Assembly: GCA_916610825.1 (NCBI GenBank)
Contig: OU744446.1
Span: 3,667,001 to 3,731,000 of the forward strand
Length of the DNA stretch: 64,000 nucleotides
From: Haliclystus octoradiatus
Taxonomy: Eukaryota > Cnidaria > Staurozoa > Stauromedusae > Haliclystidae
Reading direction: 5' to 3'
The notes below the pieces were generated by a model. The model was given only the letters and a program-made list of their open reading frames with translations, did not search any database and was not told where the DNA came from. Below are positions 1-64,000 of this stretch, one piece after another. A program made the position numbers and the translations under genes. The stretch's first letter is position 1, and each line of letters opens with the position of its first letter.

Positions 1-1179
1 TACAATACCAATACCACGCACCTTATAAAAGTACTTTTCATTTGGAATCGGACAACATCGGCAACTTCTCGCGGTAGTAGGTATAGTGCCATAAATTGAT
101 GACGTTCAAGAAAAAATATACAAATTACAATAATATTACGTTTTCAAGAAATGAATATTTTAATAACTTTCATTAAAAAAAAATCAACATCATGTAAAAA
201 TTATATTTTTCAAGAAGGGAACCCTTCTACGGTTTTTTAAACTCATAATTCGTCAGACTGTTTTGGAGAAGTCAATGCATCTATTAAGTCAGCTATTTTT
301 GTGTGTGTGTCCGAAAGTTGTTGTTATCGATTCACGCTTTACAAGGATAACGCACGGCCACCAAAATTTACAGAAATGTTCTCCAGCTACCTGGTCGGGT
401 TTTAGGCTTACTTTAATGTTCAATGTCGTTCTCAATCCAAAACTAGAGGAAGATTATCTTTTTCCGTACTCGCGCATCTTGCGGCCTCGACGACGACATT
501 TTGTTTGTTCGACAAGTCTATTGTTCCAAGTGTTCGCAAACATCGCAACAAATCTTCGAATATCAATCCTGAAGTTTATCACAACATTTTGTCGTCAAAG
601 AAGAGAAGGTTTGGAAAAAAGAGATAGTAGAACGATTTTAAAGTATTTGAAGATGAAATATCAGCGAGCAAGTCAGCCATCCTTGCGATCACCATGAAAC
701 GATGATCAAGAAAATATCATTCCAACAGACAATGAAGATTGCACAGCTTTTCAAATTCCTTTACTTGCTTTATCACTAAATATTGCCTCAATAACCATTT
801 AGTCAATGTCTCCTGAGTCTGTATAATAATAGGTGACCGTCTGTTTATATTTGTAGGTTAGATTTTAGCGGGGATTTTAGTTACGTACATTATTTCAAAA
901 GCTACGTAATTTGATTTAAAAAGTTTATATTTGTATAGATTAAATTTCAGTTACATACATTATTTCAAAAGTTACAGCAACCATATGCTTCAAATTTGTC
1001 AAATGTAGGTTAAGATAAAGATATTGAAGAGGTTCATACAGGGGTTTATAGTTTCTAAGTTTAAGATGTATTAATTTGGAAAAGTATAAATTTTCTTCTG
1101 TTTAAGTTACTTCCGGGAGTTACTTTAATGTAAAAAGTTTAATTGCTATTACAATTCTGAATTTAGCGTTAGTCATGTT
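1..1179. other. No gene recognised
   Basis: A GC-richer patch at about 260-700 holds a 144-codon open frame on the + strand. A second frame there also reads fairly long but is broken by stops. Neither matches a family I know, and there are no convincing splice sites. The remainder is AT-rich with nothing clear. Confidence 0.4.
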
Positions 1180-1260
1180 TCTTTAATCTGAATATACATT
1201 TGTCCTCGAGTCACTTTGAAAAAAAAAGAAGTTATGTTTAACTTAAAGGTTTCTGAATAA

Positions 1261-1338
<78 letters not shown>

Positions 1339-1339
1339 T
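1180..1339 (+). mobile_element. Non-LTR retrotransposon 3' end with (ATG)n tail
   Basis: The sequence before the microsatellite (CTTTGAAAAAAA, then AAAGGTTTCTGAATAAATGATGATG) matches the 3' end of the element at 37.9-38.3 kb, which still carries the C-terminus of a reverse-transcriptase ORF. Both run directly into a GAT/ATG trinucleotide tail, here about 80 bp (1260-1338). Microsatellite 3' tails are typical of CR1/L2/Jockey-type LINEs. This copy is 5'-truncated and non-coding. Confidence 0.7.
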
Positions 1340-1880
1340 AGATTGGGGCCTATATACTTCTGAATATCATTTCAGATATGTTCTAATCCTCATTTCCAAA
1401 ACTGTACAACCCAAATACACCTAGTGCAGCGGATCCTTATTACTAGTTATTCTATATACTGATGATTTGACAGCCAATGATCATTAATAGGGTCTCTGGA
1501 AGAGTGGGGATAAACCGGCTCGGCCAATTTATAGGGCCCACAAAGATTTTTCTGATACATTCTGATAGTGAATTTGAATTTGACTGCGGATCTTGTCACA
1601 ACATTTCCTAGCAGAGTGGCGATATTTTATTTTAAGTCAAAATTTACCAAACTCCTTAGCGTCCAAAAGTTGTCTTGGCTGCCTTGACCTGGAAAAAGCT
1701 CTTGTCTCCTGTTGATGATAATAAACCAGTTAAAATGTGATTAGATTAATGACTCATTTCGATTTGTTAGCATATTTAAAAATTAGTTATAAATTTTACT
1801 TTAACTTTAACGCTTTTTAAGCACAATTAATACACTTTCTCATTTCTTAGGGGTATACGTCCTTTTTGTTTGTATGTATG

Positions 1881-2110
1881 AATGAAAAAAAAATATTTGG
1901 GTCTTCCAGAAGGCCCGAGCAGGCTAGTATTTTATGATCGGAAGCCTTTCCTGACGCCAACTTAGCCTCATTCCCTAACGGCCTTCAACTCCATACAGTG
2001 AGGACCGTTATTAAATGAGGCTAACACCAACCAATCGTATACCTGCCAGGCATTGAACCCAAGACCCTGCCCATAAAGGTCCAAAGCCCTGGTTACCAAC
2101 TACATCAAGA
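1881..2110 (-). mobile_element. tRNA-derived SINE, copy 1
   Basis: Read on the minus strand this has a tRNA-like head (GTAGTTGGTAACCAGGGC, then box-B-like GGGTTCAATGCCTGG), a core GGCGTCAGGAAAGGCTTCCG, and an A-rich tail. The same core and head recur at 17.9, 41.3 and 44.7 kb, which defines a family. It does not encode protein. Confidence 0.75.
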
Positions 2111-5100
2111 CAAAGTATAGTTTTGCGTCGGACAGGGTCGAATTTTGCTATAGCCGGCCATTCATATATAATGGTAAATTCCAAGAATATGTCTTGCGCT
2201 TGTTATGCTGAATTATCCTTGATGTTCCAGAATAGGATAAAGTCTCAGAAACTGTATAACAATACATATATATTTTACTTTTCATTTTATTTATTTTCGC
2301 ATTCTTCTTTATCTTCTTCTGTGAAATAATACGTAAGCAGTTGCATGAATTCATTAACTAAAATAAATACATAATAAAATAATTTATGTTAACTACGTCC
2401 TACATATTGGAGATGCAAACATGCAAATGATAATAAGATTCGATTTTAATATTGATTTTAACGGTAAAATATGATCTACTTTTATTACTTCTATATTTCT
2501 TCACAATTACAAACTTCACAATTACTTTGTAATTGTCTCAGCAAAACAATGGAATATGTATAAACGGCATGATAATCTAGCTTATATCATATAGTCAGTA
2601 AACTTTCATGGAAAATATTTGTAAACACAGAAAAACCTCAATAGTTGGATAACCGAGTTACCTTTAACAACGCATACGCCCAATATAAATGAAGTAGCAA
2701 TTAATGTAGGTCCAGTACTGGACCTTGGTTGATAAATTTTGCAGATCACTAAATAGCAAAAATAATTAAAGATTTGTTGTACTCTAAGAACATGTATAAT
2801 GTAAGTCCTTGAATATAAGAAGTCTAGAACATGGACATATCGTCTGAACAAACGTGTGGCCATCTCACTCGAAGAAAAGAGACTCTGTCGAGAAAATACC
2901 GGAAATAAAGAACGGATGGGAAGTACTATCACGTTTTTTAGGCTTCGTGTTTTTTTAAGTTGAAGGATGGTTAAATATTTTGCTTCTTTCTATGATATAC
3001 TATATATATGTCCCTCTTTCACCCATTTTATTTTCTATACCACAAAGAAGTCCAGAAATCACGTACAGTTCAGACATATGTAAAAAAGAACTTATGAAAA
3101 GGACACTTCATGACACAAACACTACCATAACATACTAACTGTCTTGTCCGTCCTCGCCCACGACGAGCAAATTTAAAAGTCTGGAAAAACTGTTACTGTC
3201 TTATGTTTACTTTACTAATGTTTACATTTCCAAAATCGGAATATTCTTGGGTAATCCTACTACTAAATATACTCGTATAAGTTTGAAAAATAAACCCTTT
3301 TTAAAAACGCGCCGCTTTCGTTAACGTTTACGTTTCATGTAACAAATGATCATAATATTGTACAAGCTGCATGCTAGCTATAGGAAAATGTCTGGAAATT
3401 AGCTATGCAGTCAAAGTTACGAGCAGTAGAGCCAACGAGAGAAATTTCGGGCCCCAAAGATTTCTAAAAACCAACCCCAAACAAATTTTACGCCCAAAAA
3501 TTTGTTCCACTTATACATATAGACTCTGCAAGCGTCAAATTTGGATCAGGTCCTGGTGCAATTCCACGGCTAATCCTTCTCTCAGCGGCCTTGGTTAATA
3601 CTATAAACACTCAAACAGTGAAACATTATAGAGTGGCACGTTTAGTGTTAAATCGTATGTGTTTATGCCTGGTGGTATTCCATTCAAATACTGCAGGTGG
3701 CAAACTGAAAAACAATCTTGAAATGATTTGACATGATCTATAGGTTTTTCGTTTAGAAATCGGAAATAGCTCAAAGAAATAGAAACCATTTACAATCACA
3801 AATGAGAATAATAATTTCATTAAGAACATCACATTAATTGTTAGTTATTTTTATACGAATTTACGAAAGCGGTGAATTATGAATTTCTTTAATAGAAATA
3901 TTTCTATATAAGTCATGTCATTAATATATTTTTCTATGATTTTGACGCCAACATTTCATATTATACATCAATTGATTAAATTGGTTTGAAATGTTTATAG
4001 AAATCGCTATGTTACAAGATGTTTGTTTTTATTGATAGCGTTTTCATAAAATATAAAAATTAGCGAATAATACATTACGTTTGACCTTTCGATTTTTTGC
4101 CGGTTGCGGGAAGTCAAGTTTAAATAATTATGTAAACTGTGTTTTTCAAAATTGCATTTATTTGCCCTCTTTTATAGACCTTAACTTTAAACAAAGAGAT
4201 TTCGAAGTGATGTTTTTGTTTTTATCTGGAAAATCATGGGATAGAAATTCTACTTGACTGGAATTAATTTCTGTATCGGTACATATGAGGGAATAATTTA
4301 TTACTCTTACTTTTATTTTTAAAAAGAATATATTGTTTCGTTGTTTAGTTGTAACTTCTGTATACCTTCAAATGTGAAATGTGTACGGGCTTGTTTATTA
4401 CATGCTACATAATTTTCATAAACTAAAAGGTATATGTACCACATTGTTTTTACTTTTTTTAATTGTTGAAATTGTTTTTAACTTTGTTACTTTACTTCAT
4501 CCTTTCGAACTTGTTAGCTTGTTACCAGTTGAGGAAAATTAAGAATTTGCCAAGGCAATATTTCTATATATAGTCAGGTTTTATTTTCTCCGTGATTTTC
4601 TAGATGGAAAAAAATACAATTACTCACTTCGAAATCTCTTTAAATCCTCATACTATGCTGTAACAGAGAGAATATTCATTTTCTTGACAAGTTATTTATT
4701 TACTTTTTACTTGTAGCAAGTTAAATAGCAAGTTAAATAGCAAAGTTATAAACAATTTCGACTATTAAAGTATGTAAAAATGAGCTTCAAGTAACATACT
4801 TTACAGCATAATACCATTATGTACACATTCTTATAGGTATTGCGATGAGGAATGCATGGAATTATATTTCTCTTTGTAACTATTTTGTCCGCTCTTATAA
4901 TTATGGTACGTCACAACTGAACGACAGAATAAAATAGCAAGAATTAGCCTCTTTAAAGAATATTTAACTTATAATTCAATGTTCATTTTCTTGTTTTGAG
5001 TAGAAAACTCTTGACAATTTCCAGCTTTCATGAATTATATAGACAAGATTCCTTGAAATCAGGATACTATTAAGAATATTTGCTTGAACAAGATCAAATA

Positions 5101-8100
5101 TTTCTTGAAATAAGGAAACTAGTCTTACAAGAATAGTCGATATTCAACGTGATTGAAAGCCATATTTTGATCTCATTATCAGACTTTGAAATGTTTGATT
5201 TTTTAAGCATATTCTTTTCTCACCATTATGAATTTATTATGGACATCAGTTTTTAATATTATTTTCAAATCTTAGTTTTAATTGATCATCATCATCATCA
5301 TTTATTCAGAAAACATTATAAATTCTACAACAAAACTATTTTTTCAATGAACTTGATTGATATAATATCGTACACAGGTATTCATTTTTTTTTGCTTAAA
5401 ACAAGACAATATTTCCTTAAAACTAACACATATTATTTCTTGAAACAAAAATATATTAAACTTGTTCAAATTGCTAGAAAATATTTTCTTATTTTAGGTA
5501 TAAATTTAGTTTCTTAAATTATTGTTATTTTTAACTGAAAAATTCTCAAATTTGAGAAACTATATAAATTACGCTATATATAGGCCATGGACTAGTTTAG
5601 GTACAAATTAACTTTCTTAAATTATTGTTATCTTTTTAATTATTGTTTATGTGTAGATTTTGATCGAATTTTTATTATGCATAAAAATAATGTGATCATA
5701 ATTTTTATATAAAAATGTTCAGTTCATATCCTGTCAAATTTTCATTGTAACTAACGGCTCAACCTGCTCAATATTCGCATTAATTACACATGCTTCCCTT
5801 ATCAATAACAGCATACAGTTAAATGTCATATCTATTTGATCATTATTGAAAATTATTACCATACTACACAATTCTATAAAGTCTTGTGTTGTATTATGAA
5901 TATTTTATTAATTATTCATATAAACCGGCAATTAGTTATTTATGTTTAAAATTGTCAACAATTTCTTTTTTACAATAAAGTAAAAACATTATTGCTTCTT
6001 TTGTTGGCGAGTAAGCTATTTAGTAAATCTATAATTTTATATATGGTGTTTATATCCAACGTTATTTGATCTCATGAATTTTCTTGGTAAAGTTTATTTT
6101 AAAATCAAACTACATTAAATATTGGTATCGATTTTGATTGACAGTCAGGAGTATACGTCGTGGCTATTACCATAATTATACCGTTATTTGATCAGTTTCA
6201 ATTAATGATATAGTTACAAGAGCATGTGAAGAAGTCAGTTACAGTTTTAAATATTATTGAGGTAAAGTATATTATTAAGTACATTAATGATTATAAATAA
6301 CATTACTGTTTGATAAGTAATAATTCGTTTATTTCATTATTTAATTTCATATGTATATACTGTATATGTCGATGTAGTTAGGTAGGTAGAGTTTATATGT
6401 ATTTATTATTAACCCATAAATGTTGGCATTTATACAAATTTCTTAGACTAATTTAAAAGTCTTTATCGAGCGATAACATTCCTGAAAGATATTATTTTGA
6501 AGATCAACAGTTCAAAGTGCACTAACTTTCGACCTCAGCAAATCAATTATTATTGCCGTTTTATACTATAATTAATGCAAAAATGTGTACTGAAACTTCT
6601 ACGTATAACATATGCATAAATTAATATATTAGGAAAACATTTTTTCTCACGAGGCTATCTTGTAAGAAAACTTTTCTTAATTCAATTTTTCTTTATAATT
6701 GTTTTTAGAAACACATTTCTCATGTCTAACTTAAGCATTTTTGCTTACATCGATACAAGAATCTTTCAAGACCAAAACTCTTTTCATGTAAAATATTTTC
6801 CCTAGTCTAAAGACATGGGCAAGGTACCTTGAATAACTAAAGGCATTATCAAATAACCATTTTAAATAACTGTAACTGCATCGAAGCTTTCTTCATGTCA
6901 GAAAGAGAGTTTATTATAGGTTCAGTAACATTTTCCTTTTCTAGATGAATTTTGTATAGTCATATTTTTATTTTTGTTAAATTATTTTATTTTCAAGTTG
7001 TTTTGTTTCGAAATTGCGAAACTAGCTCAATTAATATATAAATATATGGCATTTTCATAGGAAATTTTCATACAAATTCTATACCTATTTTCAAATGATA
7101 TTTTCAAATGTTTGTTCAATTTATTTGTTTCAGGAAAAGTTTGGGATAATTAGTAAATTAATAATCAATGGTAAATCATGTTTATATTTGAGGCCAGACA
7201 TAAACCTATTGACTTTTTATTAAATCGATATTAAAGTAAAAGCTTATTTTTAATGTCATGTTTTTCACCTATCGAATCACATTGAACATATACAGTTTAT
7301 AACTGAATTGTGTTTAAATAAGTATTGTCTGTTCGCCAATGGAATAGCAGGTCAACCACGTGACACATTTGATAACTATATAATATTTATTTTACTGAAC
7401 TGTTGTCAATTATTATAATTGTTCTTGTATTTTTAATTCTAGTTCAATTAATATACATTTATATACGACGCTTGACGATTTTATCATTACATTTTGTCTT
7501 GAAAACTATCTTGAAGAGTTGAAAGGTTAGTGGCCATATTATAATATGTCGGATTGATGATCATGCATTATAAATGTCATATAATTTCATGATAAAAATT
7601 GATATGATTTTCTTGTTTTATTATTTTGTTACAAATTTTACAATGTTGTTATGATTATGGTATGTTTAATGCCTTTTAATGAAATCTCTGATATAATGAA
7701 GTGAAAATTGGACCAATTAATTGATTTATAGGAAGAAGATTCGTTTAATATTGAAACCTTAAACTTTTATAAACTATTTAACAATTAGTAGTTTAATACC
7801 TTATATCTCGCCTTCGAATAATAACTGTTACATATATACTCCTAAAAATTTATTTTCATTTCAGTTTTAAGGTGAAATTTTCATTTCTATAATAATCCTA
7901 TATTGTTTGATATGAAAAAGTTTGATAATTAGAACTAAAATAAGTTAAATAACTGGAGGCTAAAACCTTATATATCAACATAAATGAGGAAAAACGAGAA
8001 TTGATACGATATTAAATATTGTTTTTGAATATTTTTGATAGATGCTCTAATTGAAATTATATTCGAAATCTTGATTATTATAAGATCCATTTTCTATAAA

Positions 8101-8131
8101 ATGAGAGTCAAAAATGAAACATTCTAGATTT
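2111..8131. other. AT-rich DNA without recognisable genes
   Basis: About 6 kb of strongly AT-rich sequence. Open frames are short and I found no splice-supported exon on either strand. A short (ATC)n run lies at 5286-5300. The stretch at 3420-3600 is GC-richer and may be an old repeat, but I could not link it to a family. Confidence 0.4.
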
Positions 8132-8173
8132 CCGCAACATCAAGTTTCACACCAGAAGGTGATCATCAGGCGA
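8132..8173 (-). ncRNA. Hammerhead ribozyme, intact core (distal copy)
   Basis: On the minus strand: stem I 5' side TCGC, core CTGATGA, stem II CACC/GGTG with loop TTCT and a U-U closing pair, then GAA, a two-pair stem III (AC/GT, loop TTGAT), cleavage triplet GUU, and stem I 3' side GCGG. All invariant core residues are present. Stem I has three Watson-Crick pairs and one wobble. Very short stem III is the form reported for hammerheads in Penelope-like elements. It lies about 205 bp from the second minus-strand hammerhead at 8337-8379, giving a tandem pair. Confidence 0.75.
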
Positions 8174-8336
8174 TTTATTTCAACTATCCTACAAAAATTC
8201 AAGACCAAGAACTATACCAAAATACTATACCAAGAACTGGTGTGGAACAATCCACCTATTAATATTATTATATTATTATTATTATTATTAATAATAATAA
8301 TATATGGCGAAAGAGTCAAAGAATACACATTCTTTA

Positions 8337-8379
8337 CTGTTACTCAAGTTTCACGCTTTTCACAGCGATCTTCAGACAG
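8337..8379 (-). ncRNA. Hammerhead ribozyme, left inverted arm
   Basis: Exact inverted copy of the right-arm ribozyme at 8916-8958. Stem I CTGT/ACAG, core CTGAAGA, stem II CGCT/AGCG with a six-base loop and a U-U closing mismatch, GAA, two-pair stem III AC/GT with loop TTGA, cleavage triplet GUA. All invariant residues are intact. It points away from the internal ORF. Confidence 0.8.
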
Positions 8380-8458
8380 ATTTTTTACTCAATGAAAAAT
8401 ATACATGATATCTACGTTCTATGGTCAACTCTCCGTAATGCTGCTTTCTATTGTTTAA

Positions 8459-8748
8459 GGCAACACAAGGCAACACTTAAACACAGAAAATACAACACTA
8501 GCACACAACTATCCAAACACGTTTGGGATTTAAAAGACAAAAACATCACATACAAAATCGAATGGTCAGCCATCGCTAATGCAAAAGCATACAACAACAT
8601 CTCGAAAAAATGCCATTTATGCCTCTTAGAAAAATATCATATTATATGCGCAGAAGAACCAATAATAAACAAAAAAACTGAATTAATATCTAAATGTCGT
8701 CACGAAAATAAATATTACCTGTCCAATTTTAATAAATCAAAAACATAA
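8459..8748 (+). pseudogene. C-terminal remnant of a Penelope-type GIY-YIG endonuclease
   Basis: The open frame runs out of the left repeat arm. From 8459 it reads TQLSKHVWDLKDKNITYKI, then KKCHLCLLEKYHII, then KKTELISKCRHENKYYL, ending at a TAA at 8746-8748. The pattern LSKxVWxLKD / CxLCLxEK / ELISxCRHxNK is the conserved C-terminal part of the GIY-YIG nuclease region of Penelope-like retroelements. The GIY-YIG motif itself and the reverse transcriptase are missing, so the copy is dead. Family assignment is by recognised motifs, not by a search. Confidence 0.75.
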
Positions 8749-8915
8749 TAAATAATCATTTACTGAGAATAAAGGAAACCATCACATTTTTCCACCACTT
8801 GTATTAACAATAGCAATAACAATAGCATTGTATTAATTAAACAATAGAAAGCAGCATTACGGAGAGTTGACCATAGAACGTAGATATCATGTATATTTTT
8901 CATTGAGTAAAAAAT

Positions 8916-8958
8916 CTGTCTGAAGATCGCTGTGAAAAGCGTGAAACTTGAGTAACAG
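8916..8958 (+). ncRNA. Hammerhead ribozyme, right inverted arm
   Basis: Stem I 5' CTGT 8916-8919; core CTGAAGA 8920-8926; stem II CGCT 8928-8931 with AGCG 8938-8941; GAA 8943-8945; stem III AC 8946-8947 with GT 8952-8953; cleavage after A8954 (triplet GUA); stem I 3' ACAG 8955-8958. It has the same strand as the endonuclease remnant just upstream, as expected for a ribozyme at the end of a Penelope-like transcript. Confidence 0.82.
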
Positions 8959-9088
8959 TAAAGAATGTGTATTCTTTGACTCTTTCGCCATATATTATTA
9001 TTATTTACCGCTCTGTCAAATGAAGACATAGAGCCCTATATTATCTGCTATTAGATAAACATAAATTTTATTATTATTATTATTATTA

Positions 9089-11683
9089 AGATCCAATTTA
9101 TACACTTTTATTATATGGATATATATAATAAAATCATGAAAAAATCTTGCGATTTTAATCAAATTAACTTGAGATAAAATAATCTTGATTATATATCAAA
9201 TGATTTAGTAATCTAATCCAAATCATGCATATTACATCAAAAAATGTAGGGCCTTGAATTGACATATGCTGTTTATATTTTGTCAAAATATTAAAGAAAA
9301 CTATAGACAGACAAATACAGGGATGCGTCGTAGAGCTTCCACTTGTATAACCTATAATTGATAATTATAAATATAATGTAAAATTTAAGTAAAGTTATGT
9401 AATAACAACATAATACTTGGCTAAAATTAATTTACCCATCCCCTTGCGAAATATTTGAAATGGCTTATAGTGTTACTGAGAGTTCCATTCCATCAAATGT
9501 GCACTTTTGAAACACATTTTGAAACACAACAAACAAAGCTCGAACTCTTTTTTTCTTCCATTGTATTGAGCACTTATACTTATCATAGCTTTTCATTTTC
9601 TATTTTTGTTATTTCAATCGAGTAAACGAAATGTCCAACTATCGAGATTTTTTGTCTCCGAATTGCTTGCAAATTGAGACGAGCAGTAATGTTTTGATCC
9701 TAATAAGCAATTTTGCCTTAAAGCAGTTGACACAACAGCCTTGACACAAAAAAATATTCTTGCAATAATTTAAATTTTTTTATTTATGCAAATTTCTGAA
9801 GATGCTCGTCAATAATGAATTAAAAACAAATAAAAACAAACTTAAAATCATTTCTTCTACATTAAGTTTATCAGATATTTTATATTAGGAAGGAACAAAT
9901 AATGTTTTCTGTATCTGAATATGTATAGGATTTGAAAGTTAATTTTCTAAGCATATAAATAACAAATATAATTTTTAGTTAAATTTGTAAACATTTCAAA
10001 ACTTTTTATACTAAAGTATTGAAAATGGATAATAAATGTTTCAACTATGTTGATGTTTATTTAAAATGCGACATAAATAGAGTGGTGAAATCAATGATGT
10101 TAAAATTGAAAGCCGTAAAATATTTTAGTTGAAACAGTATATTTTCTTACGTTATGTGAAACAAGTAGACGAAATAAAATATCGAAACGTGTCCAAACAA
10201 CGACTGTAAAACAACAATTCTAATGATACATTTGTATAACTCTAATGTTTTGGTTGAAATGTGGTCGAGAAAACAGCGCAAGCAGAAGTGACGTGTCACA
10301 CGCCTTATAGGTTTTGTGACATTTTTTTGTAACCGTTCTGGTTCTACTATGAGTTATTAACCTGTTTACAAATGTCTTGCATTGTCTAGATCTTGTTAAA
10401 TTATTATGGCAATGTTTTAAACCACAATTATGTCTAATTGATTGATTAAATGATGAATGATTATTTCGTTTTTAACTATTAAAATACCATCAACGTATTT
10501 TAACTGGTAAAAATATGTATCAATATGTATATATTTGAAAAGACGCGAAATGTTGTATTATATATTTAATAGCAGGTTGACGCTAAACATTATTGCTCTT
10601 ATATGTATAAAAAAAATAAAACACTTTTATTAAACATAATCAAAAAGTATTTTTTATTATTCTGAACATGACCAAAAAATGTGGTCGGATTTTTAACCTA
10701 TATGAGCGTGTTATTGTAAATGTAAAACCCGGCAAAACATCTATTAAATGTATGCAAAAATTATGTATTTTTAAATCTATTATAAGGCATGTGCAATTGA
10801 CCTGGCTAAGTTAATTAACCAACAGGTTAAAATCGAGCAATTTGATTGATGAGCAACCGCAACGATCTATTCTAAAGCGATATTGACCGCTCTTTGTGTT
10901 TTTAAATTGTTATGGCGGAAGACGCGAAGGGTAATTGTGTTCTAAATATTGCCCCTTGAAAACAGGGAATATGGTATAGTATGGGGGAATTATTGTGCAC
11001 GTCGGATCATCAGTAGTCAAACACATCGAATTCACGGCCTTAAATCTGGGCGTGGTATTACGGTACTGAAGCCCCCAAAGATGCAAATCATGCTACGCCT
11101 TTTTTCGGTCAAATATTTCTTCGAGCAATTTTGGCAAAAACCGTCTTTGTCAAAAATATGTAGTTACGGCCGTGATTGGACTAGATGTCGTTTATCTGTT
11201 GAATATTATCTAACATTTTGAAGAGTTGAGAAGATATTTCGAAACAGCTTCAGGCTTGACAACCACTCGCGTTAGACGTTAAATTTCCAATATTGAAAAC
11301 CAAACCACACGCTTTTGATAATATAAACATAAGTTTATATGATAATATAAACATAAGTTTATATTTATAATTTTTAATCAAAATTTAGCGATCATATGTA
11401 CGTATTACATAGATTGATAGATATGAAAAATCTATTTATGTCAAAAATGTTTTTATTCGCCTAATCTATAAAACTGATAATTCTATAATTATTATACAAT
11501 GGTCAATGATTTGATTATTTAAGATAATATCTATGTACTTGCGTAGATCAAATCCGGGGGAAGTATTTCAATTTTTTAATTGTCAAAATCATCTGCGGTA
11601 TATACTGGCAGTCGCATAGTAGCAATATATACTGTGAATGAACCCAATATCAGAGTGCAAAATATCTGTGAAAATCAAAACCT
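9089..11683. other. No gene recognised
   Basis: AT-rich intergenic DNA. A GC-richer patch at about 10950-11220 gives a 90-codon frame with no recognisable domain, probably an old repeat. A perfect 24-bp tandem duplication (GATAATATAAACATAAG...) sits at 11317-11364. Confidence 0.4.
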
Positions 11684-12205
11684 AGTTGTTGTTGTTGTTG
11701 TTGTTGTTGTTGTTGGTTTATTTGCCAAAAAATATAATATTGACTGGAATATAAAGGAAAGCTTGACTTTCACTTACATATATCCTTTAAATACAAAAAG
11801 TTGTTAATTAATTGAATATAGTTCATACATAATAATACTAATAGACTTTGCATAAAGCACTTAAATCTTGTTCATCCAATTTTGATTTAAAGCATCGTAA
11901 TGTTTTACTTGTGACAGTATGTTCGGGTAAACCATTCCACCACGGAATTACTCGATTAACGAATTGAAATTTGGTGACATTTAGCTTACAGGATAGCGTG
12001 TTTGTTGGCTGTAGCTTTAAGGAATTACCTCGCATTGAGTATTTATTCTTAGAAAAATTACAGAATTCTGTTACATTTAAATCTACGAGGTTGTTTATAA
12101 TTTTGAACATCATAATAAGATCTTGTTTTATTCGTCTTAATTCTAAAGAACTAATGCCAAGATAAACTAAACGATCTTGATAAGCCTGTCCGTAAACATG
12201 ATTGA
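11684..12205 (-). mobile_element. Non-LTR retrotransposon C-terminus with (CAA)n tail
   Basis: The minus-strand frame from about 12200 reads YQDRLVYLGISSLELRR, then DLIMMFKIINNLVDL, then NRVIPWWNGLPEHTV and CFKSKLDEQ. This is the classic end of a CR1/Jockey-type pol ORF (RLxxLGLxSLExRR...DLIxxxKI...WNxLPxxVV). The ORF ends at 11838, followed by a short 3' UTR and a (CAA)n tail at 11684-11716 (GTT on +). It is 5'-truncated; this part of the frame has no stop. Confidence 0.85.
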
Positions 12206-12684
12206 CGTGGCATATATGCCTAGTTCGTCTTAGTTAATCCGATGCCGGGATCCAATGTCGATATATCAGAAATAAAAATTTGAAAAAGTATCAAAATTGA
12301 TGTTATAAAACCCCTAGTGGATGCTTATGGGATGATGTACAAGTGGAGAGATGCTATATTGATAATTTGTCAAAGTATTTGATTGTAATCACCAAATTAT
12401 CACCAACTGTTTTATTTTTCTATATAATCCCTGCGTCATATTATGAGCAATCTCCCTATATTATCTACCATTTATAATTTAGTTGAGACTCAATATTATT
12501 GGCACGCTGTAACTAAATTACAATTGTTCACGAAATGCGTGCAAAGTCAACAACTATTTTATAACTTATCAGAACGATAATACATTTTTGCATCAATCCA
12601 CTGTGTTTGTTTTACTCTCGCTATCTCGATAAAAATGAAAATTTTGTATAGGTATTTATATTATCTGGTGTGATGACTGGCGTG

Positions 12685-13073
12685 TTGTCAAAGCAAATCT
12701 ACGATCTATGTAGTAGTATAGTCCCATAGAAAAATTCAACCAATCATATGGACACTTTGTCTATAAGATAGTTACTGAAAATAGTCTGCAATTGTTCACC
12801 ATGAATTGATTAGAGTCTAAAAATATTTTTAAAAATTGTGTACCGGAACTAGTTCCAGGCCCTTTTCATTTCTATTTGAATTGAAATGAAAAGAGCATGG
12901 AACTAATTCCGGTACACATTTTAAAATATTTTTAGACTCTAATTAATTCAAATTATCATGATGAATAATTGCAGACTATTTCAGGTAACTTATAGACAAA
13001 GTGTCCAAGTGATTGGTTGATTTTTTTCTATGGGACTACCCTGCTACATAGATTGTAGATTTGCTGTTGACAA
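12685..13073. mobile_element. 389-bp palindromic foldback element
   Basis: The ends are TTGTCAAAGCAAATC and its near-complement GATTTGCTGTTGACAA. The arms stay complementary almost to the centre, where CCGGAACTAGTTCCAGGCCC faces GAGCATGGAACTAATTCCGG. Shared inner blocks include TAGTCCCATAGAAAAA and GACACTTTGTCTATAAG. There is no coding capacity, so it is probably a MITE or foldback element folding into one long hairpin. Confidence 0.75.
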
Positions 13074-13589
13074 ATAATATGATTTTAAAAGTAATATAAA
13101 CAATTTTTCAATTCAATAAGAGTCTTTCTAGACAATGATTTGACGCAATAGCTAACAGCAAATAGATTTATTAATTAAGAACAACATTTTGGGTTCTTAA
13201 GTGAGCCCATTTCCAAGCTAAATACTAGGTAAAAAGGTAATCTAATTTATAGTTTTTACATAATAAATAGCTATAATAATAAAAATGCATCCTTGGGGAT
13301 GAAATTCACGAAAATATTTTTGATCTTATTGAATCAGATTGTCCATTCAGGCAAGGACTCAGTTCTCTAATGAAATTCATTTCATAAAGCAAACAATCGA
13401 AAATTTTTCAATTATTAATAATACCCGTTTTTGTTGCATAAAGAGCACACCCTATAAAAGAACACTACTCAGCTTGAGAAAGGCCAAAATTGAAAACTTA
13501 TAAGAACACCCAACCTCAAAAGAAATTAGCTTATTGTTCTTTGATAAAAAATGATTGATAGGTGAAAAGGTGTTTTTAAAATGTATTAC

Positions 13590-13646
13590 TATTAATGTTG
13601 CTGTTGTTGTTGCTGTTGTTGTTGTTGTTGTTGTTGTTGTTATTGC

Positions 13647-13680
<34 letters not shown>

Positions 13681-13775
13681 ATTGCTGTTGTTGTTGTTGT
13701 TGTTGTTGTTGTTGCTGTTGTTATTGTTGTTGTTGCTGTTGTTGTTGTTGTTGTTGTTGCTGTTGTTGTTGTTGC

Positions 13776-13809
<34 letters not shown>

Positions 13810-13828
13810 GCTGTTGTTGTTGTTGTTA
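13590..13828. repeat. Imperfect (GTT)n microsatellite, about 240 bp
   Basis: Trinucleotide GTT repeats with scattered GCT and ATT variants. Open frames exist in several phases on both strands only because the repeat lacks stop codons; the homopolymer proteins (Leu, Val, Thr, Asn) are artefacts. It may be the tail of an eroded LINE, as at 11.7 kb, but no ORF remnant lies beside it. Confidence 0.85.
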
Positions 13829-14356
13829 TTTTTGGTAAGATAGGTGTATAGATGAAGCAAAACAATAGTTTTGCGGTTGTTATTATTGTTATTTTAAGCG
13901 TAAGCGTGTCGATAACATTTCAATTATGGCTAAAGTGGGGATTGCCTTTAAGACTCTTAGAGGTTTATTCGTAGTTAATACTACGTATGATCAAATAGTT
14001 CCGCTACTAAATCATCTGCTTATGACATCGGTCATCCTTATTGAATTTGAAGCTATAGTGAACAACAAAAAGGCTACATATGTTCATCTACTGATAAATG
14101 TTTTTTTATTGGAAATTTAGAGTCTACTTTCAAATTGCTTATTTAAAACTCAAATGAAATCATTAAAAAGCGCACTCTAAAGATGTAGATGTTATATTAC
14201 CCATAATAATACCTTACTAACAGCTGATGATTAATGATTATCAACGAACTTGTTTATCGTAAAATTAACTACAGATACCTTAAAATTGTCGCTTATAAAA
14301 AGTTTCAAAACTTGCATTTCCTGGATTCAAAAAAATATTATCCAAGTATTCATCAT

Positions 14357-15065
14357 TACTATAGAATATTATTGAAGTTGAAGTATATACGGAAGACTGA
14401 ATTAAAAACGTTACTTTTAATTTAATAGATATTAATAAATTTCGTCTACCTTTTGAATGGGTAAACAAGGTACCATTGAACAAAATTCGCATCAGAAAAA
14501 TCTAGCTATCTAATCATGTATCTTATTATCGCATTATATCAAGTAAATCTGATTGAATAAATTATTTCATTTTTGTTTGGAGGGAGGAATTGAGTATGAT
14601 TATACTGGTGCCCAAAACACATTTTAAATTTGCTATCGGTTACGTTTACATAAATGCCACATCGCAGGTTTTATTTTCATCATGATATGTGATTATCAAA
14701 TTTTGACTATAAATTCAAAAATTATCCAATGTGTTAAGCTCCTAAATAAAATTAATCAGTTGAGATCAATTCTGCCTCGATATTTCAAAATCTACATTTG
14801 TTTATCAATAGTCACATTGCCAGGAATAACATCACTAATTGAGAGATGTAGATCAATCGTGTAGACTCCAATTCCAATTCTGTGGTTTCTCCTATAATCC
14901 CGATTTACTTTACTAGAATATTATTGAACTATTTACGGAAAACTGAAATAAAAATATTATTTTTAATTTAATATGATATTAATAAATTTCGACTACATTT
15001 TGAATGGGTAAGGCAAGGTGCCATTGAACAAAATTCGCATCAGAAAAATCTATCCTATCTGATTC
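14357..15065. repeat. Pair of about 155-bp direct repeats
   Basis: 14357-14513 and 14911-15065 share blocks such as GAATATTATTGAA, GATATTAATAAATTTCG, TTTTGAATGGGTAA and CAAAATTCGCATCAGAAAAA. A second shared phrase, TATAATCCCGATTTACTT, flanks the second copy on both sides (14893 and 15071), as expected of an insertion with a long target duplication or a local duplication. Confidence 0.65.
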
Positions 15066-15299
15066 CTATTTATAATCCCGATTTACTTGGAAATTCCACC
15101 ACAATAATACTATATACTGTGTTAAATCCGGACGGAAAAGGAGACGAATTGATTGACGGAATAAATTGACGAATTTTTGGGTGAATGCGCGACTCTATAA
15201 TGTTATATAGAGTACAAGAACAATAACACTCACTAACCATATGTGTATAACAATAAATATATAAAATCAGCATTTTTGGTATGCTCTTCTGTTTTCAAT

Positions 15300-17880
15300 C
15301 ATTTTTGTAGCACAATATGCGACTGAAAAATATAATTTTCCTCCAAAACTGAAAAATTGTAATGTTCACCTTATTAAACTTTGAAAGAAATTTGAAAGCT
15401 ATACATAAATAGTTGACAGTCGCCTTCATTGCTGTCATGTATACAGTTTCTTGGAGGTACCTCCGGGCTTTATGCTTTGATTTTTTTAACACAGCTAATT
15501 GTTAATCTGCAATTTTTAGCTGACGTTCACCTATACTATGTGTATATATATAGTGCCTTTCAAAATAGTTGTTTTAGTTATCGTCTAGAAAACCCTCGAG
15601 GATCAGCTATGCATAAGCTTTCATAGACGCCTTTCTAATTTTATTTCAGACGATGTTATAAGTCGATAAAAACGTTTCGTTGTATCATAGATTTGCAGTC
15701 CTATTAATAAGCTCATATAAACTACGGGTGGTATATAATATCTAGCTTTACCCATTATCAAAGATCATTATTCGTTATAACAAAAAATTCAATAGTCATA
15801 TCATCAATGTACATAGATCTCATCATTCAATAGAGTTTACAGTTTCTTTTTTATAGGACTGTTCTGATTATATGAATGATGTCTACCTATATAACTATAT
15901 AATCTTTATCTTCCAACAATAACGTATTAATTAGATGCTTCAAATAATATTATGGTTTCGTACATATATTATAGATGCCTATGTATGCTGTATTACAGAA
16001 AATATGGCTCCTTTTTATACATACGCTATTGCTATAATGCCTTTAATGCCAACATAATGTGTGTAGAAATGATGGTTGATCAGACACCATGACGAATATA
16101 ATAAAAAAAACTCATATTTGATATCATAAATGATGGCGCCTAAGTGAAGAAAATCATAGATCGTTGGATATGATAAGATAACCAATGAATTTAATACGTT
16201 ATTGTTTATATTGTGTCCAATTGTATTTGATCAAATCGTTATCAAGACTTCATAAATAGAATTTTTTGAAGCAATATACACAGGATTTTCATTTGTCTTG
16301 AATTTCATTACAATTTGACATGTGAAATAATTTTGTAAGGTTACTAAGACATACAAACAGATTTTCTACTTATAATCCATATCCCTTCAGACAATATAAT
16401 AAGTTGTCCTGGTGTGTACACTATAAGTCACACTCATTTTATGATAACATGTAAAATAAAAAATGATCTGAATCTCAAATGTTTCTAGAAACTAAAGAGC
16501 GGAATGTTCTTAAAATGCAAGGATGGCACCACTGGGGGGGGGGGGGGAGATGGCTACATCACTCCTGTCGGGGCTACTCAGACCCTGTCGGTGAAATTTT
16601 TTGTACATTTTCAATCATTTCTTCAAATACTTCCAACACGCATTCTATTTTTCAGTTTATTTCTATGTAAATTAAAAAATACATTTATTTTTACGTTTGT
16701 AGATATTGTTAACAGATTTATTAATAAATACAAGATTATGACGTTTAAAAAAACATGATAATATGGTCCGTTATTATATACTGACTGAGGTTAGATACAT
16801 TTTCTTCATGTAAGAAATTTTTGGATCAAAATATCAAGTGTTTAAGAAAATGTTTACTTAGAATAAGAAAATGTTTTCTTGCTATGTGGACAAGTGTCTA
16901 TATTCTTGTATCAAGCAAAGATGTTGTTAATTTGAGAAAATATTGTCTTATTGCTCAAAAATGCTCTGTTCATAAAACCATGCATAAATAGATAATTTGA
17001 TATAGTGAGATGAGATCTATACTAGCCCTGATATCAATATTATCTATATATCTAACATTTTTTAAGCATTTCATCGACAATTTTTAAGATTTAGATTTGA
17101 AATTATATATGATTTCATTAACAATTTGAGTCTATTAAACATTTGAATATTTACGTGTTCTTATAAAAAAGAATGTAAAATACGTATTAACTTTATCTTA
17201 ATCATGTCAGTTTTTCTTATAATCATTTCAATAATCAAATATCAGATGTAGGTAGAATAAATTGTACAGATTGTGATTTTAAAAATAATTAAATAAACTT
17301 GATTACAGCTCCAAATCAATCAATTTCGTATCATAAAATGTCGCATAAAACTGTCAATTAATATCAGCTAGTCACTGTCAATTCAGAACATTATTTTTGT
17401 TTGAAAAATTGTGTAGATAGGTAAACCCATATTTCCTTGTAAAATATTACATAATAACATAATTATAGTAGAAGTTAATCAATGAAAATATCATTAATAC
17501 AAATTTTAACAACCGACTTATGTTATTGTTGACAACAATTGCTCAATCCGCCTCTACTTCTTTTACATTGCTTGAAAGTTGATTGAAACTTCATCCAAAC
17601 CACTTTCTCTACTATATCCATTTTCCTCGTATAATAACTTTATCCAATGTTGGTTAAATATCTAATTACAAAAATAGCATAATAAATATTTTTTTGTAGA
17701 GAACATATCTTAGGTCGAATCGGAGAATTGCTATTGATTATTTTTCTGAAAATAATGAATACGGAACTTTGAATCATGTTAAATATTTAGCAAATTGTCT
17801 TGCTGGCTTAATTTTTATTTGTTTAGGAGTTTGGAAGTCAACGAGCAACGTTCATATATTCTGCATATAGTATCTGTTTG
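15300..17880. other. No gene recognised; poly-G tract
   Basis: AT-rich DNA without splice-supported exons. A run of about 14 G at 16535-16548 begins a small GC-rich island (16520-16590) that looks like the edge of an old repeat. Confidence 0.4.
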
Positions 17881-17881
17881 A

Positions 17882-18103
17882 AATTTGAAATTTTCATATT
17901 ACCACATACCGGGTTAACTAATAGCTGTTTCTATGTTTTGGTTGGTCGGTTAGTTACTGTTTTTGGAGCTTGTGTGAGTTTAATGTCGGCTGCCCTTTCC
18001 TGACACCACAAACCAATATAGTGCAATTCTGCCAAGGATTGAACTCTACACCCTGTGGACCGATGAGCAACACCTTAAGCACTCCAAGGCCCCATACGAA
18101 AGA
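17882..18103 (-). mobile_element. tRNA-derived SINE, copy 2
   Basis: The minus strand reads GGGGCCTTGGAGTGCTTAAG, then GAGTTCAATCCTTGGC, then GGTGTCAGGAAAGGGCAGCC, then a stretch ending TTAACCCGGTATGTGG. Head, core and CCCGGT(A/T)(C/T)GTGG tail line up block for block with the 41.3 kb copy, so the element is nearly full length. Confidence 0.8.
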
Positions 18104-18139
18104 TGTACCTTATAACATGCCTTTTATAGTACAGTCATT

Positions 18140-18215
18140 ATAATGAAAAATAACCCCAAACCCATCACAAGCTGCAACAGAAATTTTTTTGGCAGGATCT
18201 AGTGTCAAATTTTTG
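18140..18215 (+). repeat. Single fragment of the 235-bp repeat unit
   Basis: AATAACCCCAAACCCATCAC, GCAACAGAAATTTTTTTGG and CAGGATCTAGTGT match the end of each unit of the tandem array at 20.8-21.5 kb. It abuts the SINE at 17.9-18.1 kb. Confidence 0.7.
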
Positions 18216-18559
18216 CTTAACAACATCAAAACTCTGGAAAAATCGGCGGCGAAATAGGTTTTTTTGATAAAAGTAGTCTCAGCAAACATGGAACTGAGGC
18301 TACGTACCTTCTTCAAAGGCATGAGTGGTTCTAAAAAACGCAGTTTCACTAAAACGGAACATATATGTTACAGTCTTTGAACATATAATGACTGTACTAT
18401 TAATAATAATGACAGCTTGTTTTAATTTAATTAAAAGTCTATCCGTCAAAATATATAGTTATATGCATTTTAGCAGTCCAATGCAAACTAATAAATATTA
18501 TATTCATACTTTAATGGTTAATAGAATAATAAAAAATCCTTATTAAGAAGAATATATTT

Positions 18560-20258
18560 AGGAAAAGATAAGAATGAGCTTATTATTATTAAATGATTAA
18601 CACTTATTAAGACTCTTATAAGGGTTTATCAATTAATTAATAAAAAATAGTGTTATAACCTTTCGACGTAAATATCGATATTACAAATTCAATTTTATTT
18701 AATCAATTTTTAAAATTGTTCTGAAATTCATCAAATTTTGATCTTGATAGAGGAATCTCACAGACTAATATATATGTAGAGAGAAAGAGATTACAAGAGT
18801 TGTTTATTCATTGATAATAATCTAATTCTCGCTATTCACACGCGAACTAATTATTTCTTGTATTTGTTATCAAAATGTTATCGAACTATATACTCGATTG
18901 TTAAGATTTCAAGAAATGATTATGTGAAGAGAATCTATAATACATATTACACAGTATATATTGTGTCAAATTGAAACCTTATTAACGGTTGCAATTATAT
19001 GATGTATAGAGTCAAAGAGTTTTCATTATAGAAGGTATGGATTATAGATTATAATTTCTAATGATTTTAATAATTTTATTTCATTTGTACTACAATATAT
19101 TGTCGAATTATAATAATACAAGGTCATTAATAATAATAATAAAACCATTTACATCAGGAGTTAGCAAGCCAATGCAGCTAATAAACGTTTCAAGTTTTTA
19201 TGTAAGTTTTATTTTAAGTATGTATTCATCAGTTTTTCACGTTTTTATGATGGTTTATATAAACACTGTGAATTTGTTGCTAAGGAAACTACTAGCTTTA
19301 ATTGTCAATATTAATCAAGGCTATATCACATCATAATATTGAAAGTTTTCCCTCGATATCATTGTAATGTTCGTATCTTTTTGCATAATGTAACTGCCTT
19401 AATTTTAGCATAATGTAACATAATTATAGCATATTAAGGTCAGATCATACTGAATAGGTTTCAAAATCGATTACATGCTCATGAGCAATATTCTACATTA
19501 AATAGCAAAACAAAGGGATTTGGTTTACGAAATTTTAAAAATGAATAATTCAAGTATAAATAGAAGATTTTTTAAATTTAATCCATCCAGTAAATATATT
19601 CAAATATATTAATATTACTGCAGATAAAGTTAATGATTTATTTTAATTTTAATGATATTTTAAAGATTCTTTTATATATATTCATATTACATGTAAAATG
19701 AATAATGTTTTTGCATGGACAAGGCCGTATATTTATGAGTATAATAGATATTGTGTGCTGCTATTATTTGTAAATGTCTTTCAATTTTCTTAATTAATTG
19801 TAGTTTATGTCGACCTGCTATAGTTTAAATTAAGCTCCAATATAATTGTGCAACTTTTCTCTTTCTTATCTTAAGTATATATCTTCTTAATAAAATAGTT
19901 CTTTTGTAGAAATTTATTGAAAGTCTATGCTGATAAATTAATACGACGCGGGGTAAATTTGATTATGGTAATAAATAACTCAACTGAAATATTACCGTAT
20001 ATCAGTATACAGTCATTCACTCTGAGTTTTGCATAAATTCTATCTTCCGGCCGTCTGAGTGCCTACTTGCGTGAAAAGTAACGGATTTAACTATTGGAAT
20101 CATTCTTTCCATATGGCTCTCTCTTTCTCAGTATTTATTTATTTATTACCATTAGAGAGTGCTCGGTATTGATGAGGTTACCGGATATATTATAGAAATT
20201 ATGCAAGTTTTTACTGTGACTCTGAATTTTGCGATTGCATGCTCCTCAGATGTTCTAA
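18560..20258. other. No gene recognised
   Basis: Strongly AT-rich; no exon, RNA gene or repeat family identified. Confidence 0.4.
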
Positions 20259-20399
20259 TTTGTTTTTATGACAACATTTATAGTACAAAATTCCAATTTA
20301 AATTATTAAAAGCTAGATAAGTAAAGCAGTTTGTTTTTATGACAAAATTTATAGTATAAAATTCCAATTTAAATTAATAAAAGCTAGATAAGTAAAGCA
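20259..20399. repeat. 71-bp tandem duplication
   Basis: Two adjacent copies of a 71-bp unit starting TTTGTTTTTATGACAA and ending AGCTAGATAAGTAAAGCA, differing at only a few positions. Confidence 0.85.
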
Positions 20400-20820
20400 T
20401 AAGAGTTTATAGATCAAACAAAATAAAATGAATAAAAATCTTACATAAAGTAAAATATTTTTCAAATGTCATGTAAACCGTGTGAATTTTCATATAAACG
20501 GATATGATTTTGTAATAAAATTAGTTTTTTTCATACTCCCCTTTCGGACACTTAAGTGGTTATCATTTTTCCTGTTTTTTAATGATTAATGATTCTGATT
20601 TTCCTGTTGTGCTACATATTACTTAATTTTATGTTTACGTCACGATTATATTTAATCAGCTATGTGAAAAAATGTTTCTGTTGAATGTATTAGATGTGAA
20701 CATGAAAAGACCTGCCTGAAAAGTTCTCTTTGGCCATCGGCCGTAAACCCTGTGGAAGTGGGGGTGTAACAGTACCCCCATCAATAAAGAGTTTGAGGGG
20801 AAATTCGGGCAACTTTGAGA

Positions 20821-21470
20821 GATGCTTCCAGTTAGGCATATGGCATGTCCATTTTGTCAGTTAAAATTTGAAATAACCCCATCCCAGTATAATGCAACGG
20901 ACTGCAATACCGTAATACCCCACAAAAAGTAAGGGCTTTGTTTTATAGTACCCCTTTTGAAAATAACATATGCGGGGTTTGACCTCCCAGTTCAAAGAAT
21001 AACCCCAAACCCACCACAAGTTGCAACAGAAACTTTTTTGGCAGGATCTTATGTGATGCTTCCAGTTAGGCATATGCCATGTCCATTATTTCGGGTAAAA
21101 TTAGAAATAACCCCCTCCCAGTATTATGCAACGGACTGCAATACCGTAATACCCCACAAAAAATAAGGGCCTTGTTTTATAGTACCCCTTTTGAAAATAA
21201 CATTTGCGGGGTTTGACCTCCCAATTCAAAGAATAACCCCAAACCCACCCACCACAAGTTGCAACAGAAACTTTTTTGGCAGGATCTAGTGTGATGCTTC
21301 CAGTTAGGCATATGCCATGTCCATTACTTCGGGTAAAATTAGAAATAAACCCCTCCCAGTATTATGAGCGGACTGCAATACCGTAATACCCCACAAAAAA
21401 TAAGGGCCTTGTTTTATAGTACCCCTTTTGAAAATAACATATGCGGGGTTTGACCTCCCAATTCAAAGAA
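20821..21470 (+). repeat. 235-bp tandem repeat, 2.8 units
   Basis: Unit starts (GATGCTTCCAGTTAGGCATA) lie at 20821, 21055 and 21293, giving periods of 234 and 238 bp. Shared blocks include CAATACCGTAATACCCCAC, TTTTATAGTACCCCTTTTGA and GCGGGGTTTGACCTCCCA. The third unit is partial. GC content is higher than the surroundings. Frames across it are not conserved between units, so it is non-coding. Confidence 0.88.
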
Positions 21471-21479
21471 TTTATTTCA

Positions 21480-24400
21480 TCTCATAAGCTTGAATTGTGT
21501 GGCAACTGCAAATGTATCAATATTCGCTGCATAGCACGCGTAGGCTATACTTTATCTGTCAAGTCTGTACTTACTCAAGAGAATTCTATGACATGTTGAA
21601 ATAATAATTAAATCAAATTGATTCTACGATAAAATAGCACGTGTGCTTGCAATTCAACAATGTAATAGAATAGTGGCGCCTTTTTGTTATGAAATGATAC
21701 AATATCATTCGTTGATAAAATCCATTTTTATTTAAAATAACAAAGATAATTTAATTCACACTTGCAAAATGAAATACACATTAAATTATGAATACAAATG
21801 ATAGATTATTAATTATAAAAATCTTATAATAGTGTGTACTTTTTGTTGTCAAATGCACATTTACAATGATATATGAATATCCCTCAATAGAAACTTGATG
21901 GTTAATAACGGAAAAATATATACGATAATGTCACGCATTTATAAAAAAACATCAGATTAAATATTTGATTTAAAATAAAGTTCAAATGATTATAATAAAA
22001 CAGAATTCGAAACATAGTTCAATAAATAACTGAAATATTGAGACTTTCAAACAATATGATGATGCTTCCAAAGCGTTAAATATAGGAAACTCCCATTAAC
22101 CCCCCCCCCCGCGGCAATAATGCTCCCAGAATATTGAATTTCTTTGATTGCTCACGAAGTATGTGTGATGGTTTTGTATAGTAGCAGTACTATAATTCGC
22201 TATTGGCTGCACCAACATTTCGCAGTGTATCCTTAATTACTGGTTCAAAATAGGTAAGCGTACGTTATATGTAATTCCTATGCGCTATACTGTATATCCC
22301 ATTTGCTAATAGCATTTGCGGTTTAGTTCATATCAATAATGGCAATATTTAAAACTGCAAACTCCAATAACACCTTAAATCTCCTGTATTGCAATTTTAT
22401 TGACGTCAAGTACAAAATGCTCTGAAAGTTCTACCTACTTGGAATAAAACACCGTGTAATTTGAATGTTTGATAGATATCATTTAATCTCAATGCAGGAT
22501 TCATTCATAAGAGTTCATAATTACGACCATGATATACTTTTTCATAATTCTGTTACTATATTTCTTATACTTAATCGTTACAGACAAAATAAAATATCAT
22601 ATCATTTTGAAGCAGTAATTTCATCTACATAATTTTCACCATGTGTTTATACTTAATTTAAATATAGATATAAATGTATACAGTCTATTGAAAGCTACCT
22701 GCAGAGATTAATAAACCGTGTTGATTGATGGAAGATGGTATAGTAAATCATATTGTGTTTAATTTTATTCAGAATTTTTAAATAAATTCAATTCTCTACA
22801 AGATGGCGTCAAGCTAGCTATAGAGCGTGGGGTCATGATTATACCGATTTCAATTATTAATTGGTTATTGTCATCTAGAATCATATTTTAATTACAGATT
22901 TTGCTAAATCATTACATCAATAAATGATTAATTTTTACAACAAGGGTAATTTTAATTTAATGATTTACGGTAATTAAATTCCTCACTCATTGATTCCGGA
23001 CTTTGTGGACCGGATTCATGACCGGATTACGATAAGAACCATGCTGGTTTGTTTCATCTATAATGCACGGGTTATGAAATTACGAAACTTTATTTAATAA
23101 TTATTAAAACACGAAAAAATATTATATATATATATATGTTGTCGTTTGTATATCATCGAACAATCTAAGCATAGAAGTACGCACTTTCATGCTCAAAATT
23201 GGAAGTGTATTTCTTATTTTTTTCTATGAGCACAGGACGGTGAAAATAAAACAAACTTACATCAAATCAAATACAAATTTGGTGGTTTGATGATCAAACA
23301 TTATACCAGATATTCATGCATTCTATAAATAATAAAATGGTGACAGTGATTACTGTAATTTTTCAGAATTTGTTTTATTATCAAAAGTCGTATTATGTGT
23401 TAAGTATAATTATGTGTAACCATTTATGCTAGGAAATTAATTTTTCAAAATACAAAAATAATACCTTCTATTTAACCAAATTGATGATTTTTTCAAGCGC
23501 TATGATGTAGGATTTTCATAATTAATTTTAGATCGGGGTAAGGAATTTTCGGGGGGATTTTAACGGGTTATATGAATATATATATATTTTTTACGTTAAC
23601 TAGTTTCTTTCTTCCGTCGTTGAGGGTCGCCAGTCATTTTTATCACTTGGGAGGGAGTGGGACAGGTCAGATTCCGCGGGAGGCGAAACCTTTTTGAGCC
23701 TTGAACAGGGGGTACGACAAATCTCAAGGTTCGTGTATTATACCTGTATGCATTACCGGTACATTTAACGGTGTACGAAATTTATTAATCAGATGGAATG
23801 GTTTGTAATCCTGAGAAAATCCAACTCACCCCAATTCTCCCTTGACCAACCCCTTACCATCCGGATTTCTCAAATTATACCGGAATCTGATAAAAAAAAT
23901 GTGTCGGGAATAGTATAGAGAGCATAATTGGCATAAAAGTACGATAATTTAATCAAATTAATTGACATTTACATCCTACGCGTTTGTCGTCATAATTATA
24001 ATCGTCGAAGTACATTGTCAAGGTGCTTGATGATAATAAAATCATATTTAGCATTATATTAAATGATGTTAATTAAGAAATACAAGGTCATTTACACGGA
24101 CATTATAATTGATGAGTTATAGAAAATATATAATTATTAATTAAACAACAAATAAAAAATTTCGATTGGTTTTTAAAACAATTCAAGTAATTATAATTTA
24201 CGACCAAATTATTATCTATCGGAATTTTTTTTTTTGACGCTTAAATTTGCCGAAGAATTTATTTGGTATACACGCATATAAATTTGAAAATATGATATAA
24301 ATATGCATGTTTTATAATGATCCTCTGCAGGGAATACTGTTATAATTCTTATAACTCTATATAACTTTTTTATCAATTTTGTTTTGTTCAATATTGTTGT

Positions 24401-25440
24401 ATTGTGTTTTTGTTATAAAATGCGCAAGATATTTTGTGTGGACAAGTCGCAACTGTCTATTCTGTCAGTCCCTATTCAAAAAGCTATTAATAATAAATTC
24501 GATATTAAATGATTATAATAGGCCGATAGTCAATGCATGGTCAATGACAGCATAAACAAAGCTTTTACTTGTTAGAACAACCTTTGACTGTGAAGAGAGG
24601 GATTTGAGATAAAAGATCACGGCTATATAGCATTAAATTTAATATTGCAGAAGAACTGACATAACATTTATATATATATATATATATATATATACAAATA
24701 TAAACACAAGATTTTGGTTGGAGATTTTACATTTTGGGGAGATTTATGGTAAAATGTTATAGTTAACTAATATATTACTTGCGATTCTTATTATATTTTG
24801 AAAATTATTAACTTGAATATGATCAATAATATATGTATAAGAAAGTTAGAAAGTCATCGTTGTTTTGATGATAAACAAATTTTTTGATTATATTATATAA
24901 TTAGATAACGATTCCAACTTGAATCATTTTGCAATGCTTATTATTTCGTACAACATCACAAGATTATATATTAAATATTACAGTCAGTATTCGCGATTTA
25001 TTTCGTCGTGTCTATATAGACCGGCATGAATGAATTGTTGCGATATATACAACTTCATCAATAAGGACCTGTAATTCTTTTTAACTAATTTTACTTGATA
25101 TACATTTCTTGATTCTTTTAGCCCAATAATATAAATTTATCAACTTTATTCTCGCTGAAAAATTTAAAAAACGTATTTATATATATAATATGGGTATGTT
25201 AACAAGAAGTATGCGACAAGATTTATAACTACATTTTAACTGGTACTCAATTTTGTGTGTATAAATAGATATATAAAATTAGGTATACGAATCGTTGTCT
25301 GAAAATTGTGCATCTAAGAAGGTTACACTCTAATAAGATGTTGTTCTTTTCTGTATCGTTACTGTATGCCATTAAATAACCAAGCTATTAATAAATATGT
25401 AAATATAGAGAGTCCATGATATCGTATTCTGTTGCCCAGA
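21480..25440. other. Gene-free upstream region of ARID3
   Basis: About 4 kb of AT-rich DNA with a poly-C run (22100-22110) and a (TA)n run at 24668-24693. It probably contains the promoter and 5' UTR exon(s) of the ARID3 gene, because the first coding exon has a splice acceptor just before its ATG, but I cannot locate them. Confidence 0.4.
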
Positions 25441-25449
25441 GTTTTCCAG

Positions 25450-25500
25450 CTTTCTGTTTGAAGAGTTCTTAAAGCGTGAAACTATGAGTAACAGAAAGTT
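25450..25500 (+). ncRNA. Decayed hammerhead ribozyme
   Basis: Stem I is eight perfect pairs (CTTTCTGT/ACAGAAAG) and the 3' half is intact: GCGT, GAA, stem III AC/GT, triplet GUA. The core reads TTGAAGA instead of CTGAAGA (C3 to U), and the 5' side of stem II no longer pairs. Same family as the 8.1-9.0 kb ribozymes, probably inactive. Confidence 0.55.
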
Positions 25501-25797
25501 ATTAACAAGGTATTATAGAATCGATTGATTGATGTATACATAAGATTAACAAAAAAGATGAGGCAAGGCAAGCGCCAAAATATGCTCTTGGAAAAGGAAA
25601 ATACTTTTGCTTTAATCTTGGTGTTCTATTTTTTTTGGCAAATATTTCTTGTTTTGAGAAAAAATGTCTTGCTGATGTCTGATTTTCAACAGATTTGGCA
25701 TTGTAAGATGAACATGTGGAAACATTGAGCATTTTCACATACCTAAATAGTACATATTTTACATATATATGTATTGTTTATTTGTCTTATAGTAAAT

Positions 25798-28700
25798 ATG
25801 GGTGATTTAGAAATTGATGAACGAGTGCCATCAACATCGAATAGTCCAAACGAAAATATCAGTATGGTTGTCAAACCAAAATTAGAGAATACATTGATAT
25901 CACGAACACATCATTATGATAATATAAATCCAACAAGAGAAAGATATACATCCGAAAATAAAGAACAAACTTATGATGACGAAGATGATGAGGATGATAC
26001 ACATGTTCATGATCGTTATACGCCTCTAACAGTATCTGGTAGTAATGATGGTATAGGTAATGATAGAGATGGACTATCACCTGGTTCAGAACATTCCGTT
26101 GCTTCTTACGAATGGTCATTTGAAGAACAATTTAAACAGGTATCAAATTAATAGTTATAATCCTCATATTTACGGACTATTACTCGTAATCTTTGAGTAT
26201 ACTTTTCTATATTGCTATACATATAAAAATTGAGTATTTTTATTGATATTTTTGCTATATATATATATACATATATATCAGTTAATTTGGGGTTTATTAA
26301 AAGACATGTTCGATAGTAATATCGTTAAAAACCTGAATTTGAACTCTGTATTTTATTGTGGTTTCTCAACTTTACAACGAAGTTGTAACAATTTGTTCTG
26401 GTAAACCTATAGTATATAGCTAATTCATTTAAACTCAGTTAATTAATATCTCAATCCCTTTTACTGTCCCACCTTGCTTAATTAAAATCCATCCCTTGTA
26501 TGTAAAAGCAGCAATTATATAGATATCAATTTTTCTAATGTGGTTTTAAAAACAGCAAATATCTATCACAATATAAACGAGAGTTACAAATTATATCATT
26601 TTGGCAGAATCTATACAAATTGTTGTCTATTTTTATGTATCTGGCCTACGAATTTGACTTTTTGCATTGTAATTATGTAACGGCTTACGCCAAATTTGTT
26701 TACGAGTAGTATAGAAACATGTATTTGGATATACTATAAAAACATGATAAAATAATAGTGAATAATATTCTCAAATGATAGGATACGAAAAATTGAAGTC
26801 ATTGAAATACTTTTGGCTATGTCATTGAAATACTTTTGGGTATGTTTTTGTATTTAGTGGTTAATGTATAATTTGTTTTATTCTCTCGCAGCTTTATGAA
26901 CTAGATTCTGATGGTGGGAGAAAGGCGTTTCTTGATGATTATTTTGATTTCATGAAAAGAAGAGGTAGGCTTTTATGAGGTTTTAAAAACGTTTAATATC
27001 ATTGTTCATTGAGGTTAATATCAACTATACATTATCAAAATAGTTTAATGGTTAATTGTTATATATTTTACAGACATATTTAATACTAACAATCTGTGGC
27101 ATTATTTGAATCTGCTACTCATGTTTGAAAAGGGGGGATATCAAACTGCCACGTACTAAAGTTTAAACATGTATAATTTTAAGCAGCTTTCATACAACGC
27201 CCAGTGATAAGGTGCGGAAGAATACGCATGAGATTTTCTTGGTTACATGAAGGTTTTAATGTAATGTGAGCTCTCGTAAATTATCCCTATATATAATTGA
27301 CCATGTGGCTTATTACGGACTATCGGCCGGGACTGGAGTTGGTTGTTTCTATTGACTAATGTATATAATGAAATAATATATAATCTACATAATGATAGAT
27401 GGGAAATAGTGCGTGTTAGAACATTATTATCGTCACGGAATCAACGAAAAGAGTGCAAAATCTCTCATGATACATTTTTTAAATCCAAATGATTAAAATG
27501 ACTTTCCTGTAAGACTAAATCAATTGAATAAAACAGGATATAAGATTTTTTATAATGAATACTTAATTAATTGGTGTTAACTAAAGTAATGCCTTGAGAG
27601 TTACAATTTATGGAAATTCACTGAGAGATAAGAAAAAAAGATGGCGCCATATACACCCATTCTAATATGCGATTTATATAGATCTTAGACTAGCCGACAT
27701 ATGTACCGTATTTTGTACTATTTGACCTATATTTCAATATTGTTTAATATGATATTAGAAGTTTACCATATAAGCTAGAAGATTTAATCAAATTTCTGAA
27801 TTAGCTACCACCTAAAAATGACGTAATTGATTCGGCGCCTTGCCTATTAATGGTTCTTTTGAGTTACATGGTGCCGTCATTTTGAATTCGTCAGCTTAAG
27901 TTTATAATGAATATACCACTAAAAAGTCATCTAGATCTCATTAAAATTTATAGTTTGATGTAATTGTCTCAGATATATATTTTTTTGAATTTATAATCAT
28001 CTGTAATAGATTAAATTATTATTCAAATATTTATTCATAAATGAGATTTTCCATCTAGACTTAAGTACATTGTATGAGAATGAAGATTTGTCTTTAGTGT
28101 CTGAGATCGTTAGGTTTTATAGTATTTAAACCAAAAAACTGTTTAATTAATATTAAAGACTATCTTTGTTCAAAAAAGACTTATCCGCTATGAGTTATTC
28201 GATAAATTTATAGCCGTTATACATCAAAGCTTCAAACGCTGTCTTACATGATTTTCTTTCACTCGAAAATAAAATACAAAAACTAAATGTCAAGTTTAAC
28301 ATATTTGACTCGTATAACCCGGCTTTTATACTTATCCATGTTTTTAAAAACACCCGCAAATTGATATCAATTTTAATTTTAATCGAGATATAAAAGGTGT
28401 AAATAAAAGTTTATACCTACCTATAAGGTCTCCAGACCGGGGCTCGATTCCTCGTCCTGTGCACACGTGTTCTTCGTATGACTGTAAATTCGTGATGTCC
28501 CTCAATAAATAAGCACTTGTGTTTACGAAGTGACTGTCAATCACAAATATATGTGATTGAAAATTTAATATTATTATTATACTATAAACTAAATGCTTCT
28601 GAGCTTAAATAAATACTTAAATTACTGCTGCGTCAACGATGCAGTATATATTTTGTCGGCAGAACCTTCTTCGGTCTCGAGTTGTTCTTAATTTTGAACT

Positions 28701-31700
28701 TCATTTTTTTTATATGTAATTTCTTATTATCTGTGTTTCGGTTCCATTTAGTTTTTTTGTTAGTTTCTCAAGATATTTCATTTGGTTGGAGAATATCAAT
28801 TTGATTTCTGAAATTTATTTGAAAACATATTGGTTATCGAAATGTTCTCCTTAACTTAGCTCTTCAAAATTGGACAATTTGAGTATGTAGGTGTTCATAG
28901 ACGCTGAGCTGAGGAAAACAACGTGTGACGTGAAAAATTTGAAATTTGCTCAATTCTATATTATATGAGAGAAAATTTGGAGTCTTCTTTGAATATTAGT
29001 GAATAATGAAATTCTGTTTTATACTGATTCTATTTCTCAGTACTTCTGACGGATATTTTGTCCATCTTGATATATATATATATATATATATATATGTATA
29101 ATAATAATAATAATGTTGATTTAATGAATAAATAAATTTATTTATTAAGAGCAAAACATCAATATAGTGCTCAATACCGGTAAGCAGAGCTGTATAGATA
29201 TAAAATAAGAAAAGAGACGTTTTCTCCGTTACTCGAAGTTTCGCGCTGTAGCGCAAACCGTCTGAGGAGCGCTACAGCGCGAAACTTCGAGTAACGGAGA
29301 AAACGTCTCTTTTCTTATTTTATATCTATATATATATGTATATATATATATTAAGCAAGAATAGAGATACTATATAATTAAAAATGATATGATCTGTATA
29401 TACGATATGATTATATAAAAAATAATGCATAGTTCACCTTCCATAAGCCCTAGATTTTACTATGATATACATTGTATCCTAAAGTAATATGGTTTTATAT
29501 CTGATATTCTTTTGTATAAAAAATATATCTCATTGTACGTATTCCGTATAACAAAGCCATTTAAAATTGTTGTCGTTTCAACGTGCAAAAGCTATAAGTA
29601 CTAACCCATATAGGCACTGATCGTATTGTCTATTGTTGTCTGTCTATATGGATATTATTGTATATATCATTTTTATCGATTCGATTTGAAATCTAACAAT
29701 AGTGTGGTCAGATATTACTGTATCGACTCAACAGGGGTCGTTCAGCCATCTAATTAATTGGTCCTCGACGACATGATCATCAATTTTGTAGTGACTTTAT
29801 TTTTTTATATAATCAGACGGGGGTAAATAACTGATATTTTCCTATTAATTTGTATTATAATGTATTGTATTTGTGATTTTTTAGGTACCCCCGTCAGTCG
29901 GATACCCATCATGGCAAAACAAATTCTTGATTTATTTCAATTATATAATCTTGTTGTCAGACATGGTGGTCTTGTTCAAGTAAGTGATGATATTTATTAT
30001 ATCTTTGTTGTTATTATTACCTTTATGAATATTTATAATTAGCATGTTTTTTCAATTAAATTGTACAATTTGCCATAAGGCTAAATTCTATCTTGTAAAT
30101 TGATGTAAAGATGTTAAACAAAATATCTATATAACGAACTAATAATTAATAACATAGACTTCTGTGTGGGAAACTTTATTATCTTATCATCTTACTGAAG
30201 ATTAACGTATAAAACTTCTGATTAATGAATATACTAAACTACTATTCTTTATACAATATTTTAAAAATCTCCATCTTTTAAAGCAAAACTCAAAATATCC
30301 TGATCTCAATTTGAAGTATATATATATAATATGTATACCATGTAAATTCTGTAACATACAAAAGTAAATTAACAAATTAAATTTTATTTGATCTACTATA
30401 TATAAACATTTTCAAGATATTGTTCATTTAATAATTTTAATAAATTGAGACGGTCTTTATCAATCTTTATCTAAACATACATTATGATATTAGGATTTTA
30501 AATTTTATCAGATTATAATAAATATACGGATTGAAGTCAATGCGATTATTCTGTTTTGTTAATATGATCTTAATATCTGGTTAGATGAAGAAAAAAAAAC
30601 TTTACATGCCATGTGATATAGTATTTAATCTTTATTTTGTACTCTGTCTCTATAGGTTATAAGAAATAAGCAATGGAGCAAGGTCACTAAAGGTTTGCAT
30701 CTACCCACATCAATTACAAGCGCTGCATTCACTTTAAGAACTCAGTAAGTACAGTAGTATATGAACAATCAAATTATCAATGTATAATATACCAGCAATG
30801 TTTTACCCGCGTTGATGGGTTAATTTTGACCGAATTCAAATTACCTTTGACATGAAATTGGATAATACATGAATTTTAATATCAAACAAAAGGAACGAAG
30901 AAATGGCGGTTCCAAAAACCGAAACAAAATCAGTGCGTGAAATGACATTTTCTTTTCATACGCAAAGCAAAATAAAAATTCGGAAGAACAAAGCCAACGT
31001 TAGGTGCAACTATTTGCAATTATCTATCGGGTGATATGTTATTTGATTCATTTGGTTTTGAAATGGCCGAGAACATTTTGAAGAACTATCGCAAACACAC
31101 ACATAGAAAAAGACATTCGCATATGATTTCTTGTATAACGATTATAATAATTAGTTATGTTTGTATTGACTTACACTCTAAAAAGATACATACGTATTAG
31201 GCCAAAAAGATTTATATGCTCGGACCCTTGCATATAGTACGTATACACCGGTACATTTCATTTAATGAAAAATTTTAAATGTTACTTTAAACGGTTACTT
31301 TAAACTCTCTTTAAGGGTAGCTTAGCGTTGATTATGAAGCGAGCCTTTTGATAATTTCCACGTAACACAAAATTAGCGCATTTTTCTTTTCTTCTCTAAT
31401 TAATTAGATTGTTTTGAAATTTAAGCTGATAGGTACTGTGATATATAATCTAAATCCATTAAAAATTATCTGATTCTTTGCGCACCTTGGCTAATACTTC
31501 ATATTGTATTCTCCATTGTTATGCTGTCCGTATTGAGCGACATCCTAGCTAGCTTAGTAAATGCAATCGACCCTGCCTAATATTCCACTGTCGTTCGGAT
31601 GAAAAATGAAGCATTAAACGAGTTGGAATATTAAGCAACATAACGGTTTTAGTGGGAAACATTTAATGATGGGGGATATTAAGCAACGTAACGGTTTTAG

Positions 31701-33827
31701 TTGGAAACATTTAATGATGGGGGATATTAAGCAACATAACGGTTTTAGTGGGAAACATTTAATGATGGGGGATATTAAGCAACGTAACGGTTTTAGTGGG
31801 AAACATTTAATGATGGGGGATATTACGCAATTTTGACTGTAGATTCCACTATTCGGTCTCGTTATTCACGAGGATTCCTGAAATCTAATATTTTTTATTC
31901 TTGTGTTTATTATCTTATAGATATCTTAAGTATCTTTATCCTTATGAATGTGCCATGCATAGTCTATCAACCCCAAAAGAATTACAAGCTGCAATTGATT
32001 CAAATCGTCGTGATCGTTTCTCAACGTTATACCATCCTGAACCATCTATGACGTCACAACGAGATGATCGTTTTCCACCATTTCCAATCAACGGTTATGA
32101 ATTCGGTGGTGTACCTCCATCAGTATTACATCAATCACCACATCACCATCCACTATCAGTAGGTGGTATAAAAAGTGAAGTGAAATATCCATTAAAACGT
32201 CCATTAGATACTGTTGGTGGGCGTGGTTATGATAAATATGGTAATGATAACCCTAAAGTAATTATATTACAAGATGGACATCAGGTACCTGCAGATGGGT
32301 ATGGACAAGATAAACCACCTATTAGTCATTTAAATATGAAATCACCTATTACACATGAAATGGATCCACGTAAAATTAATGAATATGAAATGATGAGACA
32401 ACGTGTACATCATATGATGTATAATGGAAAAGACTGGGATGGAGATATACGTCATGTGATTGAGGAAGAACAGCGTTATCATTATCAACAACATGCTCAT
32501 CGAAATTCTGATCAACGAATTATGTGCAAAGATAAGAATTGTAATGGGGTATGTATTGTAATATTATTCATATCAACCCCGGTAGAAAAGCAGTTCAGGA
32601 GTTCATGTACACCTCATGTCAGGAACGTTACATGACCCAAACATTTCATGAATTTTTCATGAAATTGATCATGAACTATCCGTGAAATCTCATGAACAGT
32701 TCATGAAAATTTGAGCCATTTAATGTTCATGAACTGTTCGTGACCTGTTCATGAACGCCTGAACTGTTCGTGATCTGTTCATGAACTCCTGAACTGTTTT
32801 CGCAGGGGAATAATCGTTTGCATCTCGGTCATTTATGACTTCTAACAACTTCGCACAATGCACGCTTAAGATTTCACTTTCCCATTTGATTTTTGAGGAG
32901 ATGTTTCTGTATTCTCCATTCATCACAAAATACGATATTCAAAACAATAATGACAAAGCATTTTATATGGCCTTCTTGATTCTTCACAAACAATTAATTC
33001 TTAAGCTGGAATATATTGCATCTCTGATAGTTTTGTTATACAGCAAAAATGTGGAGTTAAACCTGTGTATAAAGACCACCATCTTAGAAAGAAAGGTCAT
33101 CTCCCTTTAGTGGTAAAAAATCTCTAACCTCGACATTGGCCGTTATAGACAGGTTTTGCGATATCCCACTGATATAAGTTATCTAATTAGTGATTTCTAG
33201 TCCAATCTCTACTTTTACATTGTGCCTTCCTATGTTACACGGAACCTGCGAGTCTTTAATGTCTGAAGACTGCTCGATAAATGATGATGATAATGGTGTA
33301 ATTGATTGATAAAAGTTTGAATGTATTTCTGAATCGTTTATTATTTTCTTTTCGATTAGGTTGACTGTAAGTACCCTTACCCTGAACGACGTGAAATTCG
33401 ACGCCATCATGGAAGTGCCCCGCCTGCATGTGCATGTAATTACTGTACTGACAAATTATCTCAACGTTATCCTTCGCCTGGTAGCAGATCACGTGACAAT
33501 GATGAATATAGACATTCAGCCGAGGTTTCCCATGTTAATACTATGAAAGAGAGAACAGCTAGTCGATTGGATAGCACTGGCTCTGGTGAAAGATCTCCCC
33601 CGTCCCCTACACAAAGGGTTTCTTCAAATGGAGGCGATAAAAGGAGTACGTCTGTATCCCCTCCAGTCTCAGTATTCAAAGCTCGTATCTCAGATTCAGA
33701 TAAAGCTACACAATCCGATCGAGCTTCACAATCGGATCAAGGAGTATTTATTGCTTTGGAAATAGCTGGACGGATGTATGAAGGATTTGTTCACCTTAAA
33801 GAAAATGAATCAAATCGAAGCCAATAA
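25798..33827 (+). CDS. ARID3: ARID3 / dead ringer family transcription factor (six exons)
   Basis: Sequence-specific AT-rich DNA-binding transcription factor of the ARID3/dead ringer/Bright family, acting in the nucleus. Coding exons by GT-AG and phase: 25798-26139, 26892-26964, 29885-29979, 30656-30744, 31921-32548, 33360-33827; 564 residues. The ARID domain (about 107-235) includes EEQFKQLYELDSDGGRKAFL, FMKRRGTPVSRIPIMAKQIL, SITSAAFTLRTQYLKYLYPY and the extended-ARID block KELQAAIDSNRRDRF. The start is the ATG at 25798 (MGDLEIDER), just after a TTATAG acceptor, so a 5' UTR intron is likely. Acidic and serine-rich N-terminus; the C-terminal GVFIALEIAGRMYEGFVHL matches the REKLES-beta motif. 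An unusual Cys cluster (402, 407, 412, 433, 435, 438) spans the last splice junction. Poly(A) signal AATAAA at 33994. Confidence 0.94.
29193..29330. mobile_element. Perfect 62-bp-arm palindrome in ARID3 intron 2
   Basis: Arms 29193-29254 and 29269-29330 are exact complements separated by 14 bases. The sequence (GAGTAACGG, GCGCGAAAC) belongs to the hammerhead-bearing Penelope-like repeats. The spacer supplies the stem I 5' side and the CTGAGGA core, so only the + strand reading makes a complete ribozyme. (TA)n and (ATA)n microsatellites border it. Confidence 0.85.
29258..29297 (+). ncRNA. Hammerhead ribozyme, intact core, in ARID3 intron
   Basis: Stem I CCGT 29258-29261 with ACGG 29294-29297; core CTGAGGA 29262-29268; stem II GCGC 29269-29272 with GCGC 29277-29280, loop TACA; GAA 29281-29283; stem III AC 29284-29285 with GT 29291-29292, loop TTCGA; cleavage after A29293 (GUA). 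Every invariant hammerhead position is satisfied. It lies sense to ARID3 within intron 2, 588 bp upstream of exon 3, so it would be present in the pre-mRNA. Confidence 0.85.
31628..31822 (+). repeat. 48-bp minisatellite, four units, before ARID3 exon 5
   Basis: Unit TTAAGCAACRTAACGGTTTT...GGAAACATTTAATGATGGGG repeats at 31631, 31679, 31727 and 31775, with a diverged start at 31823. It ends about 100 bp before the exon 5 acceptor. The phrase GGGGATATTAA...GACTGTA also occurs at 37530-37660, so the array probably grew from the end of a dispersed element. Confidence 0.88.
32577..32808. mobile_element. GTTCATGAAC foldback element, copy 1 (ARID3 intron 5)
   Basis: Right end ATGAACTCCTGAACTGTTTT then CGCAGGGG; left end CCCCGGTAGAAAAGCAGTTC, an inverted terminal repeat. 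The interior is packed with the palindrome GTTCATGAAC and variants. It lies 29 bp after the exon 5 donor (GTATGT at 32549), so the open frame that runs on past the donor is element sequence and not protein. Confidence 0.8.
33054..33158. mobile_element. Short inverted-repeat element (TTAAACCTG type)
   Basis: Left end GAGTTAAACCTGTGTATAAA and right end GGCCGTTATAGACAGGTTTT form an imperfect terminal inverted repeat. It resembles the two elements at 57.4 and 57.7 kb. Located in ARID3 intron 5; non-coding. Confidence 0.55.
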
Positions 33828-34101
33828 TAACTATTACAAATCGAAACAGTTTCCATTAGTGATATTAGCAAAAACAATGTTGCTTGTATAGTTCAGTTAA
33901 AATAACTTTTAAATGATCAGAAAGTGAGTTTGACTCACGAATCACAGCATTATAATTTCATGGGATATTTAAAATAATATGCATGTTTTATTTAATAAAA
34001 ATATGCTTGAAACAAGTTTTAGAAAGATTTTAATTGATGTTGTTTATATTATATAGTATGATGTAAAAATAGAAGTTTTAATTATTTAATAGTAAAAATG
34101 C

Positions 34102-34132
<31 letters not shown>

Positions 34133-34435
34133 AAATAGAAAGAGATTAAAATAATGTAAATATGTTTCCATGGGATTGAAATCACATACTAATTTTTGTG
34201 AACTGTTTTTATATGTTTATTCTGTTCCATTGTCACAATTAATAGCCATTATATGTATAATACGACACGGATATGAATTAGGAATACTTCTCAAACATAC
34301 ATGATCCTTTATCGATAGTAAATTAAGACGGTATCACCCTACCGAAGGCACCCGTACCAGTGTTCTCTTTCTATGTGAGTTTCTCTTTTCTCTAGAGCAA
34401 TGATTGTATTTGCAAATGCCCTGCACGCTGAGGAG

Positions 34436-34566
34436 ACAAACTATTTTACTGGTTTTGGCAAAATCCATTGTGAGCGGAAATATTTTTTAACGAAGTTTGA
34501 CGGTAAATTACTCATTCTCAGACTTTTTGACTTACAGAATGCCGTTATTGCCGGACTGTACTGTAG
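34436..34566. repeat. Dispersed repeat, first of two copies
   Basis: TTTTACTGGTTTTGGCAAAA, ATTACTCATTCTCAGACTTT and GTTATTGCCGGACTGTACTG match 44905-45058 in the same order (GGTTTTGGCAGAATCC, CTACTCATTCCCGGACTTTT, GTTATTGTCGGATTTTACTG). Non-coding; family unknown. Confidence 0.7.
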
Positions 34567-34774
34567 TTGATAGGAGGTAGTACGAAACCCGGGGGTTAAC
34601 TTCCATTGCGGCGCTTCGACAGGGTTGTTCAGATCTTTGGCAGAATGATCATACAAATTTTTCACATGATGAAAATGATAATTTTTATGAATGACAGATT
34701 CAACGAAAAATAAAGAAAAAACTAAAAATTAATAGGCAAAAATTGTTTTGCAAAATGAAAAAATTGAAAAGTAT

Positions 34775-34905
34775 CAAAATGATACCTCAAAACATTTTCT
34801 GGTAAAGGCATACCCTAAAAAGTTTTCTGGATTTTGAAAAAGGTACCCTTTAATATTTGAACGTCCCCGTATACCCAAAGTATGGAAGTTACCCCCGGGA
34901 CGGTA
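34775..34905 (-). mobile_element. Fragment of CCCGGGG-ended element
   Basis: Shares CGTCCCCGTATACCCAAAGT and GTTACCCCCGGGAC with the elements at 40.3 and 48.9 kb. Truncated at one end. Confidence 0.55.
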
Positions 34906-34969
34906 AATACACGTTCCTTTTAATAAATTTAATCTATTTCTTCCAAAATGGGTCCTTTTTCTCGTCAAA

Positions 34970-36508
34970 ATAACAAACTACTACAGCAAGTTTGTTTCTA
35001 TTTTGAATATCCTGTGATTGCTCGGTTATAACTGAGTAAATGTGAAAGTGAATTATTCCTATAGATCTCCTATAATGCGTGATCGTACATCGATCATAGC
35101 CAGCAAATATAGTATATTACTTTTAGAAGCAGAGCCGGAGATGTCCTTAATGGAATATGATTTAATCCGTTCTTCGCCAAAAATTGAAATCTTTATCAGG
35201 ACCGCACTGATGAAAATTTTCAGGCCTTAGAGATTTTTGAAAACAGAGGTGTGAAAAAGTGAATTTTTCACAATTTTTTGTGAAATACATCGATGAATGA
35301 GACTGAATTTCACAGTAAGAATGTACCGGATTGATTGACTAACTTTGGGAATGGAAAAGTGCTTAGAGTAAACTTTAAAACTGGATTGTACGGATTACGG
35401 TTGGTAGAAATTCCATTAAATATGATATATTTTCTTGATTCTAGCAAGTAAGAAGAAATTTTTCCCAACAAAATACTCAGTTCAAAATTAAAAAACAAAA
35501 TTAAGGTTCGGGGAACGGTTCGTTCATACCCCCTATACACCCCCTACTTTCTGCCTTCAGCCTACTCCATATTAGCCTACGCACAAGCCCTAAACCTATG
35601 ATTCCAAAAAAACCTCAGGCTTGTATGTAGGCTAACTCCATAGAAACACCCCCTAAAACATCGATATTTGTTTCAATCAAATTTTAGTTGTTTCTTGAGA
35701 GCCTGCAATAACTTATCTGATGGGGATTTTCATATTTTTAATTAGGTAAATATTGAGTTAAATAGTTCCTTTCAGTTAAATAATTAACGGAATGTGCAGC
35801 TTGATCAAGCAGATTAGAGTGATTGAAAAAATAAGTCCATGTTACACTCCAAAAACTACCTATCCGAGAAGAATTTTTAAGTAAATAAAGACCCATTCCT
35901 AATAAAATAATTCTTCATTTCAAGATAATAGTATAGCCAACAACAATTTAACTCGTGTTTGTTTAGGCTATTTTATTTAGAATAATTGTTTACACATAAA
36001 GTATAAAGACATAGCATGGAATTAATAAACACAGTGTTCCTTATGAGGGATCATCACAATCACTATTTTTGGGTCGTGGCTAGATCAGGGGGTAACTCAA
36101 GGACATTTTTATGACTTTTTATCATTTCTTTTATTTGTGTTAAATTCTGTTTTCGACCAATTTTAAAAATTCGTTCTGCATCTCTTACATACATAGATTT
36201 ACTACAAATCTGTCTTGTATAAAATGAAAAATAAAAAACTTATTGCAACAAATGTTAGTCAGCCAAAAGGATTTATCACCAAGTTTAGTTTAAATGTTGA
36301 ATAATTTATTTACTTTTTTGATTTTACATAGTAGGTTTTTGGTAAATATATGGAGGTGCAAGATGCAAAAAGAATTTTTAAAATCGGTTAAAAACTGAAA
36401 TTAATACAAATAAAATAATCCATAAAAAAATAAAATGTCCTTGAGTTACCCCTGATCTAACCAGGATACTATTTGTGTCATTGCAATGTCTTCCTCGATA
36501 GTCTGAAT
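34970..36508. other. No gene recognised
   Basis: AT-rich intergenic DNA. A C-rich patch at 35525-35650 may be an old repeat. No splice-supported exon seen. Confidence 0.4.
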
Positions 36509-36895
36509 TTAATCTCTTTTAGTTCTACTCCAAAATAGTCCATCCTGAGCTTCTATGGCTACAACTTTTGCTCCATCTTTGACAAACGACCAGCAATCAT
36601 ATTTTCCGTAATTACTACTTCTGACATTATTACATCTTTTGCAGACTGGTAGGATATAACACCAACTATTTGAGCTGTTTCCTAAAATCCATACGTGTGC
36701 CCCAACCTTGGGGACATTGCTACAATCATGGAATTGACATTGAGCAGGCCAATCATAATTACCATGCTGCAGGTTCTTTAGTGTGTCCATCCAGAATTTC
36801 TTCCAATTTGATTTGCGCTTGTCTGTGGAAGAATTGACAGCATGTGCTACTAGATTAGCTTTAGTGAGAATAACAACATCTCCTTCTTCAGGCAT
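36509..36895 (-). CDS. Small HNH-like zinc-binding protein
   Basis: Uncharacterised 128-residue protein if the first ATG (36893-36895) is used. The C-terminal half carries C-x4-C (CQFHDC), GAHVWI, and CYILPVCKRCNNVRSSN, which together look like a treble-clef/HNH-type zinc module (CxxxxC...GAHV...IxPxCxxCN). I recall similar modules in small bacterial and eukaryotic proteins of unknown function. The N-terminal part (about 1-45) is featureless and charged. The frame is open upstream with no further ATG, and TTTTTCAG ends at 36922, so an upstream exon is possible. No second coding exon was found. Whether it is expressed, or is the debris of a mobile element, cannot be told from sequence. Confidence 0.6.
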   Translation of the reverse strand: MPEEGDVVILTKANLVAHAVNSSTDKRKSNWKKFWMDTLKNLQHGNYDWPAQCQFHDCSNVPKVGAHVWILGNSSNSWCYILPVCKRCNNVRSSNYGKYDCWSFVKDGAKVVAIEAQDGLFWSRTKRD

Positions 36896-37420
36896 GGTTG
36901 AAGCTGTTGGCGATGTAAAATCTGAAAAATATGCAGACACGACAGGCAGTACAAATTCCCACTCTGTTCTTCACTATGATTTTATCGAGCTATATGCGTC
37001 TTGACTCTTGAGCTATGACACTTTGCATTGCAATACCCCGGATTGGTTTATGCAAGGTGGAATCTTTATAGTCTCTGAAATTCGAAACCTAGACACACAA
37101 ATCGAAAGTCTCTGCCACACAGGCCATACAGCACAATGGTTGCTTTCTTTCATTTCCAACTGTTCCTTTGATTTGAATGACTAAAGACAGATTTTCATAA
37201 TTCCACTGAAAAGCATGACTGATTTTGTCCAGTCAATATATAGATCAAAATAATGCTTGACCACCCACAAATTTCAACAAAGGATAAATGACCAACAAAA
37301 CCTTCTCTACAACATACTAATAAAATTTGACATATTTCTATTTCAAAGGCATGAAAATGAGGTTGGCACTTAAATTCCAATAGTTCATCAATAAGTCTCC
37401 TCAAATCACCAGAGACCATC

Positions 37421-37424
<4 letters not shown>

Positions 37425-37453
<29 letters not shown>
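37425..37453. repeat. (TTA)n microsatellite
   Basis: About nine trinucleotide units (ATTATT...). It lies just before a GC-richer patch (37460-37665) that shares GGGGATATTAA and GACTGTA phrases with the 48-bp minisatellite in ARID3. Confidence 0.8.
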
Positions 37454-37454
<1 letters not shown>

Positions 37455-37894
37455 AGTTACCCTCTTTACCCCTCCGTGGCAAGCAGATCATGTTGATACT
37501 TGCTAAATATCCCCCCTCTGGTACAGATGAAAAGCGGGACATTAAGCGAGGTGGGATTATGAGAGTTTGTATGAAGAATGGAAGATAGAAATCAATTTTA
37601 TGTGGGGATATAAAGCAAGGTGGGATATTAAAATAGGGGATATTAACCGAGTTCGACTGTACATACATTATTATTTTGCTATTTGAATGTGTCTGTGCAG
37701 CCTTTGTGCACTTTTTCTATTACGCAACTCACTTTTATTTACAAAAATTAAATTACTGTATATTACAATTATTTTATTATTATCTATCATCTTGTTTACC
37801 CTCTAATTTATTGTTCTGTATGAATTTATCCATTGACTTTCAAGTCATAGGTTATACGGATCTGTTTGCTGTAAATTTGATATTGTGATCTTCT

Positions 37895-38312
37895 GTGAAT
37901 GCAACATTTAACCTCGCTCCTCCTCTGCTCGCCAACTTTTTCAAACGTCCAAATACCACCAGCATTCGATCCCATTCCCATAATGACATCTACATCAAGT
38001 CGAGCCATCGTCATTCATATCAATACGCTGGTGCTCACAAATGGAATGATCTACCGTCTGCAATGAAGGAAGTCTCAAAAAGGACCGGATTTTAAATGTC
38101 TCCTCAAGAACCATATGATGAAATGATAAAACTTTATTTAACTCTTTATTTTTTATTTTGTAAATGCTAAAAGTTACCCCTTATCTTTGTTAATGTTTTA
38201 TTTCCTGCTTATATATAGATGTATGTTGTAGTGTATAGCCTAATCAGTCCTTTGAAAAAAAGTTTGATGTAAAGGTTTTCTGAATAAATGATGATGATGA
38301 TGATGATGATGA
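37895..38312 (+). mobile_element. Non-LTR retrotransposon 3' end with (GAT)n tail
   Basis: The frame reads HSYQYAGAHKWNDLPSAMKE, the typical end of a LINE pol ORF (S..Y.G...WN.LP). A one-base shift then continues FKCLLKNHMMK to a stop near 38125. A 3' UTR of about 160 bp leads to TTCTGAATAAATGATGATG and a GAT tail. The same 3' end occurs at 1.2 kb. 5'-truncated and frameshifted. Confidence 0.85.
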
Positions 38313-38462
38313 CAACTCATTTTTTTATGGACCACATTGCTTGAATGATATGTTCTTTGATTTCTTTCTCACTGCATCAGAATTCTTGTTCTGTATTATT
38401 TTTCTTGTTTCCTATATATATATATCGGTCATGTCTAATCTAAGCCTTACAAACTGCTAACT

Positions 38463-39990
38463 TCAGTTATACCTACTACATATAAATATTCTTGCTTTAT
38501 AAATTCCCGTTTTTCTTGATGTCGCAAATTTTATAATCTCTATTTCCTTCTTACTGCTTATCTGCTCTATCTGTTTTTGCATCCTTTCCTTGATCAATTT
38601 TTTCCATGTATTGCTTGTCATATTTCTATCTTCATACTCTTTCACATTCAATTCGTTTGCTATCTTTCTTGTTTCGTCATACCAACTTTTTTCGCTTTCC
38701 GTTTCTATTGGTCTTCCATTAGCCTTCTGCCAAGGCAGTCTTCTTCTGATTGTAAAAGACCTTGAAAATAATCAATCGCTGGTATTGCACAGTCATCATG
38801 GTATTGGCCAAATTCTAGTCTCTTTAAAGACTCCCCAATATGGTGTGCTTTCTGGTTGTCTCAGGATCCTTTCCAATGCTTTTCCTTAAACTCTCTCTAG
38901 TCTTTCCCTATCAACTTTCTTAAACAGGTCCATACATCTAGGTTGTATGTGATACTTGGTACTACAGTCCTTTGATACATTATATAAGCTGTGCCTCTGT
39001 GCTAAACATTCCCTGCTGTTTTTCGTTTCCTATTTTAGTCAGTGAGTCCTTGGCCATTGCCTTTGTTTTATTTTCCACTGTTTCTATCTGTTTTGATGCT
39101 GTGCCATGATTCTCCATCCAATTTCCTAGATATTTATACTGTTCTGTATGGTACCAATTTGTCCTCTTGCCAATGTGATGATAGAATTCTGTTATTTATT
39201 TCTTCCTGCTTTTATAACAATGTACCTTAATTGTATTTTCAATTCTGAACCTAAACTGGGCCTAAACTTCTTTTTCACTTCCATTATCTTCAGATTTCTT
39301 CCTACTGTTTCTATTATTACTTTGCTACCAATTGTTAGAATATCATCCACATAGATAAGAGATTGTATCACAAGATTGGGCGATATCATTGTCACTGCTT
39401 CTGTACCAATTTCATTTTTACTTTATCTGTGCTTCCACAAATGCGGACCAAACACTGTCCCTTGTTTGTCTATATTTCTCGATGTTATTGAAGATGTTTT
39501 TCCATGGGGTGTGTTGACCATGATTATAGACAAGCGGTAATATTAAAGAGGGTTACGACTTCCTTTGCTCTTATTTCAGCATCATATATATCTATACAAG
39601 GCAATCATCTAACGAAAGTTTATCAAAACATTTTTCTGCGTCTGCGAATAGAAGATTAGTTTTGTTTGAAATGTTTTGATGAACTTTGGCTAGATGATTG
39701 CCTTGTAGATATATATATATTGGTCGATTCACTCTTCAATTGTGGTCGAGGACAATCATTAGGGCCATCCAGTTGTGTTTTACAGATCTTTGTTTTCTTC
39801 CTCCATTTTGGAAGCTACTTGATTCGATATCCTCTCTTGTTTTATCCATAAGCACTTTCTCAAACACCCTACTGATTATTTTCGTAAAGAACAGCCCTCT
39901 TCCGTTTTTCATCTCTTCTCGTGGGCCTATATTTTTTGCCTGATCGCATGTACTGTGACTCGAAAACAACGAAAAGTTGAAAATTGCCAA
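38463..39990 (-). pseudogene. Degraded non-LTR reverse transcriptase
   Basis: Minus-strand pieces in order: RVFEKVLMDKTREDIESSSF and NGGRKQRSVKHNWMALMIVL (39.97-39.74 kb), FADAEKCFDKLSLDDCLV (39.6 kb), SLIYVDDILTIGSKVI with the catalytic YVDD (39.35 kb), PESTPYWGVFKETRIWPIP (38.85 kb), and a charged tail ending at 38463. This is the order of RT motifs in a LINE pol. Several stops and frameshifts break it. The 39.60-39.72 kb part contains an inverted duplication. It is a different lineage from the elements at 37.9 and 11.8 kb. Confidence 0.8.
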
Positions 39991-40312
39991 ACAAAAGGCA
40001 CAACGATAACTTTCGTTTATCCTTCATCAGAATGCTCTCAGCATTGACATTTATATTTAATGGAACAATTTGAAAGTCGTTCTTCCGAATTACACACCCA
40101 ATAGTGAGTGGAAAACAACCGAGTCATATTCCGTTCAATTTCCGGAAGTAGAATAACCTCCCCATATCATTAGCACAAGACTGAAGCTCCTGAAGTCATT
40201 AATCAACTATGGAATTGCTCTTCTTGTTCAATCAAAATAGAATGAATTGTGACTATAAATACACAAATAATATTAATGACATGAATATAACACAAATTGG
40301 AAAATGTAGGAA

Positions 40313-40577
40313 AGGTCCCGGGGGGTTACTCTACTATGACGGCTATAGGGGGATGTGCCACTTATTTTGGGTTCATATTCCAGCTGAGAAAAAACTTTCT
40401 GGGTATGAGATTTAAAAATTTTGCTTCATTTTTGCGTATTTACTTAAAATCAATCAACCTGCTAGAACGTTTGGGATAGCATCAACAGAATTTTTGAAAC
40501 TTTTTGGGTACTTTACCTTTTTCCAAAGTGGCACCCCCCCGTCCCTGAAGAGCTGGAGTTACCCCCCCCCCGGGGGA
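40313..40577. mobile_element. CCCGGGG-ended inverted-repeat element
   Basis: Left end CCCGGGGGGTTACTC and right end GAGTTACCCCCCCCCCGGG are inverted repeats; inside are GGGGGATGTGCCACTTATTT and GGCACCCCCCCGTCCCTGAA. Related copies: 48907-49250, a fragment at 34.8 kb, and possibly 42.0 and 44.5 kb. Non-coding. Confidence 0.65.
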
Positions 40578-40788
40578 AAGGTTTACGGTTACAGTGTCGT
40601 CTTGTCGAAGTACTAGATCCACCTGAGCGGATCACAATTATAACGCTATTAATATGAAAACGACTGATCAACTAATGTTTCAGATGCATTGAAAATTACG
40701 TCCGCAACTTCCTGATTGATTGAGACTGTATAGATTGATTGTAATTCAATTCAATTCATTTAACAAATTTATTTGTGTAGTAGGACAT

Positions 40789-40892
40789 CCTCTGCAAAGG
40801 AATGTTCACGAACTAATCACGATTAAAGCTATTAAACGTTCATGAACAGTTTATGAACAATTAATGACGTTTATGAAAGTTTATTAAACACT
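40789..40892. mobile_element. GTTCATGAAC element, copy 2 (degraded)
   Basis: CCTCTGCAAAGGAATGTTCA, then ATTAAACGTTCATGAACAG and further degenerate repeats. The left end is recognisable and the right end is eroded. Confidence 0.6.
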
Positions 40893-41331
40893 TCTATAAT
40901 CTGTCAAAATCACAGTGGAAGCCATACATTCAAAAGCATCACTTTGAAACACAAATCTTCAGTATATGTTCTCATCCAATAGACTTTTAAAGGTCGCAGT
41001 AATATTTGTGAGATTGTTATCTTTATAGACATGAAAAATTATTCAAAAATGCTTTTTTTATATGAATATGAATTTTACCGATGTTTAAATATATTTTTTG
41101 AAAGTTTGAAGCGTTTTCCCCATTGATTTTGTGTATTAATTTAGAGGGGTATTGAGCGCACATTTCCCAATATTTCTGAACTCAAATTTTGAAGTTATGA
41201 TTGTTTTACCCACTAGAACAATAGAATTGAGAATGCAATTCAACTTTCAAATAATTTTTTCATTGACAAGTCTATTGTTGACTGTATAGATCATTTGATC
41301 GACTGATATATACAACACTGATATATATAGT

Positions 41332-41552
41332 GCGGCCTTGGTGTAGTGGCTAGGGTGTTGGACCACGGCCCGCAGGGTCTCAGGTTCAATCCCTGTCCGG
41401 AGCACTATAGGTTGGCGTCAGGAAGCGCATCCGGCTATTAAACGCACAGAAGCTTCAAAATACTAACAAATTAACCAACCACCCCGGTGAAAAAAAGCTG
41501 TAAGCTTACCCGGTTCGTGGAAAAATGAAAAATCCAAAAAAAAAAAAAATCC
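41332..41552 (+). mobile_element. tRNA-derived SINE, copy 3 (best preserved)
   Basis: Box-A-like TGGTGTAGTGGCTAGGG and box-B-like GGTTCAATCCC lie about 50 bp apart, as in a tRNA gene. Downstream are the core GGCGTCAGGAAGCGCATCCG, then CAAATTAACCAACC, then TTACCCGGTTCGTGG and an A-rich tail (AAAAATCCAAAAA...). The tRNA head would serve as an internal Pol III promoter. Confidence 0.88.
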
Positions 41553-42019
41553 ACTTGTGCACAAAAGCATCTTGAAATGAATGGCGATGGCTTGACTTGA
41601 TGTAAATGTCATTGTGGTATTGAGTTCTTGTCTTGGTGGTATATCTGGTATTGTGGTTATCGGAAAGCATTGGAGAGCAAAGAATGAGCTTGATTGAATT
41701 TAATTTTATGAGTGAACATCAATCGATTCCCTCTGTTATGCATTCTCTGGAGGCGAAGTAGTTAGCTATAGTATGGCAACACAATGGTGTTAGAAATGAT
41801 AAACGATAAACGATAAAGTTATTTAATTATTTAAACATGAATGTGTGTCTATTCACTTGTAAATATATAGATGGCTCTGGAAATACCGTGTGTAATACTT
41901 ATTGCAGTATTTTGTAAAAAAGTATACATAAAAAGGTATCTCTTCCTTGATCTCAAACTCAAAGTAATCAATCAATACAAGGTATTTAGCTCGATAAGGT
42001 ACCTTTCACTATTTTTTCC

Positions 42020-42610
42020 ACGGGGGAAGGGGGGGTACCTAAGAGAACTGAATTTCTTTGAAAAAACATTTCTTACCCACCCTTTCAAGTGGAAAAAAGT
42101 ACCTATCCCCGAATACTTTAATCTTGTTTAAAAAGTAACTGATGGAATAATACCTTTACTCAAATGCCTATTAACAATATTTTGCATATCTAAACTGTTA
42201 TCTGGACTAATATCATGGCACGTCGTCGCTAACTGATTTTGAGAGAAAAAGAAAAAAGAGGTTACAAAAAGAACAGAATTCAAAAAAGATTACTTCAAGC
42301 TGAGAGAAAAAGCACAGACACAAGCTCTCATGAAGAATTATCTGACTCCCAGGACACATTGGATAATTCTCCAATCAACATCGATGAGAAATAACTTTAA
42401 TTGTGGACTTTCATATTTAATAATTCTCATGATTTATTTTTATTTTGTTGAATAATTTTTAAACAAAATCAATATTTTAAAGCTAGTTCTGGTCTGGACT
42501 ACCTTTTGAAAAACAAGTTAAGAGCCCGGGTTAAAAGAAACCCTTTTCTTCAGTCAAAATCTAGTTTTTACCCACCCCCAATCTCTTCGGTACTCCCCCA
42601 CTGGTATAAA
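42020..42610. other. GC-rich repeat fragments, no gene
   Basis: GGGGGAAGGGGGGGTACCTA (42022 onwards) and the CCCACCCCCA/TACTCCCCCA patch (42570-42600) look like ends of dispersed elements related to the CCCGGGG type, but I cannot draw boundaries. Confidence 0.35.
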
Positions 42611-43099
42611 TATTGAACAGTCCCTAAGGCTCAACGGTCTGCAACATACAGTCAAAATATTCACAAATAGTATCAAAATAATGTTTTTGAATCTATAGGT
42701 TTCCATGGCTTAAGAAATGAGCGTATTCATGCGATGTAGATATCAGTTAATTCCTCTCCATCCTTTCTTTCCATTGCTGTGAGATTATACAGTTTAATTA
42801 CACAGTCTCCTCCATTTCTGAAAATGGTACACCCCAGTAAGAAATATCAAAGTATGAATCCAGTAGTCATTACGATTCGCATAATTATTTTGACCAACGC
42901 CATAAAATAATAGTTCATAAATTACTTATGCAATAAAGTATGGCATAAGGCATAAAGTATGAAGTTTCTGAACTGGTTTCGAACTTATCTATGATAAATT
43001 CTGACAAATATGGGAATCGCAGTAATTGAAATATATTACATTATTCAATATTTAAAATTTATAAATTTTATTCAATTGGTGTATATGTAAATTAACATT

Positions 43100-46000
43100 T
43101 TATAGACTTTTAGGTTTACCAGCTAATATTTTTAATGAAAACTTTTCGAATAAATTAGAATGATTTAATGATGTCATTTTATCCCAATGGAATTTTGATA
43201 GTCCTTTATAACATGAACCAAGGGCCACAAAACCAATGGTTGTCTTAGAAACCACACCACAGTGACGAATTTCTAGTAGTAAGGATGATTGAGCAATTTT
43301 CTCTCTTGACAATGAGAATTTAAAGAGTTCATCAAATACAGGATTATTTGATTTTAAAGAAATTGAAGACTGTTGTTTATCTATTCTTGCATCGCAAAAA
43401 TACAACAGAAGACGGACTTGGATTTCTGAAAAAGAAGGAAAATACATATAGTTATATTGGAAACGCTATAGTATTTTGTTCATTGAAAGGGACATTGAAC
43501 TGTTTAAGTAGCTTTCAGATCAAGAAACCTGCTCATACTATGTCTATTTTATGTAACATGCATACGAGCAACATTAATATGCAAACGAGGCCACAACAAA
43601 TAGCAAAATAGAAAATCCAAAAATTTGCTCGAAATATCTCTGCTATTTTGAACAACAAAACTATTTTAGGTAATGATAGTGCTTACCCAGAAAACATGAA
43701 CCTTTCCCCCAATGAGCCTTTGCCAAAAGTTGTAATGGAGGCATCAGAGTTTGAAAGATACATTACCAATACACGGGCCCATACACAATAATTAGGTACA
43801 CTTTTACGTTTGAACATAGAAATGAGGCAAGATGAATCAGTAAATTAATGATAATTTAACGGTAGGCAATTCAATATCGGTGTAATAAGATTTTCAGAAA
43901 ATATTCAGACTTGAAATAAGAAAATGTATTCTATATAGCTATGTGGACGAGTTTGAATAGATTCGTTTCAAGTGAAGTTTGCTTATTTTGAGATTTTGTA
44001 ATGTCATAAGAAACTCTCGTTTGCTAAACTTATTGAAAAGTGGGTGTTTATTGAAGATTTCCACCTGGTAATATGAAGGAAACACTGGTACAGAGTGCTA
44101 AATACGAGGTTTATTCGAAGATATAAAATTGTCGTAGCACGAAGTCTCCCAGCACGGAGTTGATGATAAAAGACTATATATCGGTGTGTATGAAATGACT
44201 TACGTGGTTTGCTATTCCCAATATCAAGAAGATTTGTCACTTTCTCTAATCGTACTGACAATGTTCCAGCAAGGGGGTTGTGACCAAGACAGATCATTAC
44301 TTCACCAAGATCATCCTTTGGACGGGAGTAAGACTAAACATAATTGAAAATCATATACAGTCATTAATAACGTGTACATAGCTTGTGGATAGAATTATAC
44401 CAATTAGTTATATCAGTATCAGATTTGAACCACTGTGTAGAAGAAATGTATTTATTTATGTTTTCCAGGGGGGAGCTGTAACTACATACGGGGTTATGCC
44501 GACTTTTGGTGTCCAGATTTACGCGGGGAAAAATACTTTTTTGATAAGAAATTTCAGATTTTACAACTCTTTGGGTCTCAATTTTTGACTTCTTAGTGAA
44601 TTTTGAAAAAAACAGTTTGAATTCAAAGAGCTTTGAAATTTTAAAAAATTGGAGAACTTTTTACATTTCTGGTCGATATACACACTTATCCCCTCGGGTT
44701 GAGTGTAATGTGGGGCCTTAGTGTAGTAGTTAGGACTTTAGAACTCAGCCCTTAGGGTCTTGGGTACAATCCCTAACAGACGTACCTTCGGCTCAAGTCG
44801 TAAATCGTATTCGGTCTGGGATTCGGCCATTGGAAACGCACTCAAGCCCCTTGGACAATACACAATTGAATCCGGCAACAACGGTACGCTATATGGAGAC
44901 AAACCATTTTACCGGTTTTGGCAGAATCCGTTGTTAGCGGTAAATATTTAGCAAAGTGTAACCGTAAACTACTCATTCCCGGACTTTTAAGTGACTTACT
45001 GTTATTCACAGAATAACGTTAAATTCGGAACCGTTATTGTCGGATTTTACTGTATAACCATCTAGCCAATTATCCCTGTGAAAAAGTTATTAGGCTTATT
45101 CAGTTTGTGAAATAATATTAAATCCAAAAATAATCCAAATATTTACTTAAGCCTACACAATGACGGATATACTATATTTGAAGAAACAACAGACACATTA
45201 CTTAATCATGAAATCCCATATCGCTAATTTATCAGCTATAATCATGATTAGATTACACTACCTATATTATTTATAGCTACTGTACTGCTATATATTTGAT
45301 ATATAGCTATGTCAGCTATTTATATAACATTTAATGTACCTATGCTTTCGACTGTAGAGAATGCCTGCGAGTTAGTATATAAATTAATTAAATCCTGACT
45401 ATGATTCGGGGGATTAGATGAGATCATCAATGCATTAGTTGTTCATCAACAGCAATCACGCAGGGGCAAAATTTAACATTGCAAAAGAAGCAATAATAGA
45501 TGGGAAGATTGATAATTTCGTATTAGCACAGGAAAAGCATAATTATTATAAGAATATTTTGCTTGATTCAATTTCACACGTTTTGAGCTAAAATTTCTTA
45601 GTTTGAGCAAAAATTTATTATTCATGTGAATATTCAAGTAATTTTGATTTGTAAGAACAAAACCGCTTGATAGTTGGGCATGTGCAATAAATTTTGCCTG
45701 AAACAAGTAAATAAAAATTGAATCAAATAAAACATTCTTGTATTTTCCCTATATGATATGATATGATATATTTTGTCATTTTGACCGGCAAATAAAGGAC
45801 ACTTTACGCTATAGAAAGTGTCACTTACATACAGCCTTAATATTAATTAAGAATGTCTATTGTCCATTGTCTATTGTCTATTGTCCACTATATGTCCATT
45901 GTACAAAGACAAAGAGATATACTCTATCAATTCATTTATGCATGCTATTTAGTTATGCTATCAGCTGTTGATTTCGGTTCCAGATAATCCTAAGTAAATT

Positions 46001-49000
46001 TTCGGGACATTTTAAAAAGAAACTGGAACAATAAATATGATAGCTTACAAGATCAAGTGTATGCTATCTTGCTCATTATTATATAGTCTGTTGCATACTA
46101 CAGGAAGACATTATTTTGACATATTCATTGTAAACTTTTCAAACTTGTGGAATTTTACGGGATATAAAAACAAGGGAAGTGCAACGTGGATAATTTGGTG
46201 CCCCAAATTGGAAAATTATTTTAGGGAATTGGGAAATGTGATGATTAATGTGATGATGATCAAATTGGAGTTTATCATCAGTTTCGCATACCTAATTGCA
46301 TGTTAATACCTTCTCTAATTCGGGATAATTCTATTTGTATTATCACGAAAAGGATTGGAATAATCTGATTTGTTTAGAGTTTGACGTCAAATCACTTTAA
46401 TTACCCAGAATTATCTTAATCAAAACAATGAAACCTTCAGACTCTGAATTGGCTTATTGAAATGTTACACATACCTGAGCCTCCATTTGATCTTTTGGTT
46501 CCTCGACATCAAGTTCCACAGTCTCCGTTATCATAGGTCTTAAATCTTTTAACTTTTTAATAGCTTGCCCAATAACTAATTTTTCTTCTGATTCTGTCCC
46601 ATAATAACACAATATATCCATGCATAATGTTGAATTTTTTAAAACCATTTCATCAACGTTACGTAGCAAATATTCTTGATTTGCAACTAAATGTTTATGT
46701 GGTAAACCCTGTATTTCAATATTAGTAGTTGGTCTTCTGATTTTATTTTTTGGTAAAATATTTAATTGTGTTGTAATCAATACACCAGAGGTGTCATTAA
46801 ATGCTAACTTTTTATCAATCTTTCGTACAAGATAATAAGGTGTTGTAACATCCGTAGGTATCATATCCCATTCAGAGTATACGGGTACAATACCAAGAAA
46901 TGCATTAGCTGATATATATAAATTACTTAATGATACAACTCTTATATGAAATGTTTTATTTGTTGAATCATATGTTAATTTTAATGTTGTTTCACCTAAA
47001 TCTTTTGGGAATGGTACAATTGGTGTTGTGATACGAAAATTATAATTATCTTGTGAAATTCGTCTGATTTTATCTTTAAATCGTGCACCAGGTAAACTTT
47101 TTGATCTTTCTTTATCACGATTAGTTCCAAAATTTTCAACATTCTGTGATCTTCCTCTTGGTTTTAAATCATATAAATGTTCATCTTTTTCGCTACTTAA
47201 AAATACATCGTCAGCACTGTCACCAGGCGTTTCTTGTTGGGTTATATCTGGTGTTAACCTAGGATCTACTTTATTCCCATATAAAGGTAACTGTACTTGA
47301 CATGCCACCGTTGTTGGACTACAAGTTGGTATAACAAACCTCGGACTATATATTGTATTTGATTTTTTACGTAAAGGAATTTTTTTGTCCAAAATGACAG
47401 AGATTTTTCTTCCAAATTTTTTAATTGATGATTTTCTAGTTTTTTCTTTGTTGTGATCTCGTTTGCATAATAAATATGTTACATAAAATATGCATATTAA
47501 TATAATGACTATTAGACAGCCAATCACAAGCGAGAACAGGTCTATAATAAATAGAATGAAATACATTAGCGAGAGATTAATCATAAATTCACATAATTAT
47601 CAGATCAAAAGGATTTGAAAATAGTCCGAGACAAAAGTAGTAAAAGTTCGTCTGGTGGAATTTCATAAGTAAGTAGCGTCAACACCTATCGGCGGGATGA
47701 TGTATCCAATTTTATCTTTACACGGAAAACCAATTCTATACTAGCTTTCAGTTTTTTATATTACTAAAAGACTTCTTACGACAATAAATAAGCCATTAAA
47801 AAGTGATATGTGTAGCTTATTTCCAAAGTTTTACAACGGACAAATAATTTAATTATTTGATTGTTGGTACGTACGGACGAATAATGATGATTTAGTCGGC
47901 ATTCGTCACTACATTACGAACCAATAACATAATTTGTCCGTACGGAAAAATGATCAAACCAAATTGTTATTCGTACGTACCGACAATTAAGGGTAGCCCT
48001 TAATTAAAGGAGCAAGAATGACCGGCAGGAGCTACTCACTTAGGATCACATGCATGCTTATTCTTATAACACAATGTTCATTATTGACATGAATTTTATT
48101 ACAAATTAGGTCTGTTTGGGCGAAAACCGTACTTATTCGCACTATTGTAAGTAACTATTTTCAACATTTCAGATAGCCTCGTTTAGTGAGAAGTTAACCT
48201 CCTTTTATGTAAGCACGAGTAATATTGTAATAGTTAACCTTTTGTAATGACGTAATAATGTAGTATAAATAGTTCGATTTTGTATTAGTTAGTCAGTTAT
48301 GCCAAGCTACGCCAAGTTATGCGGTAATTTTGTGGAGTGTTGAGCTAACTCCTCATTACAAAGAAAGTAAAGTAAGATTGGTTGTGTTCATTTGTGTGGT
48401 TCATCCAATACTTGATCTTTTGAGTTTAAATAACACATATATTATAAATACAGTCCTCATTCGTAAGAACAAGGTCTACGTATAACAATTGTTTCAAAGC
48501 GAGACGGTTGAATTACGCTACGCATAAATTTAACTTGTGCTCGCAGCGGTCGCCGGTCAATTTTTCCCCTTTAAACCCCACAATTTGACACACAACCAAC
48601 TGATCACGTTCAGAAAAGATTTGGACACACAAGTTGACCAAAACTATAATCAGTTCAAGTTCAGATTAAACCGCGATTTTCTCTCAATCGCTGAAAGTTT
48701 CAGAATGACACATAAAGTATTTTTAAGCTTGTTGTTGGCATAATTAAATGAAAGATTATAGACTAATATCTTGTGATGATATCTACAACGATCGTATAGA
48801 ACTTTTTCCGTTACTCAAAGTTTCGCGCGATGCGCTCATCCGACATTATCTTGTATTTCTTTATTAAATGTAGCAATATTTTGCATACGAATAAAGCCGT
48901 CTGATGCCCGGGGGAATAGCTCCCGTTCTTCAGGGACGGGGAGGTGCAACTTCAGAAAAAGGTGACGTACCCAAAAAGTTTCAAAAATTCTGTTGAGCTA

Positions 49001-50635
49001 CCAAAAAAATTCCAAAAGTTGAAAAATGCTACCCAAAATGTTCCAACAGGTTAATTGATTTTAAGTAAATACACAAAAATGATGCAAATTTGTTTTCAAA
49101 TCCCTTGAAGAACAAAAATAGGATACCCAAAAGTTCCAAAAGTTGAAATATCATACCCAAAAAGATTTTTCTCAGCTGGAAAAATTGACCCAAAAAAGTG
49201 GCACGTCCCCGTATAGCCGTCATATGGGATGGGAGTTACACCCCGGGGTTTGATGATTCGCGCGATCAATTCCGGGTATCGGATCGAATGTTCCTTTATT
49301 AATTTATTTCTATAGCCTCCTATGGCCAGAAATTACCTAGTGGCCCTGATTATATGTATATATATATCTGCGGCTTATCAAATAAAGTTATTTCAAACAC
49401 TGCTTTTGAAATACATCCTCCGATTCCTTTATATCATACCCAATATTTATGAAGGATATAGTTAAAATGTGAATTGTTTGGTGATTATATAAGCTGAACA
49501 ATATATACAATAATTAAATCATGATGAATCAATCAATGTTTCCGTTTAAAACAAACAAATATGACTGATTAATTGTGCCCAATTAATGACATTAATACCA
49601 TGTAGCCAATACAAAATATAATTTACAACAAAACTTTGGTAAAATGTTTGGCCTGTCCTTTTTTGAAAACAATATATGAAGATTATGATTAATAAGTTAT
49701 TACTTATCAAATTTAAGATAAATGACCATGAATGACAGAACAAAAGTGGAAAAATAAAATTACATTACTTAACAAAATGTTCTTTATTATCGGCAAACTA
49801 TAGTACTGTATAGTTTTTATAATAACTCTAAACATTGTATTAGCCCGCGACGCTGTTGACTATATACATATAGGAGGAAAAATCTGTCAGAGCAAGTCGC
49901 AGCTTGAGTGCAATAATCTGTTAATCTTTTGGACAGTTATTGTTTTTAGCCTTCTTGACCAAGCGGAACAAACCTTTGTTTGTAAAAACCAATAATGGGA
50001 TAGCGCTACAAGGACATAAAACTTCCTACTTGGGTACATTTCTCTTACATCATACGATTATAGAAACTTGAGTGACAAATAAAAACCATTGTATATAATC
50101 TAGTAAAAGCAACATGAAAATAATGTTGAGAATCGATTTGTAATACTATTTTTTTTATCAATTATTTTGAAAGTTAAAAGATCATTTTTTAATTTGCTTA
50201 TGCGATGATTTTGATTTCCCGCAAATTTGTATTATGTATTACCATGAAAGACAATGGTGACTGCATGGCTATTCAGATATGAAAGATGTTATTTTTAAAA
50301 CACAATTCATGCTATTATACAGTCTTCTATAATCATTATTCAAACATGAATGAATCATTTTTGGGGGAAAGCTTTAGGTGGTAATCCTGCATTGTTTGAC
50401 TTTAGACATGGTCCATGTGAGTTAAGAAAAATCCGAAAATATTAATATTTTACTTCATCAACTAAAGCGCACAATTCACAATTACTATTTAATTCAAAAT
50501 TATCAAAAACATACGTCAGTTACAATAGCTATAAAAATATGCATGCAGATATTTGCATGATATCAAAACAATTAGAAATATACATTGATAATCAATTTTT
50601 ATTTAATTATGATTATTGAGTTACTTACTGTCCAT
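43100..50635 (-). CDS. Synaptotagmin-like protein with two C2 domains
   Basis: Membrane-anchored tandem-C2 protein of the synaptotagmin family. Exons on the minus strand: 50629-50635 (MDN, tentative), 46475-47541, 44204-44333, 43100-43425; 509 residues. A single transmembrane helix (about 4-27, LVIGCLIVIILICIFYVTYL) is followed by a basic stretch. C2A (about 184-353) starts GETTLKLTYDSTNKTFHIRV and has an unusually long central insertion; C2B (about 367-500) includes LAGTLSVRLEKVTNLLD, NPVFDELFKFSLS and the HWDKM signature. The acidic calcium-binding loop residues are missing in both C2s (for example CYYGTESEEKL, IRHCGVVSKT), so it is probably calcium-independent. An ATG at 47584 is an alternative start, but a TTATAG acceptor lies inside that frame and matches the paralogue's intron position and phase. 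Confidence 0.85.
44465..44700. mobile_element. Possible diverged CCCGGGG-type element
   Basis: GGGGGGAGCTGTAACTACAT at the left and ATCCCCTCGGG at the right bracket an A/T-rich interior with TTTTTGGGT-like phrases, resembling the 40.3 kb element. Located about 130 bp upstream (minus sense) of C2B exon 3 of the synaptotagmin-like gene. Confidence 0.35.
44711..44860 (+). mobile_element. tRNA-derived SINE, copy 4 (diverged)
   Basis: GGGGCCTTAGTGTAGTAGTT, GGGTACAATCCCTAAC (box B) and a degraded core. Shares head order with copy 3; the tail is lost. It lies in intron 2 of the synaptotagmin-like gene. Confidence 0.7.
44905..45058. repeat. Dispersed repeat, second of two copies
   Basis: Counterpart of 34436-34566; it follows SINE copy 4 with about 45 bp between. 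Confidence 0.7.
48113..48471 (+). mobile_element. LTR of a retrotransposon, with adjoining leader
   Basis: A 359-bp block starting TGTTTGGGCGAAAACC and ending AAGAACA, with TATAAATAG (TATA-like) at its centre. It matches 52060-52356 over GAAGTTAACCTCC, TTTTGTAATGACGTAATAAT and CTTTTGAGTTTA. A 68-codon frame at 48537-48743 follows and may be the start of a gag-like ORF, but I see no diagnostic motif. Confidence 0.6.
48810..48852 (-). ncRNA. Decayed hammerhead ribozyme
   Basis: The minus strand reads CGGATGA (core U4 changed to G), stem II GCGC/GCGC with loop ATC, GAA, stem III AC/GT with loop TTTGA, GUA, then ACGG. It is otherwise nearly identical to the 29.26 kb ribozyme. The core change and a weakened stem I should abolish cleavage. 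Confidence 0.65.
48907..49250. mobile_element. CCCGGGG-ended element, longer copy
   Basis: GCCCGGGGGAATAGCTCCCG at the left, GGGAGTTACACCCCGGGG at the right. Inside are several copies of TACCCAAAAAGTTCCAAAAG-like phrases and CGTCCCCGTATAGCCGTCAT. Opposite orientation to the 40.3 kb copy. Confidence 0.65.
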
Positions 50636-51859
50636 AACCACTTTTCTCCTATGTAACGAATTCCAGAATACACGTAAATAAACTGCTGCCGTATTTTCTT
50701 TTTGTACACAGATGTACACAAGGACGACAACGCCGATTCGACATTGGATATAAACGTGGACTTTCTGAGATACAATCTGCAAAAGACTGCAAATAGCTTC
50801 CGTGATCGCATTACATTTTGAATCGAAACCAATGAACCGAACACGCACATGTACGTACTGTAATATTGTTTAAGGACACATTTACAAGACATGTTGTTGC
50901 TAAGTAACGTATTTAATTCAATTGTAATCATTTTTTGACTTTAGAATTTTAGAATTGTAATCATTTATTTTTAGGCTTGGTACTGGTTCAGTGTCATTTT
51001 TGATATATCTAAATTGTTTTCTTTGAAATGTATTGATGTACTTCATCGGACCATAATTTATATAGTGGATATAAGTGGATATATATATATATAAACTAAC
51101 TCATTTATACATTGGATCAAATAAACAAGAAGTTAATTATATTCAGCATAATTAAATGATAATAAAAATAAAAATAATTTCGTGTTTGTTTTCATTGTCG
51201 TGTTTTCGTATACATGAAAAAAGCAAACAAAATTCTGATAGGCTAACAGACAACTAGCTATTATTCCCGATGTATACAATGCAATAAAAAAAAACAGTGC
51301 AAAACGCGAAAGACAATGCGAAAAGTGAAATCTAAATTTGATTGGTAGAGAGAACAATAGAACTCAAAATGAAACAATAACAATCAAATTTAGAAAAGTA
51401 GCGGGAATGTAAACCCTGTCTAGGCAAAACATGACTGACAATATTAAAAATGTTTTGAGTTGGATACAAAAAACGAGCTGAAAAAGTAAAAATTCTAATG
51501 TTTATGTCACATTTTTAATATTATTTTTATAATTATACATTACAGGGTATACCGGCCATTAAGTTCGAATTCTGAAATAAATAGTTCATTATTATGATAA
51601 GGTGTCCCGAATTAGAATTCTTCAGCCATTTCTTTGTCGCAGTCATTTCCATTGGATTTTTTCACGAATATTAACAAAATGCTATATCATACGATTCCTC
51701 GTTCAACTCTGCAATAACTTACACTAGTCTGTTTTCCAAAAATATTAAATTGCATTCGCTCTTTAAATTTTACTTGCAATTTGATGTATTTGAAAAGTCC
51801 ATTCGTGTAAAAAATCGAATTTAACTCGAAACCGTACGATTCAGCAAACTTGACGAAAT

Positions 51860-51893
51860 GTGAGACGTAATAGAGACGTAATAGAGACGTAAT
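51860..51893. repeat. 13-bp tandem repeat
   Basis: Three units of GAGACGTAATA in a row. Confidence 0.75.
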
Positions 51894-52059
51894 GTGTAAT
51901 AATTAGTAGCTTTGCTAATATATAAGGATCAATGCTACATACAATAAAAGATACCAAGGATCCTTGGATATGATTGGATATTCATTTATACCTGGAATAG
52001 AGCCAAGGCGCCAGAAGCCTACAACAATGATGTAGTAGCAGTTTCAAAGACGGTCATAT

Positions 52060-52356
52060 TATTTGGGCGAAGACAGCACTCGTTTGGTAAGAAGTTAACC
52101 TCCCTTTTATGTAATCACACGTAATATTGCAATAATTAACCTTTTGTAATGACGTAATAATGTAGTATAAACAGTTTGACTTAGAATTTGTTAGGCAGTT
52201 ACGCCAAGTTATGTGAAAGGTTGAGCTAACTTCTCATTAGAAAGAAAGCGAAACAAGTTATATTTTAGATGTGTTCATTTGTGTTGATCCTTTCAACGCT
52301 TTATCTTTTGAGTTTAGAGAAATACATTACACACAATCCTCATTTTAGCCAGAACA
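52060..52356 (+). mobile_element. Solo LTR
   Basis: Matches the LTR at 48.1 kb from TTTGGGCGAA to AGAACA with scattered substitutions and gaps. No coding remnant sits beside it, so it is a solo LTR. The two LTRs differ too much and the DNA between them is too mixed to be one recent element. Confidence 0.6.
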
Positions 52357-52364
52357 AATATGAA

Positions 52365-52461
52365 CTATAGCCTGCGCGCAGACTGAAATCTTTTTGTGAT
52401 GATTAGTAGGTTTTCATCATCACCGACTAATCATCAAAAAAAGTTTTGGGTCTGCAGGCTA
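52365..52461. mobile_element. Hairpin MITE with probable 9-bp target duplication
   Basis: AGCCTGCGCGCAGACTGAAA at the left and GGGTCTGCAGGCT at the right pair, with TGATGATTAGT/ACTAATCATCA inside. AATATGAAC occurs on both sides. It inserted just after the solo LTR. Confidence 0.65.
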
Positions 52462-52922
52462 ATATGAACAGGATGAAAAGAATAATGCCGATTATCCAAT
52501 CTCCTAAGCTTGCATGCCGTTTTGCATGCTAAATGACAAATTAATAAATTGACAAATACGAATGATATATATATTTACGTAATAATGTTATTGTATATTT
52601 GTTCTATATAATTACATATCTATATATAACCAGGAAATTTATAAAATGTTTAGAAGAACACAATCGATATACAACTTCATCTATGATAGAGTTTAAATTT
52701 CTATTTTTTTTTATGAATAAAGTCAATAAACGCAATTATATTGAGTCCATCTATATATATAGGTAGCTGCGATTTAAATATAAACGTATAATAATATTAT
52801 AGAATCTATAAAGATATATGATTTCATATATCCATTTGGTAGTAAAAAGTCCTGCTTTTTCTATTAGTTTAAATTATTTATCGAGTGGTATAGACATAAT
52901 GTGATCATTTATTTCAAATGTA

Positions 52923-55345
52923 TTAATCAGCTTTGAGTTCCCGCCACATATCTACCACCATATCAGCTCTAAGATCAGATAAATGAACCAATACACGTCC
53001 AACAACACGATCACGTGACTGTCCAACTCTCATTACCATAAAACACAATGTATATTGCCGTAATTTATGATGTAATATATCTTCAATACGGAATTCTTCA
53101 TTAAATATAGGATCACAGCTACCATTTTGTATCATACTTTTTTGCCATAGAAAATCTTCAGGTACAACACATAAACAAACGTAAAAGTTCATTTCGTCTT
53201 GTGTGTCTGCAGGTAAATCAGCTGCTCTTTTTAATTGTACAATTAATTCCATAGTATCTGCTGCGTATTGTAATGAAAAATTCAAACAACCTTTTGTTTG
53301 TGGCTTACTAGAGGCTAAGTCAGCATCATAACTTATGAATAATTCATCGTTTACAGGAGGTGCTGTAAATGTTGTTACAGGCTGATTTGGATGTGGGAGG
53401 GATGGTTTTACATCGGCTGGGCTAATTTTTCTTGTTTTAGTACCAATATTCTGCTCATCATTTGAAAACATCTCATCATTATCAGAAGAAGTAGACGATA
53501 ATGCTCGTTTGGTAGTTACTAATGGTGATGTAGATTGCCCGTAAAGAGTTAAAGATCGATTGGAATCTGTTAATCCATTTTTAGATTTCATAATTTGTAA
53601 ATTATTTTCATTGAACTCTGATTGATTGTTGCTATGGTAATCATCATGGTATTTGACAGCAACAGCAGGTTCCTTTGCATCGAGATCCATTATATGATGG
53701 TGTACGGTACCTAATGGTGTTGGTACATACGTTAACATATTATGATGTACTTTATTATTACCTTGTTGTATGGCTGTATATGATACAGCTAATGGTGTAT
53801 ATGTTGTTTGATTTGGACCATAAAATGCTAAAGATGCACGTCTATAATTGAAATCTTTCCGTTTCTCATGTTTATCTTTGATGCATCGCATACATATAAG
53901 TGTTAGACAACTGACTAGCATGCATAGAAAACCAGTTGTGGCTAACACTAGCAGAACGAATACCCAAACTAACAAAAAAAATATATTTATTAAAACATTT
54001 ACCTATAGGAAATATATGCAAGAATATTTATTTGATTCAAATTGTTTTTTTACTTGTTATATTTAATTAAGCAAAAATTATTGTGCCACTAATTCGAGCA
54101 TTTTTTCCTCGCAAAATTAAAATCGCTTGAAAATTGAAGAAGAACAATAATTTTTTTGCTTAAACCTAGAAATTTTGGTTCAAAACATGTGAAACAGACC
54201 TTGAATCAAGCATACATATTTTTAAAGACATTAAACTATTTTCGAATAAAAGTAGAATATAATTTTTGGTTCCGTCTTCACTAAAGTCTATTTTGATGGC
54301 AATCACATTTGAAAGTGTTTGTAACGAGGTACCTACAAGGGTTGATCAACAAATTTCCAAACCAAGATTTCTGTAAATCATAATTTTTTGGTTAAAACTA
54401 AACAATATAATAGTTACAGTTCAACTATAGTTCTCAAAATGAACGCAGTTCTGCTGGAACAAGAATAAGCACACTTGTCCACATAGCTAGAAAATATGTT
54501 CTTATATGAAGTACATATTCTCTTAAACTGTGGTTATTTTGAACAGAACAATTCTCAAACCAAGGTTCTCAAATGAAGAAAATTTATCCGATCCTAGACC
54601 ATTTTTTCTTCTGTTAGAAAACTGAAATTTGAGCGCCACAAAAACTATAAGTAACATCTTGAAGAGCAGTTTTTTGTATTCGTTTCTTTGTGGTCAACCG
54701 AAATGAATCATAGTGTAATGATAGCATTTGTAGAGTAACAGTTATACATCATGGTAACAATAGCAGTTTCTTGCCTTGCGGTCGGTCAAACATACAAAGA
54801 AGTAGCGCTACGTACCAAAGAAAACACGGAGATTATATTAAAAATAATATTCTTGATTCAAGGTATATTTTTCTTGATTAATAATGAAACTATCTCGTTT
54901 TTTAAAATCTGAAAATGCTCGAAACAGATACAAAATTGTAACAAGGATTCGCTTATCAAATTATTTCAAATTCTCTCTAGCGGCTTTCATGCTTTTCGGG
55001 TCACTGCCATGCACTGAACATCTTTAATTCAACTAATTGTTAAAATTGAATAAGATTTATACAAAATTCTATACACTTCTTTCTTTTATAAGAATACAGT
55101 TTATAAGAACACTGAGGCTCAAATTGCTAAAAATTTAAGAACAAATCAAGAAAAACATCTCCGAGGCTCAGATTTTTTTCAAATTATTTTCAGAATTCAA
55201 ACTTTTAAATTATATGAATATATATGAATTTCGGTGCCGTGATTTTTAAGTACAAAATAAGGCAAAAACAAGGCATGCGAAAATAAAATAAATCATGTAA
55301 AACATTATTAAATAACAATATTAAATTCCTACCTGGAACTTCCAT
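52923..55345 (-). CDS. Synaptotagmin-like protein with a single C2 domain
   Basis: Exons on the minus strand: 55333-55345 (MEVP plus one base, donor GTAGGA) and 52923-53968 (acceptor TTGTTAG); 352 residues. Transmembrane helix at about 5-33 (WVFVLLVLATTGFLCMLVSC), then a Cys/basic juxtamembrane stretch, a long low-complexity linker rich in Ser, Asn and His, and one C2A-like domain at about 232-350: LNFSLQYAADTMELIVQLKR, AADLPAD, DPIFNEEFRI, ending MWRELKAD at the stop. Synaptotagmin C2A domains end in a similar WRDL. No second C2 follows, and AATAAA lies 10 bases after the stop. The calcium-binding aspartates are not conserved (FMVMRVGQSRDRVVG). It is the tandem neighbour of the two-C2 gene, with the first intron at the same place and phase. 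Confidence 0.82.
54070..55320. other. Intron of the single-C2 gene
   Basis: AT-rich intronic DNA between the mini first exon and the main exon; nothing else recognised. Confidence 0.5.
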
Positions 55346-56527
55346 TTGAGCTGTTGGTTAACCAAACGAAGGCATTTTCATAAACGTCATAAAATGTAAA
55401 GCGAAATATTGAGAACCTTTATTCCCTTTTGAAAACAGATTAATAAGATTTTAAAAATATTTTGATTAGGATTTCTTCAACAGATGTTATATTTCTGCAA
55501 ATGGTAAACAACAATTGTTAAATCAAGTCTCCTATGAACAACTAAACATGACTGATTTATTGCTATTTTTCTCTTGCAGCGACCATAAAGTTGCAACAGC
55601 GAAAACTACGGAGGAGTTCCCTCTGTTTTCGAAGACTTCCTCGAGTTCTTCTCAAACTATATTCAACAGTTGCCCTTGGCAACTTTTGTATTGAAAAGTA
55701 TCTAGGCGTTTAGTTTTCATAAGCTTGTGTCGCTTTAAAGACAATTCTATTGTTTACTTAAAACTACATCGTGCAAACAGGTATTGCATAAGAAAAGATT
55801 TACCTAATGAAAATTTTAATAAAAAAATGTGCAGTACTTACAGAATAGCAAACTTTTCTACATATCAAAAAAAAAGATCTTAGAAGCAGTCATAACATGA
55901 AAAATATAATGAAACAATTTGAAAACGGGTGGAATGAAATGGTCATTATAATGCCGTTATAAATGATAACATTTAACGCAAATCTTATCTGGTATTTACT
56001 TCAAGTATTTACTATGTACCGCCTATCTATACATTATATGCAAACAATAGCTATCAAATCAGCTTGAAATGTTTGTATAATCTGAAGTTTCAAAGTAACT
56101 TTAAAAGATAAACCTGTTTTAATAAATTTAAAAATATTATTCAAATGGATAATATCAAGTGTGGGCGGTGAAATTGGAAAATAATTATAAATATTTAGAT
56201 CTTTTTGAAAATCAAATTATTATAAATCAACTGAATTGAAAAGTAATTTTGTTTTATAAAAATTGAGGGCTTCTCAAATAACTCGAAAGCAGTTTTTCAA
56301 GTCTAACAAACATTTCTATAAGATATTGCAATGTTTGGGTGAAATATAACGCTATCAATCTGCGATCTGCAGTTTCACAGATTATTCCGAATCTCGAGTG
56401 GCCTGATTAGAAGCAGATATCCCGTTTCAATCCGATCAAACTAATCGGATTCTCAATTCGGATCATTCTAGTGTTGTTAGGGTATCAAGTTTGCAACAAA
56501 AGTAAACAAAACAATTTGGAATAAAAT

Positions 56528-58715
56528 ATGGCGAATGTTGGAGCGGATGAAACAAAATTATGCAAGAAAATTGCAGAATTGACAATGGTAACGCATATAT
56601 TATTTAAAAAGAATTATGAAAAAGAAATAGAAATTATAAAAATAAAAGAATTCTACGAGAATAGAATCGTAGAAGAGAAAACAGAACTAACCGAAAACAT
56701 TGAATTACTTGAGAAAGAACTTTTAACGAAACAAGAATTCCAAAAAGAATTAGGAACACAAGTCAGGGAAGTTAAGATAACTCAAGCTAGAGGAAGGAAA
56801 AACGAAGAAATACTTGACGAATTAAAATGCATTATTTTGAGCAAAGATGAAGAAATAAAATATCTCCAACAAGAAAATAAAGAAAATTCGAAAGCTGTTA
56901 TTGGGGAAATAAAAGAAAAATCATTTAAACTTGAAAAGGAGAATATTTTAATAAAAGATAATTTACAAACATATGTTAGACAATCAGAAATATTAGAAAA
57001 TAAATTTGATACAATACGATTAAATTATGAAAATGATATTAAATATTATAAAGATATTAATCTAAAATTAGCAATTTCTATTGGTAAAGAAAGAGATGAT
57101 AATTTAAAAGAAATAATAAAATTTAATGAAAAAATAAAACAATCCGAAGAGAATTGTGAAAAGTTTGATACACAATTAAGTCAATTAAATCGAGAAAAAA
57201 ATGAATTCCAAAGACGATATAAAATGATAGCAATAGAGAGAGATTCTTTAAAAACAAAAGTATACAATTTACAAGAAGACATTTCAAAAAAGAATGATGA
57301 AAGGGAACAACTTTGTGAAGAAAACAGCAGACAAGCTGGGAACATTCGCGGACAATCTTTACGTCCTCATATAGCAAATGCTTATCAGATATTGGTGAGT
57401 ACAAGTCAAATACAGTTAAACCTGTTATAACAGTCGCCTCTATACAGAGGCCACCTGTACATAGTGATCAATCCTGGTAAAATAATATTTTCTATTTAAT
57501 AACCCTGTATATAAAGGCCACCTGCATATAATATTCAATTTATCTGCCACGTAAATTCAGGTTTAACTGGTACTAAGTGGGTCATTAGAGACCTTTCTGA
57601 TGACATACGCCGCAAGCATCGCATCTGAGGTCCAGCTAACGAATAATATAGATGATGGTATAGATAATTGATAATGGTGATAATTGATTGCAGAAGTAAA
57701 ATACAATGGAACCTGTATACAACAGCCAGCTCTAAAAGATATATAAATTGACCTCTATATGCAGTGTTGATTCAATAGAAAATAATATTTTAGACATGAA
57801 TGCTAGGACGACCACAATAGACAGGTGACTGCTGTATAGAGGTGACCATTATAAAAGGTTTAACTGCACATTCTTCTATTTGTTCAATTTTTGAATTTCG
57901 GGGTTCAATTTTTTAAACAGATTCTTAGACAGATTGAATAGGGATATGACTCAAAAATAGGTTCCCGCCTATTAAAAGTTTGTAGTGTTTTTTAAAAAGT
58001 GTGAAAAATTGACTCAAAAATAGGTTCCCGCCTATTAAAATTTTGTAGTGTTTTTTAAAAAGTGTGAAAAATTGACTGTTGATATATTATTTGCCATTGG
58101 ACTAACTGCAAGAAGAGCATTTGTACAGTCTAATTGGATTAACAATATCCAGGCAGCTTTGAGCCGATGATTATTCTAAAATAGTTCTAATCACCCCAGT
58201 GTAAAACATTCATGAGTTCATGAACATGAAATTGCCCAAATTTTCATGTTTTATATTTTAACAGAATGATCCTTCATCTACCATGGCAAGGTCGCTGTTA
58301 CAACAAAGAAATTCCGTGATTGATTGGCGCAAAGGAGAAGGAAGACAATATTTGAATAAAGTAAAAAAACAGTATAGAACAACTGATGTGAGCTTGATTT
58401 GATGCGGGATATTCAATGCCTGTTCTCATCATTTATTTACATTTGAAAGATTGCACTGTCCACAAAACTTTGTGCATATTTAACAACTGTTTTCCATTTC
58501 AAATTAGACGACAAATATAGCAACCATGAATGCTCTGCAATTCACTATTTTCATTTTGAATATTAGGTGGCAAAATGACATGTACTTACTTAGAGTCACA
58601 TGCTTACATTGCAGTTGTCGTTTGTATTGTTTAGGTGCCTGAAATCATGAAAACATCGATCGCAGACCATCAGCGAACTGTAAACACGTCTGAAAACCTG
58701 ATTACGCAGATTTAG
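56528..58715 (+). CDS. Coiled-coil protein with FAM184-like N-terminus (three exons)
   Basis: Exons 56528-57394 (donor GTGAGT), 58265-58387 (acceptor AACAG, donor GTGAGC) and 58635-58715 (acceptor TTTAG, stop TAG); all junctions are phase 0; 356 residues. Residues 13-45 (KKIAELTMVTHILFKKNYEK and on) follow the pattern KKIAxLTxVxxxLxxKNxExExxI at the start of FAM184A/B. Residues 15-280 are almost continuous charged coiled coil rich in Lys and Glu. The tail carries MARSLLQQRNSVIDWRKGEG, which I do not recognise. It is much shorter than vertebrate FAM184 proteins, so it may be a divergent short relative. The function of the family is poorly known. The frame past 57394 is intron and inverted-repeat element sequence. 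Confidence 0.75.
57413..57569. mobile_element. Inverted-repeat element CAGTTAAACCTG, copy A
   Basis: Ends CAGTTAAACCTG and CAGGTTTAACTG are perfect 12-bp inverted repeats; 157 bp in total, non-coding. It lies in intron 1 of the coiled-coil gene, 18 bp after the donor. Confidence 0.75.
57704..57866. mobile_element. Inverted-repeat element CAGTTAAACCTG, copy B
   Basis: CAATGGAACCTGTATACAAC at the left faces ACCATTATAAAAGGTTTAAC at the right. A diverged relative of copy A, 135 bp away. Confidence 0.65.
57948..58073. repeat. 63-bp tandem duplication
   Basis: Two adjacent units, GACTCAAAAATAGGTTCCCG...GTGTGAAAAATT, differing at one or two bases. In intron 1 of the coiled-coil gene. Confidence 0.88.
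58194..58262. mobile_element. GTTCATGAAC element, copy 3, abutting an acceptor
   Basis: CCCCAGTGTAAAACATTCAT, GAGTTCATGAACATG and TTGCCCAAATTTTCATG belong to the short (80-90 bp) subfamily. Its right end merges into the pyrimidine tract before the exon 2 acceptor at 58264. Confidence 0.6.
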
Positions 58716-59146
58716 TTCAGATTAAATGGTACTTATACACAGGTGGCTCTTATTAGAAGGGCTTGATAAAAGTTTGACAGTTCTAGTTAATAATATTTAA
58801 AGTTAAAATCTTCATAAAAAAATACAGGCTTTACAATTAAATATTTTTCCATTTGTTCGCAGGTTAGACGAAAATTCAATCTGACAGGCGTGGTAACACA
58901 GCAGCAAGACCAAACTGCTTCAGAAAGAAGAAGAATGCTGTGTAGTATATGAGAGCAGTGTTTGAAGATAAAACTCAACAGTTTCAATCAGGCATATGCA
59001 TAGTATGTATACAGTGATTTCGTAGCAAACTTGGTGGAAAATACAATTGACAGTCAAACGGAAAATGCCACTTTTTATGCTGAACTTTTATTGAAAATTT
59101 ATTGGTATCAAATAGTTAGAGAGTATAGTGACAATGTTGGTTTTAA

Positions 59147-59227
59147 CCCCTGCGAAATATATCCATGAGTTCATGACATTTTGGGCAATTTCACATTCAT
59201 GAACTCATGAACTTTTTTTCGCAGAGG
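59147..59227. mobile_element. GTTCATGAAC element, copy 4 (81 bp)
   Basis: Starts CCCCTGCGAAATATATCCAT and ends AACTTTTTTTCGCAGAGG, clear inverted ends; the inside reads GACATTTTGGGCAATTTCAC. Confidence 0.75.
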
Positions 59228-59530
59228 AATTATTGATATTAAAGTATTTTGTCATATCTTTGCTAGAAAATAAAATAGAAAAAGAACAATCGACCAATAA
59301 CAATAAATAATAATAATATAAAATAAATAATACACATTACAATAAACAAACAATACAAATGACGATTTTCTGGTCACTTTATGAAGTTGTGCATTTTCCC
59401 AAAGTAGCACACTCCCTTTCTGTCGAGTTCCCGAAGTCAGTCTAAAGAAGATAGCATGTTATAAAACGTACTTACCCTGAACTGAGGCTTATGGAATACT
59501 TGTCACCGATAAAAATGCTTGGAACTATAG

Positions 59531-59726
59531 CCAATGCGAAAACAGTTCAGGAGTTCATGAACAGTTCATGAACGTTAAATGGCCCCAAATTTTCATGAAC
59601 CGTTCATGAACTGTCTGTGAGGGTTCATGAATTGTTCATGAACAGTTCATGAATAGTTCAGGAAAATTGGAGCCATTTAACGTTCATGAACTGTTCATGA
59701 ACTCCTGAACTGTTTTTCGCAGCGGA
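59531..59726. mobile_element. GTTCATGAAC element, copy 5 (clear hairpin)
   Basis: The left arm GCGAAAACAGTTCAGGAGTT, CATGAACAGTTCATGAACG, TTAAATGGCCCCAAATTTTC is mirrored by GAAAATTGGAGCCATTTAAC, GTTCATGAACTG and TCCTGAACTGTTTTTCGC. The arms are about 60 bp with more GTTCATGAAC repeats between. Best example of the family structure. Confidence 0.82.
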
Positions 59727-60058
59727 GGTGTATAGCATATAAAGATCAAGATTCATTTTTTCTTGAATGACCTAATAGTTGTGCTTTTTGACATTCAAAT
59801 TTCATAGGCGCAGAACGCAAAAAGGTGTTTGCTATCATTTTTGTTCAGTAAATGACGATTCGCATGTAAAAAAAATATTATTCATTAGAATTGATTTTTT
59901 ATTATTTAAAAAAAATTGTTAAATCGATTAAAATTATTTTTATTTACTGGTGTATATAGATCAGCATACATGATGTTTTGCTTTAATAAATGAATTCAAA
60001 TTTCAGATTATTAATTCACATTTCATTGTCATACTTGTTAATAATCGTCTTCTCTCGT

Positions 60059-62846
60059 TCATTCTTTTTGAAAATGATAACGGATTGGTGGACATGATAA
60101 ATCTTCATCATCATTTTTTTCATTTTCAAATCCAACAGTTAAATCAAAGTATTTTGTATCACATGTTGGCTTTAAAAGCTTTGTCATTCTAATGATTAAA
60201 CAAATTAAAGTGTTATAGAAACATGATGATATAGAATACCACCACAGAGGAGCCCTATCCCCATGAAAAACATTTCAGGAGTTCATGAACAGTGAATGAA
60301 CAGTTAATGAACGTTAAATGGCCCCAAGTGTTCATGAACAGTTCATGGACGTTAAATGGCCCCATACTTTCATGAACAGTTCATGGACGTTAAATGGCCC
60401 CATATTTTCATGAACAGTTCATGAGCGTTAAATGGCCCCAGATTTTCATGAACAGTTAATGAACGTTAAATGGCCCCAAGTGTTCATGAACAGTTCATGG
60501 ACGTTAAATGGCCCCATATTTTCATGAACAGTTCATGAACGTTAAATGGCCCCAGATTTTCATGAACAGTTCATGAACGTTAAATGGCCCCAAATTTTTA
60601 TGTACTGTTCATGAACGTTACATGGCCTCAAATATTCATGAACTGTTAATGAACGTTACATGGCCCGAAATTTCCATGAACCGATCATGAACGTCAAACA
60701 GCCCCAGATTTTCATGAACAGTCCATGAACGTTCAATGGCCCAAAATTTTCATGAACAGTTCATGAACGTTAAATGGCCCCAAATTTTCATGAACTGTTC
60801 ATGAACTTCTGAACTGAAATCACAGGGATAATAAGAACAGTCCAGCAAGAGCTAATCAAAGACTTCCATTCAATAGAACTATCCTGCGTAATAGGAGTAA
60901 GCTCAATCTGCATGAACAGAGAACATTGAAAGAGTATTATCGATAAAATACATTAAAAACTACTAATTTACCATTTATTTGTTGACATTGTGAGGCGCCA
61001 AAATGCGTTTATTGAGTCATTTTCGCTGGGATGGGTGATTAGTGTATATATTAATATTTGAAGTGTGTGTACTTTTAACAACCGTATGACCTTCATAATG
61101 TCAACCATAATAGTGGTCCTGCTCAGCCCAAGACCCTTATTGTAGACATAGGTTTAATGCCCTAACCAATACAGTAAGGCCACATCACTCATTGCCTTTG
61201 AGTCCTTTCCCTCAGAATACACAAGTGGTACATGTCTCCTTCGGCACTGCTACACCATCTATATTATAATTTCAGTTTGTAGACTGTAGAATGAATAAAG
61301 TAATTTGCATGACTTACTTGTCGTTTCTGCGTTTCATGTGACCAGGCATAACAGGAACGTAGATCATACGAACACCATGAACAACCATTGACACATTAAG
61401 GTTATATGTACCCTATAGAAATTCAAAATCAGACCATCATAGCAAAAGGCTCTGATGTTTCTATTATCATCAGAAATATCATCAGACCTCTGCAATGCAT
61501 CCCCTATGAAAACAGTTCATGAACGTTAAATGATCTAATTTTCATGAACTTTCAAAAAACGTTTATGAACCATTCATAAAAAGAGTTCACGAAAAGCCTT
61601 TTAAATTTAATTTTGAACATTTTTTACAAATCATTAATTGGTCAAGAACTTTAACAAAAAAATTCAAAAGAAATATTGAAATACCTCTTGGATTCCCGAA
61701 GGATGAACGATTTGTCGGAATCAGTCCATGACACATCGCTCATTTAATCTAGATTTCATGTATGTGTGTACTGAGTATAAAGTTTCACGCATTCGGCGAT
61801 CATCAGGTAATTTAATCTATCTCTCTGGATCAAATTGCCTGATGATTGCCAAGGGAGTCAAACCCATAATAGCAAATATGAATGCCTGATTTTTACATTT
61901 ATTTATTACTAAATACTAGCTCTGCATTTATGGCATCGCACATTATTAAAACAGCGGAAACTAATTTTGTACTGTAGGTTTCATTGTGAAAGCAATAATA
62001 CTCACTTTGAAATGTGCAATAAAATCTTTCAATAAATAATTATCGTTGCCATGGACATCCCAACAATCCCAAACAGTATAATGAAGATCACCCCTATTGA
62101 ATGAAGAATATAATTTATGATAATTTATAATTTACTCATAATTTATGATAATGTATCACTACCAACTCTAAAACCATTATGAATATGCAATGACAGTGAA
62201 AAATGTAAAAAAGTGAAAACCACAAATTTTTCAAGTCATGAAAAAGTTTGAAAACCATGAAAACATCCATATTCACAATATTAAAATGTGAAAATGCCTT
62301 GAAAATGCAATGAAAACACAATGAAATTTCACAATTGTTTTCATGGTTTCCCCTACAAAAAAATCCATGAGTTCATGAACAGTTCATGAAATTTTGGGCA
62401 GTATTACGTTCCTAAACTTATGAACTTTTTTTGCAAGGGTTTGGTATCAGTACTGTATGTACAGTACCTTCTAAACTCTCATGTACATTTGTAAACAGAA
62501 GTATAAAGATAGCTATAGCCCTGTGAAAACAGTTTATCAGAGTTAAATAGCCCAGCTTTGATAAATAACAAGTAAGAAGTCAATAAAAAGTTGTAGAAGA
62601 GTAAAATGAATGTAAATGAAAAGTAATAAATTTCACTCATTCCCTCCCTCCCTCCCTCACTCATTCTGATTCAAATTAAGACTCAAATCTAGAAGAAAGG
62701 TATTATGAGATTACATACTTGATAACTGTCTTTGCAGGTGGCCCTGGTTCTGATAACAGACACATTGGAAGTGCCAAGTTTAAGAATGTATTTCTGAATA
62801 CATCCAGCTTTGGATTGAGAATCATTTTCACAAGTTCTATTGAAGC
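60059..62846 (-). CDS. UBA6: UBA6 ubiquitin-activating E1, C-terminal four exons (partial)
   Basis: E1 enzyme that activates ubiquitin (and FAT10 in vertebrates) for transfer to E2s such as USE1. Exons on the minus strand: 62719-62846, 62006-62093, 61318-61412, 60059-60188; acceptors TATAG, AATAG, TATAG, TTAG; donors GTATGT, GTGAGT, GTAAGT; phases consistent throughout. The product ends ...LDVFRNTFLNLALPMCLLSE (end of the adenylation/catalytic region), then the ubiquitin-fold domain YTVWDCWDVHGNDNYLLKDF, MVVHGVRMIYVPVMPGHMKR, KPTCDTKYFDLTVGFENE and CPPIRYHF before the stop. VVxGVxMxYVPVMPGHxKR is characteristic of UBA6 rather than UBA1. The exons are short and need splicing to be seen. The rest of the enzyme lies beyond 62846; I found no further exon before the window ends. 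Confidence 0.93.
60259..60828. repeat. GTTCATGAAC element, copy 6, expanded to a 38-bp array
   Basis: Termini of the family (CCCCATGAAAAACATTTCAG and ...TCTGAACTGAAATCACAGGG) enclose about 13 units of GGCCCCAxxTTTTCATGAAC-AGTTCATGAACGTTAAAT, period 38 bp. Variant letters after GGCCCCA repeat in the order AGTG, TACT, TATT, GATT, AGTG, TATT, GATT, so a higher-order unit of about 152 bp is visible. In the last UBA6 intron. Confidence 0.88.
61112..61184 (-). mobile_element. tRNA-derived SINE, copy 5 (head only)
   Basis: The minus strand reads GTGGCCTTACTGTATTGGTT, AGGGCATTAAACC and GGGTCTTGGGCTGAGCAGG. Matches the tRNA-like head of the family; no core or tail. In the last UBA6 intron. Confidence 0.6.
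61501..61600. mobile_element. GTTCATGAAC element, copy 7
   Basis: CCCCTATGAAAACAGTTCAT, GAACGTTAAATGATC and degenerate repeats to GTTCACGAAAAGCC. UBA6 intron. Confidence 0.65.
61763..61811 (-). ncRNA. Decayed hammerhead ribozyme
   Basis: Minus strand: core CTGATGA, stem II CGC/GCG with loop CGAAT, GAA, AC, then a lengthened loop before GT-A. Stem I no longer pairs. A mirrored relic (GCCTGATGATTGCC) follows at 61838-61851, so this too was part of an inverted pair. In UBA6 intron. Confidence 0.5.
62350..62439. mobile_element. GTTCATGAAC element, copy 8 (90 bp)
   Basis: CCCCTACAAAAAAATCCATG at the left, TGAACTTTTTTTGCAAGGG at the right, ATTTTGGGCAGTATT inside. Short subfamily, like copies 3 and 4. 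In UBA6 intron. Confidence 0.72.
62518..62562. mobile_element. GTTCATGAAC element, copy 9 (fragment)
   Basis: CCCTGTGAAAACAGTTTATC then AGAGTTAAATAGCCC resembles the left end of the family. Fragment only. Confidence 0.45.
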
Positions 62847-62869
62847 CTATAAGAATAAAAAAGGATTAA

Positions 62870-64000
62870 ACCCTTGGCAAACAACTGGAACTTTCATCTA
62901 ACCAATCTGTTTTTGTCTGAGGTTTGTTTTTCGTGTTTTGAAGCAGTCTTTCCAAGAGTGGTTGACTTGCCCAAGTCTCACTTTTACTTTGACGATTTTG
63001 ATATGTTTATAAGTGAGACTTGCGTCCTTTGGCAATTCTATTGTTTAGAAAACAAAGAAACCGCCAACAAAATCGCGTTGATGACGTAGTTTTATTTGAG
63101 TATTCCAGGGTGTAAACAGTCAACAGCGAACGAATCGTAAAATATGTAAGCCTGCAAATTTTTAAAGATGCTAAAATGTTTGACAGAAATAGTGGCTTGA
63201 GTCACTTGTTGTAGATATATTTCAGGGTATTGGAGCTAATTGAACTGGAAAACTGATTTTATTATTCTAACTTACTGATTCTGGCGAGTCATTGATTTAG
63301 TGAACGCTGCTGTTTACAGAAAACTATTTGAGCGCTCGTTGGAGATCGAAATGCAGATTGAAATATGATTCATTGTGGAAATCATAAACACTACATTTGA
63401 ATGTTGCTATATTCTGGATAAATCTTTTCCTTGCTCTTGTACACGACGTGGAACTGCTGAATTTTCGATGGTAACCCAAAGCATTCACAATGATACAATC
63501 TTAAACAATTCTGAAGGGTAAAAACATTTACAGATAATTTCGCCATCTGTATTTTGAATGATGATGTTGAAATAAGTTTGTAATTTTTGACAGCAATCAG
63601 TTAATCGACTTGATTTGATAACCATAAGTTTCCATATAGATTTAATTCATTTTATTTTGGCTTGCATGTTGCATCTTTCATTAATTTACGTAATGTTGAA
63701 CCCCGTCTTTCCGCGTACATCAAATGCGTGATAATTTGTCAGAACAATACGATCAAACAGAATGCAGTTGTGCAGAATTCTGCACAACGCTGTACGAAGG
63801 GAATAAGTCCAGCTTACCGCTCGTCAAATTGCGGTATATCAAAGCGGGACTTATAGATCAGTCAACATCGGAAGGGTTTTAGATAAATTTGAACAAAATA
63901 GTTCGAAAAGGATGACAAAGACGATAACGAAAATCCTTAAGAAAATGTTTGATGGCCATCAAACACAGTTGGTCATCAATTACAGTGTGACAAATAAAAT
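62870..64000. other. Presumed UBA6 intron; nothing recognised
   Basis: Upstream (minus sense) of the most 5' UBA6 exon in the window. It contains an imperfect inverted repeat (CAAGTCTCACTTTT...AAGTGAGACTTG, 62970-63023). I looked for the preceding catalytic-region exon and did not find it. Confidence 0.4.

Follow-up and report, generated by a model that had tools for sequence, protein, structure and literature searches.

A hammerhead-bearing palindrome in an ARID3 intron of Haliclystus octoradiatus as a probable mirror-image pair of Penelope-like leaders

As described in the portions of the literature cited here, hammerheads in Penelope-like elements (PLEs), inverted leaders and palindromic junctions are already in print, and the locus reported below is a further member of that group. 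In bdelloid PLEs the leaders are inverted, one of the two may or may not carry a tail, and palindromes occur at junctions that are mostly head to head (PMC3846280). Purified PLE protein cuts and extends both target strands, prefers AT-rich DNA, and initiates reverse transcription from a pair of neighbouring sites inside the RNA (PMC11167929); in the same 2024 paper, the hammerhead of the element PAc cut only after its protein was added, and the step at which the two cDNAs start and join was left open. Type I motifs can be very numerous in an animal genome, as in one coral with more than 6000, many of them of PLE-like minimal form (PMC7229834).

We analysed a stretch of 64,000 nucleotides (the window) in which an initial annotation had described a hammerhead with its catalytic core in the spacer of a perfect palindrome, and had suggested that it might cut the intron in which it lies. 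We conclude that the palindrome is very probably a PLE double insertion, that is, a mirror-image pair of leaders; this confidence covers the identity of the insertion and not the step by which its halves were joined. A striking combination of palindrome and ribozyme would thereby be explained as a normal PLE product and not as a gene switch.

The palindrome, its repeat family and the element unit

The features of the window that bear on this reading are as follows.

25453..25494, + strand: possible, more decayed leader (TTGAAGA ... GTGAAACTATGAGTAACAG), recognized by eye through a weak match (E 1.4, 83% across 23 bp)
26965..29884, + strand: ARID3 intron 2, holding the insertion, placed by the exon model and the ARID3A match
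29070..29096, no strand: (TA)n bordering the left copy on its outer, long-tail side, limits set by eye
29097..29254, - strand: probable inverted left copy of a Penelope-like leader, with the 3' part of the hammerhead and then the long tail
29193..29254, no strand: left palindrome arm, 62 bp
29255..29268, + strand: spacer AAACCGTCTGAGGA, 14 bp, supplying the CUGAGGA core and the 5' strand of stem I
29258..29297, + strand: type I hammerhead motif of minimal form, whose stems have 4, 4 and 3 bp and whose cut is predicted at 29293/29294
29269..29330, no strand: right palindrome arm, 62 bp
29298..29330, + strand: tail (short) that belongs to the right copy and stops with TATATCTATA next to the flanking (TA)n
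29331..29351, no strand: (TA)n-like sequence bordering the right copy on its outer, short-tail side, limits set by eye
48803..48844, - strand: hammerhead leader, decayed, from a related family and with the core CGGATGA, placed by sequence matches

Direct sequence comparison bore out the two exact 62-bp arms and 14-base spacer of the initial annotation, the arms at 29193-29254 and 29269-29330 being exact reverse complements. The motif at 29258-29297 has the CUGANGA...GAAA...UH core, the three helices and the open stem I of a type I hammerhead, made up of stem I (CCGU/ACGG), CUGAGGA, stem II (GCGC/GCGC with a UACA loop), GAA and stem III (ACU/AGU). This layout agrees with the earlier account, in which the spacer supplies the 5' side of stem I and the core and the right arm supplies the rest, and with A17 at 29293 the predicted cut had been read correctly. 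A descriptor built from this motif itself matched one place in the window, on the + strand, and 200 dinucleotide shuffles, with both strands of each searched, gave 1 match; the minus strand of the window gave no match, so the claim that a complete ribozyme motif is encoded by the + strand only also held.

In both the window and the isolated motif, the Rfam hammerhead was absent at the gathering score and at E ≤10, a model match not being a defining feature of the ribozyme itself. The source genome gave 0 matches to RF00008, as did its 14 control genomes, so that search was uninformative, and viral contigs scanned for the motif likewise gave 0 matches. Around the palindrome, the miRNA and sRNA families matched at E ≤10 were all under their gathering scores and were taken for generic hairpin matches. 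Across 9 distinct typed cores, 93.9% of stem cells pair, compared with 19 to 40% when the cores are slid. One pair changes on both sides (stem II, C-G to U-A); shuffles reached this number of two-sided changes 443 times in 500, and the observed covariation score 39 times in 500. Covariation across the cores is thus weak, partly because the patterns used to collect them fix much of stems I and III.

The motif belongs to a dispersed repeat. A search of the genome (262 Mb, 33 contigs), with scoring of 40 candidates out of 339, listed 51 matches to the 76-bp sequence of spacer and right arm; at least 41 of these, at other places, were identical to it letter for letter. A pattern of the form CTGANGAN{6,20}GCGAAACTNNGAGTAACGG found 314 matches per strand, and its reversed control found 0 and 0. 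The listed cores split into families, the main ones being A (GCGCTACAGCGC) and B (GCGTCTTTACGC). Among 52 distinct family-A copies at the fetched loci, the 3' side was long in 27, short in 24 and of another form in 1: in the long form the leader continues CAGCTCTGCTTACCGG... to (ATT)n, and in the short form it ends TATATCTATA at (TA)n. Upstream of the hammerhead, 12 of the 52 copies, about a quarter, keep only ATATGAATA; one of these is doubtful (C1:13661388, by eye a full-upstream variant). The ATATGAATA boundary is a possible transcription start of the element, as if its RNA began there. Another repeat has two copies in the window, at 40359-40568 and 48898-49200 (alike at about 72% across 185 columns and also in a second block), one of which adjoins the decayed hammerhead at 48844.

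The element unit is seen in one fetched locus, L061, where two hammerhead cores lie on one strand at 2931 and 5473, a spacing of 2542 bp, with ORFs between them at 3108-4220 and 3965-5287. This is the partial tandem, leader-ORF-leader unit of a PLE, with the hammerhead in the leader; by our own reading of this locus, the likely start codon lies about 180 nt past the hammerhead. A second locus, L027, encodes 462 residues in a frame open to the locus edge, in which we take FDIENFYPTI, VTMGSYDGAE and YRDD, by their motifs, to be reverse transcriptase signatures; the L061 frame runs on to NYIGLTEGAFKDRFTKHK, which, again by its motif, is presumably GIY-YIG-like. None of Pfam, NCBIfam and PHROGs named the element protein, its NCBIfam reverse transcriptase match being under the cut-off and L027 having none. 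A phmmer search against the PDB returned nothing for the element-protein query P0002 and four unrelated matches (E 0.48 to 0.86) for P0003. Both structure models were poor, with weak fold matches to reverse transcriptase palms, and Foldseek gave 847 matches at E ≤10 and none at 0.001. The assignment as a putative PLE protein is thus made by sequence motifs, with weak matches from family models and folds.

Other coding remnants were noted. In locus L008, an ORF at 1980-2831 on the minus strand has a Pfam GIY-YIG match over the cut-off (E 2.2e-5) and does not align to the family-A protein; it is perhaps from another Penelope-like lineage in this genome. In the window, a fragment at 8461-8730 (+) aligns with the family-A protein at the latter's C-terminal, endonuclease-like end (E 1e-23, 48% identity across 91 aa) and is, judged by this alignment, an older Penelope-like remnant. 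An ORF at 11838-12233 (-) resembles by eye the C-terminal end of a non-LTR reverse transcriptase and has no Pfam match, and two long ORFs at 46454-47596 and 52923-54002 (-) are synaptotagmin-like by eye, with a Pfam C2 domain in the second only.

Head-to-head pairs, tails and the origin of the palindrome

The feature is larger than its palindrome. It extends left to about 29097, beyond the arm, and the left copy as a whole (29097..29254) matches the L061 leader with 97.5% identity across 160 columns. Its tail is of the long type, continuing CAGCTCTGCTTACCGG... up to (ATT)n, and the leader sequence at 29097-29192 is held by the left copy and lacking from the right. The arms are perfect because they are the stretch common to both leader copies. 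Both sides of the pair are AT-rich, with (TA)n at each, and a target-site duplication would be indistinguishable inside (TA)n.

These unequal ends bear on two other origins. The left arm might be a later inverted copy of a single leader, made by a replication template switch; template switching is described for RNA hairpins in general (PMC8794818), and the perfect arms, the short spacer and the GCGC on either side of it, which could guide a switch, are what such an event would leave. Its second arm should copy adjoining sequence, however, and here the left copy cannot have been copied from the right because part of it, 29097-29192, is leader sequence with no counterpart there; close palindromes moreover occur at 37 loci of the genome, 16 in family A and 21 in family B. 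We therefore rejected this origin as very improbable. The other is hairpin read-through during sequencing or assembly, perfect palindromes being a known type of artefact. Read-through is not expected to give one long and one short outer end, nor would it account for many loci with different centres, and we rejected it, on the difference between the outer ends, as having next to no probability.

The arrangement in the window recurs. At 61 fetched loci, which were the best-scoring or first-listed and not a random sample, 29 of 40 pairs of same-family neighbours within 3 kb (families A and B) were head to head, with 5 in ++ and 2 in -- orientation. Both tails could be classified in 23 of the 29 head-to-head pairs, and these were long/short in 21 cases, long/long in 2 and short/short in 0; independent choice of tails at these frequencies would give about half long/short (P about 3e-5). 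In the remaining 6 pairs one arm was unclassified, and by eye 5 of them fit and 1 (C5:2440031) was unreadable. The window pair is itself long/short, and thus has the inverted leaders with a tail on one of two that characterize PLEs. Arms within a pair were more alike than those of shuffled partners, a value as low being reached in 13 of 2000 shuffles for family A and 40 of 2000 for family B; counting against this, one A pair had 8 mismatches between its arms and one B pair had 12.

The centres of the palindromes vary. The commonest family-A centre is GCGCTCCTCAGACGGTTTTATTCATATGAATAAAACCGTCTGAGGAGCGC, and that of the window, GCGCAAACCGTCTGAGGAGCGC, is the same sequence minus 28 bp; it is because of these missing 28 bp that the full motif is left on one strand only. 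By eye, the left core has been lost by truncation at 4 of 16 family-A loci, the window included, and at 5 of 21 family-B loci. A complete motif facing a truncated one is also found at C8:18922602 and C8:11028909, the latter a family-B locus with the same plan as the window palindrome. The one-strand-only motif of the window is thus one of several asymmetric centres.

From these arrangements we infer a series of enzyme steps and their order. The PLE enzyme would cut AT-rich DNA and, with the leader RNA as template, begin reverse transcription from two internal sites that lie close together. Both cDNAs would extend toward the 5' end of the RNA and meet head to head, the overlap of the two copies giving the perfect arms. 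The left copy would come from the far start site, with its long tail, and the right copy from the near one, with its short tail; the 28 bp of the centre would have been lost during joining or later, leaving the full motif on one strand.

The joining step could also have taken another course within the same PLE identity, in which one cDNA reaches the 5' end of its template, folds back and copies itself, and the copy is joined to the other DNA end via TATA. Such self-priming has been put forward to explain the palindromes of bdelloid PLEs, in that case with an antisense template (PMC3846280), and would suit both the symmetric family-A centres such as TATTCATATGAATA and the variants shared by the arms of a pair. 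It does not readily account for outer ends at two recurrent places, as a stop at the short site has no evident reason unless it is fixed by pairing of TATA with the target, and the extension of both target strands by PLE protein (PMC11167929) also counts against it. We regard self-priming as possible, if somewhat doubtful, and lean toward starts on two sides because the outer ends stop at two recurrent places.

A more speculative reading of the tails may be offered. The near-strict long/short rule might, tentatively, reflect a built-in division of labour in which a PLE enzyme acting as a pair uses two RNA sites and begins one strand from each, palindromic integration being normal and single leaders being incomplete or trimmed. 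Within the portions of the PLE literature cited here, we found no statement of a near-strict pairing of long with short tails, which is not a claim that it is absent from print. The dozens of identical copies in this genome would make the division-of-labour reading testable, and the recurrent long/short pairs of this high-copy family form a natural data set on how PLE cDNAs are started and joined.

RNA folding and the ARID3 intron

The insertion lies in a gene that we identify as ARID3/dead ringer, with exons at 25798-26139, 26892-26964, 29885-29979, 30656-30744 and 31921 onward; splice sites were chosen by hand, and the protein of the joined exons matches human ARID3A (2kk0) with E 4.2e-60. 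The motif is thus placed in sense in intron 2 (26965-29884) of a transcription factor gene, as the initial annotation had stated. Just 5' of exon 5, an open frame at 31618-31833 (+) contains about 4 copies of a GFSGKHLMMGDIKQ-like unit, an intronic tandem repeat.

The RNA was folded with ViennaRNA both with and without the left arm, and the hammerhead was the best fold in neither case. Two competing folds, a 62-bp hairpin and a hammerhead, had been proposed, and the competition was supported: the palindrome fold has a predicted energy of -110.6 kcal/mol, and folds that hold the hammerhead cost 53 kcal/mol. In a transcript grown from 29193, the arms pair with a predicted probability of 0.996 with just 12 nt of the right arm present, before stem III has been made. 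When the left arm is removed, the hammerhead lies 5.2 to 7.5 kcal/mol off the ensemble and stem III has a probability of <0.01, these energies leaving out tertiary contacts and proteins. Because tertiary contacts are omitted, the isolated motif may be active.

The suggestion that the motif could cut the pre-mRNA intron was not upheld, because the left arm is predicted to abolish the hammerhead fold, and from this folding we infer that cutting of the ARID3 intron is unlikely. Nor does the motif appear to be a device of the ARID3 gene, being a dispersed retroelement leader whose architecture is repeated at other loci. A domesticated ribozyme, switched by the hairpin and cutting ARID3 pre-mRNA in the manner of the conserved intronic hammerheads of amniotes, would call for a complete motif placed in sense in an intron, which is what is seen, and conserved intronic hammerheads do exist (PMC6155905). 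Against this stand the high copy number and the letter-for-letter identity with other copies, together with a hairpin that is predicted to be favoured by 53 kcal/mol and to form before stem III is transcribed. On copy number and folding, a gene-specific switch was rejected as exceedingly improbable. The locus also carries a warning, as complete intronic hammerhead motifs in such genomes can be retroelement leaders.

Comparison with known systems

Three kinds of described system resemble the locus, and the comparisons rest on the portions of the papers cited. Metazoan retrozymes share with it a type I hammerhead present in many genomic copies in an animal genome; they are tandem repeats of 150-450 bp, whereas the unit here is about 2.5 kb with ORFs and its fetched copies are mainly inverted pairs (PMC7229834). 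As retrozymes are non-coding, this difference in the unit led us to reject a retrozyme. Template-switch hairpins have the same perfect inverted repeat with a short loop, whereas here two element copies, unequal at their outer ends, supplied the arms (PMC8794818).

The closest likeness is to PLEs with an endonuclease, namely PAc of Anolis (PMC11167929) and bdelloid Penelope (PMC3846280), which have the same hammerhead in the leader or pLTR and the same leader-ORF-leader units. There are differences in detail. Stem III is of 3 bp here, whereas PLE motifs are usually without helix III according to a review (PMC6155905); the PAc ORF starts inside the hammerhead, whereas here the likely start codon falls after it (PMC11167929); and the tails here end 33 and about 131 nt past the hammerhead, as compared with a tail extension of 30-40 bp (PMC11167929, PMC3846280). 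In these PLEs, the inverted leaders with palindromic junctions, the tail on one of the two and the AT-rich sites are the same as those found here, and the two sites at which reverse transcription of PAc starts may be likened to the two tails of the present family (PMC11167929).
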